A stretch of DNA of 64,000 bases from positions 1 to 64,000 of the forward strand of contig JAJYHG010000152.1 of NCBI GenBank assembly GCA_021784895.1, written 5' to 3'. Below, piece by piece: positions 1-64,000 of the stretch (its first letter is position 1; each line of letters begins with the position of its first letter). The notes under the pieces are model-generated. The model did not search any database, was not told the DNA's origin, and saw only the letters and a list, made by a program, of their open reading frames with translations. Position numbers and translations under genes: made by a program. This DNA is from Actinomycetes bacterium (lineage in GTDB: Bacteria > Actinomycetota > Thermoleophilia > Solirubrobacterales > Solirubrobacteraceae).

Positions 1-77
1 CCTGTGAACAAATGCAATCGCACCAGGTCAGCTGGACGGGACGACACGACGATCGGGACGAAGCGGGTGTCGGCCGT

Positions 78-1286
78 TCAGGTGCCGGGGATATCTACCT
101 GATGCCATTGGTGGCCGCCGTCGGTGGTGCGCCATAGCGTGTTGGTCGATGCCTCCGGATCCTGTTGGACGATCCAGCCGATGTTGTCGGAGGGGAACAC
201 TACGACCGGCGGTGTCGGCGAGCCGAAGCTGTAGAACAGGGCTGGGAAGGTGTGGTTGGTCGTGATCGTGTGCCACGTCCGGCCGGCGTCATCTGTGACC
301 AGGATCCGGTTTCCATACACCAGGCGCCAGCTTCGCGCGGTGAGCGTATCGACAAGCCACGGTTTGCCTGGTCCTGGTGGCACCACCGGACTCCAATCGC
401 TGCCCGCGTCCGTTGTGCGGTACACGATGGTCCTGGTGCCGACGCGCTGATCGACTGTGTAACCGACCGCGCCGAATCGACCGTTGATAGTCGGCTGGCC
501 CGCAAACATGGCTCCGTAGCCGGCCTGCGGCGGCGGACCGACGTCCCGCGGTGGCACAGCCACCGTTCGCCGGATCCACCTGCGGCCACCGTTCTCGGTC
601 TCATACAGCGGCGCGACACCTGCCGCGGTCCCAAAGGCCGCCCAGCCAACGTTCGCCGTGGTGAACTCGATGTTCTTGTCACCCCCGAACGGAAGCGCCG
701 CCGGCGAAAACGAATGGGGAGACGTCCGAGACACGACCTGCCAGCTACGAGCCCCATCAATGGTGCGATACAGCGTCACGCTCTCGCTGCCGGCCGCAGC
801 CCCAATCGCGGCACACCACCCGTGGCTCACGGATACGAAGTCGAGCGCGCACGAAGGCGGCTTGGGTCCGAGCACCCGCCACTTCCTGCCCCCGTCGGTG
901 GTCGCGATCACCGATTGCGGAGCTTCCGCGCCCAGTCCGCCGTACCAGACCCAGGCATCATCGGCATTCAGCGCGAACAACCCGTTGATCCAGTGCTTTG
1001 CGCCCTGGACGCTCAGCCCAGGCGGAGTGACATCCGACCAGCGCACTCCACCATCGGTGCTCAGCTTGATCCCCTGCGCACCACCACCCGCAGCCGGACC
1101 GTATTCATCCTGGGTGAACACCCACACGGTGTCAGCGCCACGAACCCACGCTTCCTGCAAGCTTTGCGCTTCGGGCACGGCCGGCGAACCAACAGCGACC
1201 GTGCTGCCAGCAACCGCCAACAGCACCACCGCTGCGCCAAGACAAACAATCCGAGAGCGCGACCCCACAACCGCAGATTGCACCAC
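78..1286 (-). CDS. Secreted BNR/Ycf48-like beta-propeller protein
   Basis: About 402 residues. The N-terminus has a basic stretch followed by a hydrophobic run (IVCLGAAVVLLAVAG, roughly residues 13-27), which looks like a signal peptide or membrane anchor. The rest repeats a sialidase/Ycf48-type pattern: STDGGVRWSDV, ATTDGGRKWRVL, RTIDGARSWQVV, ETENGGRRWIRR, RTTDAGSDWSPV, TDDAGRTWHTI and TTDGGHQWHQV. That gives about seven Asp-box-like blades, as expected for a propeller. No catalytic sialidase residues are recognisable, so an enzymatic role is not claimed; a binding or structural role at the cell surface is inferred. The start used is a GTG with no strong ribosome site, so the true start may lie a few codons in. 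It stands alone, with no operon partner in view. Confidence 0.75.
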   Translation of the reverse strand: MVQSAVVGSRSRIVCLGAAVVLLAVAGSTVAVGSPAVPEAQSLQEAWVRGADTVWVFTQDEYGPAAGGGAQGIKLSTDGGVRWSDVTPPGLSVQGAKHWINGLFALNADDAWVWYGGLGAEAPQSVIATTDGGRKWRVLGPKPPSCALDFVSVSHGWCAAIGAAAGSESVTLYRTIDGARSWQVVSRTSPHSFSPAALPFGGDKNIEFTTANVGWAAFGTAAGVAPLYETENGGRRWIRRTVAVPPRDVGPPPQAGYGAMFAGQPTINGRFGAVGYTVDQRVGTRTIVYRTTDAGSDWSPVVPPGPGKPWLVDTLTARSWRLVYGNRILVTDDAGRTWHTITTNHTFPALFYSFGSPTPPVVVFPSDNIGWIVQQDPEASTNTLWRTTDGGHQWHQVDIPGT

Positions 1287-1517
1287 ACAGCCGATCTGTG
1301 ACCATCACGGATCGTCGCCAAGGCGATCACGTTGATGCGCGCGGCCACAACTACCAAAGGAATAGTCGGCTGGCTGCTCGCTTGCCGCGAGCGAGGAGGT
1401 GCGCGCCTGGCGTTTGGGCGTCGCGACGCGGGATGCGGATGTAGGGGTTGCTTCGGCTAATCGCCATCGACGTTGTCCGCGGGGGCGCCGGGGGCGCGCG
1501 AGAATCTCTGGTGGATG

Positions 1518-1544
1518 TGTCGATGCTGCGTGTTCTCGTTCGAC
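1518..1544 (+). promoter_or_regulatory. ECF42-type promoter upstream of the yciI/sigma operon
   Basis: TGTCGA at 1518-1523, a 17-base spacer, then CGAC at 1541-1544, about 40 bases before the YciI start. Published work on the ECF42 sigma group gives a target motif of TGTCGA (-35) and CGA/TC (-10), and the next two genes are exactly an ECF42-type pair. Autoregulation is therefore a specific inference; the motif itself is directly visible. Confidence 0.6.
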
Positions 1545-1584
1545 GTTGTTGTAGAACACGTCCTATCAGCATGAGGAGGCAACA

Positions 1585-2010
1585 ATGAGGTTCATGGTCC
1601 TGGTTCCTGGTAGCCCGGAGTCTGAGGCGGGGGAGATCCCAAGCACGGAGCTGTTGGAGGCGATGACTAGCTACAACGAGGAGCTAGTGAAGGCGGGTGT
1701 CATGCTCGCTGCGGACGGTCTGCATCCGACCTCGCGGGGCGCGAAGGTGCGCTTTGAGGGGGGCGAGCGTCGGGTCATTGATGGGCCGTTCACCGAGGCC
1801 AAGGAGATCGTCGGGGGCTACTGGATCTGGGAGTGCTCCTCGCGCGAGGAGGCGCTTGAGTGGCTCAAGCGCGCACCGTTCGACGGCGGCACGGAGATCG
1901 AGTTGCGCCCGATCTTCGAGGCCGAGGACTTCGGCGATCAGCTCACTGCTGAGCTGCGCGAGCGCGAAGCGCGGATGCGGGAGCAGACCGCTGAGCGGGA
2001 CGTCGAGTAG
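1585..2010 (+). CDS. YciI/DGPF-domain protein, partner of an ECF42 sigma factor
   Basis: 141 residues, about the usual length for the family. It starts MRFMVLVPGS, carries the family core around VIDGPFTEAKEIVGGYWIW (the DGPF motif near residues 66-70), and ends in an acidic alpha-helical tail. The start is well supported by GAGGAGG 6-7 bases upstream. It is followed after 3 bases by the sigma factor gene, so the two are surely cotranscribed. DGPF/YciI proteins next to ECF42 sigma factors are a known conserved arrangement; their chemistry is not established, although the fold resembles small ferredoxin-like enzymes and sensors. No regulatory role for this protein can be read from the sequence alone. 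Confidence 0.88.
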   Translation: MRFMVLVPGSPESEAGEIPSTELLEAMTSYNEELVKAGVMLAADGLHPTSRGAKVRFEGGERRVIDGPFTEAKEIVGGYWIWECSSREEALEWLKRAPFDGGTEIELRPIFEAEDFGDQLTAELREREARMREQTAERDVE

Positions 2011-2013
2011 ACG

Positions 2014-3273
2014 ATGTTGGCGTCGGCCACCCAGCGGACGATCGATGCCGTCTGGCGGATGGAGTCAGCCCGGCTGATCGCCGGGCTGACTCGCATCGTG
2101 CGCGACGTGTCGGTCGCTGAGGACCTGGCGCAGGACGCGTTGGTCGCCGCCTTGGAGCAGTGGCCACGGTCGGGCATCCCGGATAACCCCGCGGCGTGGT
2201 TGATGACCGCCGCTAAGCGTCGAGGCATCGATGCGCTGCGCCGCCAGGTCAAGCTGGAACGCAAGCAGGAGCTAATCGCTCGCGAGCTGGAACTTCTGCA
2301 GCAGCTCGACCGTGACGACCTCTTCGCACAGATCGACGATGTACAGGACGACGTTCTGCGCCTGATCTTCATGACCTGCCACCCGGTCCTGTCCCGTGAC
2401 GCGCGCGTCGCGTTGACGCTGCGGCTGCTTGGCGGCCTATCGACGCCAGAGATCGCACGCGCATTCCTGATCGGCGAGGGAACCGTCGCGCAGCGGATCG
2501 TGCGCGCGAAGCGAACGCTGTCCGCAGCGCGCGTGCCGTTCGAGATCCCTGCCCGCGACGAGCTTGCCGACCGACTGCCCGCGGTGCTCGAGGTTATCTA
2601 CCTCGTCTTCAACGAAGGCTACGCCGCCACCGCCGGCGAGCACTGGATCCGCCCGGAGCTCTGCCGGGACGCGCTGCGCCTCGGGCGCATCCTCGCCGCG
2701 CTCATGCCCCGCAACGGCGAGGCCCATGGTCTGCTGGCCCTGATGGAGCTCCAAGCCTCCCGGCTGCCGGCACGCGTCGGAGCAGGCGGTGAGCCGGTGC
2801 TGCTCGCCGACCAGGATCGCGCGCTCTGGGATCACCTGCTCGTCGCGCGTGGCCTTGCCGGCCTGCGCCGCGCCGAGGAGCTCAGCGACGCACTGGGCCC
2901 ATACACGCTACAGGCCGCTATCGCCGCCTGCCACGCCCGCGCAGGCAGCCTCCAGGAGACCGACTGGCCACGGATCGTCGCGCTCTACGACGCACTGGCC
3001 GCGCTCACCGGCTCCCCCGTTGTCGAGCTCAACCGTGCCGTAGCGGTATCCAGAGCGTACGGTCCCGTGGCCGGGCTCGAGCTCGTCGACGCGCTGGCTG
3101 ACGAACCCGCGCTGCGCGACTACCACCTCCTGCCAAGCATCCGTGGCGACCTCTACGCCCGTCTGGGGCGCCAGGCGCAGGCACGCGAGCAGTTCGCGCT
3201 GGCGGCCAGCCTCTGCGCAAACGACCGGGAACGCAAACTGCTGCTCGCGCGAGCAGCCTCCACCAAAACATGA
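2014..3273 (+). CDS. ECF sigma factor of the ECF42 group with C-terminal TPR-like extension
   Basis: 419 residues, about twice a minimal ECF sigma. Residues ~15-85 form the sigma2 region (VAEDLAQDALVAALEQWP, NPAAWLMTAAKRRGIDALRR). Residues ~115-165 form sigma4 with its helix-turn-helix (LLGGLSTPEIARAFLIGEGTV, QRIVRAKRTL). From ~190 onward is the long extension typical of this group (YLVFNEGYAATAGEHW, RNGEAHGLLALMELQASR, YDALAALTGSPVVELNRAVAV, LLPSIRGDLYARLGR), predicted to be helical repeats. ECF42 proteins have no separate anti-sigma factor; the extension is reported to be needed for activity. It follows the YciI gene by 3 bases. Confidence 0.92.
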   Translation: MLASATQRTIDAVWRMESARLIAGLTRIVRDVSVAEDLAQDALVAALEQWPRSGIPDNPAAWLMTAAKRRGIDALRRQVKLERKQELIARELELLQQLDRDDLFAQIDDVQDDVLRLIFMTCHPVLSRDARVALTLRLLGGLSTPEIARAFLIGEGTVAQRIVRAKRTLSAARVPFEIPARDELADRLPAVLEVIYLVFNEGYAATAGEHWIRPELCRDALRLGRILAALMPRNGEAHGLLALMELQASRLPARVGAGGEPVLLADQDRALWDHLLVARGLAGLRRAEELSDALGPYTLQAAIAACHARAGSLQETDWPRIVALYDALAALTGSPVVELNRAVAVSRAYGPVAGLELVDALADEPALRDYHLLPSIRGDLYARLGRQAQAREQFALAASLCANDRERKLLLARAASTKT

Positions 3274-3511
3274 AACCCGGGCGACGGCGCCGCGCAGCAG
3301 ACACGGCTCCAGCTGCCGACCACGTTGCGATATCCCGCTCGGTCTGATCCACCGCCAGCACTCCGCGGGAGCATGCGCTCCGACATACGGGATACCGCGA
3401 GCCGTCGCCCTCTCCGCGCATCTCAGGACTTTCGGCCGCGCGTCCGAGATGCCCGTGCCCGTAGAGGAGCGGGACCGCCGCGTCGCCCCCGCGTCCTGGG
3501 AATCGGGGAGA

Positions 3512-3922
3512 ATGGCGAGGATGAGCCGTCGCGCAGCAGTGTCGTTGATGGTGGTCGTGTTCTTGGTGCTGGGGCTGGGAGAAGCCAGCGCCAGCACCTC
3601 GTGGCCTTTGCGGTCAAATCCAGTGAGTTCGGCGCTTGGATGGTTCCAGGCGATCAACGCCCACGACCGGGGGCGCCTGCTGTATTGCGTGGCCCCGAGC
3701 GCTCGGAAACAGATGGCCTGGGCGCAGCCGTCACGCACATGGCCGAAGTTCAAGGCCTTGGACTGCAGTCGCATCAGCGTGGGCGCGACCCGCGCCCATC
3801 TTCGCTGTACGTTCAAGGAACTAGGGCCCCTGGCCGTTGTGGGAAATCGGGACAGCTTCTGGGACCTCTACCTACGCCGCGTCAAGCGGGCGTGGCTGAT
3901 CACGGGTTACGGGCAGGGATAG
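3512..3922 (+). CDS. Small secreted hypothetical protein
   Basis: 136 residues. The N-terminus (MARMSRRAAVSLMVVVFLVLGLGEASAS) is a clear signal peptide with likely cleavage after ASA. The mature part is about 110 residues, mixed in composition, with three Cys (LLYCVAPSA, LDCSRISV, LRCTFKE) and a C-terminal WLITGYGQG. Family not recognised; the shape resembles small exported NTF2-like proteins (GWFQAINAHDRGRLLYC), which is a guess. The second ATG at 3521 has the better spacing from GGGGAG (3505-3510) and may be the real start. It is probably monocistronic. Confidence 0.55.
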   Translation: MARMSRRAAVSLMVVVFLVLGLGEASASTSWPLRSNPVSSALGWFQAINAHDRGRLLYCVAPSARKQMAWAQPSRTWPKFKALDCSRISVGATRAHLRCTFKELGPLAVVGNRDSFWDLYLRRVKRAWLITGYGQG

Positions 3923-4056
3923 CCAGCGCTGTCCGCTTTCCCGCGGCCGACGACGAGTTCTCTCCACCCGTAGCGGTTCCATCGCCCTAGCCGCGCGCGT
4001 TGCAGGCTTCTTGGGGTCGCCGGGAAGGTGCCCGTCGCGATGCGAGAGCAGGTCTG

Positions 4057-4455
4057 TCAGCCGTGCGTCGGCACGACCACTCGCGCATCGACAGTGCGCC
4101 ACCGCTGATCGAAGGTCCAGATTACGTCGGCGCCGATCAGGTTGGCGACTGCCAAGGAGATTGCGTCGGGCAGGCTGAGCGCCCGGTGACTGGCGCGCAT
4201 CGCAGCTGCGTCATCGGCAATCGCGGCTGTAACCGGGACCGTCTCGCAACCATCGACAAAATCGCGGGCACCGGTGAGCCGACCGCCTCCCGCTGCGGAC
4301 GGGCCGACCAGGATCTCCGCACGTGAGGTCGCGGCCAAGACAAGCTCATCCTCGGCCGCCGAAGCGAGCGCGTTCGCTGCCGCCTGGTGGTGCACGTCGC
4401 TGACGGAGAGAGCAGCGATCCCGACGCTCGCGTCGAGGACGATCAGCCGCGCCAA
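4057..4455 (-). CDS. VapC-like PIN-domain ribonuclease toxin
   Basis: 132 residues, the usual PIN length. The acidic catalytic positions are visible: IVLDASVGIAAL (first Asp), SRAEILVG (Glu), LPDAISLAVANLIGADVIWTFDQRW (late Asp residues). VapC toxins cut RNA, often tRNA or rRNA, in a metal-dependent way and are held inactive by the cognate antitoxin. The gene starts inside the last codons of the upstream antitoxin gene (13-base overlap), which supports translational coupling. The N-terminal MARLIVLDAS looks complete. Confidence 0.88.
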   Translation of the reverse strand: MARLIVLDASVGIAALSVSDVHHQAAANALASAAEDELVLAATSRAEILVGPSAAGGGRLTGARDFVDGCETVPVTAAIADDAAAMRASHRALSLPDAISLAVANLIGADVIWTFDQRWRTVDARVVVPTHG

Positions 4456-4703
4456 CCCGAGCGAACGTCGTCGAGGTAGCCGGGGGGGTAGACGGACTGA
4501 TCGAGTGAGCCGATTGCCGATAGCAGCCGCGCCCGGCGGGCCGCGCGCTCAGCCTGACCCGAGGGCGCCCCGAGCAGCTCGTGCCGAACCGCTGTACGGA
4601 TCAGTTCGGCCTCGCTCGTTCCACGGTCCTTTGCCGCGACCTTGAGCTCCTGGTGTAGCTCGTCTGGGAGATAAACCGTCGTCTTCACCACGCACCACAG
4701 CAT
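4443..4703 (-). CDS. VapB-like ribbon-helix-helix antitoxin
   Basis: 86 residues at most. KTTVYLPDELHQELKVAAKDRGTSEAELIRTAV is a ribbon-helix-helix DNA-binding segment; the C-terminal part with VYPPGYLDDVRSGWRG is probably the toxin-binding tail. Relatives usually begin M/V-KTTVYLP, so the GTG at 4688 may be the true start rather than the ATG at 4703. It overlaps the PIN toxin gene by 13 bases. An 11-base palindrome lies just upstream and is a candidate autoregulatory operator. Confidence 0.85.
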   Translation of the reverse strand: MLWCVVKTTVYLPDELHQELKVAAKDRGTSEAELIRTAVRHELLGAPSGQAERAARRARLLSAIGSLDQSVYPPGYLDDVRSGWRG

Positions 4704-4707
4704 ACCC

Positions 4708-4718
4708 TACGTGACGTA
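4708..4718. promoter_or_regulatory. Palindrome upstream of vapB-like gene, candidate operator
   Basis: TACGTGACGTA is an inverted repeat of five bases around one centre base, 5 bases upstream of the antitoxin start. RHH antitoxins commonly bind such palindromes to repress their own operon. The palindrome is seen; the role is inferred. Confidence 0.4.
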
Positions 4719-4934
4719 TGGCAACCTTGGCTTCCGGCCCGCCTTGCTGGCCGCGCGAAGTGCGCATCTCGGCGCATCGGGCAAGACACCTTCGCCGGGG
4801 CGAATGCGGGTGAGTGGGGTGTCGGTTGTTGGGGGACCGCGGCGATGCTTAGCAGGACCCGGAAGCGAAAGACGGGCCGGAATGCTGGGGCGCTACGACC
4901 AACGAGTCCTTGATCCGTGGCTTAATCCCGGGGT

Positions 4935-5762
4935 ATGCGGTACGTGCAAGACGAGTGGTTCACGGCCCCTGACGACCTCGACACTGTGCTGTGGAGATAC
5001 ATCAGCTTCACGAAGCTCGTCTCGCTGCTTGACACCCGGTCGCTGTTCTTCGCGCGGGCCGATACTTTGGGCGACCCATTTGAGGGATCCATCACGCGCG
5101 CGAGTCGTGAGGCCCGGAACGAAGCCCGCGCTGACGCAGATCCCGACGACGAGCTGTACGTCTCCATGATGTACCGATGGATCCGACTTCACACTTTTGT
5201 GAACTGCTGGAACCGCGGCGATGTCGAGGGTGCGGCCCTCTGGGGGCTGTATGTGCCGCCGGAGGGCGGGGTAGCCATCAAGTCATCATTTAGGCGTCTG
5301 ACGAGAAGCTTCGGAGCCGCTCGGGGAGTCACGCGCAACTCGCATGAAGACGGCTCGTTTCTCATGGGCGACGGGGTCTACGACGGCCAGGTGCGCTACG
5401 TCGACTATGACCGAGACCTCATACCCGAGCATATGAGCCTGCCGCAATTCGTCCATAAGCGACGGAGCTTTGAGTTTGAGAACGAGGTTCGTGCGCTCTT
5501 CCAGCGATTCCCTCCGCCCAAGTCGCGGGACGAACATAAGGTGTCGTTCGACATCCAAGGGACAGCAACAACCGTCGGCGAGGAGGAGAACCTACCCGCC
5601 GGAGAACTCGTGCGCGTGAGTCTCAGCACGCTGATAGACGCAATCCACGTCTCCCCAGTCGCGCCGCCGTGGTTCGCGGATCTGGTGCGCTCCGTCTGCG
5701 CACGCTACAGGCTTGACAAGCCGGTCGTGCAGTCGAGCCTTGCAGATGAGCCCGTGTATTGA
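4935..5762 (+). CDS. DUF2971 family protein
   Basis: 275 residues. Family features: LWRYISFTKLVSLLDTRSLFFARADTLGDPFEGS near the N-terminus, FVNCWNRGDVEGAALWGLY in the middle, and FVHKRRSFEFENEVRALFQ near residue 180. These match the DUF2971 pattern (an FxR...DPFE... CW...E...W layout). The molecular function is unknown; members are often found in accessory regions near restriction or toxin genes. No membrane segment is seen. It stands alone just downstream of the VapBC-like module, with opposite orientation. Confidence 0.85.
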   Translation: MRYVQDEWFTAPDDLDTVLWRYISFTKLVSLLDTRSLFFARADTLGDPFEGSITRASREARNEARADADPDDELYVSMMYRWIRLHTFVNCWNRGDVEGAALWGLYVPPEGGVAIKSSFRRLTRSFGAARGVTRNSHEDGSFLMGDGVYDGQVRYVDYDRDLIPEHMSLPQFVHKRRSFEFENEVRALFQRFPPPKSRDEHKVSFDIQGTATTVGEEENLPAGELVRVSLSTLIDAIHVSPVAPPWFADLVRSVCARYRLDKPVVQSSLADEPVY

Positions 5763-6415
5763 GGGGGCGCCGCGATCGCTTCGACCGATGCCGGCCACGC
5801 TGAGCGCGATCACAATGGCGATGGAGGAGTTACGCCTGGAGGAGTCACCCGCGCTTGCCTCAAAGCAGGTCCGTGCCAGAGTCGGGGTAGACACCTCGTA
5901 TTCGCCAAATCCCTGACGCGCGCCTGGTCGCCAATGCGCTAGCCAGGCGAGCGCAGTCTGAATCGTGGAAGCGATAGCGATCGCCAACCCCTACTAGCCG
6001 CGCAAAGCGGATCGGCGAGCAGCGCGCGTCGAGATTCCCCTACAAGCGTCACGGGAGCTTCGCGACCACGGCGTTCCGCCCTATGGGAGCGGCGTGCGGG
6101 TCAGCCGAGTTCGATCCGATCGCGGGTGCGTGTCTCCGCGTGGTATGACTCCAGCTCGGGCTCGGAGTTCGCTTTGACGCATGCGGCTGGCGCATCCGGC
6201 TCTCGCGTTGATCGAGTTGAGCATGGTGCGCGTGGTGCGCTCCCAGAGCCCGGTGCTCAGCTTCAGCCTGGAGCGTGAGCTGGTCCTCGGGCTGGCTGGC
6301 ACCTTGATAGTGGTCGAAGTGATACCCGCTTCACACGGCCGGTGCGGTTTGCGGCCGGTCGCGTCGCTGGTCGGTGTTCGTGACGGATTTCGGGTTCGGG
6401 GACGATAAGCAGGTC
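5763..6415. other. Intergenic stretch carrying the first copy of a dispersed repeat
   Basis: No convincing gene on either strand. It contains the upstream copy of the diverged ~92-bp repeat at 5901-5992, listed separately, and otherwise only short open frames lacking ribosome sites or family similarity. Confidence 0.6.
5901..5992 (+). repeat. Diverged ~92-bp direct repeat, copy 1
   Basis: Aligns with 8034-8124. Shared blocks: CGCCAAATCC, then GTCGCCA, GTCTGAATC and the longest, AAGCGATAGCGATCGCC (17 identical bases). Copy 1 lies upstream of the ECF sigma operon (6416-7901) and copy 2 downstream of it, in the same orientation. Confidence 0.65.
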
Positions 6416-6991
6416 ATGGAGCGTGTTTTGAGCGATGCGGAGCTGCTTGTCCAGTCGGTAGCCGAGCCACGCTGGTTCGGCGAGATATATGAGCGTCACG
6501 GTGTGCCCGTCCGCCGGTACGTCGTGCGCCGCGTCGGTTTGGCGGACGCTGAGGATCTCACGGCCGAGGTGTTCATCAAGGCATTTGGTGTCCGCGACCG
6601 CTACCGCCCGGTGTATTCCAGTGCGCTGCCGTGGCTTCTGGGAATCGCTAACCATGTCGTCGGCGATCACCGCCGCGCCGAACAGCGACGGCTGCATGCG
6701 CTTGAACGGCTCAGTCGCGAACGGCCCGCGAGCCCGACGCCAGCCGCCGGTCTTCTTCCGGGCACGCTCAAAGCGTTGCGCGCTTTGAAGCCGGTGGACC
6801 GCGACACGCTGCTGTTGATGGTATGGGGCGAGCTAACTCGAGATGAGGTCGCCTACGCACTCGCAGTCCCGGTCGGGACGGTCAACTCGAGGATCGCGCG
6901 CGCCCGAAAACGTCTGGCAGCAGAACTAGCACCGACAAGGACCCGGAGAACTACTGGACTGAATGGAGAGACACATGGCGAGGTTGTTTGA
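6416..6991 (+). CDS. ECF RNA polymerase sigma factor
   Basis: About 191 residues from the ATG at 6416; an in-frame GTG at 6374 would add 14 residues but has no ribosome site. Sigma2: FGEIYERHGVPVRRYVVRRV, AEDLTAEVFIKAF, LPWLLGIANHVVGDHRR. Sigma4: LKPVDRDTLLLMVWGELTRDEVAYALAVPVGTVNSRIARARKRL. A canonical ECF sigma factor without C-terminal extension. Its 3' end overlaps the next gene, which encodes a membrane-anchored protein, so the pair looks like a sigma factor with its partner. It is flanked by the two copies of a 92-bp repeat. Confidence 0.9.
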   Translation: MERVLSDAELLVQSVAEPRWFGEIYERHGVPVRRYVVRRVGLADAEDLTAEVFIKAFGVRDRYRPVYSSALPWLLGIANHVVGDHRRAEQRRLHALERLSRERPASPTPAAGLLPGTLKALRALKPVDRDTLLLMVWGELTRDEVAYALAVPVGTVNSRIARARKRLAAELAPTRTRRTTGLNGETHGEVV

Positions 6992-7901
6992 GCTTTTGCT
7001 CGAGGCCCGTGACCTGGGCGTCGGCATCTCTCCCGAGAGTGGCGATCTAAGCGATCTCCGGATTCGCGCTCGTCTCGCGAACACGATCAACCCTACCGGC
7101 CGTCAGTCGCGTGGACGGTGGCCCAGACGGTTCAGGCTGACTCCCGCGGCCGTCGTGATCGTGTGCGCGCTGACAGCAGCGACCGCGACCGCCGCCGTTC
7201 TTGGCGGGCCTGTCACGAGCTTGTTTCGCGCCAACCCAGAAGCGACCGGGCCCGACCGGCTGTTCCTTCAACAAATCGGACACGTCGCCCCGTCCTCTGT
7301 TGGACTGGTGGCGCAGAAGAGCGTGCCTGCCTACGGGCATGTGCAGTTCTGGGCAGCGCACACAACTCGTGCAGGCGGGTTCTGCTTTGCGCTGAAGCTC
7401 CCTGACGGCGCCTGGGCCAACGATCCGGCAGAGAGCCAGGCCGCGCTCACCCAGGCCGGTTCCATGGGTGGCACCGTCCCCGGCTGTTTCACCACCCGCC
7501 GTCAAGCCAGCATCAAATACCGGGAGCCTGCCGCCTCACTGGAAGCTTGGACAGCTGACGTCAAGAGCAACAACGGGAAGTACTGGACGATCTACTACGG
7601 CTATGTGGAGGCGCGAGGCAAGCCCACCACCGTCCGAGACGCGCGCACAGGCTACAGCGCGCGCGTCAACCGACACGGCTACTACATCCTCGTCGACCCC
7701 ACCCCGACCATCGCCAAAGCCGGTCTCGGGCCCGCCGGCAGCAGCACCCTATGCGAAGGCTGCGACCTCGGTGAGCTCCAAGTCCTCAACGCCGCCGGCG
7801 CTCAGCTGTCCCCCAACTACACCGCCCGGCGCAGCCAGCATCCAGCTCGCCCGAGCAGCGGCAGCGGCTCAGCCGGTGCCGCCAGCGGCAGCAGCAGCTG
7901 A
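6975..7901 (+). CDS. Single-pass membrane protein cotranscribed with ECF sigma factor
   Basis: 308 residues. Residues 1-50 are cytosolic and charged. A membrane segment follows near residues 55-75 (AAVVIVCALTAATATAAVLGG), then an extracytoplasmic domain with Cys residues (GGFCFALK, TVPGCFTT, LCEGCDLGEL) and a Ser/Gly-rich tail. The layout (short cytosolic part, one membrane helix, outer domain) matches membrane partners of ECF sigma factors, but no zinc-binding anti-sigma HxxxCxxC motif is seen, so an anti-sigma role is inference. Start at 6975 chosen because GGAGAG lies 4 bases before it; the ATG at 6963 is also in frame. It overlaps the sigma gene by 17 bases. Confidence 0.7.
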   Translation: MARLFELLLEARDLGVGISPESGDLSDLRIRARLANTINPTGRQSRGRWPRRFRLTPAAVVIVCALTAATATAAVLGGPVTSLFRANPEATGPDRLFLQQIGHVAPSSVGLVAQKSVPAYGHVQFWAAHTTRAGGFCFALKLPDGAWANDPAESQAALTQAGSMGGTVPGCFTTRRQASIKYREPAASLEAWTADVKSNNGKYWTIYYGYVEARGKPTTVRDARTGYSARVNRHGYYILVDPTPTIAKAGLGPAGSSTLCEGCDLGELQVLNAAGAQLSPNYTARRSQHPARPSSGSGSAGAASGSSS

Positions 7902-8033
7902 GCGGCCCCGGACACCCGCCATCAGCACCGGCCACCCCACAACCCGCTGCGCCCAAGAAAGCCAGCAGCCTCTCCGCCGAGAGTCGCGCCACGACAGGAA
8001 AGCGCAACTACTCGCCATTTGCGATCTTCCGTC

Positions 8034-8124
8034 CTCGCCAAATCCGGAGCCGGCGCGTAGTCGCCATTCCAATAGCGAAGCGGTCGCGGTCTGAATCTCG
8101 AAAGCGATAGCGATCGCCCATCCC
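8034..8124 (+). repeat. Diverged ~92-bp direct repeat, copy 2
   Basis: Second copy of the repeat at 5901-5992, about 2.13 kb away. It contains the same AAGCGATAGCGATCGCC core and the preceding GTCTGAATC and GTCGCCA blocks. It lies between the intact ECF operon and the broken ECF gene. Confidence 0.65.
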
Positions 8125-8257
8125 CTGTGTTAGCGCGGCTGGTTCGCTCGGTAAGCGGTTGTTTTGCCAAGGGGCCAGAGCGGGACTCTCGTTTGCCGTG
8201 GACGGTTAGTTCAGCTGGGGCTGGTTTGTCACAGAATCCGCTCGGGAGTCAACTTGT

Positions 8258-8931
8258 ATGGGTATGTCAGGCGGCGGTGATCGTGATGCGGTGCTTGTCG
8301 GGCGTGTAGCCGGTGGTGATCGTGCGGCGTTTGGCGAGATCTATGATCGTTATCTGCCGTTGGTGCTGCGCTGGTTGCTGCGTGAGACCGGTAACCGTGA
8401 GACGGCTGCTGATCTTGCGGCTGAGACTTTCGCCGCGGCTCTGATCGCCTCGCCGCGCTACCGGCCTTCCAAAGGCACGGTCGGTGCGTGGCTGCTGGGT
8501 ATCGCGCGCAACAAGTTGCGTGAGAGCCGCCGTCATCGTCGCGTCGAGAACTCGGCGAGGCGGCGTGTCGGTCTCGATCGGATCGAGCTGACCGATGCTG
8601 ATCTGGAGCGCATCGATGAGCTGGTCAGCCTCAGCCCTGGTGTTGTTGAGCTGTTTGACGCTTTGCCGCTGGTGTTGCGCGAGGCTGTTGAGCAGCGGGT
8701 GATCGAGGAGCGAACCAGACGTTCGCGACCTACACCAACATCAAGAGCGGCCAGATGCTCCGCTACTCGCAGCTGTACCCCGTCAACTGCCGCGGCAAAT
8801 ATGTGATCACCGTCGGATACGTCGCTGCCGCACCACCCCAAGCAACTGACGACACCAACGGTGGCGGTAACGGAACCCCAGGCACCGACGGCTCGGTTAT
8901 CGTCGGCCGTGCAACCTTCACGATTCGCTGA
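8258..8931 (+). pseudogene. ECF sigma factor broken by deletion and fused out of frame to a partner gene tail
   Basis: The first ~148 codons (starting MGMSGGGDRDAVLVGRV, with GGGAG 11 bases upstream) encode sigma2 (FGEIYDRYLPLVLRWLL, AADLAAETFAAAL, VGAWLLGIARNKLRESRR) and the beginning of sigma4 (LPLVLREAVEQRVIEE). Sigma4 then stops abruptly near 8710. From there another frame reads QTFATYTNIKSGQMLRYSQL ... RATFTIR and ends at 8931; it has the look of the C-terminus of an exported protein, as found downstream of similar sigma factors. A deletion that removed the sigma4 helix-turn-helix and most of the next gene is the simplest reading. The original sigma frame runs on to 8806 as nonsense. Confidence 0.7.
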
Positions 8932-9212
8932 CCGACTCCGACTCGACACCCGCGAACGGCGTCCCCCTCATCACGCTTCAGCGTAGGCCCAGAGACCTCA
9001 TGGTTCCCGGTGGCCCGGCTGAGCTTGCCGGTGTCGGCGGCCTCGCCGGTGAGGTCTTGGCGGGTCGATGAACGTGCGCGTGGCTGTCGCTCGGCCCGCC
9101 CTTTCACGCCTGTCCTTGCCTGTCGTTGCCGCCGACGCGGTGCCCGGCAGGCGATCGACCAAGACTCAGCGGAAAGGCCGCCGACACCGGCACGCCCGGC
9201 CAGACCGCTTTG

Positions 9213-10265
9213 CTAGCGTCGTGTACTGGCTGCGAGGATTGATCCTGACGCTGACCGAAATGTCAGCGAGGGTGGGTCCCACGCCCCTCGGAATACTAGG
9301 ATCGCGAGATTGTCGCTCACGCGGCGCGTGAGCTCAACAGCATGCGGTACGCGGCCCGGGTAGGCCTGGGCGGCGTAGCTTGCTGTGATCGTGGTCACGG
9401 TGTCGGGGACCAGCAGCTCTGTCTCTGTGAGGCGGTTGGTGCCGACGCTGCGGGTGTAACTCCACGAATGGTCGCGTAGCAGCGCGATGGGGAGATAGCT
9501 CGTGCTGGTGCCGCTCCCACCGCCGGAGCTCACAAGCACAATCCCGTCTGTTGGACGCTCGCTGTGGTTTATCAGGCTGCGTTCCCAGGCGAGAGCCCGC
9601 GGGCGCTGAGGTACCGGAAGCTGGTGTTCGAACGCCGCGAGCTGCTCGGTGTAGCAGCGGGCCGGTACTCCCGCGCCGCCGACGCCTGTGGCCGGGATCA
9701 TGGCGTAGCTGACCCCGTCGCGCACGCCTTGGCGGGCATAGCGGGCGTAGATACCGCGGGCATCAACGTGCAGCTGGCGCAGGCGCGCCGCCGATACGCG
9801 CTCTGCTGCGGGGGCTGGTCGGCGCAGCACGGCAAACAGCGACCTGAGATCGGTTGGCGGCGGTCCCTGCAGCAGCCGCGGAGACCCGGCCTGCCGGGCT
9901 GCGACCCCGCATGAGGCGCTGTGTCTGAACACGACGGCGAGTGCACGCTCGTTCGCGTCAACCCACGCGGCTGGTACCCGAGCAGAACGAGCCGCAGCCA
10001 CCGGTGAGGAGCCGCCGGTTCCAAGCGCGACCACAGCACCGCTCGCGCACACGAGCAGCGCAACGCCGACTAACGCCAGACGGCCGCCGCGATAACCCCG
10101 CTCGCGCAACCCTGCCGCCACCAGCGAGCCACAATCCCGGACAAACTCGCCGAAGGAGTCCTCGCTGCGCTCGATCAGCGTGTCGACCATCTCAACGCCG
10201 CGCACGCGCCGCGTCGCCCGCGGGTAAGCACGAACGACCAGGAGCCCCAGGCGTCTACGAATCAT
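9213..10265 (-). CDS. Membrane-anchored hypothetical protein in a PadR operon
   Basis: 350 residues. The N-terminal 60 residues (MIRRRLGLLVVRAYPRATRR) resemble the short cytosolic prefix found in PadR-linked permease-prefix proteins. One membrane helix follows (LALVGVALLVCASGAVVALG, about residues 60-80), then a large extracytoplasmic domain of ~260 residues with two Cys and no recognised fold. It starts with ATGA overlapping the end of the PadR gene, so it is cotranscribed with it and probably under its control. Function not recognised; sensing or cell-envelope roles are guesses. Confidence 0.7.
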   Translation of the reverse strand: MIRRRLGLLVVRAYPRATRRVRGVEMVDTLIERSEDSFGEFVRDCGSLVAAGLRERGYRGGRLALVGVALLVCASGAVVALGTGGSSPVAAARSARVPAAWVDANERALAVVFRHSASCGVAARQAGSPRLLQGPPPTDLRSLFAVLRRPAPAAERVSAARLRQLHVDARGIYARYARQGVRDGVSYAMIPATGVGGAGVPARCYTEQLAAFEHQLPVPQRPRALAWERSLINHSERPTDGIVLVSSGGGSGTSTSYLPIALLRDHSWSYTRSVGTNRLTETELLVPDTVTTITASYAAQAYPGRVPHAVELTRRVSDNLAILVFRGAWDPPSLTFRSASGSILAASTRR

Positions 10266-10606
10266 GCCCGCACCGGATCAGTTTGGGCGCGAATTCGGGC
10301 GCTCACAGTGTCGGCGGCGCGCGCGAGACGCTCAGACTCCCGGGTCAGCGCAAGCAGCCCCGCGGCGGTCAGCTCGTAGTCACGCCGCTGCCTGCCATTC
10401 TTCACATAAGCCTCGCCGGAGACCACCAACGACTCCGCCAGCGCGCGATCGAGAACCGCGTAGAGCGTCCCTGTGGAAAGCCGCACTTCACCACATGAGA
10501 GCTCGCTGGCGCGACGCACGATCGCGTAGCCATGCAGCGGACCATCGATCAGCGCAGCAAGAGCGAAGTAGCTCGGCGGCCTGAACTCCATCACTCCACT
10601 ATACAT
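10262..10606 (-). CDS. PadR-family transcriptional regulator
   Basis: 114 residues. Winged-helix features: ALAALIDGPLHGYAIVRRASEL, STGTLYAVLDRALAESLVVS, RRDYELTAAGLLALTRESERL. This is the classic PadR layout (GYxI, GTLY, YxLT). PadR proteins usually repress the adjacent operon and their own gene until a ligand binds. Its stop overlaps the start of the downstream membrane protein by 4 bases (ATGA). A GTATA-rich stretch just upstream (around 10600-10625, including TAGCTACGTA) may hold the promoter and operator. Confidence 0.92.
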   Translation of the reverse strand: MYSGVMEFRPPSYFALAALIDGPLHGYAIVRRASELSCGEVRLSTGTLYAVLDRALAESLVVSGEAYVKNGRQRRDYELTAAGLLALTRESERLARAADTVSARIRAQTDPVRA

Positions 10607-10866
10607 CGGCTAGCTACGTATTGTCAACCGGCCTATTGTGGTCGGCGGGCCTGAAACACCACAGCCACCACCGACACCACAAGTCCGCGCGTGCTACAAA
10701 CGCCGCACCAGCACCCAGACCACAGCCACAAGCATGTGGAAGCCACTCCCCCCGCCTGACAATCCGTACGTCGCCAAGGCGATCGTGCTGCAGTTCGACT
10801 CTTGACAACGGAAGCACTAGCGACGGGTGCTCACAGTGCCCCGCGACGCGCCCGACGCGGTCGGCC

Positions 10867-11439
10867 CTACTGCACGTGGTGCTGAAGGCCAGAGACGAAG
10901 ACCTGGAACGAGCGAGATCTGTTCCGTCCTGGATCCATGTGTGCGGCAACACGCCTTGCTACTTCGACTTTCGGCATCCCAGCTCGGTAGTAGCCAGCTT
11001 GCCGCAGAACGCGGGCCAGTGCTTCCGCGGTACCCCCAGCTATGGCGTCTGGATCACGAAAGGGTGCTCGGTTGGCAAGGTTCCGCGGGACTTCGGGGTA
11101 TGCGCTACGGAGTGCTTCGACGTCGCCAAAGAACCACGCCTCCAGCTCCTCAACTGCGATACGACAAAGCGCATCTGCGCCTGCGGCTGAGCAGGTGTCC
11201 GTCAGTCGCGTCTTGAGTTCGATGCAATCCTGCTGATCGCGGTCCAAGAGAACAACCAGTCGAAGGTTCGGCCAACGGAGGCGGCTGTAGCCTCTGAGTC
11301 GGGACTCCAGCTTCTTGAGCAGGTCTGGCTTGCCTTGGTGGATGTGCGTGACAAAGGTGTGACCAGGGACGATCGCGGGAACGAGTGCCGCGAGCGCGGC
11401 GTCCATCGACGGCTCCTCGATCAGGAACTCGATGTGCAT
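10867..11439 (-). CDS. DUF4276 (TOPRIM-like) protein paired with an AAA ATPase
   Basis: 190 residues from the ATG at 11439 (MHIEFLIEEPSM). Motifs typical of DUF4276: the early Glu pair in FLIEEPS, LVVLLDRDQQDC (the DxD-like acidic pair) and RIAVEELEAWFFGD. These are thought to form a TOPRIM-like metal site, so nuclease activity is plausible but unproven. The gene lies 8 bases after the stop of an AAA ATPase gene on the same strand. ATPase plus TOPRIM-like pairs occur in OLD/Gabija/PARIS-like antiphage systems; membership of this particular pair in a defence system is inference. Longer start options upstream lie inside the ATPase gene. Confidence 0.82.
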   Translation of the reverse strand: MHIEFLIEEPSMDAALAALVPAIVPGHTFVTHIHQGKPDLLKKLESRLRGYSRLRWPNLRLVVLLDRDQQDCIELKTRLTDTCSAAGADALCRIAVEELEAWFFGDVEALRSAYPEVPRNLANRAPFRDPDAIAGGTAEALARVLRQAGYYRAGMPKVEVARRVAAHMDPGRNRSRSFQVFVSGLQHHVQ

Positions 11440-11447
11440 CGATTGAC

Positions 11448-12656
11448 TTATGCCGTCGCCTGCTGGGCGATTCGCAGCGGGTCGCCGGCGGACAGATGCC
11501 CCTCCATCCACAGGTCGCCTACTTGGGCACCTTCTGCGACGAATTCAGCGACACCGGGCATATCCGCCGCGCGTACGGCTTTCGTGTACCCATGAATATC
11601 TCGCTCGAGGGCCCAGAGTTCGTTCGGGCGTATGGCATTAACAAAGAACGGCGAGTGGGTTGACACGAATACCTGCGTATTGGACGAGACCTTTCGGCAC
11701 TCCTCCGCCAACCCATACAGCAGCCTCGGATGCAAGTAGTTCTCGGGCTCCTCTATACCGAGTAGGGAGAGGGGCTCGGGGTCATAAAGAAGCACGAGGT
11801 AGGCGAGCATCTTCAAGGTCCCATCGGAGGCAAACCTTGCAAGGAAGGGATCCTTGAACGGCGCATCCTTAACCCGAAGCAGCAGCCGGCCATCAGGCAT
11901 AGGCTCGGCCGTTACCCGCTCGAGGCGCGGCACCCGTGCGGACAACGTCCGCAGGACTGCCTCGAGGCGATCCGGATGCGTTTCGCTCAGATACTGGATT
12001 ACGTTCGCGAGATTGTCACCGGTTTGGCTCAACCGCTCGATTGGACCAGCCTCCGGAATGCCACGGGCATCCGTCGCCGACAGGTACGAGAGGTACCACC
12101 CCTGGATGAACTCCCGTAGCGCGACGACCCTCGGGTTCTCCGCCAGCTGCCCGAGTGTCGCGATCGCTAACAAGTCAGTTGATGCGAGGTGCGCGTCACG
12201 TCGCTCATCCTCTATCTCAGGGAGATCACCCGAGATGACCTGTCCAGCGCCATTAGCGAAATCAAGGAAGTTGAACGGCTTCCCGTAGCTCCCTCGCTTC
12301 CAGCGAAGAGTCTCCCGCCGGACGATCGGCTTGCCACCATCCTCATCGATCTCAAGGTGGTATGTGATTAGAGGACTGCCGGTACTCTCGCGATAGCGAA
12401 GTTCGATCGAGATAGGGCCGTCAGCCTCTCTGCTTCGCAATTCGCGAAGGCGCCCACGCTTATCCCACGCAGAACGCAGACCCGATTGGAGCGCTTCGGC
12501 TAAGAAGCCGAAGACGTCAAAGAGGGTCGACTTGCCGCTCCCGTTTGGCCCAAGAACAACGGTCAACGGCGTGAGTGCATCCAAGCGGACATCTCTCAGC
12601 GCTCGATAGTTCTTGATCTGGATCTGCTCGATGCGGGGGACCGCGGAAACGGGCAT
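11448..12656 (-). CDS. AAA/ABC-type ATPase of the AAA_21/OLD-like class
   Basis: 402 residues. Walker [10 protein letters not shown] (~residues 34-42) sits after an [15 protein letters not shown] strand-helix start, as in RecF/SMC-like ATPases. The signature region is [10 protein letters not shown] (~278-287), Walker B is [13 protein letters not shown] (~300-312), and the H-loop is VSTHSPFFV (~333-341). No nuclease domain is fused; the likely effector is the DUF4276 protein encoded 8 bases downstream. Base composition is lower in GC than the flanks, in keeping with acquisition. Family members include antiphage ATPases and housekeeping relatives, so the defence role is a hypothesis. Confidence 0.88.
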
Positions 12657-12793
12657 ATGTGCACGCTATCGCTTCTACGAGACAGGAGGCCGCGGAAGAG
12701 AGCCGAGCCAGCCCGTTCGCCCTCGCTGGCCCGGGTGATCGCTTCCGCCGTACGTGACTCGCTGGTCGGACGAGCGTATTGGCGAGAGCCACC

Positions 12794-13310
12794 TCAGACT
12801 CGACTGGGTCGCCCAATGTAGACCCTAGTCTCGGCGACCCCGGTCGCGGCCACGGCGAGAAGTCGATGTCGCCCGTCGACGATGAACAACGCCTGTTCGC
12901 CGGTTGATAGGGGTTGTGCAATCGCGCGCGCGATCAACGAGTCTATTGCTGTTGGGTCCTCGGCGAGCAACTGCTCAGGCTGCGCGAGTATGGGAAGCTC
13001 CGCCTCAAACGCAGGGTCGGCCCGCTGCGCGACATCTGCCCTGGCGAGCGCGTGCTTCGGCCTCTGGCGCTCCGCGGCGGCGCCAATCCTGGTAGGTCTC
13101 GACCGGAAACTCGCCCCGGATGGCAGCGTCGACCTGCGAGCTCTCGATCAATTCAAATGTCGGAACCGCCAACAACTCGAACGTGAACTCTTCGCCGGGG
13201 AAGACGATCGCAGCGACTAGCTGAGCAACCTCGACGTCATGGTCACTGGCGTTCGGCAACACAAGTTCCTCAAAGGTGAATGGACCAGGATCGAGTACTT
13301 GACGCGGCAT
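12794..13310 (-). pseudogene. ParB-like gene split by a frameshift
   Basis: Frame one starts MPRQVLDPGPFTFEELVL at 13310 and reads to ~13085 (PVETYQDWRRR). A second frame then continues in sensible protein as AERQRPKHALARADVAQRAD, PAFEAELPILAQPEQLLAED and ALFIVDGRHRLLAVAATGVA, ending at 12794 after IGRPSRV. The DGRHRLLAVAATG segment resembles the ParB/DGQHR-type nucleotide-binding or nuclease motif. A one-base loss near 13075-13090 in a GC-rich run explains it; it may be a real mutation or a sequencing error. It lies directly upstream of the ATPase/DUF4276 pair on the same strand. Confidence 0.6.
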
Positions 13311-13487
13311 GCGCACACCGTACTTGGACTGAGCACCCCGGAGTGGGGCTTGGACATGGTCCCGCTGTCGCTTACATGCCCTGACCTGCTCGGGAACGTG
13401 ATTGCCATAGCGAGATCTGTTCCGATCTTCGGATCGACCGCTAGCTATCCGAGGACAGGCGTCGAGATTCACCGACAGCTGCCCGGT

Positions 13488-14723
13488 CTATGTTGTCACT
13501 CTGGCGACGTCGATTGCGCCTGCGACCGCAGCGCCGGTGAGGCCGTACCCGCAGCCCTGCAGGACGATCGTTGCGCGGACGGCGTGTGGGTGAGCGTTCC
13601 CGCCGCGTCTACGCCATTCGAGGACAGCCATCATGTGCCAGATCGCTGGCGGAACGTCGCAAGCCACGTCGGTGGGCAGCGGATTTTCCAGTCGCTGTGC
13701 GAGGTCGGGGTCGTCGAGCAGTTGGCGGAGTTTCGCGGCGTTGAGAGGCCAGTGGCTGCTCTGTCGCGCCGGTATCGGCTCTTGGGTCGCTGTCAGGCAT
13801 TCGATTTTGGGGGTCGTTGTCCGGTGTGTCCGCGCGGCTGTGAGCGTCTGCCAGCGCGTCGCCTCTTCGGCGGCATGCCGCGCAACGGCTTTCTGCGCCT
13901 CTTCGATTTGGCGTTGCCGTTCGGCCTCGGCCTTGCGGCGTCGCTCGATCTCCTGGTCGGCGTGGTCGCTCGCTGGAGTGTGCACCCCGTGTTGATCGAG
14001 ACGGGCGTTGTCGAGTTGGTCGATGACGCACAGCAACTGGCCGGGCCGTCTTTGTCGGGTCAGCCCTGCATCCCTAGCGATCTCTCCTGGAATCAGAGTG
14101 GCGATTAGTCGCTCCTGCGGATTTATCGTGATCGCCCAGCCGCGATCGGAGATGATCTCATCGACTAGTCGGCCGTGTCCGCACCACCAGGCTCCGCGCG
14201 GATCGCTGGCCTCGACCCGGGGCAGCAGAAGCGCGCGCGAATGTCCGAGCAGCACTTGCTCGTCGCTTCGACCCGGCGGTCGGTAGCGACGGTCGTACGT
14301 GACTATCAGTCGCAAAGCACGTCCGGTTCGTGTTGAGTGGACCGAGAGTTCCGCGGCGTCGTCTCGTTCCGTGGCTACCTCGAGCTGAGGGTAGGAGCGG
14401 GAGAGCCAGTCCATCAGCATCAGCATGGCCTGGTGACGCCACACCTCTGTGCTGCGATGTTCCTGCCCGGCCATTTTGTGCGCAAAGTGATGCCGGCGCT
14501 CGGTACCGCCCCTTGCGATGAATCGCGTGTCGGGACATCCTGGGTAGGGACAGGTCAGCTCGCCGGCGCGCGTCGCGTCGCGCACGGCGTCGTCCACACC
14601 ACCATCTTCGAGATAGAAAAGCCTGCCTCCGCTGCGCCGCGCCCACACCTGCTGGACCTCGCCTGCTTGCCAGAAGAAGGTGCGGTGCCTGCGATCAGCA
14701 GTTGCGGTGGCCTGGTCGAACAT
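13488..14723 (-). CDS. CoiA-like protein with Cys/His zinc-finger-like segment
   Basis: 411 residues from the ATG at 14723; a GTG at 14735 is an alternative. The N-terminal third contains LTCPYPGCPDTRFIARGGTERRHHFAHK, the Cys-x-Cys plus RHHFAH arrangement seen in competence-protein CoiA relatives, followed by TEVWRHQAMLMLMDWL and LIVTYDRRY typical of the adjacent PD-(D/E)XK-like domain. The middle has a charged coiled-coil stretch (ERRRKAEAERQRQIEEAQKAVARHAAEEA is the core), and the C-terminus is unassigned. CoiA proteins take part in DNA uptake and recombination in Gram-positives; in actinobacterial islands the role is unknown. Confidence 0.65.
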   Translation of the reverse strand: MFDQATATADRRHRTFFWQAGEVQQVWARRSGGRLFYLEDGGVDDAVRDATRAGELTCPYPGCPDTRFIARGGTERRHHFAHKMAGQEHRSTEVWRHQAMLMLMDWLSRSYPQLEVATERDDAAELSVHSTRTGRALRLIVTYDRRYRPPGRSDEQVLLGHSRALLLPRVEASDPRGAWWCGHGRLVDEIISDRGWAITINPQERLIATLIPGEIARDAGLTRQRRPGQLLCVIDQLDNARLDQHGVHTPASDHADQEIERRRKAEAERQRQIEEAQKAVARHAAEEATRWQTLTAARTHRTTTPKIECLTATQEPIPARQSSHWPLNAAKLRQLLDDPDLAQRLENPLPTDVACDVPPAIWHMMAVLEWRRRGGNAHPHAVRATIVLQGCGYGLTGAAVAGAIDVARVTT

Positions 14724-14861
14724 GCTTGATCTCACGCCACGCCCCCGGCGGGCACTATCGCCTCAGCCCGCTATCTCGTTGTGTTCTGGATCCGCAAGTG
14801 CATCTGGCGGTATGGAGACGGCCCGTCAACTGCGCTGCTGGGTTCCGGTGTCGCCTGACGG

Positions 14862-15257
14862 TCATGCGTTTCCCTCGCTGAGAGCCCAGATCACGGCGAC
14901 GACGAGGATCACCGCCGCGACCCCTCCAGCCTTCTTCTGGCCTTCTCGTTGTTGAAGCTTGGCCGCGTACTGCAGACCGTTGACTAGAAACTCGATCTGT
15001 GGGCGATAAATCGGGGGCAGGGCCGCCTCTACCGCGGCCGTGATTACTCGGCCGTCGGTAGTTCCCAGCCAGGTTCCGAGTTGCAGTGCTCGGAACTCGG
15101 CCATGGTCAGGATGCTCACCGCGAACTCTTCGACGGTCGGCTGGTTCGCGTAGGTCCGCTCGTCTGGCAGCCCGCTCGCGGCGAAGTCATAACCGTAGGC
15201 GGTTGCTACGAGCACGGAGGATTTGATGAAGCCGGCGATTTCTTCCTGCTTGGTCAT
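14862..15257 (-). CDS. Small membrane-anchored hypothetical protein
   Basis: 131 residues with a good ribosome site (AAGGAG before the ATG). The N-terminal ~100 residues look soluble and helical; a Lys-rich stretch (KLQQREGQKKAG) precedes a C-terminal membrane helix (GVAAVILVVAVIWALSE), giving a tail-anchored layout. No family recognised. It lies in a row of short minus-strand genes with unknown roles. Confidence 0.6.
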   Translation of the reverse strand: MTKQEEIAGFIKSSVLVATAYGYDFAASGLPDERTYANQPTVEEFAVSILTMAEFRALQLGTWLGTTDGRVITAAVEAALPPIYRPQIEFLVNGLQYAAKLQQREGQKKAGGVAAVILVVAVIWALSEGNA

Positions 15258-15341
15258 TGTTTCTCCTTGTCACGGAGTTCCGGTGGGACGCCTTGCCTCC
15301 CCAGCGGCGGCTTGCGCGGTGCGCTGGGAAGGCTGACGCGA

Positions 15342-15473
15342 CTACTTCTTGGCGCTATCCTTCTTCTGCGTTTGCGCTAGGTCGCTGGCCGCTGCTGTCT
15401 TCTCAGCCGGCGTGGCGTTCGGATCCGCAAGGACCTTCCCCGCGTCTGACGCAGCCTTCTTTCCGGTCGGCAT
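15342..15473 (-). CDS. 43-residue Lys/Ala-rich small protein
   Basis: Begins MPTGKKAASDAGKVLADPNA and ends in KKDSAKK. A strong ribosome site (AAAGGGGG, 5-6 bases before the ATG) supports expression. Composition (Ala, Lys, Asp, Thr) is like that of small nucleoid-associated or stress proteins with the repeated ADPNATPAEKTAAASDLAQ pattern seen in many bacterial hypothetical proteins. Function unknown. Confidence 0.6.
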   Translation of the reverse strand: MPTGKKAASDAGKVLADPNATPAEKTAAASDLAQTQKKDSAKK

Positions 15474-15516
15474 ACTCACCCCCTTTCGACGTCGTGCTGT
15501 GTGGATGCTGGGCGGG

Positions 15517-15807
15517 TCACGCTGGGCATTCCGGGAGCGCCAGCAGGTTGTCGGGCTGCTCACCGTCGGCGGTGGTCTTGAGGTACTTGTGACCGAGATG
15601 CTGGGCGACGACGACGTTGACGACATGCCCGGTGGGGCGCTCGACGTAGAAGCTGTAGGTCCCGTCCTCGATCGCTCCGATTGCGTCGGCCTCGGCGAGG
15701 CGCCAGCGCGTCCAGTTCGGATTCGTCCCGCCGATTGTCCGTATCCGTTCATGGGCTGAGTAGCGGTCGCTCTTGTTGATGCATTGGACCCTAATTCGCT
15801 GAGCCAT
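15517..15807 (-). CDS. DUF3892 family protein
   Basis: 96 residues from the ATG at 15807, which has GGAG 8-9 bases upstream. It matches DUF3892: IRVQCINKSDRYSAHERI, IGGTNPNWTRWRLAEADAI, EDGTYSFYVERPTGHVVNV and HLGHKYLKTTADGEQPDNLL. The family is small, widespread and of unknown function, often in accessory DNA. It is probably transcribed together with the 43-residue gene downstream. Confidence 0.8.
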   Translation of the reverse strand: MAQRIRVQCINKSDRYSAHERIRTIGGTNPNWTRWRLAEADAIGAIEDGTYSFYVERPTGHVVNVVVAQHLGHKYLKTTADGEQPDNLLALPECPA

Positions 15808-15964
15808 AGGTTCGTCTCCTCTGCTCGTCACGCGTGACGTGTTAGGGCGAGAAGCATCCCGCCTGGGTCGGACGGAAACGTCCCACTTTGCGTCATGACC
15901 TTCGGCATACGTCCTGTTCGATGCGTATAACCCGGCCTAGGAATCACTGGTCGAGAGGAGCCCC

Positions 15965-16186
15965 ATGGGTAAGGTCGAGGTGTCCAATGACGAGCTACGG
16001 ACGGTTCGGGACGCGATGCGCGAACTCAACCGAATGGTCGATGCTCTTGAGAGCGGCACGTCCGAGAAGTTCGTCCTTTGCCAGAACAACCGGATGCGCG
16101 CAGTCGTCATCTCGCTAGAAACGTTTGCTCAGCTCCGAGAGGCACTCTCCACCCTGGAAGAGCCGAACTCGGCCATTGCAGCCTGA
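15965..16186 (+). CDS. Solitary Phd/YefM-like antitoxin
   Basis: 73 residues. Starts MGKVEVSNDELRTVRDAM, with the family strand SEKFVLCQNNRMRAVVISLETFAQLREAL. GAGAGGAG lies just before the ATG. The Phd/YefM fold binds DNA and neutralises a Doc/YoeB-type toxin, but no toxin gene follows in the next 200 bases; the nearest downstream gene is on the other strand. It may be an orphan antitoxin or a regulator. Confidence 0.65.
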   Translation: MGKVEVSNDELRTVRDAMRELNRMVDALESGTSEKFVLCQNNRMRAVVISLETFAQLREALSTLEEPNSAIAA

Positions 16187-16376
16187 TGGCTCCCGTCGCT
16201 CACCAGGGATGGGCGAAGACCGCTCCTCGGCCAGCCCGTAGATCACCTCCTGCGTACACGCGCGCTGCACCCACTATCGCTTCCGCTCGCACGGACTCGT
16301 GAGCGACGCTATGCCTTTGGCGACCGTCGGTGGGCGGGCTCGGCAAGCCGCAGCTCACTCAGTGCGCTCGGGCTCG

Positions 16377-17762
16377 CTAGGACTTCCTCTGGCGCAGATA
16401 GGCAACGACGCTCGCGACGCCATGTTGCCTTGGAGGAATCAACGCGCCGATGGTCCATTTTGCGATCGCGCTGAGCCCGGCGGCGGCTATGGCAGTGGTC
16501 GTGCCGCCAAGGGCTGCGCCGGTCGCGCCCGCCACTGCCACCCCAGCGGCGAATTCGACTGAGAGCTCCCGTCCGGTGCCGAACAGACGGCGTATCGATT
16601 GCGCTTCGTCTCGTACACGGCGCTCAACCGGGCCAAGTGCATCCTGGAGTACCTGCGCACTATCAGCCGCGAAATCAGCGCCATCAGCCGGGACTGTAGA
16701 TAGCCCGCGCGCCGCCTGACGAAGCGCGATTCGCCAGTCCTCCATCGCTCCTTCTTTGATCCTGAGAGTGCTCACAGCGTCGAGCGTGAGCCCATCGAGC
16801 AAAGGAAGTTCGGAGGCGTGGAGGGCGGCGAGTACCTTCAGATCCGTTCCGGTTATCCGCCTCAGTTCGTTCGTCGCTGCCTGGCACCGCAGCTCGAACA
16901 GACGCCAATCTGTAGCTGACGGCGGCACGTACGCGGCACCAGCAGCAGCCGCCACAGCGAGTGTCTTGTTCAGGTAGTAGGAGGGGTTGGCGCCAATTTC
17001 GAGTCGCCGGTCCTTGTCGCTCGCCAGGCCACCGGCGCCGGAGAGGCTTTGTTGCATCCCGCGGGTGGAGTTCGAAGTCACCGGCTGAACGTCAACTGGC
17101 GCCTGAACCGCTTCAAGAAAGGCGTCATTGCGAAGGTCGTGCCGGACTGCGCTGAGAATGCCGTCTTGCGCTCGAATGACGAGCTGCAACTGCGGAACCA
17201 GAATTGCCGCGCCCGCGGTGACTAAGGGCTCCACACTCTGAAGCGCCGGCACCGCCCACCGCAGCACCGCGAGGTTGCGTTCTCTGTCGGTCTTATGAGC
17301 GACCCAGCCGTCGGTGACGAGAATGTGTCCCTCGGAGCTCGCCACAGCGGCGCCGTTCCTGTATCGGACCACGTCAAGTGGTTGTATGCGGGAGCGGTCT
17401 GCGCAGAACCAATCGGCAAGCGGATCGTGAAGGACCACCTGATCCGCGTACAGCAACATCGTCGCCAAGATTTCTCGAGGCTGAGCGGCGGTGAAGTGAC
17501 CGCCGACCCAGGCTCCAAGGTCCACGCGAAGCCGAGGGCTTTCCGGGGCGCGCCAGCTCTGGTAGTAGCTCTGCACCGCGTACGCCAGCTCTGCGATCTC
17601 GTCAACGGTAAGCTCTTCAAGGCGGCCTGCTCTTAGATCCGCGCCGAGTACTTCTCGCAGCACGTCGACGATTGTGCGCTCCACAAGCCCATGATGCCGA
17701 AGCGCCCGAGCCTCGCTCACCGACGTGTCGTCGGCAACAGTCGTATGAGCGGCGACCGGCAT
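16377..17762 (-). CDS. Hypothetical protein with hydrophobic C-terminal region
   Basis: 461 residues from the ATG at 17762 (MPVAAHTTVADDTSVSEARA). The first ~250 residues look globular (RTIVDVLREVLGADLRAGRL, LATMLLYADQVVLHDPLADWF, HILVTDGWVAHKTDRERNLA). The C-terminus has a small-residue hydrophobic segment (FAAGVAVAGATGAALGGTTTAIAAAGLSAIA, residues ~410-440, its central part shown) that could insert into or pack on a membrane, then IPPRQHGVASVVAYLRQRKS. No family recognised. It is isolated on the minus strand next to the Phd-like gene. Confidence 0.6.
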   Translation of the reverse strand: MPVAAHTTVADDTSVSEARALRHHGLVERTIVDVLREVLGADLRAGRLEELTVDEIAELAYAVQSYYQSWRAPESPRLRVDLGAWVGGHFTAAQPREILATMLLYADQVVLHDPLADWFCADRSRIQPLDVVRYRNGAAVASSEGHILVTDGWVAHKTDRERNLAVLRWAVPALQSVEPLVTAGAAILVPQLQLVIRAQDGILSAVRHDLRNDAFLEAVQAPVDVQPVTSNSTRGMQQSLSGAGGLASDKDRRLEIGANPSYYLNKTLAVAAAAGAAYVPPSATDWRLFELRCQAATNELRRITGTDLKVLAALHASELPLLDGLTLDAVSTLRIKEGAMEDWRIALRQAARGLSTVPADGADFAADSAQVLQDALGPVERRVRDEAQSIRRLFGTGRELSVEFAAGVAVAGATGAALGGTTTAIAAAGLSAIAKWTIGALIPPRQHGVASVVAYLRQRKS

Positions 17763-18198
17763 CCGTTCGCCTTGTGTGACATGAGCACGACGGCCTGCCC
17801 CGGGCGGCCAGCCTAAGGCCAGGCTATTCCTTCCACGTACAGGCGGCTCTCGAGCAGACGATCGCTTCGGCGACAAGTGGATCGCGCTTGTATGCGGTCT
17901 TCGGACGAGGCGCGTCGCCGACGACGCGGTGTCCAGGGCGTGGAGAAGGCCCCGTGGCGGCACGGTTGTGGCAACGCGCCGACGCTGCGGCCCTCGAGCT
18001 GGCCAAGCACGTCCCCAGCGCCCCGTCGCCTGAGATGACCCACCGGCTGTTCGTCCCACCCTGGGCAGCGTCAGAACCAACCGCCCTTAGGATTCGTGGC
18101 GCGTTTGGTACCCACGAGCGGTACCCACAGCCCGACGACCACTCCCAGCGCGTGGCGAGGCAGCAACCAAACCGGCGGTTTACCAGGTAGTTTGTAGA
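17763..18198. other. Intergenic region between the hypothetical gene and tRNA-Val
   Basis: No gene supported. Open frames here are extensions or shadows without ribosome sites. It would hold the promoter of the minus-strand hypothetical gene; none is clear. Confidence 0.5.
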
Positions 18199-18271
18199 TG
18201 GGCGGTGAGGGGCTCGAACCCCCGACATCCTGCGTGTAAAGCAGGCGCTCTACCAGCTGAGCTAACCGCCC
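18199..18271 (-). tRNA. tRNA-Val (anticodon TAC)
   Basis: 73 bases. The acceptor arm GGGCGGT pairs with ACCGCCC; the D arm is TTAGCTCAGCTGGTAGAGC; the anticodon stem CCTGC/GCAGG encloses loop TTTACAC with anticodon TAC; the T arm GGGGGTTCGAGCCCC is standard. CCA is not encoded. The discriminator base is A. Confidence 0.95.
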
Positions 18272-18472
18272 GTTCCCGGAGTAGTCCGGTCGCAACCAGT
18301 TTGGCGCGCGCGGCTCGTTCCTCGGTCCCACGAGGATACGAGCACGGACGCGTGCCGGCGTCCAGCAACGGCTGGTCGATCCGCAGCCCGCACAGATGAC
18401 CGCTGGCTCCGGGCCGCAATCAGCGGGCACCGGACATAGGCTCCGCGAGGCCCTCTGAGTTACTCTGCCCTA

Positions 18473-19909
18473 ATGACCTCCGAACCCCATGTCGGCCTCA
18501 CCGGCCTGGCGACCATGGGCGCCAACCTAGCCCGCAACCTGGCCCACCACGCGATCCCCGTCGCGGTCCACAATCGCACCTTCAGCCGCACCGAAAAGTT
18601 CATCGCTGACTACGGCAGTGAGGGCCCTCTCAGCGCCTACGAGTCAACTGCCGACTGGGTGAGTGCGCTCTCACGGCCGCGGCTACTGATCAGCATGGTT
18701 CAGGCGGGAGCGCCGACCGACGCGGTGATCGAGGAGATAATTCCCCACCTCGACCCGGGGGACATCCTGATCGACGGGGGCAACGCGAACTTCCGTGACA
18801 CCCAGCGCCGCCACCGCTCGGTCGCTCAGCACGGTGTGCACTTCCTGGGCGCGGGTGTATCGGGCGGAGAGGAGGGCGCGCTCAACGGCCCGAGCATCAT
18901 GCCAGGCGGTGACCGCGACCCGTACGAGCGAGCGGTGAGGCCGGTCTTTGAGGCGATCGCCGCCCAGGTCGACGGCACCCCCTGCTGCACCTACGTGGGC
19001 CCAGACGGCGCTGGCCACTACGTCAAGATGGTTCACAACGGCATCGAGTACGCCGACATGCAGCTAATCGCAGAGAGCTACGACCTGCTCCGCCACGGAG
19101 CTGGGCTCGAAGTTCCCGAGATCGCGGCGTGCTTTGAGCAGTGGAACCAGTCGGAGCTCGAATCGTTCCTGATCGAGATCTCAGCCCGGGTGTTGGCGAA
19201 GACCGACGAAGCGTCCGGACAGCCCCTGGTCGACGTGATCCTCGACGCCGCCGAGCAGAAGGGCACCGGCCGCTGGACCGCGCAGAACGCGCTCGAACTC
19301 GGGGTCCCGCTCACGGGTATCACCGAGGCTGTGTTCGCGCGGACGCTGAGCGCGCTGAAATCGGAGCGGGTCGCTGCGGCCGGCCGTCTCGCCGGCCCGG
19401 CGCCCGGGACCAGTCGTGGAGACGAAACGCTTGTCGACGACCTGGGCCACGCACTCTACGCCTCAAAGATCGTCTCCTACGCCCAGGGTTTCGCGCAGAT
19501 GGCGGCCGCCTCCCAGGCCGAAGGCTGGGGACTCGACCTGGGCGCGATGGCGACGATCTGGCGCGGCGGCTGCATCATCCGCGCCCGCTTCCTGGATCGC
19601 ATCCGCGAGGCTTACGGGGCCGATCCCGCGCTGGCGAATCTGATGCTCGCCGAGTTCTTCGCGCAGGCTCTGGAGCGCGCACAGGATCCTTGGCGACGGG
19701 TCGTCGCCAAGGCGGCCGAGATGGGGATTCCGGCGCCGGCCTTCTCATCCTCGCTCGCCTATTACGACGGCTACCGGCGGGCTCGCGGGCCAGCCAGCTT
19801 GATCCAGGGTCTGCGCGACCTGTTCGGCGCACACACCTATCGACGGATCGACCGCGAAGGCGCGTTCCACATCTCCTGGAGCGGGGATGGCGCGGAGAAC
19901 GAAATCTAG
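18473..19909 (+). CDS. gnd: 6-phosphogluconate dehydrogenase, long (NADP-type) form
   Basis: 478 residues, the usual size of the long form. It has the Rossmann start GLTGLATMGANLARNLAHH with VHNRT after the second strand. 6PGDH signatures: IDGGNANFRDTQRR, GAGVSGGEEGALNGPSIMPGG, and the catalytic Lys segment GAGHYVKMVHNGIEYADMQL. The C-terminal helical domain includes KGTGRWTAQNALELGVPLT and ASSLAYYDGYRR-type ends (SSSLAYYDGYRRARGP). It catalyses oxidative decarboxylation of 6-phosphogluconate to ribulose 5-phosphate in the pentose phosphate pathway. It is convergent with a second, shorter 6PGDH, with 21 bases between the stops. Confidence 0.95.
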   Translation: MTSEPHVGLTGLATMGANLARNLAHHAIPVAVHNRTFSRTEKFIADYGSEGPLSAYESTADWVSALSRPRLLISMVQAGAPTDAVIEEIIPHLDPGDILIDGGNANFRDTQRRHRSVAQHGVHFLGAGVSGGEEGALNGPSIMPGGDRDPYERAVRPVFEAIAAQVDGTPCCTYVGPDGAGHYVKMVHNGIEYADMQLIAESYDLLRHGAGLEVPEIAACFEQWNQSELESFLIEISARVLAKTDEASGQPLVDVILDAAEQKGTGRWTAQNALELGVPLTGITEAVFARTLSALKSERVAAAGRLAGPAPGTSRGDETLVDDLGHALYASKIVSYAQGFAQMAAASQAEGWGLDLGAMATIWRGGCIIRARFLDRIREAYGADPALANLMLAEFFAQALERAQDPWRRVVAKAAEMGIPAPAFSSSLAYYDGYRRARGPASLIQGLRDLFGAHTYRRIDREGAFHISWSGDGAENEI

Positions 19910-19930
19910 CGACGCAGGACCGACCGCCGG

Positions 19931-20950
19931 TTATGCCGCCTTTTCGTCATGCCCGCCGAACTGCTTGCGCATCGCCGACAGCAGTTTGTCGGCAAAGTCC
20001 TCCTGGCCACGTGAGCTGAAGCGGCTAAAAAGCGCAGCGCTTAGCGTGTAGGCTGGCACCGCTTCATCGACCGCCGCCGCAATGGTCCAACGACCCTCCC
20101 CCGAATCAGATACGTGCCCGCTGAACTGCGCAAGCTCCGGCGACTCCGTAAGCGCAGCCGCGGTCAGATCGAGCAGCCAGGAGGCCACGACGCTGCCGCG
20201 CCGCCAGAGTTCCGTGACGGCCGGCACGTCGATCCGGTAGGCGTAGTTGCGGGCGGCGTCGGCAACCGGCGCGGTTTCGGCGTCCCGCTCCTGAACGCGC
20301 GTACCAAAGTCGGCGTTCTGCAGGACGTTCAAGCCTTCGGCGTAGGCCGCCATCAGGCCGTACTCGATCCCGTTGTGGACCATCTTTACGAAGTGTCCGG
20401 CGCCGGCCGGCCCGCAGTGCAGATAGCCCTGCTCGGCCGTGCTCGGCTCACCGCTGCGCCCCGGCGTGCGCTCCGCCTGGCCGATCCCCGGGGCCAGTGT
20501 CTTGAAGACCGGATCCAACAGGGCAACGGCCGCGTCGGCGCCGCCGATCATCATGCAGTAGCCGCGTTCAAGCCCGAAGACGCCGCCGCTGGTGCCCACG
20601 TCAACATAGTGGATACCACGCGGCTCGAGCCGCTCGGCGCGCGAGATATCATCACGGTAGTAGCTGTTGCCACCGTCGATCAGCACGTCACCGGCCGCCA
20701 CCAGCTCGGCGAGCTGGTTGATCGTGTCGTCGGTGAAAGCTGCAGGCACCATCGTCCAGACCACCCGTGGCGGGGTGAGCTTGGCAACGAGGTCGGCCAG
20801 CGAACTGGCGCCGGTGGCGCCGGTCTCCTGCGCGAGCGCGCTCACAGCTTCGGCGGAAACGTCGTAGACCACCAGTTCATGTCCGTCGCGAACCAGACGG
20901 CGGACCATGTTCGCGCCCATCCGTCCGAGTCCGACCATTGCCAGCTGCAT
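19931..20950 (-). CDS. gndA: 6-phosphogluconate dehydrogenase, short (NAD-type) form
   Basis: 339 residues, near the usual ~300-340 for the short class. Start MQLAMVGLGRMGANMVRRL with VVYDVS after the second strand; an acidic residue there favours NAD. Other motifs: LIDGGNSYYRDDISRA, YVDVGTSGGVFGLERGYCMM and AGHFVKMVHNGIEYGLMAAY (catalytic Lys). Ribosome site GGAGGC precedes the ATG. Same reaction as the gene to its left but with a different cofactor preference; the symbol follows common usage for this class. The cofactor assignment is family knowledge, not shown here. Confidence 0.92.
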   Translation of the reverse strand: MQLAMVGLGRMGANMVRRLVRDGHELVVYDVSAEAVSALAQETGATGASSLADLVAKLTPPRVVWTMVPAAFTDDTINQLAELVAAGDVLIDGGNSYYRDDISRAERLEPRGIHYVDVGTSGGVFGLERGYCMMIGGADAAVALLDPVFKTLAPGIGQAERTPGRSGEPSTAEQGYLHCGPAGAGHFVKMVHNGIEYGLMAAYAEGLNVLQNADFGTRVQERDAETAPVADAARNYAYRIDVPAVTELWRRGSVVASWLLDLTAAALTESPELAQFSGHVSDSGEGRWTIAAAVDEAVPAYTLSAALFSRFSSRGQEDFADKLLSAMRKQFGGHDEKAA

Positions 20951-21009
20951 CGAAGCCTCCAGTTTTTTTCTCGTCGCCGTCCGCGCAACGCGCGGCTGCC
21001 AACGCCAGC

Positions 21010-22113
21010 TTATTGATCAGCCGCCACCAGGTCGCCGCCAGCGCCCACCAGCTCTTGGATCGAGCGCGCGCCAGCGGCGCGAGTGCGGCGCACGAGCTCC
21101 AGGTTCACCGCCCGGGGCCAGGCGGGACCGCCGTACACGAATCCGGTGTATGTCTGGACGAGCGTCGCGCCGGCCAGCACCCGGTCCCAAACGTCATCGG
21201 CGGACGCCACCCCGCCGGCGGATATCACGACCAGCCGGCCGCGGGTCCGCGCGCGCAGCCGCCTGAGCACCTCGAGCGAGCGCGCCCGGAGGGGCGCGCC
21301 GGACACTCCGCCTCCTTCCGGCCACGCTCGGCGCGCAAGCTCAGCGTCCGGTGTGCGCAGGCCGTCTCGGCGCACGGTCGTGTTGGTGGCGATGATCCCA
21401 GCCAGTCCCAACTCGACCGCCATGTCCGCGACCGCTTCCAGCTCGGGGTCGCCGAGGTCGGGGCTGATCTTGACCAGCAGCGGCACCTCCCCAGATGCCT
21501 CCCCCACCACCCGCACTAGCGGCCCAAGCTGCGCCGCCGCCTCGAGCTCGCGCAGGCCGGGCGTGTTGGGTGAACTCACATTCAGCACCAAGTAGTCGGC
21601 GTAGGGCGCGAGCAGCCGCGCCGCCTGCACGTAGTCACCCGCCGCATCCTCGTTGGCCGTCTCCCGGTTCTTGCCGACGTTGACCCCCACGATCGTCTGA
21701 CGCTGACCGCGTGCGAGGCGCCTCGCCGCTGCTTCGGCGCCTTTGTTTGGAAAGCCCATCCTGTTCAGCAGCGCCCGGTCAGCCGGCAGGCGCGCCAGGA
21801 TGCGGCCGGGGTTGGCTCCTTGCGGTCGCGGGGTGAGCGTGCCGACCTCAACGAAGCCGAACCCGAGCGCTCCAAGCGCCTCGTAGTGCTTTGCGTCCTT
21901 GTCGAGCCCGGCGGCGACACCGAGCGGCGACGGAAAGCGCAACCCGAGCGCCTCGACATCTATCACGCCACCACCGGGATGCGTCATACGCCGCGTCCAG
22001 GCGCGCGGGCGCGGCCGCGCACAGGCCGCGTCCAGCGCCGTCAAGGCCGCGGTGTGCGCTCGCTGCGGGGACACGCGCGCGAGCACAACGTCGAAGAGCT
22101 GCTCGTACACCAC
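21010..22113 (-). CDS. pyrD: Dihydroorotate dehydrogenase (quinone), class 2
   Basis: 367 residues, typical for class 2. The N-terminal helices (MVYEQLFDVVLARVSPQRAH) would associate with the membrane; LGVAAGLDKDAKHYEALGALGFGFVEVGTLTP and NRMGFPNKGAEAAARRL are class 2 signatures. NVSSPNTPGLRELE carries the catalytic Ser region, and KISPDLGDPELEAVADMA and ATNTTVRRDGL the FMN site. C-terminal SAGGVASADDVWDRVLAGATLVQTYTGFVYGGP is classic. It oxidises dihydroorotate to orotate in pyrimidine synthesis, passing electrons to quinone. Confidence 0.95.
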   Translation of the reverse strand: MVYEQLFDVVLARVSPQRAHTAALTALDAACARPRPRAWTRRMTHPGGGVIDVEALGLRFPSPLGVAAGLDKDAKHYEALGALGFGFVEVGTLTPRPQGANPGRILARLPADRALLNRMGFPNKGAEAAARRLARGQRQTIVGVNVGKNRETANEDAAGDYVQAARLLAPYADYLVLNVSSPNTPGLRELEAAAQLGPLVRVVGEASGEVPLLVKISPDLGDPELEAVADMAVELGLAGIIATNTTVRRDGLRTPDAELARRAWPEGGGVSGAPLRARSLEVLRRLRARTRGRLVVISAGGVASADDVWDRVLAGATLVQTYTGFVYGGPAWPRAVNLELVRRTRAAGARSIQELVGAGGDLVAADQ

Positions 22114-22197
22114 AGAAAAGCTACACGCCCTGGTCGCGCTGACGCGCGGAGTCGTGTACTGTGGTCCGTCAGGTAGTCATACCGCCAGAAATTTTCA

Positions 22198-22338
22198 ATG
22201 CGTAACTCCACCATCAACAAGCTCAACGTGAATGCACCCGCCGGGGGTCTCCTCGGTGCGTGGGCCGCCGCCCGCCGCACGATGGCTGGGGCTGCTGTGT
22301 TCACCGGAGGATTCCTCGCTGTCAGGTGTATGCGCTGA
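22198..22338 (+). CDS. Possible 46-residue small protein before a terminator
   Basis: ATG at 22198 gives a 46-residue frame ending at 22338: MRNSTINKLNVNAPAGGLLG and then a hydrophobic small-residue stretch (AGAAVFTGGFLAVRCM). A clear rho-independent terminator follows 29 bases later and is not explained by any longer gene, which suggests a short transcript here. No strong ribosome site is visible upstream. It could instead be a non-coding RNA. Confidence 0.3.
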   Translation: MRNSTINKLNVNAPAGGLLGAWAAARRTMAGAAVFTGGFLAVRCMR

Positions 22339-22366
22339 GACACGCGCATCATTGGCCGGGCAGACG

Positions 22367-22394
22367 AGGCGGACCCTGAGGGGCCGCCTTTTTT
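22367..22394 (+). terminator. Rho-independent terminator
   Basis: AGGCGG pairs with CCGCCT, reinforced by CCC/GGG inside the loop side, followed at once by six T residues (22389-22394). It is oriented for the plus strand, where only the small frame at 22198-22338 precedes it. Confidence 0.75.
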
Positions 22395-22772
22395 GTTGCC
22401 CAAATGGGCGCCAAATGCGGTCCACGGCTGCCAGTCAGAGCCGGCCAGGACCTCTCACGATGAACTGACCTAGGTACAACCCAGACGTTCACCACGCTGT
22501 GTCACTCACCACACCTGAGCGCGTGACGAGAGTTCACGCTCTTACACGGGCGTGCAACCACTGTCATCACCCAAGATCCATGAAAGGCAGCTACTGATGC
22601 TGACTCGTACTACGGTCACGAGCCTGCTTCCCTACAGAGAGACGTTGCGTCACGGCCGGACCGCGCCTAATGCCATCTGGACGCGACTTGCAGATGCAAG
22701 GCTCCGCTCGCTCGAGATACAGGAGCGTGTCGAAGCGGCACGCTCCCGCACCACCGCCCGCCACGGGCTACG
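22395..22772. other. Intergenic region upstream of the decayed GNAT gene
   Basis: 378 bases. A 62-residue frame (22597-22785) has an AAAGG before its ATG but no family similarity; it is not called. Otherwise nothing clear. Confidence 0.45.
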
Positions 22773-23525
22773 GTGGCGGCCATGATCGAGCAGGCGCGTG
22801 GACTCAACCAGGCGGCGCTCGAGGCCATTGCCGGCCTCGAGCGCCGCTCTGTTGCCGCCGACGGTGGACGGCTGAAGCTCGAGTGGGGAGCACTGCGCAC
22901 CCGCCCCGCCGACGCGGTGCGGGACCTGCTGTGGTGGGATAACGGAAGGCTGCTTGGCTTCCTGGGGATCTACGGTTACCGGACCGGCCGGTTCGAAGTT
23001 ACCGGCATGGTCGACCCGGACCACCGCCGGCGAGGCGCGAGCTTGCGCTGGCATTCGGCATGAGCTACGAGCACTCCGAGCACGCGCTGCGCCTGAACCA
23101 GCGACCCGCGGACGGTGAAGCCGATGCTGCTCTCAGCCTTCGCCCAGCGCACGCGCAGGACATCCCGGTGCTGTCGGCCCTGTACCTCGACGCGTTCGGC
23201 ATGGACGAGGTGGACCCGGACCGGCTGACCGGCGGGCGCTCACGCACGCTGATGATCGTGCACGACGGCGAGGTGCTCGGCACGGTCGCCGCCTCGCTTG
23301 ACGGCGCGCGCAGGGGTCTATGGCTTCGTGGTCACCGCGGCGCCGCGCGGCCGTGGCATCGGTTCTCAGGTGCTGCGCCAGGTTTGTAGGGACCTGTTTG
23401 ACGCCGGCGCAGAGTACGTCGACCTCGACGTGGAGGTCAAGAATGACCGCGCGCTGCGCCTCTACACCTCGGTCGGCTTCGAGGCCTTGGCGACCGACGA
23501 CTACTACGAACTCGCGCTCAGCTGA
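22773..23525 (+). pseudogene. Tandem-GNAT (MshD-like) acetyltransferase, decayed
   Basis: Three successive frames together resemble one protein with two GNAT domains. Frame one: MIEQARGLNQAALEAIAGLE to VTGMVDPDHRRRG; the acetyl-CoA loop starts and then breaks near 23035. Frame two: ELALAFGMSYEHSEHALRLN, then the second domain (LRPAHAQDIPVLSALYLDAF, EVLGTVAASL). Frame three resumes near 23305: AGVYGFVVTAAPRGRGIGSQVL with the RGRGIG acetyl-CoA loop, then NDRALRLYTSVGFEALAT. The first break also lacks about 40 residues that the family normally has; the second looks like a single-base shift. The pattern recalls mycothiol-synthase-like proteins, but substrate cannot be assigned. Confidence 0.65.
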
Positions 23526-24448
23526 TCGATACCCGGCGGCTGGCCCGGCCACTGTACGTCGCTGATCCGAGCAAGCGCTCGGATCAGCGCCTGCGTGCCG
23601 TCGCGCCCGCCGCCCTGGGCGCGCAGCGCCAAGTAGAGCTCGTGCGCAAGCGCGAGCCCGGGCAGCGCTAGGTTCATGCGCCGCGCCTCGTCGAGCGCGA
23701 TCTCCATGTCCTTGATGAAGTGCTCGACCATGAAACCGGGGGCAAAGTCGCCGCGCAGCATGCGCGGCGCGTAGTTGGCAAGCGACCAGGAGCCGGCCGC
23801 CCCACCACCGACCGCGGCCAGCACGGTCTCCAAATCCAGGCCCGCCCGGTGCGCGTAGAGCAACGCCTCACAGACGCCGATCATCCCGGTCGCAATCAGC
23901 GTCTGGTTGACCATCTTCGCGTGTTGACCCGCGCCAGCCCGACCAAGATGGACGATCGTCTTGCCCATCAACTCAAGCAGCGGCCTGACAGTCTCAACCG
24001 CCTCTGCGTCGCCGCCGACCATGATCGCAAGCGTCGCGTTGCGAGCGCCCACATCCCCGCCCGAGACGGGAGCGTCGACGCTCGCCACCTGGCGCAGCCT
24101 GGCCTTCTCGTAGAGCTCCTGCGCGAGCGAAGGCTCGCTCGTCGTCATGTCAACCACCACCGTCCCTGGACGCGCCTGGCTGAGCACGCCGTCCTGACCG
24201 AGGATCACCTCCCGCACGTCAGCCGGATAGCCGACGATCGTGAAGATCACGTCACTTTGGGCCGCAACCTCCGCGGGCGTATCCGCCCAATCCGCTCCTC
24301 GATCGAGGAGGCGCTCGGCCCTCGCACGCGTGCGGGTATTCACCGTCACGCTGTACCCAGCGGCGATCACGTGCCCGCACATCGACGCGCCCATCACGCC
24401 TGTGCCGACCCAGCCAACCCGTATCCGCCCTACCTCGTCGCGACTCAC
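23504..24448 (-). CDS. Beta-hydroxyacid dehydrogenase family protein (3-hydroxyisobutyrate or tartronate-semialdehyde reductase type)
   Basis: 314 residues. Rossmann start [20 protein letters not shown] with NTRT after strand two (NADP-type Arg/Thr); substrate loop [20 protein letters not shown]; catalytic Lys region [21 protein letters not shown]-terminal [17 protein letters not shown]. Family enzymes reduce or oxidise small 3-hydroxy acids; which one is not clear. The start overlaps the HigA-like gene end by 4 bases, yet no functional link is evident. Its end overlaps the convergent GNAT remnant by 22 bases. Confidence 0.88.
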
Positions 24449-24771
24449 CGGCCAGAACCTCCTGCTGCCTGCGTATCCAACACCGTCACGCTTGCGCCCG
24501 GGAACACAGCCCTTAGCTCGAGGTGGCCGCCGAGCGCCGCCACGAACCGCGTCAGCGACGTGAGGTAAACGTCCTCGAGCTCTTCATCGTCGGGAATCGC
24601 CGGATGGGCGGCATCCAACGCATCCGCGAGCAGTGCGTCCTCCACGCCGTGCTCGACCAGCAACGAGCTGATCCTCTCCTGGGCGTCCATCACGCGTTTA
24701 TAAGTCTCGACCCGAGCCTCGTTCAGCGGCCGCTGACCGCGGACCTCGCGCCAGCTCTTATTTCCCGCCAC
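24445..24771 (-). CDS. HigA-like XRE antitoxin
   Basis: 108 residues. Begins [20 protein letters not shown]; middle [20 protein letters not shown]; then [20 protein letters not shown] and [19 protein letters not shown]. The helix pattern and length fit HigA/XRE antitoxins encoded after HigB toxins, where the toxin comes first. The gene overlaps the toxin gene by 49 bases in another frame, longer than usual; a later start is possible, but no good downstream start is present before the conserved [13 protein letters not shown]. Confidence 0.7.
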
Positions 24772-25118
24772 AGCCTTCCACCTCCTCCACTTCCGCGCAG
24801 ATGCTCGTCAAACAGCCTATCGGCAGCCGAGATGTTGCGCGCATACCACTGCTTCCACTGGCCCGCCTTGTCGCCGCCCAGCAGGACGACCGCGCTCCTT
24901 CTCGGGTCGAACGCGAACAGCGCCCTCTGCGAGCCCGACCGCAGCTCCTTCATGTTGTGGTGGCGCGAGCCCTTGACTGAGTCGACGAACGGGCGCGCGA
25001 GCGCCGGCCCACGCTCCTCGAGCCGGTCGAACCTCGCCGCCATGAGCCGCTGCTGCTCGCGCCCCAGCGACAGATACCACCGCTCGGCCTGCGCGCTCAG
25101 CTCTACCTTCCATGCCAT
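24723..25118 (-). CDS. HigB-like (RelE superfamily, phage Gp49-like) toxin
   Basis: 131 residues from the ATG at 25118, with GGGG 6-9 bases upstream. Motifs: WYLSLGREQQRLMAARFDRL, LARPFVDSVKGSRHHNMKEL and RALFAFDPRRSAVVLLGGDK, followed by QWKQWYARNISAADRLFDEHL, all typical of the Gp49/HigB-like family (ExL, RxxF, GGdK, W..wY..). These toxins cleave mRNA on the ribosome. It is encoded directly before the HigA-like antitoxin. Confidence 0.85.
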   Translation of the reverse strand: MAWKVELSAQAERWYLSLGREQQRLMAARFDRLEERGPALARPFVDSVKGSRHHNMKELRSGSQRALFAFDPRRSAVVLLGGDKAGQWKQWYARNISAADRLFDEHLRGSGGGGRLWREIRAGARSAVSGR

Positions 25119-25260
25119 CCCCGCACTATCACACGGCGCGAGCGCACCAAGCCAAAAAGACACACTCTTGGCACACATTGCTCGCAGGCGTAAACGGCGG
25201 GCCAACGCGCAAGCTTGGACTACCTGCTGCTGTGACACAATCCGTGTCCTATCAGAGGAC

Positions 25261-25510
25261 TTGATATTCGGGGATACGGTCCGCCATCCGGCGATGCGGC
25301 ACGAGGTTGCGTTGATGGTGCCCGACCCGTTTCTTTACGCGGAGGCCGCGGGCGACCGCCACGTGGTCGTCCGCTCGCTTGAGCGCTCGCATCGCCGAGC
25401 TCGATGCGACGCTTGTCGTGCACGCGCTGGAGGAGTTCGGTCTCGATGAGCTCGTGGCCGCCGGAATGGGACGCCCCGAGGCGCAGCTCGAGGTGATGGC
25501 GCGGGCGTGT
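25261..25510 (+). pseudogene. N-terminal fragment of an M24 (Xaa-Pro) peptidase
   Basis: From the TTG at 25261 (AGAGGAC just before it): MIFGDTVRHPAMRHEVALMV, then PDPFLYAEAAGDRHVVVRSL. The frame shifts near 25378, and ARIAELDATLVVHALEEFGL, DELVAAGMGRPEAQLEVMAR follows. This is the N-terminal domain found in actinobacterial M24 Xaa-Pro peptidases, whose metal-binding catalytic domain is absent. Sequence similarity stops at about 25510 where an opposing IS630 transposase fragment begins. Confidence 0.65.
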
Positions 25511-25843
25511 CAAGCGTGTCCACAACAACCCAGGGATCCGCAACTGGTCAGGGTTCTTGGAGGCAATCAACGAAGCCAGCCTGTGCTGCTGCACACCAGT
25601 AAGCACCATCGGCACCTCTGCCGGGTGGCCGCGCCTGTGCTTGTCAAGCGCCTGCCAGCCACCACGACGAAAACGCGCCTTCCAGCGTCTCACCTACCCC
25701 TCACCGACCCCGACCGCGTCCGCTACAGCAATCTGTGTCCTGCCCTCCAAAAGCTGTACGCCACGTACCCGCAGCGCCTCGTGAGCGTCCCGCGAGAGTG
25801 ACCGCGCATCCCCGCGCGATGATTTAATTTCACCGGTACTCAT
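25508..25843 (-). pseudogene. IS630-family transposase, N-terminal remnant
   Basis: Reading from the ATG at 25843, about 112 codons: MSTGEIKSSRGDARSLSRDA, then RVRGVQLLEGRTQIAVADAV. An in-frame TAG stands at codon 50, followed by VRRWKARFRRGGWQALDKHR and TGVQQHRLASLIASKNPDQL to LLWTR. This is the helix-turn-helix half of an IS630 transposase. The DDE catalytic half is missing, and the end coincides with the break in the M24 peptidase fragment. It is inactive. Confidence 0.65.
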
Positions 25844-26023
25844 ACCACGATGATCGCACGAACCGGCCCTATTAGCAGCCCCTGGTGATCTCGGGCCTAG
25901 ACCGGGCTACCTCGCCGCTTCGACACCCAAGCTCCGGACGCGCTATTCTGCACGTGGCTTGCGCCATCCTTGTAGTGAGCAGGCTACTTGTAGGCAGTCA
26001 CTAGGGCGACCTTCACGGACTAA

Positions 26024-27112
26024 ATGAGCGACACAACGCACTCGTCGCTTCGCCGACTTCAGGTTGTCATGGTCGCGGACGGCCACCCAGAAGGCTGGCG
26101 ATCGGTTGGCTTGCCTGAGGCCGTGCTCGAGCGATGGTCGCGTTACACGTCGCCGCTGCGCGTGGCGATGGTGACAGCGAGAGATAACACTCGACTACAA
26201 GGCGCGATGCTCCTCGTCAGCCGGGCTATCGGGCAGTACGTCAAGGTAGCCGATGTCTGGATTGCGCCCGAGATCGAGGACTCGTCCGGCCTAGAACGGG
26301 CGCTCGTGGTGTTCACACTCGAACACGCATGGCAAAGCGGAGCGGTGGCCGTCAAACGCGCGCTGAAGCAGCCCCAAGCTTCAGTCCTCCGCGGCGGGCT
26401 CATCCACCAGCAGCCCGCCGCCATGGATGAGCCCGGCGCCCCTGAATCGACCGCTGAGGTTTGGTGGCACAGTACACACCCGTCGATCGCGCCGCCCTAT
26501 TTAAGTCAGACAACATACTTCACCTGCGGCCCTACCAGTCTCCTGATGGCTCTCGCTCACTTTCAAACCGACATGCTCCCGACACGTCAGCTCGAGTTTG
26601 AGATATGGCGCGAGGCGACCATGGTTGAGGCCTGTGACCCCTACGGCCTCGCACTCGCTGCAAAACGCCGTGGCCTTGATGTTGACTTGACAGTGACTAC
26701 CGATGCGTTCATGCTGTTAGAGGAGTTTCATAGCGAGAAAGAGCGTGACGTACGCCGCTACTTCCAGATGAGGTTTCGTGAAGCCGTTGCGGCTACGGAC
26801 ATCAAGGTCCGAAGAGAAGCTGTCACGAGCGCTCAAATCAGAGCCGCGCTCGACAGCGGACGGCTCGCGCTTCTGTTGGTTGATGAGGCGCCGTTCGGCA
26901 TTGAGCCATGCCCACACTGGATTATGGTCCATAGCTTTGTCGACGGGGTGTTTGTGGTCCACGACCCATGGGTGGATCCCGCTATGGGTGAGACCTGGCT
27001 TGATGGACGCGACCTCCCGCTTCTGCCAGCCGACGTTGAACGGCTCGCGGCCTTCGGCAGCCCCCCGTATACGGCGCTGCTCGCGGTGCGCGGCGCGGCC
27101 ACGCCCATCTGA
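26024..27112 (+). CDS. Peptidase C39-like (DUF3335-type) protein with N-terminal GNAT-like part
   Basis: 362 residues. The first ~140 are a reduced acetyltransferase-like domain (YVKVADVWIAPEIEDSSGLE, LVVFTLEHAWQSGAVAVKRA). From ~155, PYLSQTTYFTCGPTSLLMAL holds the catalytic Gln and Cys of a C39 cysteine peptidase; EFEIWREATMVEACDPYGLA follows; the His is likely in CPHWIMVHSFVDGVFVVHDP and the Asp just after it. The GNAT-C39 fusion is known in other bacteria, often near ATP-grasp ligases, but none is here. No signal peptide, so it probably acts in the cytosol. Substrate unknown. Confidence 0.75.
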   Translation: MSDTTHSSLRRLQVVMVADGHPEGWRSVGLPEAVLERWSRYTSPLRVAMVTARDNTRLQGAMLLVSRAIGQYVKVADVWIAPEIEDSSGLERALVVFTLEHAWQSGAVAVKRALKQPQASVLRGGLIHQQPAAMDEPGAPESTAEVWWHSTHPSIAPPYLSQTTYFTCGPTSLLMALAHFQTDMLPTRQLEFEIWREATMVEACDPYGLALAAKRRGLDVDLTVTTDAFMLLEEFHSEKERDVRRYFQMRFREAVAATDIKVRREAVTSAQIRAALDSGRLALLLVDEAPFGIEPCPHWIMVHSFVDGVFVVHDPWVDPAMGETWLDGRDLPLLPADVERLAAFGSPPYTALLAVRGAATPI

Positions 27113-27493
27113 GACCCTTACGTGACGAGCGCGCCCAGCCGCGACCGCATGTCAAGGGAGGGACGCTCACACTAAGCCTCAATCCACCGTGGGGCTGGGT
27201 CGGTGCGGTGGAATCGGCGGGTCTGGCGGGGTGACGCTCGGGTCGGACATGGTTGACGGCCTTGGATGCGTACACCCACGGATGTCAGCGCCCGAGATCG
27301 CCGTTGACACCCGGTTTTCGGCCAGCGCGAGCGGGCCGGTGTCGGCGGTGGGGGTCGGCTGGTGCTCGTAGTGACCGTCAGCGGGTCAGGTGAGCGCGGG
27401 GACCGCGCGGAGCCTGGTGAGGATGGTGGTGAAGTCGAATCACAAGCTTCCTACAACGCGACTACCGGACGAACCGTCCCTCGACAATCCAGG
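27113..27493. other. Gap between convergent genes
   Basis: 381 bases between the ends of the C39-like gene and the amine oxidase gene. No gene, repeat or strong terminator was identified. The short frames found have no ribosome sites. Confidence 0.5.
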
Positions 27494-28903
27494 CTAAGAC
27501 CATTGCGCCTTGGCCGCCAGCCTTGCTCCCAACATCCGGCCCACTCGCACGGCACCGTCAACGTGCAGGTATCCGTAGCCGGCCAGATCAGCGCTGCCAA
27601 AGTGGAGCGGACCGACAGGCTCGCGCATGAGAGGCCCATGCCGCGTCAGAGCACCGACCTCAAAGGACGAACCGTAGGCCCCGCCAGCGAATGGATCGGC
27701 AAGCCAGGGACTCTCCACATAACAAGAGGTCCTCAGCGCCTGCTCACCAAAGTACGCCGACAATGAAGCCAATACCGCCGCACGACGGTGCTCTGGGTTA
27801 CTCCTGGCAGCCCGAGTTGCGTTCTCGCCCGCAATGAACCCGACCAGTATCCCGCTACCATCAGGTAGATCGTCGTTGCAATTGTCGTACACCTCATGCA
27901 CTAGCTGGTATGGGCTGAACGCAGTGCCGGACAGGTTGCGATGTCGCCAGAATGGCTCGTCGTATTGAGCACTGACCTTGATCACCTGCCCCATATGCTG
28001 ACGCGCTCTGAGCTCGCACTGCGGCTCGGCAAGCGGAGGCAAGAAGTCGATTGACGCGACGAGCGGTGGTGGCATTGTCAGGAGCACAGAGCGCGCCCAG
28101 TAGCTAGCCCGCCCGCAAATAACCGTTGCTCCATCTTCGGACCACTCAATGCGTGTGACCGGGCTGTTCAGCACAAGGTTCCCAGCAAGCCGGGCCGCGA
28201 GCCGATCCGCCACTTGGCTGAGGCCGCCACATACGCGCAGATCGAGAACGACGTTCTCGTCAGCTAGATGCGAGAAGCCGCCCACGCTGCTGGTCAGGAG
28301 CGCAGCCGTCAGCAAGGAAAACGCCGAGTTTGGCCGTGCGATCATCGCCGGTCCAACGTATAGGCCTGCTAGGTTTAGCGCCTCCACGTCATCTGTCTGC
28401 TCAGCGAGCCAGGATGCGAAGGAGACAGCGTCGAGCTCCTCTGCATCCGGGTGCTCCCAAGGTGCTTCGGGATTGAGTTGACGCGCCAGTGCGTCCAGCG
28501 CACTGCCAACTCTGTGCAGCTGGGTGGTCGTGTGCGCCGAAAGAGGAAGGGCATCGCCGCTATATGTACGCCTGACGCCGTCATGCCCGATGTATACGTT
28601 CTCGCCGTTTCGATAGCGGGGAAAAGTTGCCAGCCCGAGGTCTTCGATCAGCCTGAGCAGCTGGTCCTGGCCCGCAGACAACCACTGTCCTCCCTGCTCG
28701 ACCCGGGTGCCATTGACGGTCTCGGTCAGCAGCCGACCCCCGACACGGTCTCGCGCCTCGACGATGACAACCGACCTACCTGCGCTTTTGAGCATGGTTG
28801 CGGCCGTCAGTCCTGTGACTCCTGCACCTACGACCACCGTGTCGACTTCCTCAGCTCGTGAGTGTCGTGTCAATTGCTCTCCCCGGTCATGCTTGACCCT
28901 CAC
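27494..28903 (-). CDS. FAD-dependent flavin monoamine oxidase
   Basis: 469 residues. FAD-binding start VDTVVVGAGVTGLTAATMLKSAG (residues ~20-42, GxGxxG present), then VEARDRVGGRLLTE and GTRVEQGGQWLSAGQDQLL as in MAO/polyamine oxidase proteins. The C-terminal FAD motif is around PVGPLHFGSADLAGYGYLHVDGAVRVG. It oxidises an amine to an aldehyde with release of ammonia and H2O2. The gene follows a class III aminotransferase by 87 bases, and together they suggest degradation of a diamine, amino acid or aromatic amine. GC content here is visibly lower than in the flanking housekeeping genes. Confidence 0.88.
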   Translation of the reverse strand: MRVKHDRGEQLTRHSRAEEVDTVVVGAGVTGLTAATMLKSAGRSVVIVEARDRVGGRLLTETVNGTRVEQGGQWLSAGQDQLLRLIEDLGLATFPRYRNGENVYIGHDGVRRTYSGDALPLSAHTTTQLHRVGSALDALARQLNPEAPWEHPDAEELDAVSFASWLAEQTDDVEALNLAGLYVGPAMIARPNSAFSLLTAALLTSSVGGFSHLADENVVLDLRVCGGLSQVADRLAARLAGNLVLNSPVTRIEWSEDGATVICGRASYWARSVLLTMPPPLVASIDFLPPLAEPQCELRARQHMGQVIKVSAQYDEPFWRHRNLSGTAFSPYQLVHEVYDNCNDDLPDGSGILVGFIAGENATRAARSNPEHRRAAVLASLSAYFGEQALRTSCYVESPWLADPFAGGAYGSSFEVGALTRHGPLMREPVGPLHFGSADLAGYGYLHVDGAVRVGRMLGARLAAKAQWS

Positions 28904-28990
28904 GCCAGCATGGCCGTATCCAAGAGGACCAGAGCGGCACGGTGCACCTGCGACTCCCCGACGGCGCCGTGGTAGTAGCCCGATGGGCGC

Positions 28991-30355
28991 TCAGCTCAGA
29001 ACCTCTTCGGCTGCGACGGCAAGCTGGTCGCATGACCAGGCAAACAGGTCAGGGTCCATCGTCAGCTCCGGCTGCAGCCGATACGTCCATTTCTGCGGAA
29101 AGCTGATGGCAAACACTCCGCGGCGCAGCGCGGCCTGATGAAAAGCAGCCTGCGTACTGGGGTCGGGACGCTTGCTCGCCTTGTCTGTGACGAACTCAAG
29201 CGCCCCCCACGCGCCGTACTGGCGATAGTCCCCGATGCCCTCATAACGCTCGACGAGGCTGCCCAGTTTCTGACGTCCGATCTCCTGCAGTTGAAGCGCG
29301 TTGTCGATCGCGGCGGGCATCAGATCAAGGCCCGCGAGTGCTCCCGCCACGGCACCCGGCTCCCAAACATAGGTTCCTGTGGTGTGAACGTTGGTCTTTG
29401 CCATGATCGCATCGGTCCCAAGAATGGCGGCCATCGGCTGACCACCAGCGGACAACGATTTGCCGGTCAGCAGCAGATCCGGCTCCAGCCCCCACAGGTC
29501 TCCAGCCCACACGGCCCCGGATCGGCCTAGGCCGGACTGAATCTCGTCACATATGAGTACCCATCCATGGTCAGCGCACATCGCGGTCAGGCCCGCCCAG
29601 AAGGACCCAGACGGCGCGTAGACGCCTAGCTCGCCTGCGATCGGCTCGATCAGTACACCCGCAATCTGGTTTGCCTCAACCTGATGGCGCAGCAGCCAAT
29701 CGTTGATGTAGTCGATCACGAGCGAATCATCAACCGACCCTGGTTCCCGAGTGAACGCACCGCGATAACTGCTCGGGTATGGGGCGAACATTAGCCCCGG
29801 AGCGTACGGTGTGCTCCCGGTCGTGATCTCAGCAAGCTCGGTCGAAGCACTCGCTGCGAGATACGTGGACTCGCCGTGGTACTGGCCAAGGAACGTCAGG
29901 ATCATAGGGCGGCCCGTATGTTCCCGCGCTAGCCTGATCGCGCCCTCTACGGCCTCCGTGCCCGTCACCGTCGGTGCGACTCGGGTGATCTTGCCAGGCG
30001 CAAGAGCGATGAGCCGTTCAGCGAGCTCCACCACCGGCGGGGACTGCAGAAAGCACGATATCTCCATCCCATACCTGTCCCACGCGTCGCACATGGCCTT
30101 CCGCACCGTAGGAGGAAAGGGGCCATACGGCGCGGCGCCCCATGCCGCGAGATGGTTGGCGAAAGTGTTGCCGTCCACGTCGTGTATCAACCCTGACTCA
30201 TCCTTATAGTCCAGAATGAAGGGACACGTCTCACCCAGATGCATTTGAGTGTAAAACACGTCCTTCTGCCGGGCGAATATTTCCCGGGAACGCGGGCCCG
30301 GTAGTTCGGTAGCCACCTGCGGGTACGGCCGTGAGGGTCTTTCACCATTACTCAT
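28991..30355 (-). CDS. Class III PLP-dependent aminotransferase
   Basis: 454 residues. LITP-type features: FANHLAAWGAAPYGPFPPTV, TVTGTEAVEGAIRLAREHTG (PLP phosphate loop), FLGQYHGESTYLA, then WVLICDEIQSGLGRSGAVWA (Asp of DEIQ) and LLLTGKSLSAGGQPMAAILG with the PLP Lys in TGKSLS. The family includes GABA, ornithine and glutamate-1-semialdehyde enzymes; the amino donor cannot be named here. It is preceded by a consensus promoter whose predicted transcript would start within about 2 bases of the ATG, so the mRNA may be leaderless. It is followed by the amine oxidase. Confidence 0.88.
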   Translation of the reverse strand: MSNGERPSRPYPQVATELPGPRSREIFARQKDVFYTQMHLGETCPFILDYKDESGLIHDVDGNTFANHLAAWGAAPYGPFPPTVRKAMCDAWDRYGMEISCFLQSPPVVELAERLIALAPGKITRVAPTVTGTEAVEGAIRLAREHTGRPMILTFLGQYHGESTYLAASASTELAEITTGSTPYAPGLMFAPYPSSYRGAFTREPGSVDDSLVIDYINDWLLRHQVEANQIAGVLIEPIAGELGVYAPSGSFWAGLTAMCADHGWVLICDEIQSGLGRSGAVWAGDLWGLEPDLLLTGKSLSAGGQPMAAILGTDAIMAKTNVHTTGTYVWEPGAVAGALAGLDLMPAAIDNALQLQEIGRQKLGSLVERYEGIGDYRQYGAWGALEFVTDKASKRPDPSTQAAFHQAALRRGVFAISFPQKWTYRLQPELTMDPDLFAWSCDQLAVAAEEVLS

Positions 30356-30363
30356 ATGCGATC

Positions 30364-30392
30364 ACCATACGCCGATATTGCTTTTTTGTCAA
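30364..30392 (-). promoter_or_regulatory. Sigma-70-type promoter, probably leaderless
   Basis: On the minus strand TTGACA (30387-30392), a 17-base spacer, then TATGGT (30364-30369). The aminotransferase ATG at 30355 lies 8 bases after the -10 box, where transcription is expected to begin. Confidence 0.7.
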
Positions 30393-30464
30393 CTGGTTCG
30401 CGCCAAGCTGCTGCCCCGGAATCTGTGTGCGATCGCCCAGCCGTCTGGCTCAGCAGGCTGGAAC

Positions 30465-31091
30465 TCAAGCCAGCTCTGGACACTGCAGAGCAAGACTCAG
30501 CCAAAGCCGCACCGAGCCGCCAGCCGCGTTCCAGTCCAGCGATGGGCGGCCGAGCGCAACCTGGACACCCAAGCCATCGCCCATCGCCACCGCCCCCGCG
30601 GCGATTAGATCCACGTCGGCGGGTTCGGCCACAGCTCCCGTCCTCACGCAGTCGAGGATCGCGTCGCGCACCACTCCGACCCATGCTTCGTACATGGCCA
30701 ACGACGCCAGCCGCAACTCTTCGTCGCGCAGCGCAGCTCGCCAGTACTCTGTCCACAGGAGCCACTCGCGCCTCGCAGGCTCCTCGTCGCCTTGCACCCC
30801 GGCAGCCAAGTGTGTGGCCACCCAGCGCAACCGCTCCACCGGACGCTCCATTTCAGCAGCTTTGGCGACGACGGCCGAAAGAAGCTCCTGCGTCGCATGC
30901 TCGAGCCCAGCGAGCACCATGGCCTCGCGGCTCCCAAACAGGTATTGCAGGTTCCCGACCGAGACGCCGGCGCAGGTGGCAACATCTGTGAACCGTGTCC
31001 GCTCAACGCCTCGTGCGGCAATCGTGTCACATAGCGCCTCAACTACGCGTGCGCGTGTTTCGCTTGATCCGCGGCCAGCCCCCGAGTTCAT
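30465..31091 (-). CDS. TetR-family transcriptional regulator
   Basis: 208 residues. Helix-turn-helix at residues ~15-60: VVEALCDTIAARGVERTRFT, DVATCAGVSVGNLQYLFGSR. The C-terminal ligand domain has LRLASLAMYEAWVGVVRDAI and no known signature. It lies between the aminotransferase/amine oxidase genes and an ABC substrate-binding lipoprotein gene on the same strand, so it probably controls one or both in response to an amine or amino-acid ligand. This role is inferred from position. Confidence 0.88.
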   Translation of the reverse strand: MNSGAGRGSSETRARVVEALCDTIAARGVERTRFTDVATCAGVSVGNLQYLFGSREAMVLAGLEHATQELLSAVVAKAAEMERPVERLRWVATHLAAGVQGDEEPARREWLLWTEYWRAALRDEELRLASLAMYEAWVGVVRDAILDCVRTGAVAEPADVDLIAAGAVAMGDGLGVQVALGRPSLDWNAAGGSVRLWLSLALQCPELA

Positions 31092-31217
31092 CAGTCGGCT
31101 CCCATGCCAGTCCTCAATGTAACCCGTTTGCTCCCAGAAGCCAGCCGCCCAGCTTGACCACTAGCTCGAGAGTGCGTCTGCGGCAACCCGCCTCAAGGAC
31201 GCGGCACGCCCGCCGTT

Positions 31218-33062
31218 TCACTTTTTCGTCAAATACCAGTTGCTCACGTCGTAACTCGCGTAAGGGCTGAGCGGATACCAGCCACCGAGATGACTCGAGA
31301 CGAGATTGATCTGGAAATCAGCCAGCGGCCAAGCCAGCGAAGCGACATTCTTAGCCAGGTAGGTCTCCGCCGCGTAGAGTGCGCTCAAGCTTGAAGAGGC
31401 GTGGGTCGCGGCGATTAATCTATCGGCCACAGGATTGTTGTATCCACCACCCCAGTAGTTACCCTTGCCAAACTGCTGGCCGCCGCTCGGAAGCCCTTGG
31501 TACTGCCCGAAGTCCCACATGTAGCCGTTGTATCCGGCGATGCCCCACTTGCACGGGCCCGGAGGACACACACCTGCGATTGAAAACATCGTAGTCTGAC
31601 TCTGTGGGTCTAGTGGCAAGCTGATACCCACGCGCGCAGCCGCCGTGTCAAAGGCTTCGACCTGAGCTAGGAAACTAGGAGAACCGGTGTCGTACATCAA
31701 GGGAATACTCAATGGCTTGTTCTTAGGCACGCCGGGGCCGCACTCGTTCGCAGCGCTGCCAGGGCGTGCGCACACGTCGATTCCGTTGGCTCCCTTAACC
31801 CAGCCGTGCGACCGAAGAAGTGCCTTCGCGGCGCTAGGGCTATACGGGTACGGGTTACTCCGCAGTGCGGGTGCTACCAAATTAGAGCCCGGATAATCAG
31901 GCGCGACTCCATAGTCTGGAATCCCATAGCCATGGTCAGTCTGTTTGATATACAGCGCCTGATTTACTAGGTGCTGGAGCGCCTGTCTTACGTACAGCTG
32001 GCCGACAAGGTTCTTCCAGGGCCCGGTGTACCCAAATTCAAACATTTCGTTGTAGAAGTAGGGCCACGCTGTGACGCTGTATCCGAGTGATTTGAAGTGG
32101 CTCACTTGGTTAGCGTCGCTGAACGGGAGGTAGCCAAAATCTACGACCCCTGCCCTCACAGCATCGACCTCAGCCGTGTCAGATGAAAAACTGTAGATCT
32201 GGTAGCCAGCGAGATGAGGCTTGACCGGGCCGCTGAAGGACCGGTTCGCGGCCATGACCGTGTGGTAGGTAGTTGGGTTATACGACTTAATTACCCACGG
32301 GCCGTCCACAACCTTCCACAGTTTGCTCGTGCCGTACGTCGAGAGCGATTGAGATTGGTGGTACAGAAATGCGAATACTTTGGCGGCGCCCGCCGGCGTC
32401 GCAGCCACGTTGGTCACGCTGCATGTCAGACACGTTTTATCCCAAGCCTGCACAGGCAACGGATAGATCCAGGTCAGCTGATTATCGGTGAACCACTGCG
32501 CACTGTAAGGGCGCTTGAGATGAAGAACGAATTTGTACGGCCCCGGGTAGCTGACGTTGACGATATCGGCGGGCATCTCTCCAGCAACATAAGGTGCGTA
32601 CTTCCCCGCCTTGACGGCTGCCGCTTCAAGTTCGAAGAAGAAGCGCACGTCGGCTGTCGTGACGGGAAGGCCGTCCGACCACCGCCATCCGCGGTTCAAG
32701 GTGACGGTAACCGTACGGTTGCCGTCGGAGAAGACTGGCTTCCGGCCAATGGAACGAGGATAATTGATTCCGGTCTTACCAGGGGCTCCAGCGAAGTAGA
32801 GCGGATTCCACATCCCGCTCTCAACGTTGCTGTCGTACGATTCATAGTTCGCTTGATTCTCCAGCGGTAGGATCCAGGTGAAGTCGTCGTCGACCGGCAG
32901 CGCGTAGCTAGCCACGCCTCCCTTGATTGGGGTGCCTTTGGCAGCGGCTGCCCCAGCCGCTGGCGTGGAGGACCCACAGGCCGCAATGGCCACGGCCGCG
33001 ACGAACCCCGCGCTCACCGCGATGAGTGGCCGGCGGAAGATACGAATCCGCGATGTCAACAT
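31218..33062 (-). CDS. ABC transporter substrate-binding lipoprotein, family 5 (peptide/nickel type)
   Basis: 614 residues from the ATG at 33062, with AAAGGGG 7-11 bases upstream. Lipoprotein signal: LIAVSAGFVAAVAIAACGSS, with the lipobox Cys after AIAA. The mature protein shows family 5 features: NRGWRWSDGLPVTTADVRFF, FVLHLKRPYSAQWFTD and VRQALQHLVNQALYI. Such proteins capture peptides, opines or other solutes outside the membrane and deliver them to a permease. No permease or ATPase genes are adjacent, so it is an orphan or relies on a transporter elsewhere. A consensus promoter precedes it. Confidence 0.88.
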   Translation of the reverse strand: MLTSRIRIFRRPLIAVSAGFVAAVAIAACGSSTPAAGAAAAKGTPIKGGVASYALPVDDDFTWILPLENQANYESYDSNVESGMWNPLYFAGAPGKTGINYPRSIGRKPVFSDGNRTVTVTLNRGWRWSDGLPVTTADVRFFFELEAAAVKAGKYAPYVAGEMPADIVNVSYPGPYKFVLHLKRPYSAQWFTDNQLTWIYPLPVQAWDKTCLTCSVTNVAATPAGAAKVFAFLYHQSQSLSTYGTSKLWKVVDGPWVIKSYNPTTYHTVMAANRSFSGPVKPHLAGYQIYSFSSDTAEVDAVRAGVVDFGYLPFSDANQVSHFKSLGYSVTAWPYFYNEMFEFGYTGPWKNLVGQLYVRQALQHLVNQALYIKQTDHGYGIPDYGVAPDYPGSNLVAPALRSNPYPYSPSAAKALLRSHGWVKGANGIDVCARPGSAANECGPGVPKNKPLSIPLMYDTGSPSFLAQVEAFDTAAARVGISLPLDPQSQTTMFSIAGVCPPGPCKWGIAGYNGYMWDFGQYQGLPSGGQQFGKGNYWGGGYNNPVADRLIAATHASSSLSALYAAETYLAKNVASLAWPLADFQINLVSSHLGGWYPLSPYASYDVSNWYLTKK

Positions 33063-33173
33063 ACTGAATCCCCTTTGAGAGCAGCCCGTCACGTACCGTT
33101 GAGAGGTCAGCTGCGCTAGAGATCTGCTGAGAGCCGGTTAGGCACGGAAGGCGCGCGGTCTGACCATACCGAG

Positions 33174-33202
33174 ATATTACGCGACTTTGCGGCTGCTGTC
33201 AA
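33174..33202 (-). promoter_or_regulatory. Consensus sigma-70-type promoter for the lipoprotein gene
   Basis: Minus strand TTGACA (33197-33202), 17-base spacer, TAATAT (33174-33179). Predicted transcription start near 33167 gives a leader of about 105 bases before the ATG at 33062. Nothing obvious, such as a riboswitch, is recognised in that leader. Confidence 0.75.
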
Positions 33203-33388
33203 GGGGTGATCAGTGACGGTGCGGCGCCTCCAAGCACCAAGGATGAGAGCTTGAGCCCGAGGCTGGGCCTCGGTGAAGCCCGTGAAGGTAGACCAGCCTG
33301 TGCGTCTGCGAGCAACCGGTTCTAGCCCAGTTTCACGAACTTTCCGAACTGGAGCCCGTATGCGCAAATGATCGGAAGGCCGCTAGAC

Positions 33389-34218
33389 CCTATCCCGGTA
33401 GAGGGTTGATGTGCGCTACCTCGAATCTTGTGATCAGCGTCGTCTGGATGTCGATCAAGGGGTTCTGATGGGACTTATCGACCGTGATGATGGCTGGCGG
33501 TTGCCGGGCTGGCTGTGGAAACTGATCGAGGTGCTGTTGCCTGAGCGGCCGGCGCATCCTTGGGCGTGTCACAACCTGCGGGCACCTGACCGCCAGGCGA
33601 TGAACGCGATCCTGCTGGTCCTGCGGACAGAGATGCAGTGGGACGCGCTGAACAGCTGCGTTGTGCGCTCGCCATCCTCTGCTCACCGCCAGTTTCAGGA
33701 ACGGCAGGCCGGAGTGTTTCATGAGATCGGGCGCCACGGCCTGCTGGACCTGGAAAAGACAGTCGGGCTCGATTGGTCGTTTTTTGCGTGTGACATGTGA
33801 CCGCGCGGTAGGAAAGGCTCCGCTTGGAGCCCCTCAAACCGGGCCGAACCCTACTGGTGATCGCGGTGAAGAGAGCCAAGCGCTCGGTCGTCACGGACGC
33901 CGCTGGTGTTCCTCTCGGGATAGCGATCAAGGGCGCGAACCGCAAGGATCAGCTGCTCTTGGAAGCGACGCTTGAGTCGGTGCCAGTCGCTCGGCCGATC
34001 CCAACCGATCAAGCCCCTCAGGTGCCGTGCCTGGACAAGAGCTATGACCACTCGAGCGTGGCGGCGTTGTGTGATCACTCCACGCTTTGTGCTCCAAATC
34101 CGCACCCGCGGCGAGGAGATCGACGAGAACCACGAAGCGCTGCTCCAGCTCGCCAGGGGACTCATCGCACTCGAACGCGCTCACGCCTGGCGAGAAGCGA
34201 ACCCTCTACCGGCATAGG
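33389..34218. mobile_element. IS5-family insertion sequence with terminal inverted repeats
   Basis: Left end CCTATCCCGGTAGAGGGTT (33389-33407); right end AACCCTCTACCGGCATAGG (34200-34218) is its reverse complement at 18 of 19 positions. About 830 bp, the usual size for IS5/IS427 elements. It encloses a transposase gene broken by frameshifts. No clear target duplication was found. The right end lies 10 bases before the first in-frame ATG of the cytosine deaminase gene. Confidence 0.75.
33468..34217 (+). pseudogene. IS5-family transposase, frameshifted
   Basis: Frame one: MGLIDRDDGWRLPGWLWKLI, LLPERPAHPW, DRQAMNAILLVLRTEMQW up to LDWSFFACDM (stop at 33800). The reading then continues in other frames: GAPQTGPNPTGDRGEES, then KRSVVTDAAGVPLGIAIKGA and LDKSYDHSSVAALCDH, and finally IRTRGEEIDENHEALLQLAR to RGLIALERAHAWREANP, the region of the family motif RWVVERTHSW. 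At least two or three frame changes make it inactive. The final frame ends at the right inverted repeat. Confidence 0.75.
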
Positions 34219-34228
34219 CCCTCATCTT

Positions 34229-35506
34229 ATGCCGCACCCCAAGCCGAGATGGCGCCCCGGTGACGATGCTCCTGTCGACATCGGCATCCGCGGTGAGAGG
34301 ATTGTGGAGGTCGCGGCGGTGATCGACCGGGGTGGTGCCAGCGAGATCGACGGAGAGGGGCGGCTGTTGACGCCGCCGTTCATCGAGAGCCACTTCCACC
34401 TGGATTCGGTGCTGAGCGCCGGCACCCCGCGCCGCAACGGCTCAGGCACGTTGCTTGAAGGCATCACGCTCTGGGGTGAGCTGCAGCCGCTGCTCACGCA
34501 GGAGGGGATGAGGGAGCGTGCGCGTGAGTATCTGCGCTGGTGCGTGGCGCAGGGCACGCTGTTTTTGCGCAGCCATGTGGACACCTGCGACCCGCGGCTG
34601 ATCGGGGTGCGCACGCTGATCGAGCTGCGCGAGGAGTTCCGCGGGCTCGTCGACATCCAGCTCGTTGCGTTTCCCCAGCACGGCCTGCTGCGCTTCCCGA
34701 ACGCGATCCGGCTGCTTGACCAGGCGCTGGACATGGGCATCGAGGTTGTCGGCGGGATTCCTCACTACGAACGCACCAGGGAGGCGGGGATCGAGAGCAT
34801 CCGGCTGCTGATGGACCGCGCGCAACGGCGCAACCTTCGTGTTGACATGCACTGCGACGAGACCGACGATCCGCTCTCGCGCTTCGCCGAGGTGCTCGCC
34901 GAGCAGACGGTCGCACGGGACATGCAGGGACGTGTTACCGGCAGCCACCTGACGTCGATGCACTCGGTCGACAACTACTACTTCGCGAAGCTGCTCGGGC
35001 TGCTGCAGGACGCCAGCCTGCAGGTGGTCGCCAATCCGCTTGTGAACCTGCTGATCCAGGGCCGCTACGACACCTACCCCAAGCGCCGGGGCCTGACCAG
35101 GGTCAAAGAGCTGATCGCTGCCGGGGTGAACGTCAGCTTCGGCTTGGACTGCGTGATGGATCCCTGGTACCCGCTCGGAACCGGAGACATGCTGGAGGTT
35201 GCCTGGATGGCGCTGCATGCCTGCCAGATGTCTGGCGTCGAGGAGATCCCACTGATGTTCGACGCGGTCACGACCGCTGCCGCACGGACGCTCGGGCTCG
35301 AGGACTACGGCCTTGAGACCGGTTGCTCGGCCGACGCCGTCCTGCTCGACGCCTCAAGCGTCGAGGACGCGCTACGCACACGCCCCAGCCGGCTCGCGGT
35401 GATCCGGCGCGGCAGGATCGTCGCACGCACAACCCCGCCGCAGCGCACCCTGCTCGCCGACGGCTTGGCGGGCCCGGTCGAGTTCCACCAGCCGGCGTTT
35501 CGCTGA
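34229..35506 (+). CDS. codA: Cytosine deaminase-like amidohydrolase
   Basis: 425 residues from the first ATG after the IS5 right end. Metal-dependent amidohydrolase features: TPPFIESHFHLDSVLSAGTP (HxH), GITLWGELQPLLTQEGMRER, LRSHVDTCDPRLIGVRTLIE, MHCDETDDPLSRFAEVLAEQ, GSHLTSMHSVDNYYFAKLL and SFGLDCVMDPWYPLGTGDML (the last metal Asp region). These match cytosine deaminase, which makes uracil and ammonia from cytosine; isoguanine deamination is an alternative. The first residues (MPHPKPRWRPGDDAPVDIGI) are atypical, the usual short first strand being absent, so the IS may have removed or replaced the start. The gene sits at the edge of the purine cluster. Confidence 0.85.
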   Translation: MPHPKPRWRPGDDAPVDIGIRGERIVEVAAVIDRGGASEIDGEGRLLTPPFIESHFHLDSVLSAGTPRRNGSGTLLEGITLWGELQPLLTQEGMRERAREYLRWCVAQGTLFLRSHVDTCDPRLIGVRTLIELREEFRGLVDIQLVAFPQHGLLRFPNAIRLLDQALDMGIEVVGGIPHYERTREAGIESIRLLMDRAQRRNLRVDMHCDETDDPLSRFAEVLAEQTVARDMQGRVTGSHLTSMHSVDNYYFAKLLGLLQDASLQVVANPLVNLLIQGRYDTYPKRRGLTRVKELIAAGVNVSFGLDCVMDPWYPLGTGDMLEVAWMALHACQMSGVEEIPLMFDAVTTAAARTLGLEDYGLETGCSADAVLLDASSVEDALRTRPSRLAVIRRGRIVARTTPPQRTLLADGLAGPVEFHQPAFR

Positions 35507-35546
35507 AGTGCAGCCTCACCGTGGCCGGCCGGCGTGCGTGCGTGGC

Positions 35547-35873
35547 TCAGCTGCCTCGGTAAGTGCTGTAGGCAAATGGGCTCAGCAGCAGCGGCACGTG
35601 ATGGTGGGCATCGGCGTCGGTAATCCGAAAAGCCACGGTAACCTCTGGGTAGAAGGCGTCTACGCCAACGGTGTCGAAGTAGCTTCCGACATCAAACCAC
35701 AGTCGCTTCACGCCGGTGCCGGGTGTGCCCAGACGAGTGATCCGGCCGTCCTCGTCGGTGTGTCCTTCGGCAGTGGCCTGCCAGTCGCCGTCCACCTCCT
35801 CAAAGAGCCTGACGTGAACACCCGCGGCGGGTCGACCGCTGATCGCGTCGAGCACGTGCGTAGAGAGGCTCAT
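35547..35873 (-). CDS. uraH: 5-hydroxyisourate hydrolase (transthyretin-like)
   Basis: 108 residues, normal length. N-terminal MSLSTHVLDAISGRPAAGVH (catalytic His in STHVLD), VGSYFDTVGVDAFYPEVTV, DAHHHVPLLLSPFAYSTYRGS; the C-terminal YRGS is the family hallmark. It hydrolyses 5-hydroxyisourate, the product of urate oxidase, to OHCU. It starts with ATGA overlapping the OHCU decarboxylase stop, so the two consecutive steps of the pathway are translationally coupled. Confidence 0.96.
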   Translation of the reverse strand: MSLSTHVLDAISGRPAAGVHVRLFEEVDGDWQATAEGHTDEDGRITRLGTPGTGVKRLWFDVGSYFDTVGVDAFYPEVTVAFRITDADAHHHVPLLLSPFAYSTYRGS

Positions 35874-36589
35874 CTCATCTCCTCAAGCAACTTCTCCAGG
35901 CGCAGGCGGTTGATTTGGGCGAGCTCCGCCAGTACGACCCCGCGCTCGGTTTGCGGATCATTGGCCAGACGGCCCAGGCAGATCTCGAGCAACTCTCTAG
36001 CGGTGCGGCCCGTGGCACAAACCAGGTAGATGTGCCCGAAGCGGCGCTCGTAAGCGGTGTTGGCGGCTGCCAGCTGGGCCTTCAGGTCAATGCCGGCCTC
36101 GGCGACCAGCGCCTGCTCGCCACGCACCCACGCCGCCGCGGCGGCGTGGGCGGCGTCGGTGGCTGCGTAGGCAGAGTCGGCGGCGGGGGTGGCGGGGGTG
36201 GCGGGGGTGGCGGGGGTGGCCGACGCGGTGTCGGCGGCGTCCGCGATATCGCCGATGCGCGGGTGGCCTGCCAGCGCCTGGGCGAGTCCGTTGTCATTCA
36301 GGGCGGCGGTCAGCCGGTCGGACGCTTCCAGCAGCGCTCGTCGGGATGCGTACGGCCGCCCAGCGAGGATCCCCGCAACCCAGCTCCCGGAAGCGCAACA
36401 GCGATGCAATGCGAGCCGCAGATCGCCCTCGGCGTCGTCATTGAACGCATGCGGGCCCGTGGTGATAGCGCTAGCGGGCAACATCAACTCGCTCGCGGCA
36501 GCAGCAAGGGGCACGTGGGTGAGTAACTGCGATGTACTCCGCCTCATCGACGACAACCCCGCGACGACGACGCGGGCTCGCTTCCGCAT
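35870..36589 (-). CDS. uraD: OHCU decarboxylase with Thr-Pro-Ala linker
   Basis: 239 residues, longer than usual (~165-175). Family motifs: HRCCASGSWVAGILAGRPYA, LAQALAGHPRIGDIA (catalytic His), and RFGHIYLVCATGRTARELLE near the C-terminus. It turns 2-oxo-4-hydroxy-4-carboxy-5-ureidoimidazoline into S-allantoin. Between HPRIGD and the next conserved part lies an unusual Ala/Thr/Pro-rich linker (ATP units) encoded by a 9-base tandem repeat. The start may be the later ATG at 36547 (MRRSTSQLLTHVPLAAAAS). It is followed by and overlapping uraH. Confidence 0.92.
   Translation of the reverse strand: MRKRARVVVAGLSSMRRSTSQLLTHVPLAAAASELMLPASAITTGPHAFNDDAEGDLRLALHRCCASGSWVAGILAGRPYASRRALLEASDRLTAALNDNGLAQALAGHPRIGDIADAADTASATPATPATPATPAADSAYAATDAAHAAAAAWVRGEQALVAEAGIDLKAQLAAANTAYERRFGHIYLVCATGRTARELLEICLGRLANDPQTERGVVLAELAQINRLRLEKLLEEMR
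36182..36217. repeat. Nine-base tandem repeat, four units
   Basis: Unit GGCGGGGGT repeated four times perfectly. It lies inside uraD and codes, on the minus strand, for the Thr-Pro-Ala linker. Unit length keeps the frame, so copy-number changes would vary only linker length. Confidence 0.85.
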
Positions 36590-36614
36590 CGTGGGTTAGC
36601 ATTTTCATTATTGC

Positions 36615-36643
36615 AGCCTAGGCCACTACTCCCAAGCTGTCAA
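36615..36643 (-). promoter_or_regulatory. Possible promoter for uraD-uraH
   Basis: Minus strand: exact TTGACA (36638-36643), a 17-base spacer, then weak TAGGCT (36615-36620). It lies 26 bases before the longer uraD start. Confidence 0.4.
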
Positions 36644-36717
36644 ACGAGACTGACGGGTCCTCCTTCAGCAACGACAAACCGCCAGACAACAGCTGCGCCG
36701 CTCAGATAGGCCACCGG

Positions 36718-37518
36718 TCAGGCAGGCTGCAGCTCCGCGGTTGCACGGCTGGTGCCGGCGGCCTCGAGTTCCGCGCCGATCCGGCGGGCAGCGTCGGCAA
36801 GAACCGGCACGGCACGCATGACCACTTCATCTGACACCCGTGGCAGCGGTCCCGAGATCGAGAGTGCCATCGGGCGCGGCGCCGGTTGCACCGCGACCGC
36901 CACGCAGCGCACGCCCAGCTCGTGCTCGCCGTCGTCGATCGCGTATCCACGCTGGCGCACCTGATCGAGGTCGGCGATCAGCCGCTCCGGCGTCGTGAGC
37001 GTGTGCTCGGTGCGCCGCGGCATACCGGTCCGGCCCAGCAGCCCGCGGACGGCGTCCTCCGGCATGTGGGCGAGGATCGCCTTGCCCACTGCGGTGCTGT
37101 GCGGCTTGACGCGGCCACCGACCTCGGTGAACATGCGCATGAAGTTCTGGGACGGCTGCAGCTGGGCGACGTAGACAACCTCATCCCCGTCCAGGACTGC
37201 GAGGTTGACAGACTCGCCGAGCAGGTCTACCACCTGCGACATTTGCGGGTGCGCGAGCGTTGCCAGACGCTTGGTACTCGTGTCGACCAGGCGCATCAGC
37301 CGCGGGCCGAGCGAGTACTGACGCGACGGCTCTTGGCGCACGTAGCCGAGTCCGACGAGCGTTCGGATCAGGCGGTGGATCGTGGGCGGCGGCAGCTGTG
37401 TCCTGGTGGCGAGCTGAGACAAGCTGATCTCGCCACCAGCGTCAGCCATGGCCTCGAGCAGGCCGAAAGCCCTACTGAGCGACTGAACCCCGTTTTTTCC
37501 GGAGCTTCCAGTTGCCAT
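36718..37518 (-). CDS. IclR-family transcriptional regulator of the purine cluster
   Basis: 266 residues. Winged helix at residues ~10-70: LSRAFGLLEAMADAGGEISL, SQLATRTQLPPPTIHRLIRT, LVGLGYVRQEPSRQYSLGPR. The C-terminal effector domain has VAQLQPSQNFMRMFTEVGGR, LHSTAVGKAILAHMPEDAV-type sequence (KPHSTAVGKAILAHMPEDAV) and YAIDDGEHELGVRCVAVAV. Ribosome site GGAGGG precedes the ATG. IclR proteins such as AllR control allantoin and glyoxylate genes elsewhere; location between uraD-uraH and the guaD-xdh operon makes it the likely regulator of this cluster. Two palindromes upstream may be its own operators. Confidence 0.93.
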   Translation of the reverse strand: MATGSSGKNGVQSLSRAFGLLEAMADAGGEISLSQLATRTQLPPPTIHRLIRTLVGLGYVRQEPSRQYSLGPRLMRLVDTSTKRLATLAHPQMSQVVDLLGESVNLAVLDGDEVVYVAQLQPSQNFMRMFTEVGGRVKPHSTAVGKAILAHMPEDAVRGLLGRTGMPRRTEHTLTTPERLIADLDQVRQRGYAIDDGEHELGVRCVAVAVQPAPRPMALSISGPLPRVSDEVVMRAVPVLADAARRIGAELEAAGTSRATAELQPA

Positions 37519-37555
37519 TTCAGCCCTCCAGGCACCGTTGCGCAGTCGACTGACG

Positions 37556-37591
37556 ATTCGTTGAACGATATTAGCATTCCACGATACGGCA
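37556..37591. promoter_or_regulatory. Two candidate operator palindromes upstream of the IclR gene
   Basis: ATTCGTTGAACGATA (37556-37570; TTCGTT-G-AACGA inverted repeat) and TTCCACGATACGGCA (37577-37591). The latter resembles the reverse complement of 53110-53124 before the permease gene. Autoregulation is inferred. Confidence 0.4.
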
Positions 37592-37595
37592 GCGG

Positions 37596-38894
37596 CTAGG
37601 CGGCTACTGCCGTAGCCTTCACGGGCACACCGCCCACCCAGGCGCCGGCAATGTCGGTGCTGGTCGCTAGCGCAAAGGTACGCGCCAGCGCCTGCTCAGC
37701 CGTGTCGGCATGGCGCAGACAGGAGTCGAGCGGACTGCCCAGTGCGGGGCGTAGCCAGATCGCATCGAACCGCTTGCCGACGCTCAGATCGCCTATCTCA
37801 GCACCAAGACCAAGCGCCCGCGCGCCCGCGTTCGTCGCCAGGTACAGGAGCATTGCGGCGTCCAGCGTGACGCCATCGTCACCCCGCAGGCGCTGCATGA
37901 AGTACGCCTGTAGAGCCTCCTTGAACATCGAGTAGCCGGTGCCGCCGCCGACATCAGTGCCGAGCGCCACTGGTACGTGATGGTAAAGATGGCGGTCGAG
38001 GGGGAACATCCCGCTGCCGAGCGACGCATTGCTTGAAGGACAGTGGGCGATAGCGGCGCCGCTGGCGCCCAGACGCTCGAGCTCCCGGTCGCGGGGATGG
38101 ACGTTGTGGGCCAGAACAGTCCGTCGGCCTACTAGACCATGCCGGTCGTAGCTATCAACGTAGTCGCATCCGAACAGGCGCCGTACGGTCGCGATCTCAG
38201 CCGGATTCTCATTCACGTGGGAGGTCACGAAACTCCCTGGGACAGCTGCCTGCAGCGCCGCGCACGCGGTCAGCAGCTCGTCGCTGCAGGAGAGCGCGAA
38301 ACGTGGAGTCACGGCATAGCGGCTGAGCCCTCGGCCATGCCAGCGCTGCGCCAACGCAAGTCCCTCATCGTAGGCCCGCTGCGCCGAGGTGTGCAGCTCG
38401 GAGCGCAGGCCGCGGTCGCTCACCACCAGCCCACAGGTAACCCGGAGGCCACGGTCCTCGGCTGCGGCAAACAGCAGCTCGACCGCGTACGCAAAGTGCG
38501 CCCCAAACACCAGCGCGGTGGTCGTGCCGGCGTCAGCAAGCCCGGCCACGAACTCGCAGGCGACCGCCTGCGCGTAACCGGCATCGGCCATCCGCGCCTC
38601 TTCCGGGAGCGCACAGCGATCCAGCCACTCGAGCAGCGGCATGCCGAGACCACCGATGATGCGTGCTTGCGGGAAGTGCACGTGGCAGTCGACAAACCCT
38701 GGCAGCAGCAGGCCTTCGCCCAGCCGGCACGGCCGCGCTTGCGGGTAGCGCGCGCACACCTGCCCGAACGCGCCGCGCTCGACGATGACGCCATCATCGC
38801 CGACCACGATGCCCACGTCCTGCTCGGCGCGCAAACGGCCTCCGCGGAAGGGGTCTTCAGGAACGTCCGCAACATCAGCGCGAAAGACGATCAC
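37596..38894 (-). CDS. guaD: Guanine deaminase
   Basis: 432 residues, typical. LPGFVDCHVHFPQARIIGGL (HxH metal site), LEWLDRCALPEEARMAD, FVTSHVNENPAEIATVRRLF, IAHCPSSNASLGSGMFPLDR and VALGTDVGGGTGYSMFKEAL are guanine deaminase signatures. It converts guanine to xanthine, feeding the xanthine dehydrogenase encoded just upstream. Start is GTG overlapping the XdhC gene stop (GTGA), placing it last in the xdh operon. Confidence 0.94.
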   Translation of the reverse strand: MIVFRADVADVPEDPFRGGRLRAEQDVGIVVGDDGVIVERGAFGQVCARYPQARPCRLGEGLLLPGFVDCHVHFPQARIIGGLGMPLLEWLDRCALPEEARMADAGYAQAVACEFVAGLADAGTTTALVFGAHFAYAVELLFAAAEDRGLRVTCGLVVSDRGLRSELHTSAQRAYDEGLALAQRWHGRGLSRYAVTPRFALSCSDELLTACAALQAAVPGSFVTSHVNENPAEIATVRRLFGCDYVDSYDRHGLVGRRTVLAHNVHPRDRELERLGASGAAIAHCPSSNASLGSGMFPLDRHLYHHVPVALGTDVGGGTGYSMFKEALQAYFMQRLRGDDGVTLDAAMLLYLATNAGARALGLGAEIGDLSVGKRFDAIWLRPALGSPLDSCLRHADTAEQALARTFALATSTDIAGAWVGGVPVKATAVAA

Positions 38895-39715
38895 GTCGGC
38901 CCGCCTTCGCGCTCGAGCGTGATCAGCAGATCGGCGGCAACGCTGACGGCGATCGTCGCCGGATCCTTGCCCGTGATCTCAGGCAGCCCGATCGGTGTCT
39001 TGATCCGCGCGATTGCCGCGGCGTCGTGTCCCGCCTCGTGCGCGAGCCGCTTGCGGAAGCGGGCCCACTTGGCTGACGAGCCGATCAGGCCGATTGAGCC
39101 CAGATCCGCACGCCGCAGCGCCGCGTCACAAAGCGCCAGATCCTCCTCGTGATCGTGCGTCATGACCAGCACGTGGGCGCCTGCCGGCAGCTCGGCAACG
39201 ATGGATTCCGGCAGGATCGTGACGCGGTGCAGGTGTACCGACGCCGCGGCGCCGGCCAGCACCGCGAGACGCTCGCTGATCAGCATCTCGGGCCGCGTGT
39301 CGATCAGGTGCAGATCCAGATCCAGGCGCCCAAGAATCCGTGCAAGCTCGAGGCCGATGTGGCCAACGCCGAAGATCGCCACGGCTGGCGGCGGCCGAAG
39401 CGGGTCGAGCAGCAACGTCACCTTACCTCCGCAGCACTGCGCACCAAACGCCGGGGAGACGCGGCCTGAGAGTTCGCAGCTGACAAGCTCGGGCGCCGCA
39501 AGCCCCGCGGCGAGCTGAGCCCGAGCTCGCTCGATCGCGACCGCCTCGACATTGCCGCCACCGATCGACCCCCAGCTCGAAGTCATGCTCACGGCCATCT
39601 TGGCGCCCGCGCGCCGCGGCGCATGGCCACGTACGCCAGCGAGTGTTACAAGCACGACGGGTTGGCGCTCGGCGCGCAGTCGCCTTATCGCCTCTAGCCA
39701 CGAGCCATCAGACAT
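38891..39715 (-). CDS. xdhC: Xanthine dehydrogenase accessory protein XdhC
   Basis: 274 residues from the ATG at 39715. N-terminal LVTLAGVRGHAPRRAGAKMA with GSIGGGNVEAVAIERARAQL, the CCGG Cys pair in FGAQCCGGKVTLLLDPL, then a Rossmann domain VAIFGVGHIGLELARILGRL and VMTHDHEEDLALCDAALRR. XdhC binds the molybdenum cofactor and mediates its sulfuration and insertion into XdhB. The gene overlaps xdhB by 8 bases and guaD by 4. Confidence 0.94.
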   Translation of the reverse strand: MSDGSWLEAIRRLRAERQPVVLVTLAGVRGHAPRRAGAKMAVSMTSSWGSIGGGNVEAVAIERARAQLAAGLAAPELVSCELSGRVSPAFGAQCCGGKVTLLLDPLRPPPAVAIFGVGHIGLELARILGRLDLDLHLIDTRPEMLISERLAVLAGAAASVHLHRVTILPESIVAELPAGAHVLVMTHDHEEDLALCDAALRRADLGSIGLIGSSAKWARFRKRLAHEAGHDAAAIARIKTPIGLPEITGKDPATIAVSVAADLLITLEREGGPT

Positions 39716-42185
39716 GCAGCGGTTGCTTCGGGCGGTCGCCGACGGGTGCTGGGCGGACCACCGCACCATCGACCGGGGTGCGCCCGTGTCCCGCCCACGT
39801 GCCCGCACCGTCGCAAGGCGCGCTCGCGTCCTGCAGCGCCCAGAAGACAGCCTCTGGCGTCGCGGGGCTGGGCAAATTTACACTGCTGCCAGACGGGCCG
39901 AAGGCGGCAACCGCCTGTCGCAGCGCCTCGCGTACCGACAGGGCAAGCATCAAAGGCGGCTCGCCGACCGCCTTGGAGCCGTAGACGACACCCGCCTCGT
40001 GCGCATTTTCGAGCAGGGTTACGTTGAATATCTCTGGCATCTCAGAGAAGCTGGGCAGCTTGTAAGTGCTCGCGGCCTGGGTGAGCAGACGACCGCCACC
40101 TTCACCTGTGGAGCAGTCCCAGCGAAGGTCCTCGAGCGTCAGCCATCCAGCCCCCTGCACGAATCCGCCCTCGATCTGACCGAGGTCAATCAGCGGCGAG
40201 AGGCTGTCACCCACGTCGTGCACAATGTCCACGCGCAGGATCCGGTAAGCACCGGTGAACGCGTCGACCTCCACCTCAGTCGCCGCCGCGCCGTAGGCGA
40301 AGTACTTGAACGGGCTGCCGCGCATCGCGCTCGAATCCCAGTGCAGGCCGGCAGTGCGGTAGAAGCCTGCCGCGGAGAGCTGGACGCGCTGCAGATATGC
40401 CGCCTGTACCAGCTCCTGCCAGGCAATACCGTCGCCGGGTCGCGCGCCCAGCGCTCGCGCGACACCGTCGGTGATGAGCACGTCTCGAGGGCTGACGCCG
40501 AGCATGCCGCCGGCGACCGTGAGGAGCCGTTCCCTGATCTGCTCGCAGGCATCCTTGACAGCCCCTCCATTGAGATCCGCGCCAGAGCTCGCGGCTGTGG
40601 CTGAGGTGTTGGGCACTTTGTCGGTGCGCGTTGGCGCCAGGCGCACCTTGTCGAGTGGCACGCCGAGCGCCGTCGCAGCCACCTGCAGCATCTTGGTGTG
40701 CAGGCCTTGCCCCATCTCCGTACCGCCATGGTTGACCAGCACAGAGCCATCCTTGTAGACGAGCACGAGCGCGCCCGCCTGATTGAACGGCGTCATGTTG
40801 AAAGAGATCCCGAACTTGACCGGAGTGATGGCCAAGCCTCGCTTGCGATGGGGATGTTCCGCGTTGAACCGCTCGAGCTCATCCGCGCGGGAGGCTGTCT
40901 TGCCTCTGGTGATGGTCTCCGACCAGACGGCTGCCAGGCGCACTGGGTGGCGAACCGGCTGTCCGTACGGGGTGCTCTGGCCCGCGCGGTAGAAGTTGCG
41001 CTCGCGCAGCGCGATCGGATCGATGCCGAGCAGTGGCGCGCACCGGCCCAAGATGTCCTCGATCACGAGCATCCCCTGCGGTCCGCCGAAGCCGCGAAAG
41101 GCTGTGTTCGACACTTTGTTTGTCTTGGCGATGCGGCCCTTCACGCGCACGTTGGGGATCCAGTACGCGTTATCGACGTGGCACAACGCCCGCGCAAGCA
41201 CTGGTTCGGATAGGTCGAGGCTCCAGCCGCCGTCCGCGGTGAGCACCGCGTCCAGTGCCAGCAGATGCCCATCGGCATCAAACCCCACGCGCCAGGTCGC
41301 GTGGAAGCCGTGGCGCTTGCCGGTCATAGTCATGTCCTGCTGGCGGCTGAGACGCACGCGCACCGGGCGGCGAGTGAGCGCGGCACCCAAGGCGGCCACC
41401 GCTGCATAGCCGTGCGGCTGCATCTCCTTGCCACCAAAGCCGCCCCCCATCCGCAGACACTCCACCGTAACCTCGGAGCTGGCACGCGCCAGCACGTGTG
41501 CGACGATCTCCTGCGTCTCGCTGGGGTGCTGTGTGCTCGACTGGACGAACACCTGGCCGTTCTCGTCGATATGGGCCAGCGCTGCGTGGGTCTCCAGATA
41601 GAAATGCTCCTGTCCTGAGAACTCGAGCTCACCGCTGAAGGCGTGCCGTGCCTGTTGGAGCGCCTGCTCGACATCCCCGCAGGCAACGATCGGCCGCGCG
41701 CCCTGGAAGCTGGCCGCCTCGATCGCCTGCGCCACCGTCAGGATTGCCGGCAAAGGCTCAGCCTCAACTGCGACCGCTGCCGCGCCGCGCCGCGCGGCCT
41801 CGAGCGTCTCGGCGAGTACCCAGCAGACGGGATGCCCGTAGAACATGATCTCTGGCGGAAACAACGGCTCGTCGTGCTTGACGCCAGCATCGTTGATGCC
41901 GGGAACGTCGTCGGCTGTGAGGACACGGACGACACCGGGCACCGCCAACGCTGGCGCGCTGTTGATGGCTATGACGCGCGCGTGGGCGTGCGTCGTCTGC
42001 ACGGGAAAGGCGTGCAACAGATCCTTGGTCCGGTAGCTGATGTCATCCGTGTAGAGCGCTGTGCCGGTGACGTGCAGGGCAGCACTCTCGTGCGGGATCG
42101 GCACGCCTACGGCCGCGCTCTCCGGACGTGTTGCCAGGTCGTGAATCGCGATCACCCTTTCGCTGTATGCATCAACACGAGTCAC
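39708..42185 (-). CDS. xdhB: Xanthine dehydrogenase molybdopterin-binding subunit
   Basis: 825 residues from a GTG at 42185 (MTRVDAYSERVIAIHDLATR), overlapping xdhA by 14 bases; the open frame continues upstream but that part is xdhA in another frame. Signatures: HVTGTALYTDDISYRTKDLL, AGQEHFYLE-type segment (SGQEHFYLETHAALAHIDEN), LRMGGGFGGKEMQPHGYAAV, AFRGFGGPQGMLVIEDILGR (Arg-Gly-Phe-Gly-Gly active-site loop), HGGTEMGQGLHTKMLQVAAT and the catalytic Glu in SKAVGEPPLMLALSV. It oxidises hypoxanthine and xanthine to urate. The final ~40 residues beyond the conserved end are Pro/Gly-rich and non-conserved. Confidence 0.95.
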   Translation of the reverse strand: MTRVDAYSERVIAIHDLATRPESAAVGVPIPHESAALHVTGTALYTDDISYRTKDLLHAFPVQTTHAHARVIAINSAPALAVPGVVRVLTADDVPGINDAGVKHDEPLFPPEIMFYGHPVCWVLAETLEAARRGAAAVAVEAEPLPAILTVAQAIEAASFQGARPIVACGDVEQALQQARHAFSGELEFSGQEHFYLETHAALAHIDENGQVFVQSSTQHPSETQEIVAHVLARASSEVTVECLRMGGGFGGKEMQPHGYAAVAALGAALTRRPVRVRLSRQQDMTMTGKRHGFHATWRVGFDADGHLLALDAVLTADGGWSLDLSEPVLARALCHVDNAYWIPNVRVKGRIAKTNKVSNTAFRGFGGPQGMLVIEDILGRCAPLLGIDPIALRERNFYRAGQSTPYGQPVRHPVRLAAVWSETITRGKTASRADELERFNAEHPHRKRGLAITPVKFGISFNMTPFNQAGALVLVYKDGSVLVNHGGTEMGQGLHTKMLQVAATALGVPLDKVRLAPTRTDKVPNTSATAASSGADLNGGAVKDACEQIRERLLTVAGGMLGVSPRDVLITDGVARALGARPGDGIAWQELVQAAYLQRVQLSAAGFYRTAGLHWDSSAMRGSPFKYFAYGAAATEVEVDAFTGAYRILRVDIVHDVGDSLSPLIDLGQIEGGFVQGAGWLTLEDLRWDCSTGEGGGRLLTQAASTYKLPSFSEMPEIFNVTLLENAHEAGVVYGSKAVGEPPLMLALSVREALRQAVAAFGPSGSSVNLPSPATPEAVFWALQDASAPCDGAGTWAGHGRTPVDGAVVRPAPVGDRPKQPLHV

Positions 42186-43668
42186 CTGCCGTCGCCTGGC
42201 TGGCGCCCGAGACCTCGGGCACGCCGGACTCCCGGCCGGGATGCTCGGCGTACAGCTTGAGCAGGCTTGTACGCAGCACCGCGGCCCGATATCGAGCGCT
42301 CGCGCGGTGATCGTCCAGCGGCGTGCCCTCAGCTCCGAGAAGCTCCGCGCACTCTGCGACGGTGGCGGCCGTCCAGGGTCTGCCAACAAGCGCCGCCTCG
42401 GTCGTACGGGCGCGCAGAGGCGTCGCGGCAACTCCGCCCAAACCGATTCGTGCAGTCCTGACGACGCTGTCAGCGTCGAGCTCGACCGCAAACGCCACCG
42501 CAACGCTCGAGATGTCGTCGAAGCGGCGCTTAGCGATCTTGTGAAAGGAGCTCAGCGGCGCGAGCGGAAGCGGCACCTTGACCGAGCGTATGAGCTCATC
42601 TGGCCGGCGCACACTGCTGCGGTAACCGGTGAAATAGTCGGCGACAGGCAGCTCGCGCTCACCGCCCGAAGAGATCAGCGTTAGGCGCGCGTCGAGGGCG
42701 AGCAAGACGGGTGCGGCATCGCCGATCGGCGAGCCCGTGCCGAGGTTGCCGCCGAGCGTCGCGGCGTTGCGGATCAAGCGCGATGCAAACGCAGGGAAGA
42801 GTTCTGCCAGCAGTGGCACACGTCCTTGCAGGCGGCGTTCAAGCTCGGTCAGCGGCAGCGCGGCACCGATCTCGATCAGCTCGTCGCCGATCGTCAGCGT
42901 GCGCAGTTCCGGTATGCGGTCGATGGCGAGCACAACGCGCGGGCGCTTGCCGCCCAGATTGACCTCCACGCCGTAGTCGGTGCAGCCAGCCACCACGGTT
43001 GTCTGCGGAGCGCTCGCGAGCATCGCGAGCGCCTCAGGCAGCGTTTGCGGTCGGTTGAAGCTCGCACCGTCGACATGTATTGAGGTGGGCGCGGGCACCG
43101 GCGCCGGCTCCCACAGGCGCGCCGCCAGTGGGTCGGAGGGCGGCGGCGACCCCAGCGCGTATGCGGCATCGCGAATCGGCCGGTACCCGGTGCAGCGGCA
43201 GAGATTGCCGCTCAGCGCGTGGAGGTCGAAGCCATTCGGGCCCAGCTCGGACAACGGCTGACTGGCGGCAACACGATCGGGCCGGTAGTACTCGGCAGCC
43301 ATGCTGCACACAAATCCGGGCGTGCAGTATCCACATTGGGAGCCGCCGCGCATCGCCATCTCCAACTGCACGGGGTGAAGCTCGCTAGGGCTACCGAGCC
43401 CCTCGGCGGTGAGGATCTGCTGGCCGTCGAGCGCGACGATCGGAATCAGGCAGGCGTTGATCGCGACCCACTCGGTTGGTGCCGCCAACCCAGCCCTGGC
43501 CACGAGTACTGCACAGGCACCGCACTCACCTTCCGCGCAGCCCTCCTTGCAGCCGGTCAGACCGTGCTCGCGCAGAAAGTCAAGCGCACTGGTCCACACT
43601 GGCAGCTCGCCGAGCGGAGTTTGGCGCCCATTGATCTCAACCTCAGCTACGGCGGTAGCGCTCATCAT
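42172..43668 (-). CDS. xdhA: Xanthine dehydrogenase [2Fe-2S]/FAD subunit
   Basis: 498 residues. The ferredoxin domain holds two cluster motifs: TGCKEGCAEGECGACAVLV with a later Cys in ACLIPIVAL, and QCGYCTPGFVCSMAAEYY with LSGNLCRCTGYRPI. The FAD domain follows from ~180 (VVAGCTDYGVEVNLGGKRPR, IRNAATLGGNLGTGSPIGDA). This is the bacterial arrangement with iron-sulfur and FAD domains fused in XdhA. It passes electrons from the molybdenum centre to NAD. Ribosome site GAGGGAT precedes the ATG pair. First gene of the xdhABC-guaD operon. Confidence 0.95.
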   Translation of the reverse strand: MMSATAVAEVEINGRQTPLGELPVWTSALDFLREHGLTGCKEGCAEGECGACAVLVARAGLAAPTEWVAINACLIPIVALDGQQILTAEGLGSPSELHPVQLEMAMRGGSQCGYCTPGFVCSMAAEYYRPDRVAASQPLSELGPNGFDLHALSGNLCRCTGYRPIRDAAYALGSPPPSDPLAARLWEPAPVPAPTSIHVDGASFNRPQTLPEALAMLASAPQTTVVAGCTDYGVEVNLGGKRPRVVLAIDRIPELRTLTIGDELIEIGAALPLTELERRLQGRVPLLAELFPAFASRLIRNAATLGGNLGTGSPIGDAAPVLLALDARLTLISSGGERELPVADYFTGYRSSVRRPDELIRSVKVPLPLAPLSSFHKIAKRRFDDISSVAVAFAVELDADSVVRTARIGLGGVAATPLRARTTEAALVGRPWTAATVAECAELLGAEGTPLDDHRASARYRAAVLRTSLLKLYAEHPGRESGVPEVSGASQATAGDSC

Positions 43669-43782
43669 CTATCCCTCTTCTCGCGCCGGAAGCGACGCCC
43701 GCTAGCGACCGCCTACGCCGCGAAATGCGGTCGTCGGCAGGGCCGCGATCTTACTGGTCAAGATCGATTCCTGCAATAGTTT

Positions 43783-43808
43783 TGAAACAAGCATTTCACT
43801 AAACGGAA
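43783..43808. promoter_or_regulatory. Candidate operator between allE and xdhA
   Basis: TGAAA-N6-TTTCA (43783-43798) overlaps TTTCACTAAACGGAA (43794-43808), a weaker relative of the TTCCGNCTANCGGAA element seen near the urate oxidase operon. It lies in the gap before the xdh operon and over the last codons of allE. Confidence 0.35.
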
Positions 43809-44632
43809 TTGATAGCGGCAGCCAGGGGAACGTGACGGTTCACATCCTTGTAGAGCAGATAGCGGAACGGCTCGGGCCCGGCAGCGACGCAAGCTTGCGG
43901 ACAGAAGGCCCGCAGCCACATGAAATCGCCCGCCTCCACCTCGAGCCAGTCGCGGTTGAGCAGGTAAACAGCTTTGCCCTGCAGCACGTAGAGCCCGTGC
44001 TCCATAACGTGGGTCTCGGCGAACGGAATCGACGCGCCCGGTCGCAGCGTCACGATCGTCACGTGCATGTCGTGCCGCAGGTCGGCCGGATCCACGAACA
44101 TCGTCGTGGACCAGGCGCCGTCGCAGTCAGGCATCGGGACCGGTGTGATCATGCGCTCGTTGGTGACAAGCGGATCCGGCGGCGTGAGTCCGGCCACCCT
44201 CCGGTAGTGCTTGCGGATCCAATGAAAGGCTGCCAGGCTCGTTCCACGGTTGTGCAGCGACCAGGTTATGCCGGGCGGGAGATAGGCGTAGGCGCCGGGC
44301 CGCAGCACGTGCTCGGCGTCCGCCAGCGTCAGCGCTAGCTCACCGTCCACCACAAACAGCGCCGCCTCGGCGTTTGGGTCGGCTTCGGGGTTGCTAGAAC
44401 CGCCGCCAGGACCAACTTCAACTATGTACTGAGAGAACGTCTCAGCAAAGCCAGAGAGTGGCCGTGCGAGCACCCACAGGCGGGTCTGTTCCCAGAACGG
44501 CAGCCGGCTGGTAACGATGTCACGCATCGTGCCCCTGCAGATCAGCGCGTAGGCGGCGGTGAAGCGGGTCCGGTCGGTAGCCAGCTCACCCTGTGCGGGC
44601 AGACCCCCGCGCGGTACGTAGTAGCTCGTCAC
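43799..44632 (-). CDS. allE: (S)-ureidoglycine aminohydrolase
   Basis: 277 residues, a double cupin. N-terminal MTSYYVPRGGLPAQGELATD and SRLPFWEQTRLWVLARPLSG; first cupin QYIVEVGPGGGSSNPEADPN and FVVDGELALTLADAEHVLRP; YAYLPPGITWSLHNRGTSLA; second cupin HVTIVTLRPGASIPFAETHV, MEHGLYVLQGKAVYLLNRDW with metal-binding His and Glu residues, then WLRAFCPQACVAAGPEPFRY. It converts S-ureidoglycine to S-ureidoglycolate with loss of ammonia. GTG start overlaps the allB stop (GTGA). Confidence 0.94.
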   Translation of the reverse strand: MTSYYVPRGGLPAQGELATDRTRFTAAYALICRGTMRDIVTSRLPFWEQTRLWVLARPLSGFAETFSQYIVEVGPGGGSSNPEADPNAEAALFVVDGELALTLADAEHVLRPGAYAYLPPGITWSLHNRGTSLAAFHWIRKHYRRVAGLTPPDPLVTNERMITPVPMPDCDGAWSTTMFVDPADLRHDMHVTIVTLRPGASIPFAETHVMEHGLYVLQGKAVYLLNRDWLEVEAGDFMWLRAFCPQACVAAGPEPFRYLLYKDVNRHVPLAAAINSV

Positions 44633-45978
44633 GCCAGCTCCCGCCGTGACAGGGTGGCTCCGTTACCGGGACCGGCGAAGGGGTATGCGCGCCTACCTCT
44701 GACCCAGCTCTGCCTGACTACACCGGTGAGGCGTTCGCCGTTGTAGGCCGAGAGCGGCACGCGCTGGTGCAGCCGCACCGGGTCAACGACGAACTCGGCT
44801 TCCGGGTCAAAGACGACCAGATCCGCGTCGGCGCCCGGCACGATGCGTCCCTTGTGTTCCAGCCCAACCCGGTCGGCCGGTGCGCTTGCCATCCAGCGTG
44901 CCACCGTAGCCAGTCCGTGACCTCGCTCGCGGGCGCCCGTCCAGACCACCGCCAAGCCGAGCTCCAGCGACGCGATTCCTCCCCAAGCCACCCCGAAGTC
45001 GCCACTGTCGAGCGCTTTCAGATCCGCGGTGCAGGGTGAGTGGTCCGAGACGATCATGTCGATCTCGCCGCTGGCAAGCGCATTCCAGAGCCGCTCGCGA
45101 TTGTCTGCTCCACGGATCGGTGGCGCGCACTTCAGCCACGTGGCGCCGTCGGCGACCTGCTCGGCCGAGAAGTGCAGGTAGTGGGGGCAGGTCTCTACCG
45201 TCAAGTCGAGTCCGTCGGCACGGGCTCGACCGATGCACGCAAGCGAACCCGCATGCGACAGGTGCAGCACATGGGCGCGCGTGCGGCATCGGCTGGCGGC
45301 ATCGATCAGGTTGGCGATCGCGCGCTCCTCGGCCTCTGCAGGCCTTGATCGCAAGTAGGCGGAATACGCGCGTCCACGCGGCGGCGGCGCGGCCGCAATC
45401 ACCTGCCCATCTTCAGCATGGGCGATCAGCAGCGCTCCCAGGCGGGCCATCTCAGCGGCAGCTACCTCGAGCCCGGCCGGGTCAAGGGGCGGGAACTCTG
45501 GTACGCCCGAATCCGCCAGGAAGCACTTGAAGCCAAACACGCCCGCTCGGTACAGGGCTTCGACGTGCCTGAGCGAGCCTGGGACCACACCACCCCAGAA
45601 CCCGACATCGACATGCAGCTTCCCGCTCGCGGCGGCGCGTTTGACGTCGAGCGCGTCGCGTGTCGTGGTTGGCGGCAGGCTATTGAGCGGCATGTCTATC
45701 AGCGTTGTCACCCCGCCTGCGGCCGCGGCTTTCGTACCGCTCTCAAAGCCCTCCCACACGCTGCGGCCGGGCTCATTGAGATGCACGTGCGTATCGACTA
45801 GGCCTGGCAGCAGTACCTCGCGATCAGAGAGCGTGACCGTCTCACGGCTAGAGACGGGCAGCGCCGCCGGGTCCAGCACCGCCGCGACACGACCGTCGCG
45901 TGTGGCCACAACGGCGGGCCGCTCCTGCATGTCGATCACTGCCCGGCGCGCGATGAAGAGCTGGTCGTATTCACCCAT
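44629..45978 (-). CDS. allB: Allantoinase
   Basis: 449 residues from the ATG at 45978 (MGEYDQLFIARRAVIDMQER); a GTG at 45993 is possible. Cyclic amidohydrolase motifs: LVDTHVHLNEPGRSVWEGFE (HxH), GVTTLIDMPLNSLPPTT, the carboxylated-Lys segment GFKCFLADSGVPEFPPLD, VETCPHYLHFSAEQVADGAT, KCAPPIRGADNRERLWNALA and MIVSDHSPCTADLKALDSGD. It opens allantoin to allantoate. The start overlaps glxK, and the end overlaps allE, within the long minus-strand operon. Confidence 0.94.
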   Translation of the reverse strand: MGEYDQLFIARRAVIDMQERPAVVATRDGRVAAVLDPAALPVSSRETVTLSDREVLLPGLVDTHVHLNEPGRSVWEGFESGTKAAAAGGVTTLIDMPLNSLPPTTTRDALDVKRAAASGKLHVDVGFWGGVVPGSLRHVEALYRAGVFGFKCFLADSGVPEFPPLDPAGLEVAAAEMARLGALLIAHAEDGQVIAAAPPPRGRAYSAYLRSRPAEAEERAIANLIDAASRCRTRAHVLHLSHAGSLACIGRARADGLDLTVETCPHYLHFSAEQVADGATWLKCAPPIRGADNRERLWNALASGEIDMIVSDHSPCTADLKALDSGDFGVAWGGIASLELGLAVVWTGARERGHGLATVARWMASAPADRVGLEHKGRIVPGADADLVVFDPEAEFVVDPVRLHQRVPLSAYNGERLTGVVRQSWVRGRRAYPFAGPGNGATLSRRELA

Positions 45979-47104
45979 GTGGCATCCAGTCACCGACCCG
46001 TGTGCCGATGCGCTCCAGCAGGGCCGCAGGCTCGTCGAGAGCTTGCCTTGGCGTGTGCGCCTCCTCCATCAGGGTGTAAACGGAATCAAAACCAGCGCTC
46101 TGAAGCGTCACGACGTCGAGCAGACAGCGACCGGCGACCGCGATCACGGGCACGCCGCACGCGCGCCCGGCCGCCGCGACCACGGCTGGCGCCTTGCCCC
46201 TGAGCGTCTGAGCGTCAAGCGAGCCCTCGCCGGTGATCACCAGGTCCGCACGCTGCAGCGCCGCGTTCAGGCCAAGCTGCTCGACCACCATCTGCGCGCC
46301 CGGCCTGAGGCTGGCGCGAAGCAGCGCCCCCGCTGCAAACCCAACCCCACCGGCCGCACCGGCACCAGGGTCCAGCCGGTGATCACGGCCCACGGTCACC
46401 GCGACCAGCGCCGCCCAGTTGCGCAGCGCACGATCGAGCAGGGCCACTTGATCAGGCGCGACCCCTTTTTGCGGCCCGTACACGGAGGCGGCCCCGAGCG
46501 GGCCTGTGAGCGGATTGTCCACGTCGCAGGCAACGGTGATTCTGGCCCTGAAGATCCCTGGGTGAAGCCCGGCCAGGTCGAGGCGTGCTGCCGCTGCGGC
46601 TCCGTACGCGCCGGCGACCACCTCAGCGCCCGAGCGGTCGAGGACGCGCGCGCCGAGCGCTTGCACCAGCCCGACACCACCGTCGCTGGATGCGCTGCCG
46701 CCGATGCCCACCAAAAGCTCGCGGCAGCCTGCATCGAGCGCGTGAGCGACCAGCTCGCCAACCCCGCGACTGGTGGCCCGCATGGGGTCGTGCGGCACGC
46801 CGAGGTCGGCGTGTGCGCGCGCGAGGCCGGCGACCTTGGCAAGCTCGATCACGGCGACCGTGCCACGGCGGGCGTACCAGGTCTCACACCGGTGGCCGCC
46901 CGCGTCGGTGGCTTCCAGCCGGACGCGCTCAAAACCAGCCGACAGGAACACATCGAGGAAACCATCGCCGCCGTCTGCCACCGGCAGTGCGATCAACTCA
47001 GCTTGCGGGCGGCGGCGACGGATACCCACCGCCAGCGCCGCGGCCACCTCACCGCCGCTCAGCGTGCCCTTGAACTTGTCGGGGGCCAGCAGGACGGTAG
47101 TCAT
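45971..47104 (-). CDS. glxK: Glycerate 2-kinase (GlxK/GarK family)
   Basis: 377 residues. LLAPDKFKGTLSGGEVAAAL, ALPVADGGDGFLDVFLSAGF, GVGELVAHALDAGCRELLVG with IGGSASSDGGVGLVQALGAR, ACDVDNPLTGPLGAASVYGP and ITGEGSLDAQTLRGKAPAVV are family motifs. It phosphorylates D-glycerate formed by tartronate semialdehyde reductase, connecting glyoxylate use to glycolysis. It lies 8 bases after gcl and overlaps allB. Confidence 0.94.
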   Translation of the reverse strand: MTTVLLAPDKFKGTLSGGEVAAALAVGIRRRRPQAELIALPVADGGDGFLDVFLSAGFERVRLEATDAGGHRCETWYARRGTVAVIELAKVAGLARAHADLGVPHDPMRATSRGVGELVAHALDAGCRELLVGIGGSASSDGGVGLVQALGARVLDRSGAEVVAGAYGAAAAARLDLAGLHPGIFRARITVACDVDNPLTGPLGAASVYGPQKGVAPDQVALLDRALRNWAALVAVTVGRDHRLDPGAGAAGGVGFAAGALLRASLRPGAQMVVEQLGLNAALQRADLVITGEGSLDAQTLRGKAPAVVAAAGRACGVPVIAVAGRCLLDVVTLQSAGFDSVYTLMEEAHTPRQALDEPAALLERIGTRVGDWMPHG

Positions 47105-47112
47105 GCGTTCAG

Positions 47113-48867
47113 CTAACCCTGCGATGCCGTGACGAGCTCGGCGACGGCCTCCGGCTCGTCGAACTCGACGACGTTGTCAAGCTCGGTCCCCATAGCCACA
47201 TTCGTCACTCTCTCGAGGATGAACTCGACCACAACCGGAACCTGGTACTCCCGCATCAGCTCTCTCGCGTGGTCAAACGCCGGTGCAATGTCATCGGGCT
47301 CGAACACCCGAAGCGCCTTGCAGCCGAGCCCTTCCGCGACTCGCACGTGATCCACTCCGTAACCGCCCAGGCCGGGCGAGTTGACGTTCTCAAACGACAG
47401 CTGGACGCAGTAGTCCATATCAAAGGCGCGCTGCGCCTGGCGGATCAAACCGAGGTAAGCGTTGTTTACCACCACGTGGATGTAGGGGATGTTGAACTGT
47501 GCACCGACCGCAAGCTCCTCGATCAGGAACTGGAAGTCGTAGTCGCCCGACAGCGCGACCACTGTCGCTTCCGGATCGGCAACGGCCAGGCCGAGCGCCG
47601 CCGGTATGGTCCAGCCAAGCGGTCCCGCCTGTCCCGCGTTGATCCAGTGCCGCGGCTTGTAGACGCGCAACATCTGCGCGGCTTGAATCTGTGACAGGCC
47701 GATTGTGCTCACGTAACGTACATCTGGACCGAAGACACGGTTCATCTCACCGTAGACGCGCTGCGGTTTGAGGGGCACGCAGTCGTAGTCAGTCTTGCGA
47801 ACCATCGCCTGCTTGCGCGCGCCGCACTCTCTCACCCAGTCCGACCAGTCCGGCAGATCCCGGTCGCGGGCGGCCTCGATCAGTAGCTGCAACGCCACCG
47901 CGGCGTCTGAAGCGATTCCGTAGTCGGGGGCGAACACCCGCCCGATCTGGGTCGGCTCGATGTCGATGTGGACGAACGTGCGGCCCTCGGTGTACTTGCT
48001 GAGGCTGCCGGTATGCCGGTTAGCCCAGCGGTTACCGATGCCAAGCACAAAGTCCGCCTCGAGCATGGAGGCGTTGCCGTAGCGATGCGAGGTCTGCAGG
48101 CCAACCATGCCCGCGTTCAGCGGATGATCGTCGGCGATCGTGCCCCAGCCCATCAGCGTTGGCACGACCGGAACACCGGCGAGCTCCGCGAACTGGACCA
48201 GCAGCTCAGCCGCGTCGGCGTTGATCACGCCACCGCCAGCCACCAGTAGCGGCCGCCGCGCGGCCTGCAGCATGTCCAGCGCACGGCCGATCTGCGCGCG
48301 ACTGGCGCACGGCTTGAAGACCTCGAGTGGCGTGTAGGTCTCTGGATCAAACTCGATCTCAGCCAGCTGTACGTCCAGCGGGAGATCGATCAGCACTGGC
48401 CCTGGCCGTCCTGACCGCATCAGGTGGAAGGCAAGCTGGAAGGTACCCGGCACCTGGGCCGGCTCGAGCACGGTCATCGCCATCTTTGTGAGCGGAGCCG
48501 CGATCGAAGCGATGTCCACAGCCTGAAAATCCTCCTTGTGCAGCCTCGCCACCGGCGCCTGGCCGGTGATGCACAAAAGCGGCACGGAGTCGGCACTGGC
48601 GGAGTAAAGACCGGTGATCATGTCGGTGCCGGCGGGACCGCTGGTACCGACGCACACACCGATGTTGCCGGCGCGCGCGCGGCTATAGCCCTCGGCCATG
48701 TGCGATGCGCCTTCCACGTGACGCGCGAGAACATGCGTGAAGGCGCCGTCGACCTGAACCGCTTTGTAGAACGGGTTGATCGCGGCTCCGGGCACGCCGA
48801 ACAGGCACGTCGCGCCTTCGGCCTTCAGGATCTCGACCGCGGCCTGGACGGTTGTCATTCGTGCCAT
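47113..48867 (-). CDS. gcl: Glyoxylate carboligase (tartronate-semialdehyde synthase)
   Basis: 584 residues from the ATG at 48867 ([20 protein letters not shown]), with GAGGA 8 bases upstream. ThDP-enzyme layout: [20 protein letters not shown] and [40 protein letters not shown]; a central nucleotide domain; then the ThDP site [20 protein letters not shown] with [14 protein letters not shown]. The position of the usual ThDP-activating Glu is Val in Gcl; here [11 protein letters not shown] agrees with that class. It joins two glyoxylates to tartronate semialdehyde plus CO2. Confidence 0.96.
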
Positions 48868-48883
48868 CGCTAGATCCTCGCTT

Positions 48884-49777
48884 TCACCGTGGCTGGCCGC
48901 GACCAGCCAGCCGCTCGACCCCACGCAAAAGCGCGGAGTGGTCCAGTTCCCCGTCCCCGCAGGCCCGCGCCGAGGCCATCAGCTGCCCGACCAGTGCGCC
49001 TACTGGGAGCACAACCCCGGCTGCACGGGCGGCCGCCGTCACGATGCCCATGTCCTTGTGATGCAGCTCGATGCGGAAGCCAGGTGCAAAGGAGCGGCTG
49101 AGCATGTTCTCGCGCTTGAGCTCCAGCACCCGCGAGCCCGCCAGCCCGCCGCCGATCACCTCGAGGGCCGCGGTGGCATCGACTCCATAAGCCTCGAGAA
49201 ACACCAGCGCCTCGGCCAGCACCTGGATGTTGGTGCCAACGATCAGCTGGTTGGCTGCCTTGACCGTCTGGCCCGAACCGCTCGGCCCGACGTGTACGAC
49301 CGTCTGTCCTACGGCCTCGAGAATCGGGCGCGCGGCTTGGAAGTCGTCGGCGGCTCCACCCACCATGATTGACAAACTCGCGTTCTTGGCGCCCACTTCG
49401 CCACCGGAGACAGGCGCATCGAGCGGGCGCAGACCACGCTCCCGGGCCATCGCCGCGAGCTCGGCACTGACGTCTGGCCGGATGCTCGAGAAGTCGATCA
49501 CCAGAGTCCCGGGTGTGGCGCTGTCGAGGACGCCACCGGGGCCGGCGATCACCTCCTCCACGTCGGGGGTATCAGGGACCATGATTGCGACGGCTCCAGC
49601 ACCGTCAAGCGCTTGCGCGATGTCTGCCGCGCTGCGTCCGCCGGCCGCCACCAGCGGGCCACCGCGATCGTGACGTTTGTTATAGCCACGCACCTGGTAG
49701 CCGGCGCGCTGGAGGTTTACGGCCATCGGACTGCCCATGATCCCAAGGCCGATGAAGGCGAGCTCGCTGTTGCTCAT
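48884..49777 (-). CDS. glxR: Tartronate semialdehyde reductase
   Basis: 297 residues from the ATG at 49777 with a near-perfect ribosome site (AGGGGAGGAGGG). [80 protein letters not shown] (catalytic Lys) and [20 protein letters not shown] identify the 2-hydroxy-3-oxopropionate reductase group. It reduces tartronate semialdehyde to D-glycerate. The start overlaps the hyi stop by 4 bases; gcl follows after 16. Confidence 0.94.
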
Positions 49778-50622
49778 GCCCTCCTCCCCTCGTGCCGTGC
49801 GGCACGACGCATCGGCGCCAGCCACTGCAGGCTCGCCTCTGTGTCTGCTGTGCTGGGCTTGTATTCCAGGCCGACCCAGCCCGCGTAGCCGTGTGCCACG
49901 AGCTGGCTGAGGTAGCGGTCGATCTCGAGCGTGCCGCTGCCCGGCTCACCACGACCCGGGAAGTCAGCGACCTGCACGTGCAGGGTCAGCGGCGCATGGG
50001 TGCTGATAGCAGCTTCCAGATCATCCCCGTTGTTGGCCAGATGGAAGAGATCGCACAGCATCCCGATGTTCGGATGCCCCGCCGCCCTGACCCGCGTTAC
50101 GACCGCAGCAGCACTATCGGCGGTGCGCAGCGAGTAGGGTTTCGGCCCGCTCACCGGCTCAACCAGCACGTTGGCCCCGATCCGCGCGGCAGCGGCAGCG
50201 GCGGCGGCGAGACTCTCAGCGGCCAGGAGGTCTTGGCCGGCTTCCGTAACACCCGGCACCCGGTTGCCGTACAGCGCGTTGAAGGCGCTGACGCCGAGTT
50301 GCTCGCCGATCGCCACCGCAACCGGGACGTTTTGCGTGAACTGCTGCGACCGGCCAGGAATGGAGAGCACGCCCGCGTCGGGCCCAGCGAGGTCTCCAGC
50401 AAAGAAGTTGAGGCCCACGAGCTGGACGCCCGCGTCGCGCACCGCGCGCACGAACGCATCCACTTCACGGTCCGTGGGAACAGGTTCTTGTGGCCACGGC
50501 CACCAGAACTCAACCGCGTCAAAGCCGGCGCGTTTGGCTGCGGCGGGCCGCTCGAGCAGCGGGAGTTCGGTGAACAGCATCGAGCAGTTGACCAGGTAGT
50601 TCAGCCCATGTTCGTCAGGCAT
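49774..50622 (-). CDS. hyi: Hydroxypyruvate isomerase family protein
   Basis: 282 residues from the ATG at 50622, with GAGGAGGG upstream. YLVNCSMLFTELPLLERPAA, GFDAVEFWWPWPQEPVPTDR, LVGLNFFAGDLAGPDAGVLS, VEPVSGPKPYSLRTADSAAA, IGMLCDLFHLANNGDDLEAA and WVGLEYKPSTADTEASLQWL fit the xylose-isomerase-like TIM barrel of Hyi with metal-binding Glu/Asp/His residues. Hyi interconverts hydroxypyruvate and tartronate semialdehyde. It follows the urate oxidase gene by 70 bases and overlaps glxR. Confidence 0.92.
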   Translation of the reverse strand: MPDEHGLNYLVNCSMLFTELPLLERPAAAKRAGFDAVEFWWPWPQEPVPTDREVDAFVRAVRDAGVQLVGLNFFAGDLAGPDAGVLSIPGRSQQFTQNVPVAVAIGEQLGVSAFNALYGNRVPGVTEAGQDLLAAESLAAAAAAAARIGANVLVEPVSGPKPYSLRTADSAAAVVTRVRAAGHPNIGMLCDLFHLANNGDDLEAAISTHAPLTLHVQVADFPGRGEPGSGTLEIDRYLSQLVAHGYAGWVGLEYKPSTADTEASLQWLAPMRRAARHEGRRA

Positions 50623-50692
50623 CGCCACGCCCTCCTCATGAGCAGCGTTCACGTTTGCCACCGCGATCGGGTTCCTCATCGCCTACATCCGC

Positions 50693-51598
50693 TCAGGTAA
50701 ACGCGGGGACGGCTAGCCAAGCCTCACCGGGGTCCGGGGCTTCATCACGGATCACTGTGGCTTCGATTAGCCCGTAGGGCCTGTCAGCAGCGATGAAGAC
50801 CTCGCCGTTGTTCTCAAGTCCGAACGGCTCTAGGTCAACCAGAAAATGATGTTTGTTGGGCGCGGAAAAGCGGATCTCAGCCACCTCAGAGTGGGCTTCG
50901 AGCACACGCTGGCCCATCAGGTAGAGCGTCTCCTGGAGCGCGCGGCTATAGGTTGCGGCAAACACCTCGAGCAACGTGGCGCGGATGGCGGCGTAGCTGG
51001 CGTTCCAGTCGGTCTCTGTGGTCATATGCCGCCAACGAGCCACAAGCGATGTGGCCATGATCCGGTCGTCCGCCTCTTTGAGGGTTGTGTACTCGTCTTT
51101 CAGGAAACCCTTGAACTCGGACGCGGTCGTCTTCAGTACCACCAGGTCGCAGACGCCCGACAGCACAGCGATCCGCTCCCGCGCATCCCGGTCACTAACG
51201 GTCACCGCCACGGTGCGCGTACCGTCGCCACGGCGGATAAAGGCGTGGTCGTGGCCCTCGCCGCCGACCGGGATCCTGTCCCAGGCGTACTGTTCGACCC
51301 GCACCTGGACGCTCTGCGCCCGCGGAGCAGCCTCGAGCAGACGGCGCCCCAGCGCGATCGCGTAATCCTCCGGCGAGCTCACGCCGTGTCGCTTGGCGTA
51401 AGCAAAGGCGGTGTTCTTCTGCGTGTCGGTTGGCAGGACGTCCGCCTGGCTGCCGGTGACATGCGCAGCAGTGAACTCTCCGCGCAGCGAGGTAGAGACG
51501 TTGAGGTCATATAGCTCGTGCCGGGAGCTTTCGCGATAGACGCGCACGACCCGGTTCTCTGCCTTCCCGTATTGATTCGCGCCGAGCCTGATTCCCAT
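50693..51598 (-). CDS. uox: Urate oxidase (cofactor-free uricase)
   Basis: 301 residues, standard length. Two T-fold domains: IRLGANQYGKAENRVVRVYR and ELYDLNVSTSLRGEFTAAHV, TGSQADVLPTDTQKNTAFAY (catalytic Thr of the DTQKNT motif), then EFKGFLKDEYTTLKEADDRI and SAPNKHHFLVDLEPFGLENN (conserved Asn-Lys-His). It oxidises urate to 5-hydroxyisourate. Other names for the gene are pucL and uaZ. AAGGAG lies 8 bases before the ATG. First gene of the operon to allE; strong promoter and two operator-like palindromes precede it. Confidence 0.96.
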   Translation of the reverse strand: MGIRLGANQYGKAENRVVRVYRESSRHELYDLNVSTSLRGEFTAAHVTGSQADVLPTDTQKNTAFAYAKRHGVSSPEDYAIALGRRLLEAAPRAQSVQVRVEQYAWDRIPVGGEGHDHAFIRRGDGTRTVAVTVSDRDARERIAVLSGVCDLVVLKTTASEFKGFLKDEYTTLKEADDRIMATSLVARWRHMTTETDWNASYAAIRATLLEVFAATYSRALQETLYLMGQRVLEAHSEVAEIRFSAPNKHHFLVDLEPFGLENNGEVFIAADRPYGLIEATVIRDEAPDPGEAWLAVPAFT

Positions 51599-51634
51599 CG
51601 AGAGAACTCCTTGTAGCGGTCCATCAGGACAAAC

Positions 51635-51649
51635 TTCCGTCTAGCGGAA
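51635..51649. promoter_or_regulatory. Operator-like palindrome upstream of urate oxidase
   Basis: TTCCGTCTAGCGGAA is a near-perfect inverted repeat (TTCCG...CGGAA), 36 bases before the uricase ATG and downstream of the predicted transcription start. It shares the core TTCCGNCTANCG with 51656-51670 and 52946-52960. Confidence 0.6.
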
Positions 51650-51655
51650 ACTATA

Positions 51656-51670
51656 AGTCGATAGTCGGAA
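51656..51670 (-). promoter_or_regulatory. Second operator-like element, at the predicted start of transcription
   Basis: On the minus strand TTCCGACTATCGACT, matching TTCCGNCTANCG of the neighbouring palindrome. It begins where the -10 box of the uricase promoter ends, as expected of a repressor site. Confidence 0.5.
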
Positions 51671-51698
51671 CTATATCCCGACGTTCGCCACGTGTCAA
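51670..51698 (-). promoter_or_regulatory. Strong promoter of the urate oxidase operon
   Basis: Minus strand TTGACA (51693-51698), 17-base spacer, TATAGT (51670-51675). The -35 box overlaps the end of the DUF6986 gene. Predicted transcription start near 51663. Confidence 0.75.
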
Positions 51699-52939
51699 CG
51701 GTCAGCACAGCCCAGCAGTGCCAGAGTCTGCGCGTCGAGCCCGGCAAGCTCGCGCAGCTCCTCGCCACTGCTGGCGCCACAGTCGAGCGCGCGCCTGAGA
51801 TAGTCGGTGAGGGCCCGGGCCGTTGCAGGCTCATCGAGGATCGCTGTGGGGCGGCTCGTCAGGTAGTCGCGCAAGCGTGCAGCCGCCGAGACCAGATCCT
51901 GGCGGTAGAACGCAAAGGTCGCAGCAAAGCGGGTTGGCAGTTGGTGCGGATGCAGATCCCAGCCCTGGTAATAGCCGCGCTCGAGCGAGCGGCGTACGAG
52001 TCGCAGGTGCTCGGCCCAGCCGCGACGGACCGCTGCCGCATCGCCCACCGGCATGAGGTTGCTGGAGCCGTCAGAGAGCCTCACGCCGGTCCCCGCCGCG
52101 GCAGCCTGCATGACGAGTTTCGCGTAGTCGGCCACGGGATGATCCACGGCCTGGTAGGGGGCGGCGATGCCGCAATAAGCGGAGTAGTCGTAGGTCCCGT
52201 AGTGCAACCCGATGCAACGCCCGTCAGCCACGTGCACCATGCGCGCCACCAGACTCGTTCCATCCGGTCCGAGAATCGCCTGTGGCATCTCGATCTGAAG
52301 CTCGAAGCGCAGCGGCTCGATCCCCAGCACTTGCTCAGCTCGCTCGCAGAGCATTACCATCGCCTCAACCTGATCGACACTCGTGACCTTGGGGAGGGTG
52401 ACGACGAAGCCATCCAGCGACGCACCGCAGCCGCCGAGGCGCTCCAGGAAACGCAGCAGTGTCCGTACAGCTCGGCGTCTGGTCGGCGCCTCTAGGCTCT
52501 TGACCCGTATGCCGCACATTGGTGGGGCCGACCCAGCTGCCTGGCTGCGCGCGAGCGCAGTCGCGGCCCTCACAGCATCCGCATCCTCTGCATCATCGGC
52601 CCGCATTCCGTAGCCGTCCTCAAAGTCGATGCGCAAGTCCTCGACCGGCTCGGCCGCGAGCTTGTGGCGCACCAGCGCGCAGACTCTGTCGTCGTTCACC
52701 AGCTCGCTGTAGAGCGACGCGTGCTCGTCGATCAGCGCACACGCCTGCTCACCCCACATCGGCACGAGCCGCTCGTCATGCCGGTCGGCGGCAACGTAGA
52801 CCGTATGCACCGGCTGGCGTCCGCCACGCCTCCCCGGAAACTGCCGCGCCAGCTCCGCATCCGCAGTTTGCAGGAGCATGTCCAACTCGTCGCAGAGCAC
52901 ATTCACAGCGTGCGCAAAGTCGCCATCGCCCAACGTCAT
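51695..52939 (-). CDS. DUF6986/CitE-like aldolase-fold protein in the urate cluster
   Basis: 414 residues. TIM-barrel features related to HpcH/CitE lyases: LRIDFEDGYGMRADDAEDAD (acidic metal loop), GIRVKSLEAPTRRRAVRTLL, FVVTLPKVTSVDQVEAMVML, RFELQIEMPQAILGPDGTSL (Glu of the metal site), GLHYGTYDYSAYCGIAAPYQ and RRSLERGYYQGWDLHPHQLP. Often annotated aldolase or phosphoenolpyruvate kinase without evidence. Position beside urate oxidase and an NCS1 permease, with an operator-like palindrome on its ribosome site, suggests a role in purine or glyoxylate metabolism, perhaps malate-synthase-like condensation or a C-C lyase step; that is inference. Confidence 0.85.
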   Translation of the reverse strand: MTLGDGDFAHAVNVLCDELDMLLQTADAELARQFPGRRGGRQPVHTVYVAADRHDERLVPMWGEQACALIDEHASLYSELVNDDRVCALVRHKLAAEPVEDLRIDFEDGYGMRADDAEDADAVRAATALARSQAAGSAPPMCGIRVKSLEAPTRRRAVRTLLRFLERLGGCGASLDGFVVTLPKVTSVDQVEAMVMLCERAEQVLGIEPLRFELQIEMPQAILGPDGTSLVARMVHVADGRCIGLHYGTYDYSAYCGIAAPYQAVDHPVADYAKLVMQAAAAGTGVRLSDGSSNLMPVGDAAAVRRGWAEHLRLVRRSLERGYYQGWDLHPHQLPTRFAATFAFYRQDLVSAAARLRDYLTSRPTAILDEPATARALTDYLRRALDCGASSGEELRELAGLDAQTLALLGCADR

Positions 52940-52945
52940 CCCTCC

Positions 52946-52960
52946 TTCCGCCTAACGGAT
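52946..52960. promoter_or_regulatory. Operator-like palindrome over the DUF6986 translation start region
   Basis: TTCCGCCTAACGGAT, the same TTCCGNCTANCGGA core as the site before urate oxidase. It is immediately upstream of the ATG and overlaps GGAAGGAGGG, the ribosome site, on the minus strand. Confidence 0.55.
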
Positions 52961-53059
52961 CTTCTATCCCACCCCCCAGAAACTCTACGACCTCGCGTTT
53001 CGCGAACGGTGCCCCGACCGAAGCCCGTGCCACAGCCCTGCAGAATCTCCACAGCCACC

Positions 53060-53089
53060 TTGACACCCGCACGTGATGATGGCTACCAT
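53060..53089 (+). promoter_or_regulatory. Promoter of the NCS1 permease gene
   Basis: TTGACA (53060-53065), 18-base spacer, TACCAT (53084-53089); predicted start near 53096. Confidence 0.55.
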
Positions 53090-53109
53090 CTCTGCGGCGA
53101 AACGTAGGT

Positions 53110-53124
53110 TCTGCATCGTGGAAG
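53110..53124. promoter_or_regulatory. Candidate operator in the permease leader
   Basis: TTCTGCATCGTGGAA, an imperfect inverted repeat downstream of the predicted start site. Its reverse complement resembles TTCCACGATACGGCA before the IclR gene (11-12 shared positions), suggesting shared regulation. Confidence 0.4.
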
Positions 53125-53187
53125 GTCGTATCCTCGCTGCAGTCATGCGATCGCTGACAGACCACACGGGAACAATCGAGGAGGGCG

Positions 53188-54645
53188 ATGTCCATCAATC
53201 TGACCCCCGGTGCTGACGACCTCGTGTCTCCGCACCTGCCCACGACCGGCGACGCGGTTGTCGCGGAGGTACGCGAGGGCACGTACGGAGATGCCGTCAC
53301 AGCGGTCGAACCGGGCGGCGCCGAGTTCATACCGCTATCCGAGCGCCACGGCGTGCCTCGGACCCTGTTCGGCACATGGATGTCGCCCAACATCGAGTTC
53401 GCCACCGTGTTCGTCGGCGTGATCGCCGTCGCGTTCTTCGGCCAGTCCTTCTGGGACGCGGTGCTTGCGATCATCGTCGGCAACTTGCTCGCAGCAGTTG
53501 CCCACGGGTTCCTGAGTAGTCGCGGCCCCGGGTTCGGCGTGCCCCAGATGGTGCAGAGCCGCATCTCCTTCGGGTTCTTGGGCAACATATTGCCCGCTGG
53601 CTTGAACTCGGTCACTGCCGGTATTGGCTGGTTTGCCGTCAACAGCGTCAGCGGCACACTCGCCCTCAACGCGCTCACCCACGCACCGGACTGGGCCTGC
53701 CTCCTGTTCGTGTGGGTCATCGAGATCGGTATCGCGTTCTACGGCCACAACCTGATCCAGCTGTTCGAACGCTGGATGCTGCCGTTCCTCGGCATCGTCT
53801 TTCTGCTCGCCTCGATCATCGTGCTGTCGAAGAGTCACCTCGGGGCGGCACACACCACCCAGGGGTTCGGCGGCTTCATGCTGACTGTCGGGGCTGCCTT
53901 CGGCTACGCCGCAGGGTGGAATCCATTTGCCTCCGACTACACACGTTACTTCAAGGAGGACTCGGATCGCACACACATCGGCCTGTGGGCGGCCGCCGGG
54001 TTGTTCCTGTCGTGCGCCGGGCTCGAGATCGTCGGTGCCGCCTCGGCGACGATCCCGGGATCCAACCCGAATCCAACCGCTTTGTTCACCTCTCACCTGT
54101 CAACTGCCGTGGCCGACCTGACCCTGATCGGGATCGCTCTCGGATCAATTTCCGCCAACATTCTCAACGTCTACTCGGGCGTCATGTCGTTCCTGTCCAC
54201 AGGCATCAACCTGCCGCTCAAGCTGCGCCGCGCGATCGTGGCGCTTGGCTTTGGCTCGATCGGTTTCGTGCTCGCGCTACTGGCCGTCCACAATGCGGGC
54301 AGTAACTACGAGAACTTCCTGCTCGTCATCGCCTACTGGATCGGCCCCTGGCTGGGCGTGTTCTTCGCCGATTGGCTCTTGCGCCGCGGCCAGCGCGTCG
54401 ATGGCTTCCTGTTTGACAGGCACCACCGGCCCTGGGCTGGTTTCGCCGCGATGTTCCTCGGCATGGCGATCTCAATCCTGCTGTTCTCGAATCAGACTGA
54501 CTTCGTTGGCCTCATCGCGAAGCAGGATCCGCACCTTGGTGATCTGACCTTCGAGGTTGGTTTCGTACTCAGCGCATTGATGTACGTTCTATTTTTCAGG
54601 CTGAGCAAGGAGAAGATCTCAGAAGCGCTCATCATTCCTGACTAG
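53188..54645 (+). CDS. NCS1-family nucleobase:cation symporter
   Basis: 485 residues, about 12 membrane helices. N-terminal cytosolic part ends LSERHGVPRTLFGTWMSPNI; then ATVFVGVIAVAFFGQSFWDA, RGPGFGVPQMVQSRISFGFL (conserved NCS1 segment), IGWFAVNSVSGTLALNALTH, AGWNPFASDYTRYFKEDSDR and SVSANILNVYSG-like sequence (GSISANILNVYSGVMSFLST). It imports purines, cytosine, urate or allantoin with a cation; the exact substrate is not readable. GAGGAGGG precedes the ATG. It is divergent from DUF6986 and probably part of the same regulon. Confidence 0.92.
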   Translation: MSINLTPGADDLVSPHLPTTGDAVVAEVREGTYGDAVTAVEPGGAEFIPLSERHGVPRTLFGTWMSPNIEFATVFVGVIAVAFFGQSFWDAVLAIIVGNLLAAVAHGFLSSRGPGFGVPQMVQSRISFGFLGNILPAGLNSVTAGIGWFAVNSVSGTLALNALTHAPDWACLLFVWVIEIGIAFYGHNLIQLFERWMLPFLGIVFLLASIIVLSKSHLGAAHTTQGFGGFMLTVGAAFGYAAGWNPFASDYTRYFKEDSDRTHIGLWAAAGLFLSCAGLEIVGAASATIPGSNPNPTALFTSHLSTAVADLTLIGIALGSISANILNVYSGVMSFLSTGINLPLKLRRAIVALGFGSIGFVLALLAVHNAGSNYENFLLVIAYWIGPWLGVFFADWLLRRGQRVDGFLFDRHHRPWAGFAAMFLGMAISILLFSNQTDFVGLIAKQDPHLGDLTFEVGFVLSALMYVLFFRLSKEKISEALIIPD

Positions 54646-54807
54646 CCCTGCTGGTGCGGCTGGCGGGGAGTGACCCAGGAACTTTCACGACCGCGGCGCT
54701 ACCCGTCAGCCGACACACAGCGATTCTCCCGACCCAGGTCAAGCGTCTCCTCTCCGGCGGGCTCGCCGCTGCTTCGCCCGCCGGCCATCGGCAGCCCCTC
54801 ACTGATC

Positions 54808-54965
54808 TACCCTTGCGGTCATGATCGACTTCACCACTGATCTTTGCCCGATCACCACCGTGATCGCCCAGAAACAGGGTGAACTCGCCGACCGTCTCCT
54901 GCCCGCGGCCGTCAGCGACGAACACCACCCGACGTGGGATTCCGCGCATGCACAGGTTCTTGGAC
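54808..54965 (-). pseudogene. Short ISL3-like transposase remnant
   Basis: Minus-strand frame reads RVVFVADGRGQETVGEFTLF, then LGDHGGDRAKISGEVDHDRK. The pattern (EGR..tl..f...L..hGGd...I..v..D) recalls the start of the ISL3 catalytic domain, including its first Asp. About 50 residues only. Similarity is short, so confidence is modest. Confidence 0.35.
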
Positions 54966-55047
54966 CCCGCGAGGCCCGCCAAGGGCTCGCGAAAACGCCG
55001 CCGGACGGTGTTGCCTTCCACATGTTGTGAGAGCGTCGGCACCTCGA

Positions 55048-55242
55048 CTAAAACCAATTTCGGGGCTCTATAGCCCAGCCTGCGCGTACCCCTACCGACG
55101 CTTCGACAACGCCCTCACAGACGCCACCGCACGGCTCGGGGCCATCGTGGATCGCTACTCCTTCGACGTAGAGCTCTCTCATCTCCTTCTCCACGCCGGT
55201 TTCTCCCGGCGCCGCCACAACATTTGACAGTTGCTCGATCAA
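55048..55242 (-). pseudogene. Remnant of group II intron 5' region (intron-associated ORF)
   Basis: The minus strand encodes QLSNVVAAPGETGVEKEMRE, then LYVEGVAIHDGPEPCGGVCE and VGVRAGWAIEPRN. A nearly identical short frame (HVEGVAIHDGPESC...E.LTGVRAGRAIEPRN) is commonly seen upstream of group II intron reverse transcriptases, where it is structured intron RNA rather than a real protein. No reverse transcriptase remains here. Confidence 0.5.
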
Positions 55243-55284
55243 GTAGACGTCACTTTCAGACGACCATAACCACTAAGGAGCCCT

Positions 55285-56499
55285 ATGCCAACACCCACTC
55301 CTCTTCACAAAGTCGCGCTGACGAGCGTTGACGACCGCAGAATCACAGACTTCGCGCAGCGGCTTGTCGCTACAGCTAGCCCGTCGGGCGAGGAGGATGC
55401 CGTCGCCGCGATTGTGGCCCAAGAGATGCGGGACTTGGGCTTCGATGTGGACGTAGATCCATTCGGAAACGTGACGGGGGTGCTTGATGCTGGACCCGGG
55501 CCTTGCGTGATGCTTGACTCCCACATGGATACGGTAGGCGTCACTGATCGCAGCGCGTGGTCGTTCGACCCGCACGGTGAAATCTCAGACGGGCGCCTCT
55601 ACGGACGCGGCGCCATGGACATGAAAGGCCCTCTGGCTGCGTCTGTCTACGGCGTTGCTGCCCTCCGCGACAAGCTAGAACATGGTCGAGTAGTCGTCAG
55701 CGCCTCGGTCGCCGAAGAACTCGTCGAAGGTCCAATGGCGACAGCCGTAGCGGCGCGCATCAAACCCCAAGCCGTGATCATATGTGAGGCGACATCCCTA
55801 AGGCTTTCGCTCGGCCAACGTGGACGCGCCGAGATTACCGTTGACGTCGGCGGACGATCTACTCATTCCTCCCGCCCTGATCTAGCAATCAACGCCGTGG
55901 AGGTCATGACCAACATCATCGCCGCAATTCGTGATGTGTCCATGCCCACCGGTCCCGCCGACCTTGGGCCTGCCATCCTAGTGCTAACTGACATTGTCAG
56001 CCGTCTCTACCCCGGCAACTCTGTGATCCCAGACAGGTGCGTGGCCACCTACGATCGGCGCACGCTGCCCACAGAGACGGAGTCTGACGTGCTGCGTCCG
56101 ATACGCAAAGCCATCGGTCATGCACTCAAAAGCCACCCGGGTGCCACAGCTACAGCAGCTATAGCCCGCGATGTCTTTCAGACCTACACGGGCGCCCTGG
56201 TCGACGAGCTCAATTTCGCGCCGGCGTGGCTCACGAGCATCGACGCAACGATCGCACGCATCGCACTCGCAGCATTGGAGGCAGCAGACATGAAACGCGA
56301 GATATCGGCCTGGGACTTTTGTACCAACGGAAGCGGCACCGCTGGTCGCCTCGGCTTGCCGACGATTGGCTTTGGGCCAGGCGACGAGGCACTGGCGCAT
56401 CGGATCGACGAATACATCGAGCTTGCCGAGATGCACAACGGCGCACGTGGATATGCCGCCATAGTTCAAGCACTAACCGAAATGAAAGCAGTGGCATAG
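55285..56499 (+). CDS. YgeY-like M20 family hydrolase
   Basis: 404 residues. M20 metal motifs: MLDSHMDTVGVTDRSAWSFD (His, Asp), GRLYGRGAMDMKGPLAASVY (bridging Asp), VVVSASVAEELVEGPMATAV (catalytic Glu-Glu), and the C-terminal His in DEALAHRIDEYIELAEMHNG. ICEATSLRLSLGQRGRAEIT and FCTNGSGTAGRLGLPTIGFG resemble the YgeY subgroup more than ArgE, DapE or allantoate amidohydrolase, whose GSHxDTVxxGGxFDG motif is absent. AAGGAG precedes the ATG. The next gene, a diaminopropionate ammonia-lyase, starts on its stop codon. In E. coli ygeX and ygeY are neighbours and linked to urate/purine use. Substrate here is inferred, perhaps an N-carbamoyl or N-acyl diaminopropionate. Confidence 0.85.
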   Translation: MPTPTPLHKVALTSVDDRRITDFAQRLVATASPSGEEDAVAAIVAQEMRDLGFDVDVDPFGNVTGVLDAGPGPCVMLDSHMDTVGVTDRSAWSFDPHGEISDGRLYGRGAMDMKGPLAASVYGVAALRDKLEHGRVVVSASVAEELVEGPMATAVAARIKPQAVIICEATSLRLSLGQRGRAEITVDVGGRSTHSSRPDLAINAVEVMTNIIAAIRDVSMPTGPADLGPAILVLTDIVSRLYPGNSVIPDRCVATYDRRTLPTETESDVLRPIRKAIGHALKSHPGATATAAIARDVFQTYTGALVDELNFAPAWLTSIDATIARIALAALEAADMKREISAWDFCTNGSGTAGRLGLPTIGFGPGDEALAHRIDEYIELAEMHNGARGYAAIVQALTEMKAVA

Positions 56500-57629
56500 T
56501 GGGTAGCGTGCGCGTGGTTGCAAACCCTCTTCGTACGAACACTATTGAAGATACGACGCCGTCGTCGGTGTTCGCGTTCCACAGCGGCTTGGCTGGTTAC
56601 CAGGCTACCCCATTGCTGCGCGCGCCGTCGGTCGCGAGGGCGCTCGGTGTCGCGACCGCACTAGTTAAGGATGAGTCAGACCGTTTCGGTATGCCATCGT
56701 TCAAGATTCTCGGTGCGTCGTGGGCGATCTACTGCGCGCTCTGCGAGCTTCTCAGCGTGAGTCTCGAGCCAGTCATTCCGTTGACGCAGTTGCGTCAACT
56801 ACTTGAGGGGATCCAGCCGCTGGAACTCGTCGCCGCCACTGATGGTAACCACGGTCGGGCTGTGGCTCGGATGGCGACCCTAATGGGCCTGAACTCGCAT
56901 ATACTCGTGCCCGACGAGATGGTGCCGGCCCGGCGACGTGCGATCGTCGCCGAGGGCGCTCGTCTAACGCCGATACAAGGCACATACGACGATGCTGTTC
57001 GGGCAGCTGCCGCATTAGCTGACAATCACCATCTCGTCATATCAGACACCTCATGGGAGGGCTACCAGAAAGTCCCCACGTGGGTAATCGATGGATACTC
57101 CACCATCACTCATGAGTTAGCAACTCAACTCGACGCGCTCGGGGAACGCGCCCCAACAGTCATAGCCGTGCAGATCGGCGTCGGCGCCTTTGCCGCTGCG
57201 ATGGTGAGATACGCTCACCAGAAGGCAGGTACTGTCTTGGTCGGAGTGGAGCCCGCAGATGCGGCCTGTATGCTCGCGTCGATCGAGGCTGGCCACTTGG
57301 TTGAAGTCGCCGGGCCACACCGTTCGATCATGGCCGGCCTCAACTGCGGAAACGCATCGCCGGTTGCGTGGCCGCTTGTCAGCCGCGGCCTCGACTACAT
57401 TGTCGCAATCGATGACGACGACGCACGGAGAGCCATGCGCTTGCTCGCCCAAGACGGCATCGTTTCAGGCGAGAGCGGTGCTGCCGGCCTCGGCGGCCTG
57501 CTAGCTGGCCGCCGCCAGCTCAAGCTGCCACCTACGTCAACAGTCCTCATCGTTTCGACAGAGGGTGCGACAGACCCGTCCGCTTACGAAAGGACCGTCG
57601 GCAGGTTGCCTGACGTCCGCGCTAGGTAG
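56499..57629 (+). CDS. 2,3-diaminopropionate ammonia-lyase (YgeX/DpaL-like)
   Basis: 376 residues from a GTG at 56499, whose first base is the last base of the M20 stop; GTG at 56508 or 56514 is possible. Fold-type II PLP enzyme: KDESDRFGMPSFKILGASWA with the PLP Lys in SFK, VAATDGNHGRAVARMATLMG (Asn-His), DTSWEGYQKVPTWVIDGYST (a DAPAL signature), VQIGVGAFAAAMVRYAHQKA, SIMAGLNCGNASPVAWPLVS and GESGAAGLGGL. DAPAL splits diaminopropionate into pyruvate and two ammonia. Coupled to the YgeY-like hydrolase, it could release nitrogen and pyruvate from a purine-derived intermediate or from amino-acid derivatives. Confidence 0.9.
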   Translation: MGSVRVVANPLRTNTIEDTTPSSVFAFHSGLAGYQATPLLRAPSVARALGVATALVKDESDRFGMPSFKILGASWAIYCALCELLSVSLEPVIPLTQLRQLLEGIQPLELVAATDGNHGRAVARMATLMGLNSHILVPDEMVPARRRAIVAEGARLTPIQGTYDDAVRAAAALADNHHLVISDTSWEGYQKVPTWVIDGYSTITHELATQLDALGERAPTVIAVQIGVGAFAAAMVRYAHQKAGTVLVGVEPADAACMLASIEAGHLVEVAGPHRSIMAGLNCGNASPVAWPLVSRGLDYIVAIDDDDARRAMRLLAQDGIVSGESGAAGLGGLLAGRRQLKLPPTSTVLIVSTEGATDPSAYERTVGRLPDVRAR

Positions 57630-57648
57630 GTGGGCGCTAGGCCGGGAC

Positions 57649-58062
57649 TCACCCGAGAAAACAGGCGATCAGCCGCGTTGTGAGTCTTCGGTCACGTTGT
57701 AGGTGACCCCAGCGCTCACTGCCCAGCCTGAAGTCCGAGCCGCTCGCGATAACAACAAGCAACCTAAACGGTGGCACTGCGTTCCCGTCATGGTCTTCAC
57801 CATCGTGACCGAGGTGCCGGAACTCGTCTGGTGGGCGGCGCTGCATCAGCTGGAACTCCCGCCCGTACGGGCATCGCTGCTGGTGGATGGTGTGGGCGAG
57901 CATTTCAACACCGTTCGGGATGTAGGTACCCGAGTTGTCGTTGCGCTCGCCGACGATCACGACCGGCCGCCGCCCGGGCTTCTCGAACGCGCGGACGTGA
58001 CAGATGCCCTGCATGTCGCCCAGACCTGGCAGTGCGAGCACGCACTCGCAGGTCAGCTGCAT
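57649..58062 (-). CDS. Hypothetical protein of a conjugative-element remnant
   Basis: 137 residues. The middle is protein-like and reminiscent of small plasmid/ICE proteins: GRRPVVIVGERNDNSGTYIP, NGVEMLAHTIHQQRCPYGRE, FQLMQRRPPDEFRHLGHDGE (compare the VVIVGxxxDNPGTSxTNxxE pattern of such families). The C-terminus is degenerate-looking. It lies just beyond the relaxase remnant on the same strand. Function unknown. Confidence 0.5.
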   Translation of the reverse strand: MQLTCECVLALPGLGDMQGICHVRAFEKPGRRPVVIVGERNDNSGTYIPNGVEMLAHTIHQQRCPYGREFQLMQRRPPDEFRHLGHDGEDHDGNAVPPFRLLVVIASGSDFRLGSERWGHLQRDRRLTTRLIACFLG

Positions 58063-58218
58063 CGGTGATCCTCCCGTCTTGACCCGGTGTCTTGTATCCG
58101 CCGATGCAGAGCGCGGTCAGAGCTGCGGCGTCGGTGTGTGCGCATGTGCTCCCCGTCTGCCGTCCCGATCGCCGGCAGCGCCTGCCCGACATCGGCTTGA
58201 GTTGCTGGTAGTTGGGTG

Positions 58219-59252
58219 TCAGATCTCCCATCCCGGACCCCGGTCGGCCTCACGCTCGCTTCCGCGAGCCGGCCGCTCCGCCTCGGGCTCGCCTGTGTCC
58301 GTGTCGCGGCCTGGCCACAGCCGCCTCTGGGCCGGCATGAGCTCCATCTCCTCGGGTCCCCGTCTAGCAGGGTGGCGCTCCTGCCCCCGACGGCCTGGCC
58401 ACACGCGGCCCCTAACCGGTTCTGGAACGTCTTCCAGCGCCCTGTCGTGTCGTGGCCGCTCCACGGGAGGCGCGTGCTCCGCAACCCGTGCCGCGACGCG
58501 ACCGGCTTCGATCGCCGCACGCCGGACGAACCGCGCGCGATTGGCAGAAACGTCAGGGGGATCCGCAGCCTCAAGCTCCGTCTCCACTACCACACGGGTT
58601 TCGTGTGCGAGCGGGATGCTGATCGAAGGCACCTCCGGCTCTGAACGGCTGAGCCGGTCAGCCAGCAGCGCCAACCTGTCCGTGTCGGGCTCGACATCAG
58701 GCGGGCGCGCGGCGTAGACGTGGGTGTCGTGGCGTGCGCGGCTGATCGCGGCGTAGGTGCCTTTGCTGACTTGTCGCGTGCCCGGCGATGATCACGTGCG
58801 CCGTGTCGCTCGTGTGCCGTTGAACGGGGAACGGGTGCTGCACATATGACAGTCGTAGGTCGGCGTCCTGGACCTGCTCACGGTCCAGGGTCAGCTCGCG
58901 GCCGTCCGCCAAGCGGAGCCGCACCTCGCCCGTCTGCGGGTCAACGCCGGTGACGGTGGCGCCGGTGCCGTTACGCAGAGGCCCGTGCTCCGGCACGGTG
59001 ATCGTGTGGCGAACCAGCACCTCGTCAGCCTCATGGAGGCTGTAGAGGCGACCAGGAACCTCGAGCGCGTTGTCGCCGAGCTGGCGGGTGTTGTTTGCGG
59101 ATCGCCTGCGCTCGCGCGTTGAGCGCGTCCAGATGCTCGTTGGAGGTTTGCGCGAGCACCAGGGTGCCGTAGCCCTGGTCACGGTCGGTCTGGGCGGCGT
59201 CGAGTGCCTGGTCCTCAGCGTTGTGAGCCAGAGTAGTGCTCGTGGTGTGCAA
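58219..59252 (-). pseudogene. MobF (TrwC/TraA-like) relaxase-helicase, C-terminal remnant in three frames
   Basis: Reading on the minus strand: first frame GYGTLVLAQTSNEHLDALNA, RAQAIRK (59190-59110); shift near 59085; second frame NALEVPGRLYSLHEADEVLV, RLRLADGRELTLDREQVQDA, LSYVQHPFPVQRHTSDTAHV, IIAGHAT; shift near 58785; third frame KGTYAAISRARHDTHVYAAR and LALLADRLSRSEPEVPSISI, then an acidic, Arg-rich tail. The YAAxSRARxxTHVY motif is the helicase end of MobF relaxases. The N-terminal relaxase and helicase cores are missing, so this is an ICE or plasmid scar. Confidence 0.65.
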
Positions 59253-59261
59253 TCACGGGCT

Positions 59262-59668
59262 ATGGTGGCTGATGAGCGCGCGATCGGTGAGCGGTTCCGC
59301 GATGGCGGGATCGCTTGACGAGCGCCAGCGGCGTCGGTGGGTGGCGGCGGAGGCGCGTTCGTATGGGCGGGATGGGATCGCGGCGGTTGCGCGAGCGACG
59401 GGGGTGGCGGAAAAACACGATCCGTAAGCGGCTTCGGGATCTCGACACTCCGGAGGGGTTGGCGGCGGGCCGAGTGCGCAAGCCGGGAGCAGGCGCGAAG
59501 CGTAGGACCGATGTGGACCAGACGCTGTTGGAGGACCTCGAGCGCCCGGTTGATGGGGACACTCGCGGGGATCCGGAGCGGCCGCTTCTGTGGACGTCGA
59601 AGAGCGTGCGCAAGCTTGCGCGTGAGCTGCGCGACCTGGGGCATCAGGTGTCCTACCGGACCGTCGCA
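59262..59668 (+). pseudogene. ISAzo13-family transposase, N-terminal remnant
   Basis: Pieces in successive frames: MVADERAIGERFRDG (59262), then SLDERQRRRWVAAEARSYGR, DGIAAVARATGVA, a shift in the AAAAA run near 59413, and RKNTIRKRLRDLDTPEGLAA, GRVRKPGAGAKRRTDVDQTL, LEDLERPVDGDTRGDPERPL, WTSKSVRKLARELRDLGHQV, SYRTVA. Similarity ends at 59668; the catalytic DDE part is gone. It abuts the relaxase remnant, which is on the other strand. Confidence 0.7.
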
Positions 59669-59754
59669 CACGCTCCCTATGAGCTGTCAACTCACAGCAT
59701 CACCCAAGGTCCGTTCCGGCCATAGGCCAGCCCTGAAGTCGACGAGACGGCAAG

Positions 59755-59889
59755 GCCCCTTCCCGGATGAGAGCGATCATGGCGCCGACGGCTGGGCGGT
59801 CAAGGTCGCTGCGCGGCCTTCCCATCGCTTACGCTCGGTGACAGCCCAGCCGCCCGGCGCGAATCACGCAATGACATCCGGGAAGGGGC
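59755..59889. repeat. 135-bp element with 15-bp terminal inverted repeats
   Basis: GCCCCTTCCCGGATG at 59755-59769 and its exact reverse complement CATCCGGGAAGGGGC at 59875-59889. The interior codes for nothing. A non-autonomous element (MITE) or the stem of a structured RNA are options. No target duplication is clear. Confidence 0.6.
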
Positions 59890-59975
59890 AGCACTGGACG
59901 GCGCCGGCACCTGATCTCAGAGCGGCCCAGTCGCCCGGCAAGCCGGTTGCAGCGGTGGCTGCGGAGGGCTACTCC

Positions 59976-61145
59976 TCAGGCGTCGACCTGCCGGCCGATA
60001 AACGCCGCCATGCCCGGCACCGTAAAGGCAACGACGCCGTGCTCGGGCGCGTAGATGACGCCCTTGGCGATCAGGGAAGCACGCGTGGGGCCCAGGCTTG
60101 CGGGCTTGCGACCGAGCCGAGCGGCGACTTCACTAGAAGCACTGCCTTCATCGCCATCTGTGGCGATGGCGCGCAGGTATGCCTGCTCTGCCGGCGTCGC
60201 GCGGTCCCACCTGACGCGAAAGAACCCGTTGTCAAGCGCATTGGTGCCACGCGCGACACCCAAGGCCGCATCCTGGGTCCCGATCAGCGGGCCCGCTGCG
60301 ACATTCCAGCTCTCTTGACCGAACTGCTGGAGAAAGTACGGGTAGCGTCCGGCGGCGTTCACGACCACGGCGATCGCGTCGGGATGCCAGCGCACATCTT
60401 CCAGTCCGGCAGGGATCGTCAGCGCTTCAGCTGCCGCGTTGGGATTGAGTTCCTGGATCCTCATGTAGCGGAGCCGCTCGGCGTAGGATTTCGCTTCGGC
60501 AAGAATCCGCGGCAGACTCGGAAGCCCCGCAAAACCGATCAGCACCCGCCAGTTGTCCTGTGCGGCCGCGTGCGCGATCATGCAGAGCGTCGCGAGTTCG
60601 TCGGAGCGAAGATCTTGCGCCTCGTCGATCAGGATCGCGAGTCCTATGCCCTCCTCCTCGACTGCACCAGCGAGGTCGCCGATCAGCTTCTTGAGGTCGG
60701 TGTCGAGCATGCCCGTGTCCGCCCCGCCACCAGGCACCCCGGACAGGTCGAGCCCGAACCTCCAGGTTCCACCAACGTCGTAGGAGGCCTTGAAACTGAG
60801 TGCGGTCTTCAGTCCCTTCAGCAGCCGCCTGCCGACACCGGGCCGTGCCAGATCCGATAACGGGCCGTAGAGCGCCTCGCCCAACAGCTCGCGCAGCGAC
60901 TTGCCGGAGCCAGCCTCGATCTGCGCGACGATCCAGCCCCTTTCCGTAGCCCGTCGCCGGAACTCGGAGAGCAGCACCGTCTTGCCGACACCACGAAGCC
61001 CGTACAGCACAACCGGCTGATCAGTCCTACCGACAAGCCCCCGCTGCAGCGATGTCTGCCAAGCGGCAAGCGCGTTATCACGACCCACGAGAGCCGCCGG
61101 CTTACGGCCAGCGCCGGGAGCGTAGGGATTGCGAACGGGATCCAT
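59976..61145 (-). CDS. AAA (Orc1/Cdc6-like) ATPase
   Basis: 389 residues. LVGRDNALAAWQTSLQRGLV, then Walker A VVLYGLRGVGKTVLLSEFRR (~45-60), Walker B IGLAILIDEAQDLRSDELAT (~170), sensor-like WRVLIGFAGLPSLPRILAEA, and a C-terminal winged-helix-like part with YPYFLQQFGQESWN, PAEQAYLRAIATDGD, ASSEVAARLGRKPASLGPTR and LIAKGVIYAPEHGVVAFTVP. The build is that of regulatory STAND/Orc-like ATPases common in actinobacteria, often in accessory DNA. A large palindrome precedes it. It could be a stand-alone regulator or work with the PD-(D/E)XK-like protein upstream. Confidence 0.85.
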   Translation of the reverse strand: MDPVRNPYAPGAGRKPAALVGRDNALAAWQTSLQRGLVGRTDQPVVLYGLRGVGKTVLLSEFRRRATERGWIVAQIEAGSGKSLRELLGEALYGPLSDLARPGVGRRLLKGLKTALSFKASYDVGGTWRFGLDLSGVPGGGADTGMLDTDLKKLIGDLAGAVEEEGIGLAILIDEAQDLRSDELATLCMIAHAAAQDNWRVLIGFAGLPSLPRILAEAKSYAERLRYMRIQELNPNAAAEALTIPAGLEDVRWHPDAIAVVVNAAGRYPYFLQQFGQESWNVAAGPLIGTQDAALGVARGTNALDNGFFRVRWDRATPAEQAYLRAIATDGDEGSASSEVAARLGRKPASLGPTRASLIAKGVIYAPEHGVVAFTVPGMAAFIGRQVDA

Positions 61146-61566
61146 CCCACTCGAGTCTAGTCAAATCTATGGCTATATAGCGAGCCGCTACATAGCCATA
61201 TGTTTTGCTAGGTCTCGCAGCCCGCCCACAGCAGCCGGCGCAGCGGCGTCGTCAAGCAAGAGCGAAGCGACTCCTCAGTCCGGCACCCAACCCAAAGTCC
61301 GCGCTCGGCACAGGCCCGCACAGGGCGCACGCAGATCGCGGGACGGCAACCGCACCGTTCGAGCACTCGGACCGCGCCGCGAAACGGTTCTCAGGCGACC
61401 TCGTTCAAGTCGACCTGCAAGAAACTGCCACGCTGAGCTAGAGCCGCAGGCACATCGCCTGACCGTGCCACCGGCGATGACAGCCAGCGTCCGGACGCCG
61501 CGACCGCATGAGATCCCGCTCCGGTCGCGACGCGGTCTGGCAAGGCGGCGCAGTGACGGCTGCTCG
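61146..61566. other. Intergenic region holding a large palindrome
   Basis: 421 bases between two minus-strand genes. The near-perfect palindrome at 61168-61200 is the only structured signal found; the rest has no supported gene. Confidence 0.5.
61168..61200. promoter_or_regulatory. 33-bp near-perfect palindrome upstream of the AAA ATPase
   Basis: TATGGCTATATAGCG (61168-61182), loop AGC, CGCTACATAGCCATA (61186-61200): 14 of 15 arm positions pair. It lies 23 bases before the ATG at 61145, is AT-rich in a GC-rich genome, and is placed to be an operator or promoter element rather than a terminator, since no T-run follows. Confidence 0.6.
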
Positions 61567-62988
61567 TCACACATCGTCGCCGACAGGCGCGGCCCCACTG
61601 TTCGGGGCGCCGTCGCTGGCTGCGCCGGCCAACACGACGGAGTGCTCGTCCTCGAAATCCGCTTGCATATCCAGCTGCTCTGCATCCTGCAGCCTGGGCG
61701 CTGGTGCATGCCAGGGTTTCAGGTTCTGCACGATGTCGTGGTAGAACGCAGTCGTCTGTAGCGCTGTCTCACGCACGAACGAGCCCTTCGCTCTCCCGCG
61801 TTTTTGGCCCATCGGCTTGGCTAGCGTCAGGGTGAACGCCCGCGGCGGACGCTTCGGCTGGCCCGGGCAGAGTGCGGCTGACGGATCCTCGCGCACATCA
61901 CCAAGCTTGACAACGGTGCTCTCGCGGACGTTCGCGAAGCTGGTCTTGATCGACAGGTCGTGTGGTGCATGCTTCAGCTGGCGGATAAGCCAGTTGAACC
62001 TAGTCTTGGCCATCCCCTCGCGGGGCGCGTCGAAGGTGACGCTCAAGAACGTCTGCCGCGACCGCAGGTCCGCCCGGATCGTGAGCGGCCCGATCGCGTC
62101 AGGCACACGGACGGTAGACCAAAGCTCTCCGGAACTGGCAAGCCTGTCAACCAGCTCATCCAGCCGCGCAGACGACGTCTGGGCGCGTGGACGCGGAGCG
62201 GTGACGGTGACGCCCAGCTCCTGGGTGAGGCGCAAGCACAGGTACTGGGTGAACTGCTCCCAACGGTCCGCGACATCACGGCCGGCCCCGTCGCTCTTCC
62301 GAAACGACTGGTTGCGGACTGCGGTTCGAACCTTGACCCAGTTCGTACCCATGTCCTCAAACCCGATCGCTCCACTCGCGGGGCTGGTCAGATAGTGGAT
62401 CAGCTCCCTGAGCACCCACTCCTGATCTGAATTTGAAACCCCGCGGTAACGCTGCTGCACGATCGCCTCGGTGAGCACCCGCCACCAAGAGAGGTGCCAC
62501 AGGCCGGGGCCGTTGCGCGGTGGCTTGCGCCCGTCGAAGACGATCGGCGATTCGAACGGGCCGGCGGTGATCTGCGTCGATATCGTCAGCACCCCGTCGA
62601 AGCCGTGAGCTTTCGCAACATCCAGGTAGGACAGCACCTGCTCGGCTCTCAGGTGCGCAGACCCAGTCTTGACCTCAACCAGGCACGTCCAATCCTTGCC
62701 CGCCCACCGGCAATGGATCGCTCCGTCCGGTATCACGGTGGGACGGCCAACCGTCTTGAACCGGACCTCCGCGAACGTTTCGATCACGGACGCCTTGGGA
62801 GCGCCGAGCTCCTTGAGCAGCGCATGCCCGAACTCCGGCACACCATGCATCACGGCCAGCAGTAGCGAAGTCGCGCGCTTCTCACGCTCTTGCTGGCTGC
62901 GAATGCCGAAGGTGGGCATCAGCCGCGCGTGGGACCAGCTTTCCCATACTTCAGCCCGCGTACCATCGCCCCCTCTCGGCATGGCCAA
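61567..62988 (-). CDS. PD-(D/E)XK nuclease-like hypothetical protein
   Basis: 473 residues. Residues ~60-130 hold RPTVIPDGAIHCRWAGKDWT followed by CLVEVKTGSAHLRAEQVLSY: an Asp, then Glu-x-Lys, the PD-(D/E)XK metal-site pattern, with the helix containing Gln-Val after it. The middle (WHLSWWRVLTEAIVQQ, DRWEQFTQYLCLRLTQELGV) is unassigned, and the C-terminus is acidic and disordered-like. It may be a nuclease acting in defence or DNA repair; no partner methylase is in view. The AAA ATPase gene lies 421 bases downstream on the same strand. Confidence 0.7.
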   Translation of the reverse strand: MAMPRGGDGTRAEVWESWSHARLMPTFGIRSQQEREKRATSLLLAVMHGVPEFGHALLKELGAPKASVIETFAEVRFKTVGRPTVIPDGAIHCRWAGKDWTCLVEVKTGSAHLRAEQVLSYLDVAKAHGFDGVLTISTQITAGPFESPIVFDGRKPPRNGPGLWHLSWWRVLTEAIVQQRYRGVSNSDQEWVLRELIHYLTSPASGAIGFEDMGTNWVKVRTAVRNQSFRKSDGAGRDVADRWEQFTQYLCLRLTQELGVTVTAPRPRAQTSSARLDELVDRLASSGELWSTVRVPDAIGPLTIRADLRSRQTFLSVTFDAPREGMAKTRFNWLIRQLKHAPHDLSIKTSFANVRESTVVKLGDVREDPSAALCPGQPKRPPRAFTLTLAKPMGQKRGRAKGSFVRETALQTTAFYHDIVQNLKPWHAPAPRLQDAEQLDMQADFEDEHSVVLAGAASDGAPNSGAAPVGDDV

Positions 62989-63682
62989 ACCCTACACCCA
63001 GCCAACGCGCTGGCGCAACACGCGTCGGTCCGGTCGGCCGAGGTTGCAGGAGCAGAGCCCCGCGCCCAGCGACAGGTGCTACCCGTGCTGGCGCTTGGGC
63101 GCAAACAGGCCGCCACGCTTCTCGGAAGGCGCGATCCTGGCGGCGGCGTGCAGGGCAGCTGAACGATCGCCAGCTACGGCACGCCGTGCATGGCGGCTCC
63201 GTCACGTCTCCGACGCCGTGCTGATAGCTCACTGCCAAGAGCGGATCGCGCCAGAACGCGAAGATGAGCTGGCGCGCAAGCAACAGCCAGCTCGCGCATG
63301 CCAAACAGGGGAAGAACACCGCGCACGCAGCTATGCCGCAGCCGCCTGGCGAACCGTGACCCACCTTGGCTCCGAGAAACGAGCCCCGGATCGCTGCTGC
63401 GACTGCGACCGTGCCGGGCCACGGAGTGCGTGATCACGACTGAGGAGCGCGCCGCGTCACGGGCACGCCCGGCGAAGCGACAACGTTCACGGCGGGAAGC
63501 GGCCAGCGCGGCGCCAGCACCGTCCAGCCGCCAGCCACGGAGAGCTCGAGCGCACGCTCGCGGCGCGGGCACGACAAACCGAAGCGCGTTTGGTAGCCAA
63601 AAGTGGTAGCCAAACGGCTCAAGTCGCTCTTTGCAGCGCTCTACTAACCGGTAAGTAGCTGGAAAAGCGCCTGTTTTTCGAG
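62989..63682. other. Long intergenic region before tRNA-Glu
   Basis: 694 bases with no gene that I can support; open frames on both strands are Ala/Arg-rich shadows lacking motifs or ribosome sites. It may hold decayed coding DNA. Confidence 0.5.
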
Positions 63683-63755
63683 TACCCCCAGCCGGGCTCG
63701 AACCGGCGATCTCCTCCGTGAAAGGGAGGCGTCCTGACCACTAGACCATGGGGGC
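63683..63755 (-). tRNA. tRNA-Glu (anticodon TTC)
   Basis: 73 bases. Acceptor GCCCCCA pairs with TGGGGGT (first pair G-U); D arm TGGTCTAGTGGTCAGGA; anticodon stem CCTCC/GGAGG with loop CTTTCAC (anticodon TTC); T arm GCCGGTTCGAGCCCGGC. Discriminator A; CCA not encoded. Confidence 0.95.
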
Positions 63756-64000
63756 CAGACGGCCCATTGTATGGCCGGTTCACCAGCCGCCCGAGCGAGC
63801 TAACCGCCCGCCCATCAATCTGCGCGACTGCCGTGCGCGCGACCAAGCTGCAGGCGCGCGACAGGCCGCGTTCACGCGCGCGTCCTGCCGCACCTTCACG
63901 ATGAGTCAAACGGCCAGCAGGCGGTGTGATCCCGCGCGGTCCCGGAAGGCCGCGGGCCACCGTAACCCCTGGTTGGGCACGATCGATCGGTGACCGCCGA
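63756..64000. other. Window end, no gene seen
   Basis: 245 bases without a supported gene. GAGCTAACCGCCCG (63797-63810) equals the 5' part of the tRNA-Val gene's complement and may be a tRNA fragment. Confidence 0.4.

Follow-up and report, generated by a model that had tools for sequence, protein, structure and literature searches.

A phased six-box DNA array upstream of Orc-like ATPase genes as a putative autoregulatory operator

Gene content of the locus

The window, i.e. the whole stretch of 64,000 nucleotides that was analysed, carries near its end two genes on the same strand, which code for an ATPase and for a PD-(D/E)XK nuclease-like protein. A 33-bp palindrome is located in the intergenic region between them (Table 1). 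Both open reading frames and the palindrome had been named in the original prediction, and all three are present where it had placed them. The nuclease-like ORF starts with TTG or with an ATG six bases downstream.

Table 1. Features of the ATPase locus and its surroundings (positions refer to the window)
Feature	Position	Strand	Basis or remark
ISAzo13-type transposase fragment	59315-59722		PF07592, 7.8e-10
ATPase ORF, 389 aa: AAA_16/Orc1-Cdc6-like with C-terminal winged helix	59976-61145	-	Pfam, motifs, AlphaFold, Foldseek
Intergenic region upstream of the ATPase	61146-61566	-	95% identical to sister genome
Six-box dyad array, proposed operator of the ATPase gene	61158-61210	.	TA boxes, 53 bp
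TA steps of the array	61158-9, 61168-9, 61178-9, 61189-90, 61199-200, 61209-10
33-bp palindrome TATGGCTATATAGCGAGCCGCTACATAGCCATA	61168-61200	.	Inner four array boxes
PD-(D/E)XK nuclease-like protein, 473 aa	61567-62988	-	Judged to lie outside the ATPase/array unit
tRNA-Glu (TTC)	63682-63755		Beside the block

The locus had also been assigned to mobile DNA, which can be upheld in part. The ISAzo13-type transposase fragment and the mobile nature of the ATPase family (see below) speak for this assignment. Against it, the block is orthologous between the window and its sister genome (G105), where the homologous block ends at the same tRNA-Glu, and a search for an att-like repeat of the tRNA-Glu end flanking the block found none. 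A possible degraded relaxase/helicase-like reading frame, without Pfam support, was noticed on the minus strand at 58700-59300.

The ATPase and its family

The ATPase matches Pfam family AAA_16 (2.2e-15) with 58 bits, above the gathering score of 32.6, and thus belongs to this family. It has a Walker A motif (GLRGVGKT, residues 49-56), a Walker B motif with D174-E175, and a predicted winged helix-turn-helix at approximately residues 318-385. Among 33 homologues, the two Walker motifs (GLRGVGKT and DE) and a YPYF-like motif show little or no variation. The AlphaFold model (33 homologues; pLDDT 87.6) consists of an AAA+ domain and a C-terminal winged helix. When this model was submitted to Foldseek, the best solved structures were the archaeal ATPase 2qen and Orc1/Cdc6 proteins (2qby, 1fnn, 2v1u), with RuvB next. 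The succession of an AAA+ domain and a C-terminal winged helix is a trait of Orc1/Cdc6 proteins which the model and the Foldseek matches reveal in the ATPase, and its earlier description as Orc-like is borne out by these structures. By curated score it falls below the level of an Orc1/Cdc6 initiator (TIGR02928, 23.2 bits against a cut-off of 181.3). PDB sequence searches returned no meaningful homologue. That neither protein belongs to a named system, as had been proposed, was confirmed for PADLOC and NCBIfam: the best match of the ATPase to a PADLOC model has an E-value of 0.004 (14 bits) and covers 41 residues, and the nuclease-like protein matches none.

Members of the ATPase family are frequent on actinobacterial and sphingomonad plasmids (118 plasmid records). 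Carriage by phages is nearly absent (one viral contig and one unverified phage record). Many chromosomal copies are solitary and devoid of conserved neighbours. The ATPase gene of the window is a solitary mobile gene of a widespread kind. The genome of the window carries a second copy (L005 4870-6038; G000:C243), which is 71-80% identical and frameshifted, and its array is down to four of six boxes.

The nuclease-like gene is an independent neighbour

The PD-(D/E)XK assignment of the second protein is supported. Its motif (P87-D88...E105-x-K107) is invariant in 13 homologues. Foldseek returned restriction endonucleases such as EcoT38I and BamHI with a probability of 0.84-0.90; these matches are weak (E>0.01, and E>=0.03 for the top ones). 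The protein has no match in Pfam, NCBIfam, or PADLOC. Its relatives from Streptomyces and Rhodococcus plasmids are the C-terminal parts of TerD-domain proteins; they share 36-37% identity with the nuclease-like protein over approximately 420 aa, but the protein of the window is devoid of a TerD domain. In L193 and L194, which are located on Streptomyces and Rhodococcus plasmids, the PD-(D/E)XK-like region is fused to TerD.

According to the original prediction, the ATPase, the palindrome, and the nuclease-like protein might form a new module and act jointly, e.g. in phage defence. In two sister genomes, that of the window and G105, the genes do lie next to each other and in the same orientation. 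Among the 80 nearest ATPase loci, however, the nuclease gene is found within 4 kb of the ATPase only in G105 (L007). It is adjacent at none of 79 other ATPase loci, and at 11 other nuclease loci no ATPase gene lies within 1.5 kb. Both genes are present in two of 397 Actinomycetota genomes, with about one expected by chance (based on full-length ATPase matches at E<1e-80 in approximately 23 genomes and nuclease matches in approximately 18), and in one of the genomes, G430, they reside on separate contigs. Conservation of the neighbourhood, which had been suggested as a check, was not found: neither gene has conserved neighbours. Between the window and the sister genome, DNA identity is 97% for the ATPase gene and 95% for the 420 bp upstream but 82% for the nuclease gene, so that the two genes have had different histories. 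PADLOC likewise has no match at a meaningful level. The two-gene module was rejected on adjacency and co-occurrence, by the refutation criterion of the original prediction itself, and a conserved ATPase/nuclease module is thereby refuted; we give virtually no credence to joint action of the three elements. None of the analyses made points to an anti-phage role. The nuclease gene is an unrelated, independent neighbour of the ATPase gene. Compared to its counterpart in the sister genome (L192), it shows 90 nonsynonymous codon changes, which may reflect local divergence or allele replacement.

A six-box array upstream of the ATPase gene

The association of the palindrome with the ATPase was correctly seen in the original prediction but understated, as the palindrome forms the middle of a conserved array upstream of genes of the ATPase family. 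On the gene strand, the TA steps of the array are at -65, -55, -45, -34, -24, and -14. This spacing of 10-10-11-10-10 corresponds to one box per helical turn and is dyad-symmetric; 12 bp separate the end of the array from the start of the ATPase. The palindrome, which occurs once in the 2.8-Mb genome, is embedded in a longer inverted repeat (61157-61211; 26+26 nt, 81% complementary). We have hardly any doubt that the six-box array is real. A search for other arrays in the genome of the window, as would be members of a regulon, found none, and no consensus sigma-70 promoter was found.

The exact 33-bp palindrome was considered as the conserved unit and rejected: in L007 of the sister genome, where the ATPase is 96% identical, both arms are altered by changes that do not compensate each other, and all six TA boxes remain. 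The same observation bears on the alternative that the palindrome forms an RNA hairpin (a leader or attenuator), as could be supposed for a strong inverted repeat near a start codon. Not only are compensatory changes absent, but Rfam has no match, several homologues are poorly self-complementary (28 of 61 positions), and conservation follows the 10-11 bp phase rather than pairing. An RNA element is thus highly improbable and was rejected.

Conservation of the array across the ATPase family

The array consensus is near TAGC.A..T.TAG.....GTATAG....TCGCTATAC.....TAGA.TTCGCTAGA and consists of two mirror-image half-arrays with three boxes each. The layout seen in the window precedes ATPase homologues down to approximately 63% identity. 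In more distant clades, the half-arrays are kept around a 12- or 13-bp centre, the centre spacing (11, 12, or 13 bp) being clade-specific. The same frame is found upstream of homologues from Solirubrobacterales, Microbacterium, Kocuria, Brachybacterium, Mycolicibacter, and others, where the surrounding DNA has diverged.

In the close clade, 4-6 of the six boxes occur in the 10-10-11-10-10 frame, with all six in the window, L007, L008, and L013-L016. The mean of 5.21 boxes compares to 2.95 in dinucleotide shuffles, the highest of 400 shuffled group means being 3.43. Because the array template was fixed after several close loci had been viewed, P values for the close clade are only descriptive, and the weight rests on held-out data, namely the loci from plasmids and other genomes. 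In the held-out loci from other genomes and from plasmids/phages, TA periodicity is 10.5-11 bp (z=5.3 and 7.0, respectively). Full six-box arrays were encountered with a centre of 13 on the sphingomonad plasmids L136 (Sphingobium), L138, and L140 and also in L112 and L144, with a centre of 11 in Arthrobacter (L132), and with a centre of 12 in L121. In another chromosomal lineage, which comprises Blastococcus, Nocardiopsis, and their relatives, the spacing is 10-12-12, with 46 matches in promoters and 12 elsewhere. The array layout thus tracks the ATPase gene across Actinomycetota and Alphaproteobacteria; since array and gene are linked, joint inheritance is to be expected anyway.

When the six-of-six template was searched on both strands of 80 loci (1.42 Mb), 12 matches were in ATPase promoters and none elsewhere. 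With at most one mismatch, all 10 sites in nine genomes and one plasmid (approximately 33 Mb) are at ATPase promoters. At this stringency, one of the ten records searched, the genome G590 (L012), gave no match. One of these sites, the second in G105, had no known gene beforehand and led to an unlisted ATPase of 76% identity that starts just downstream (L179 2732-3892; G105:C101). These records show a single array for each gene copy, located over the start of that gene in every case. The box words differ between ATPase paralogues of one genome, a comparison that is qualitative.

Some family members do not have the TA array (e.g. L037, L109, L115, L133, L135), and the distant subfamilies L124-L130 show no TA periodicity. 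The distant members L205 and L207 have other tandem repeats upstream, which are 9-10 bp long and consist of words of the TTGCGAAA or CCTAAAAT type. The bare TA pattern was tried as a phylum-wide detector and rejected, as its matches in AT-rich genomes equal those of the control.

Proposed function of the array

Multiple conserved sites at the own promoter, as expected for an autoregulated AAA+ DNA-binding protein, are found throughout the family where the array is present. We consider it probable that the palindrome sits in the middle of an autoregulatory operator which is filled cooperatively by the ATPase itself. ATP-bound protomers would line up along one face of the DNA, with their winged helices in consecutive boxes; contacts between the AAA+ domains would result in two head-to-head trimers, or a hexamer, coating the promoter. 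The coated promoter would leave the ATPase gene repressed, and ATP hydrolysis or another signal may loosen the complex and release expression. As the boxes overlap the DNA that adjoins the start, we would guess that repression is likelier than activation. One array per gene copy looks like a local switch for self-control and not like a regulon.

The boxes might instead be read by a host transcription factor, given that palindromic operators are common in bacteria. We rate this as quite unlikely: the layout accompanies the ATPase gene across two phyla, and the GC-rich genomes concerned have no further array sites. The unlike box words of paralogues within one genome also argue against a host factor and favour recognition that is encoded by the gene itself.

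Given plasmid carriage, the strongest rival is a maintenance role, with the array as an iteron origin or centromere on which the ATPase acts in plasmid replication or partition, and with chromosomal copies as remnants of integrated elements. In addition to being frequent on plasmids, the ATPase is often close to relaxase or transfer genes, and in Clavibacter a second AAA ATPase is nearby. Phased box arrays are also a form taken by ParR/parC-type partition sites, in which tandem boxes recur every 10-11 bp or so on a promoter; their protein, ParR, is small, of the ribbon-helix-helix type, and has an actin-like partner. The array of the window shares the tandem boxes at this distance on a promoter but differs in that it is an inverted pair of half-arrays associated with an AAA+ protein with a winged helix-turn-helix. 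Many copies of the ATPase gene, however, are solitary on chromosomes, without conserved neighbours, each has a single array which is always over its own start, and several of the plasmids have a typed replicon of their own. We thus regard a maintenance role as unlikely and prefer the autoregulatory operator.

In a wider and more tentative reading, which we consider possible but doubtful, each family member would have a DNA ruler of its own, matched to itself and located over its start, with two mirror-image half-arrays of three boxes and a centre spacing set by the clade. Assembled on this ruler, it would act as an ATP-gated oligomeric switch of a kind not described so far. Box words and spacing would then co-diverge with the protein, resulting in many orthogonal operator/regulator pairs.

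Relation to known systems

The best overall fold match is to archaeal ATPase_2/MNS-type ATPases (2qen, 2fna), with TM-scores of 0.57-0.65 and a relation between AAA_16 and ATPase_2 in Pfam; we know of no regulatory DNA array for these proteins. Sequence homology to Orc1 is remote (23 bits to TIGR02928, where the cut-off is 181). The archaeal DNA-damage regulator Orc1-2 from Saccharolobus footprints its own promoter and is thus similar as an Orc/Cdc6-type AAA+ protein with a winged helix that serves as transcription regulator there (PMC9738581). It differs by an asymmetric hexanucleotide motif and a regulon, whereas the window family has six phased dyad boxes at one promoter and is bacterial. 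DnaA, also an AAA+ DNA-binding protein with multiple boxes at its own promoter, has been proposed to repress dnaA through these, with ATP-specific boxes and possibly in an ATP-dependent manner (PMC8203912). In contrast to DnaA, the ATPase has a winged helix instead of DnaA domain IV, a strictly phased symmetric array, and is encoded by a non-core gene.

Novelty and significance

That an AAA+ DNA-binding protein controls its own gene is an established principle. In the open-access literature, we found no description of the ATPase family, of its Orc-like fold encoded by solitary mobile genes in bacteria, or of the mirror-image six-box ruler.

The genes concerned carry just the label "ATP-binding protein" or "AAA family ATPase", with no function assigned, and are dispersed across chromosomes and plasmids of actinobacteria and sphingomonads. 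The array predicts that such ATPases are sequence-specific DNA-binding oligomers and names the DNA that they are expected to bind. It allows ATPases to be found without protein annotation, as was achieved once, blind, in G105. A single protein and a 70-bp fragment would thereby suffice for a direct test of whether an Orc-like protein from bacteria controls itself in an ATP-dependent manner.
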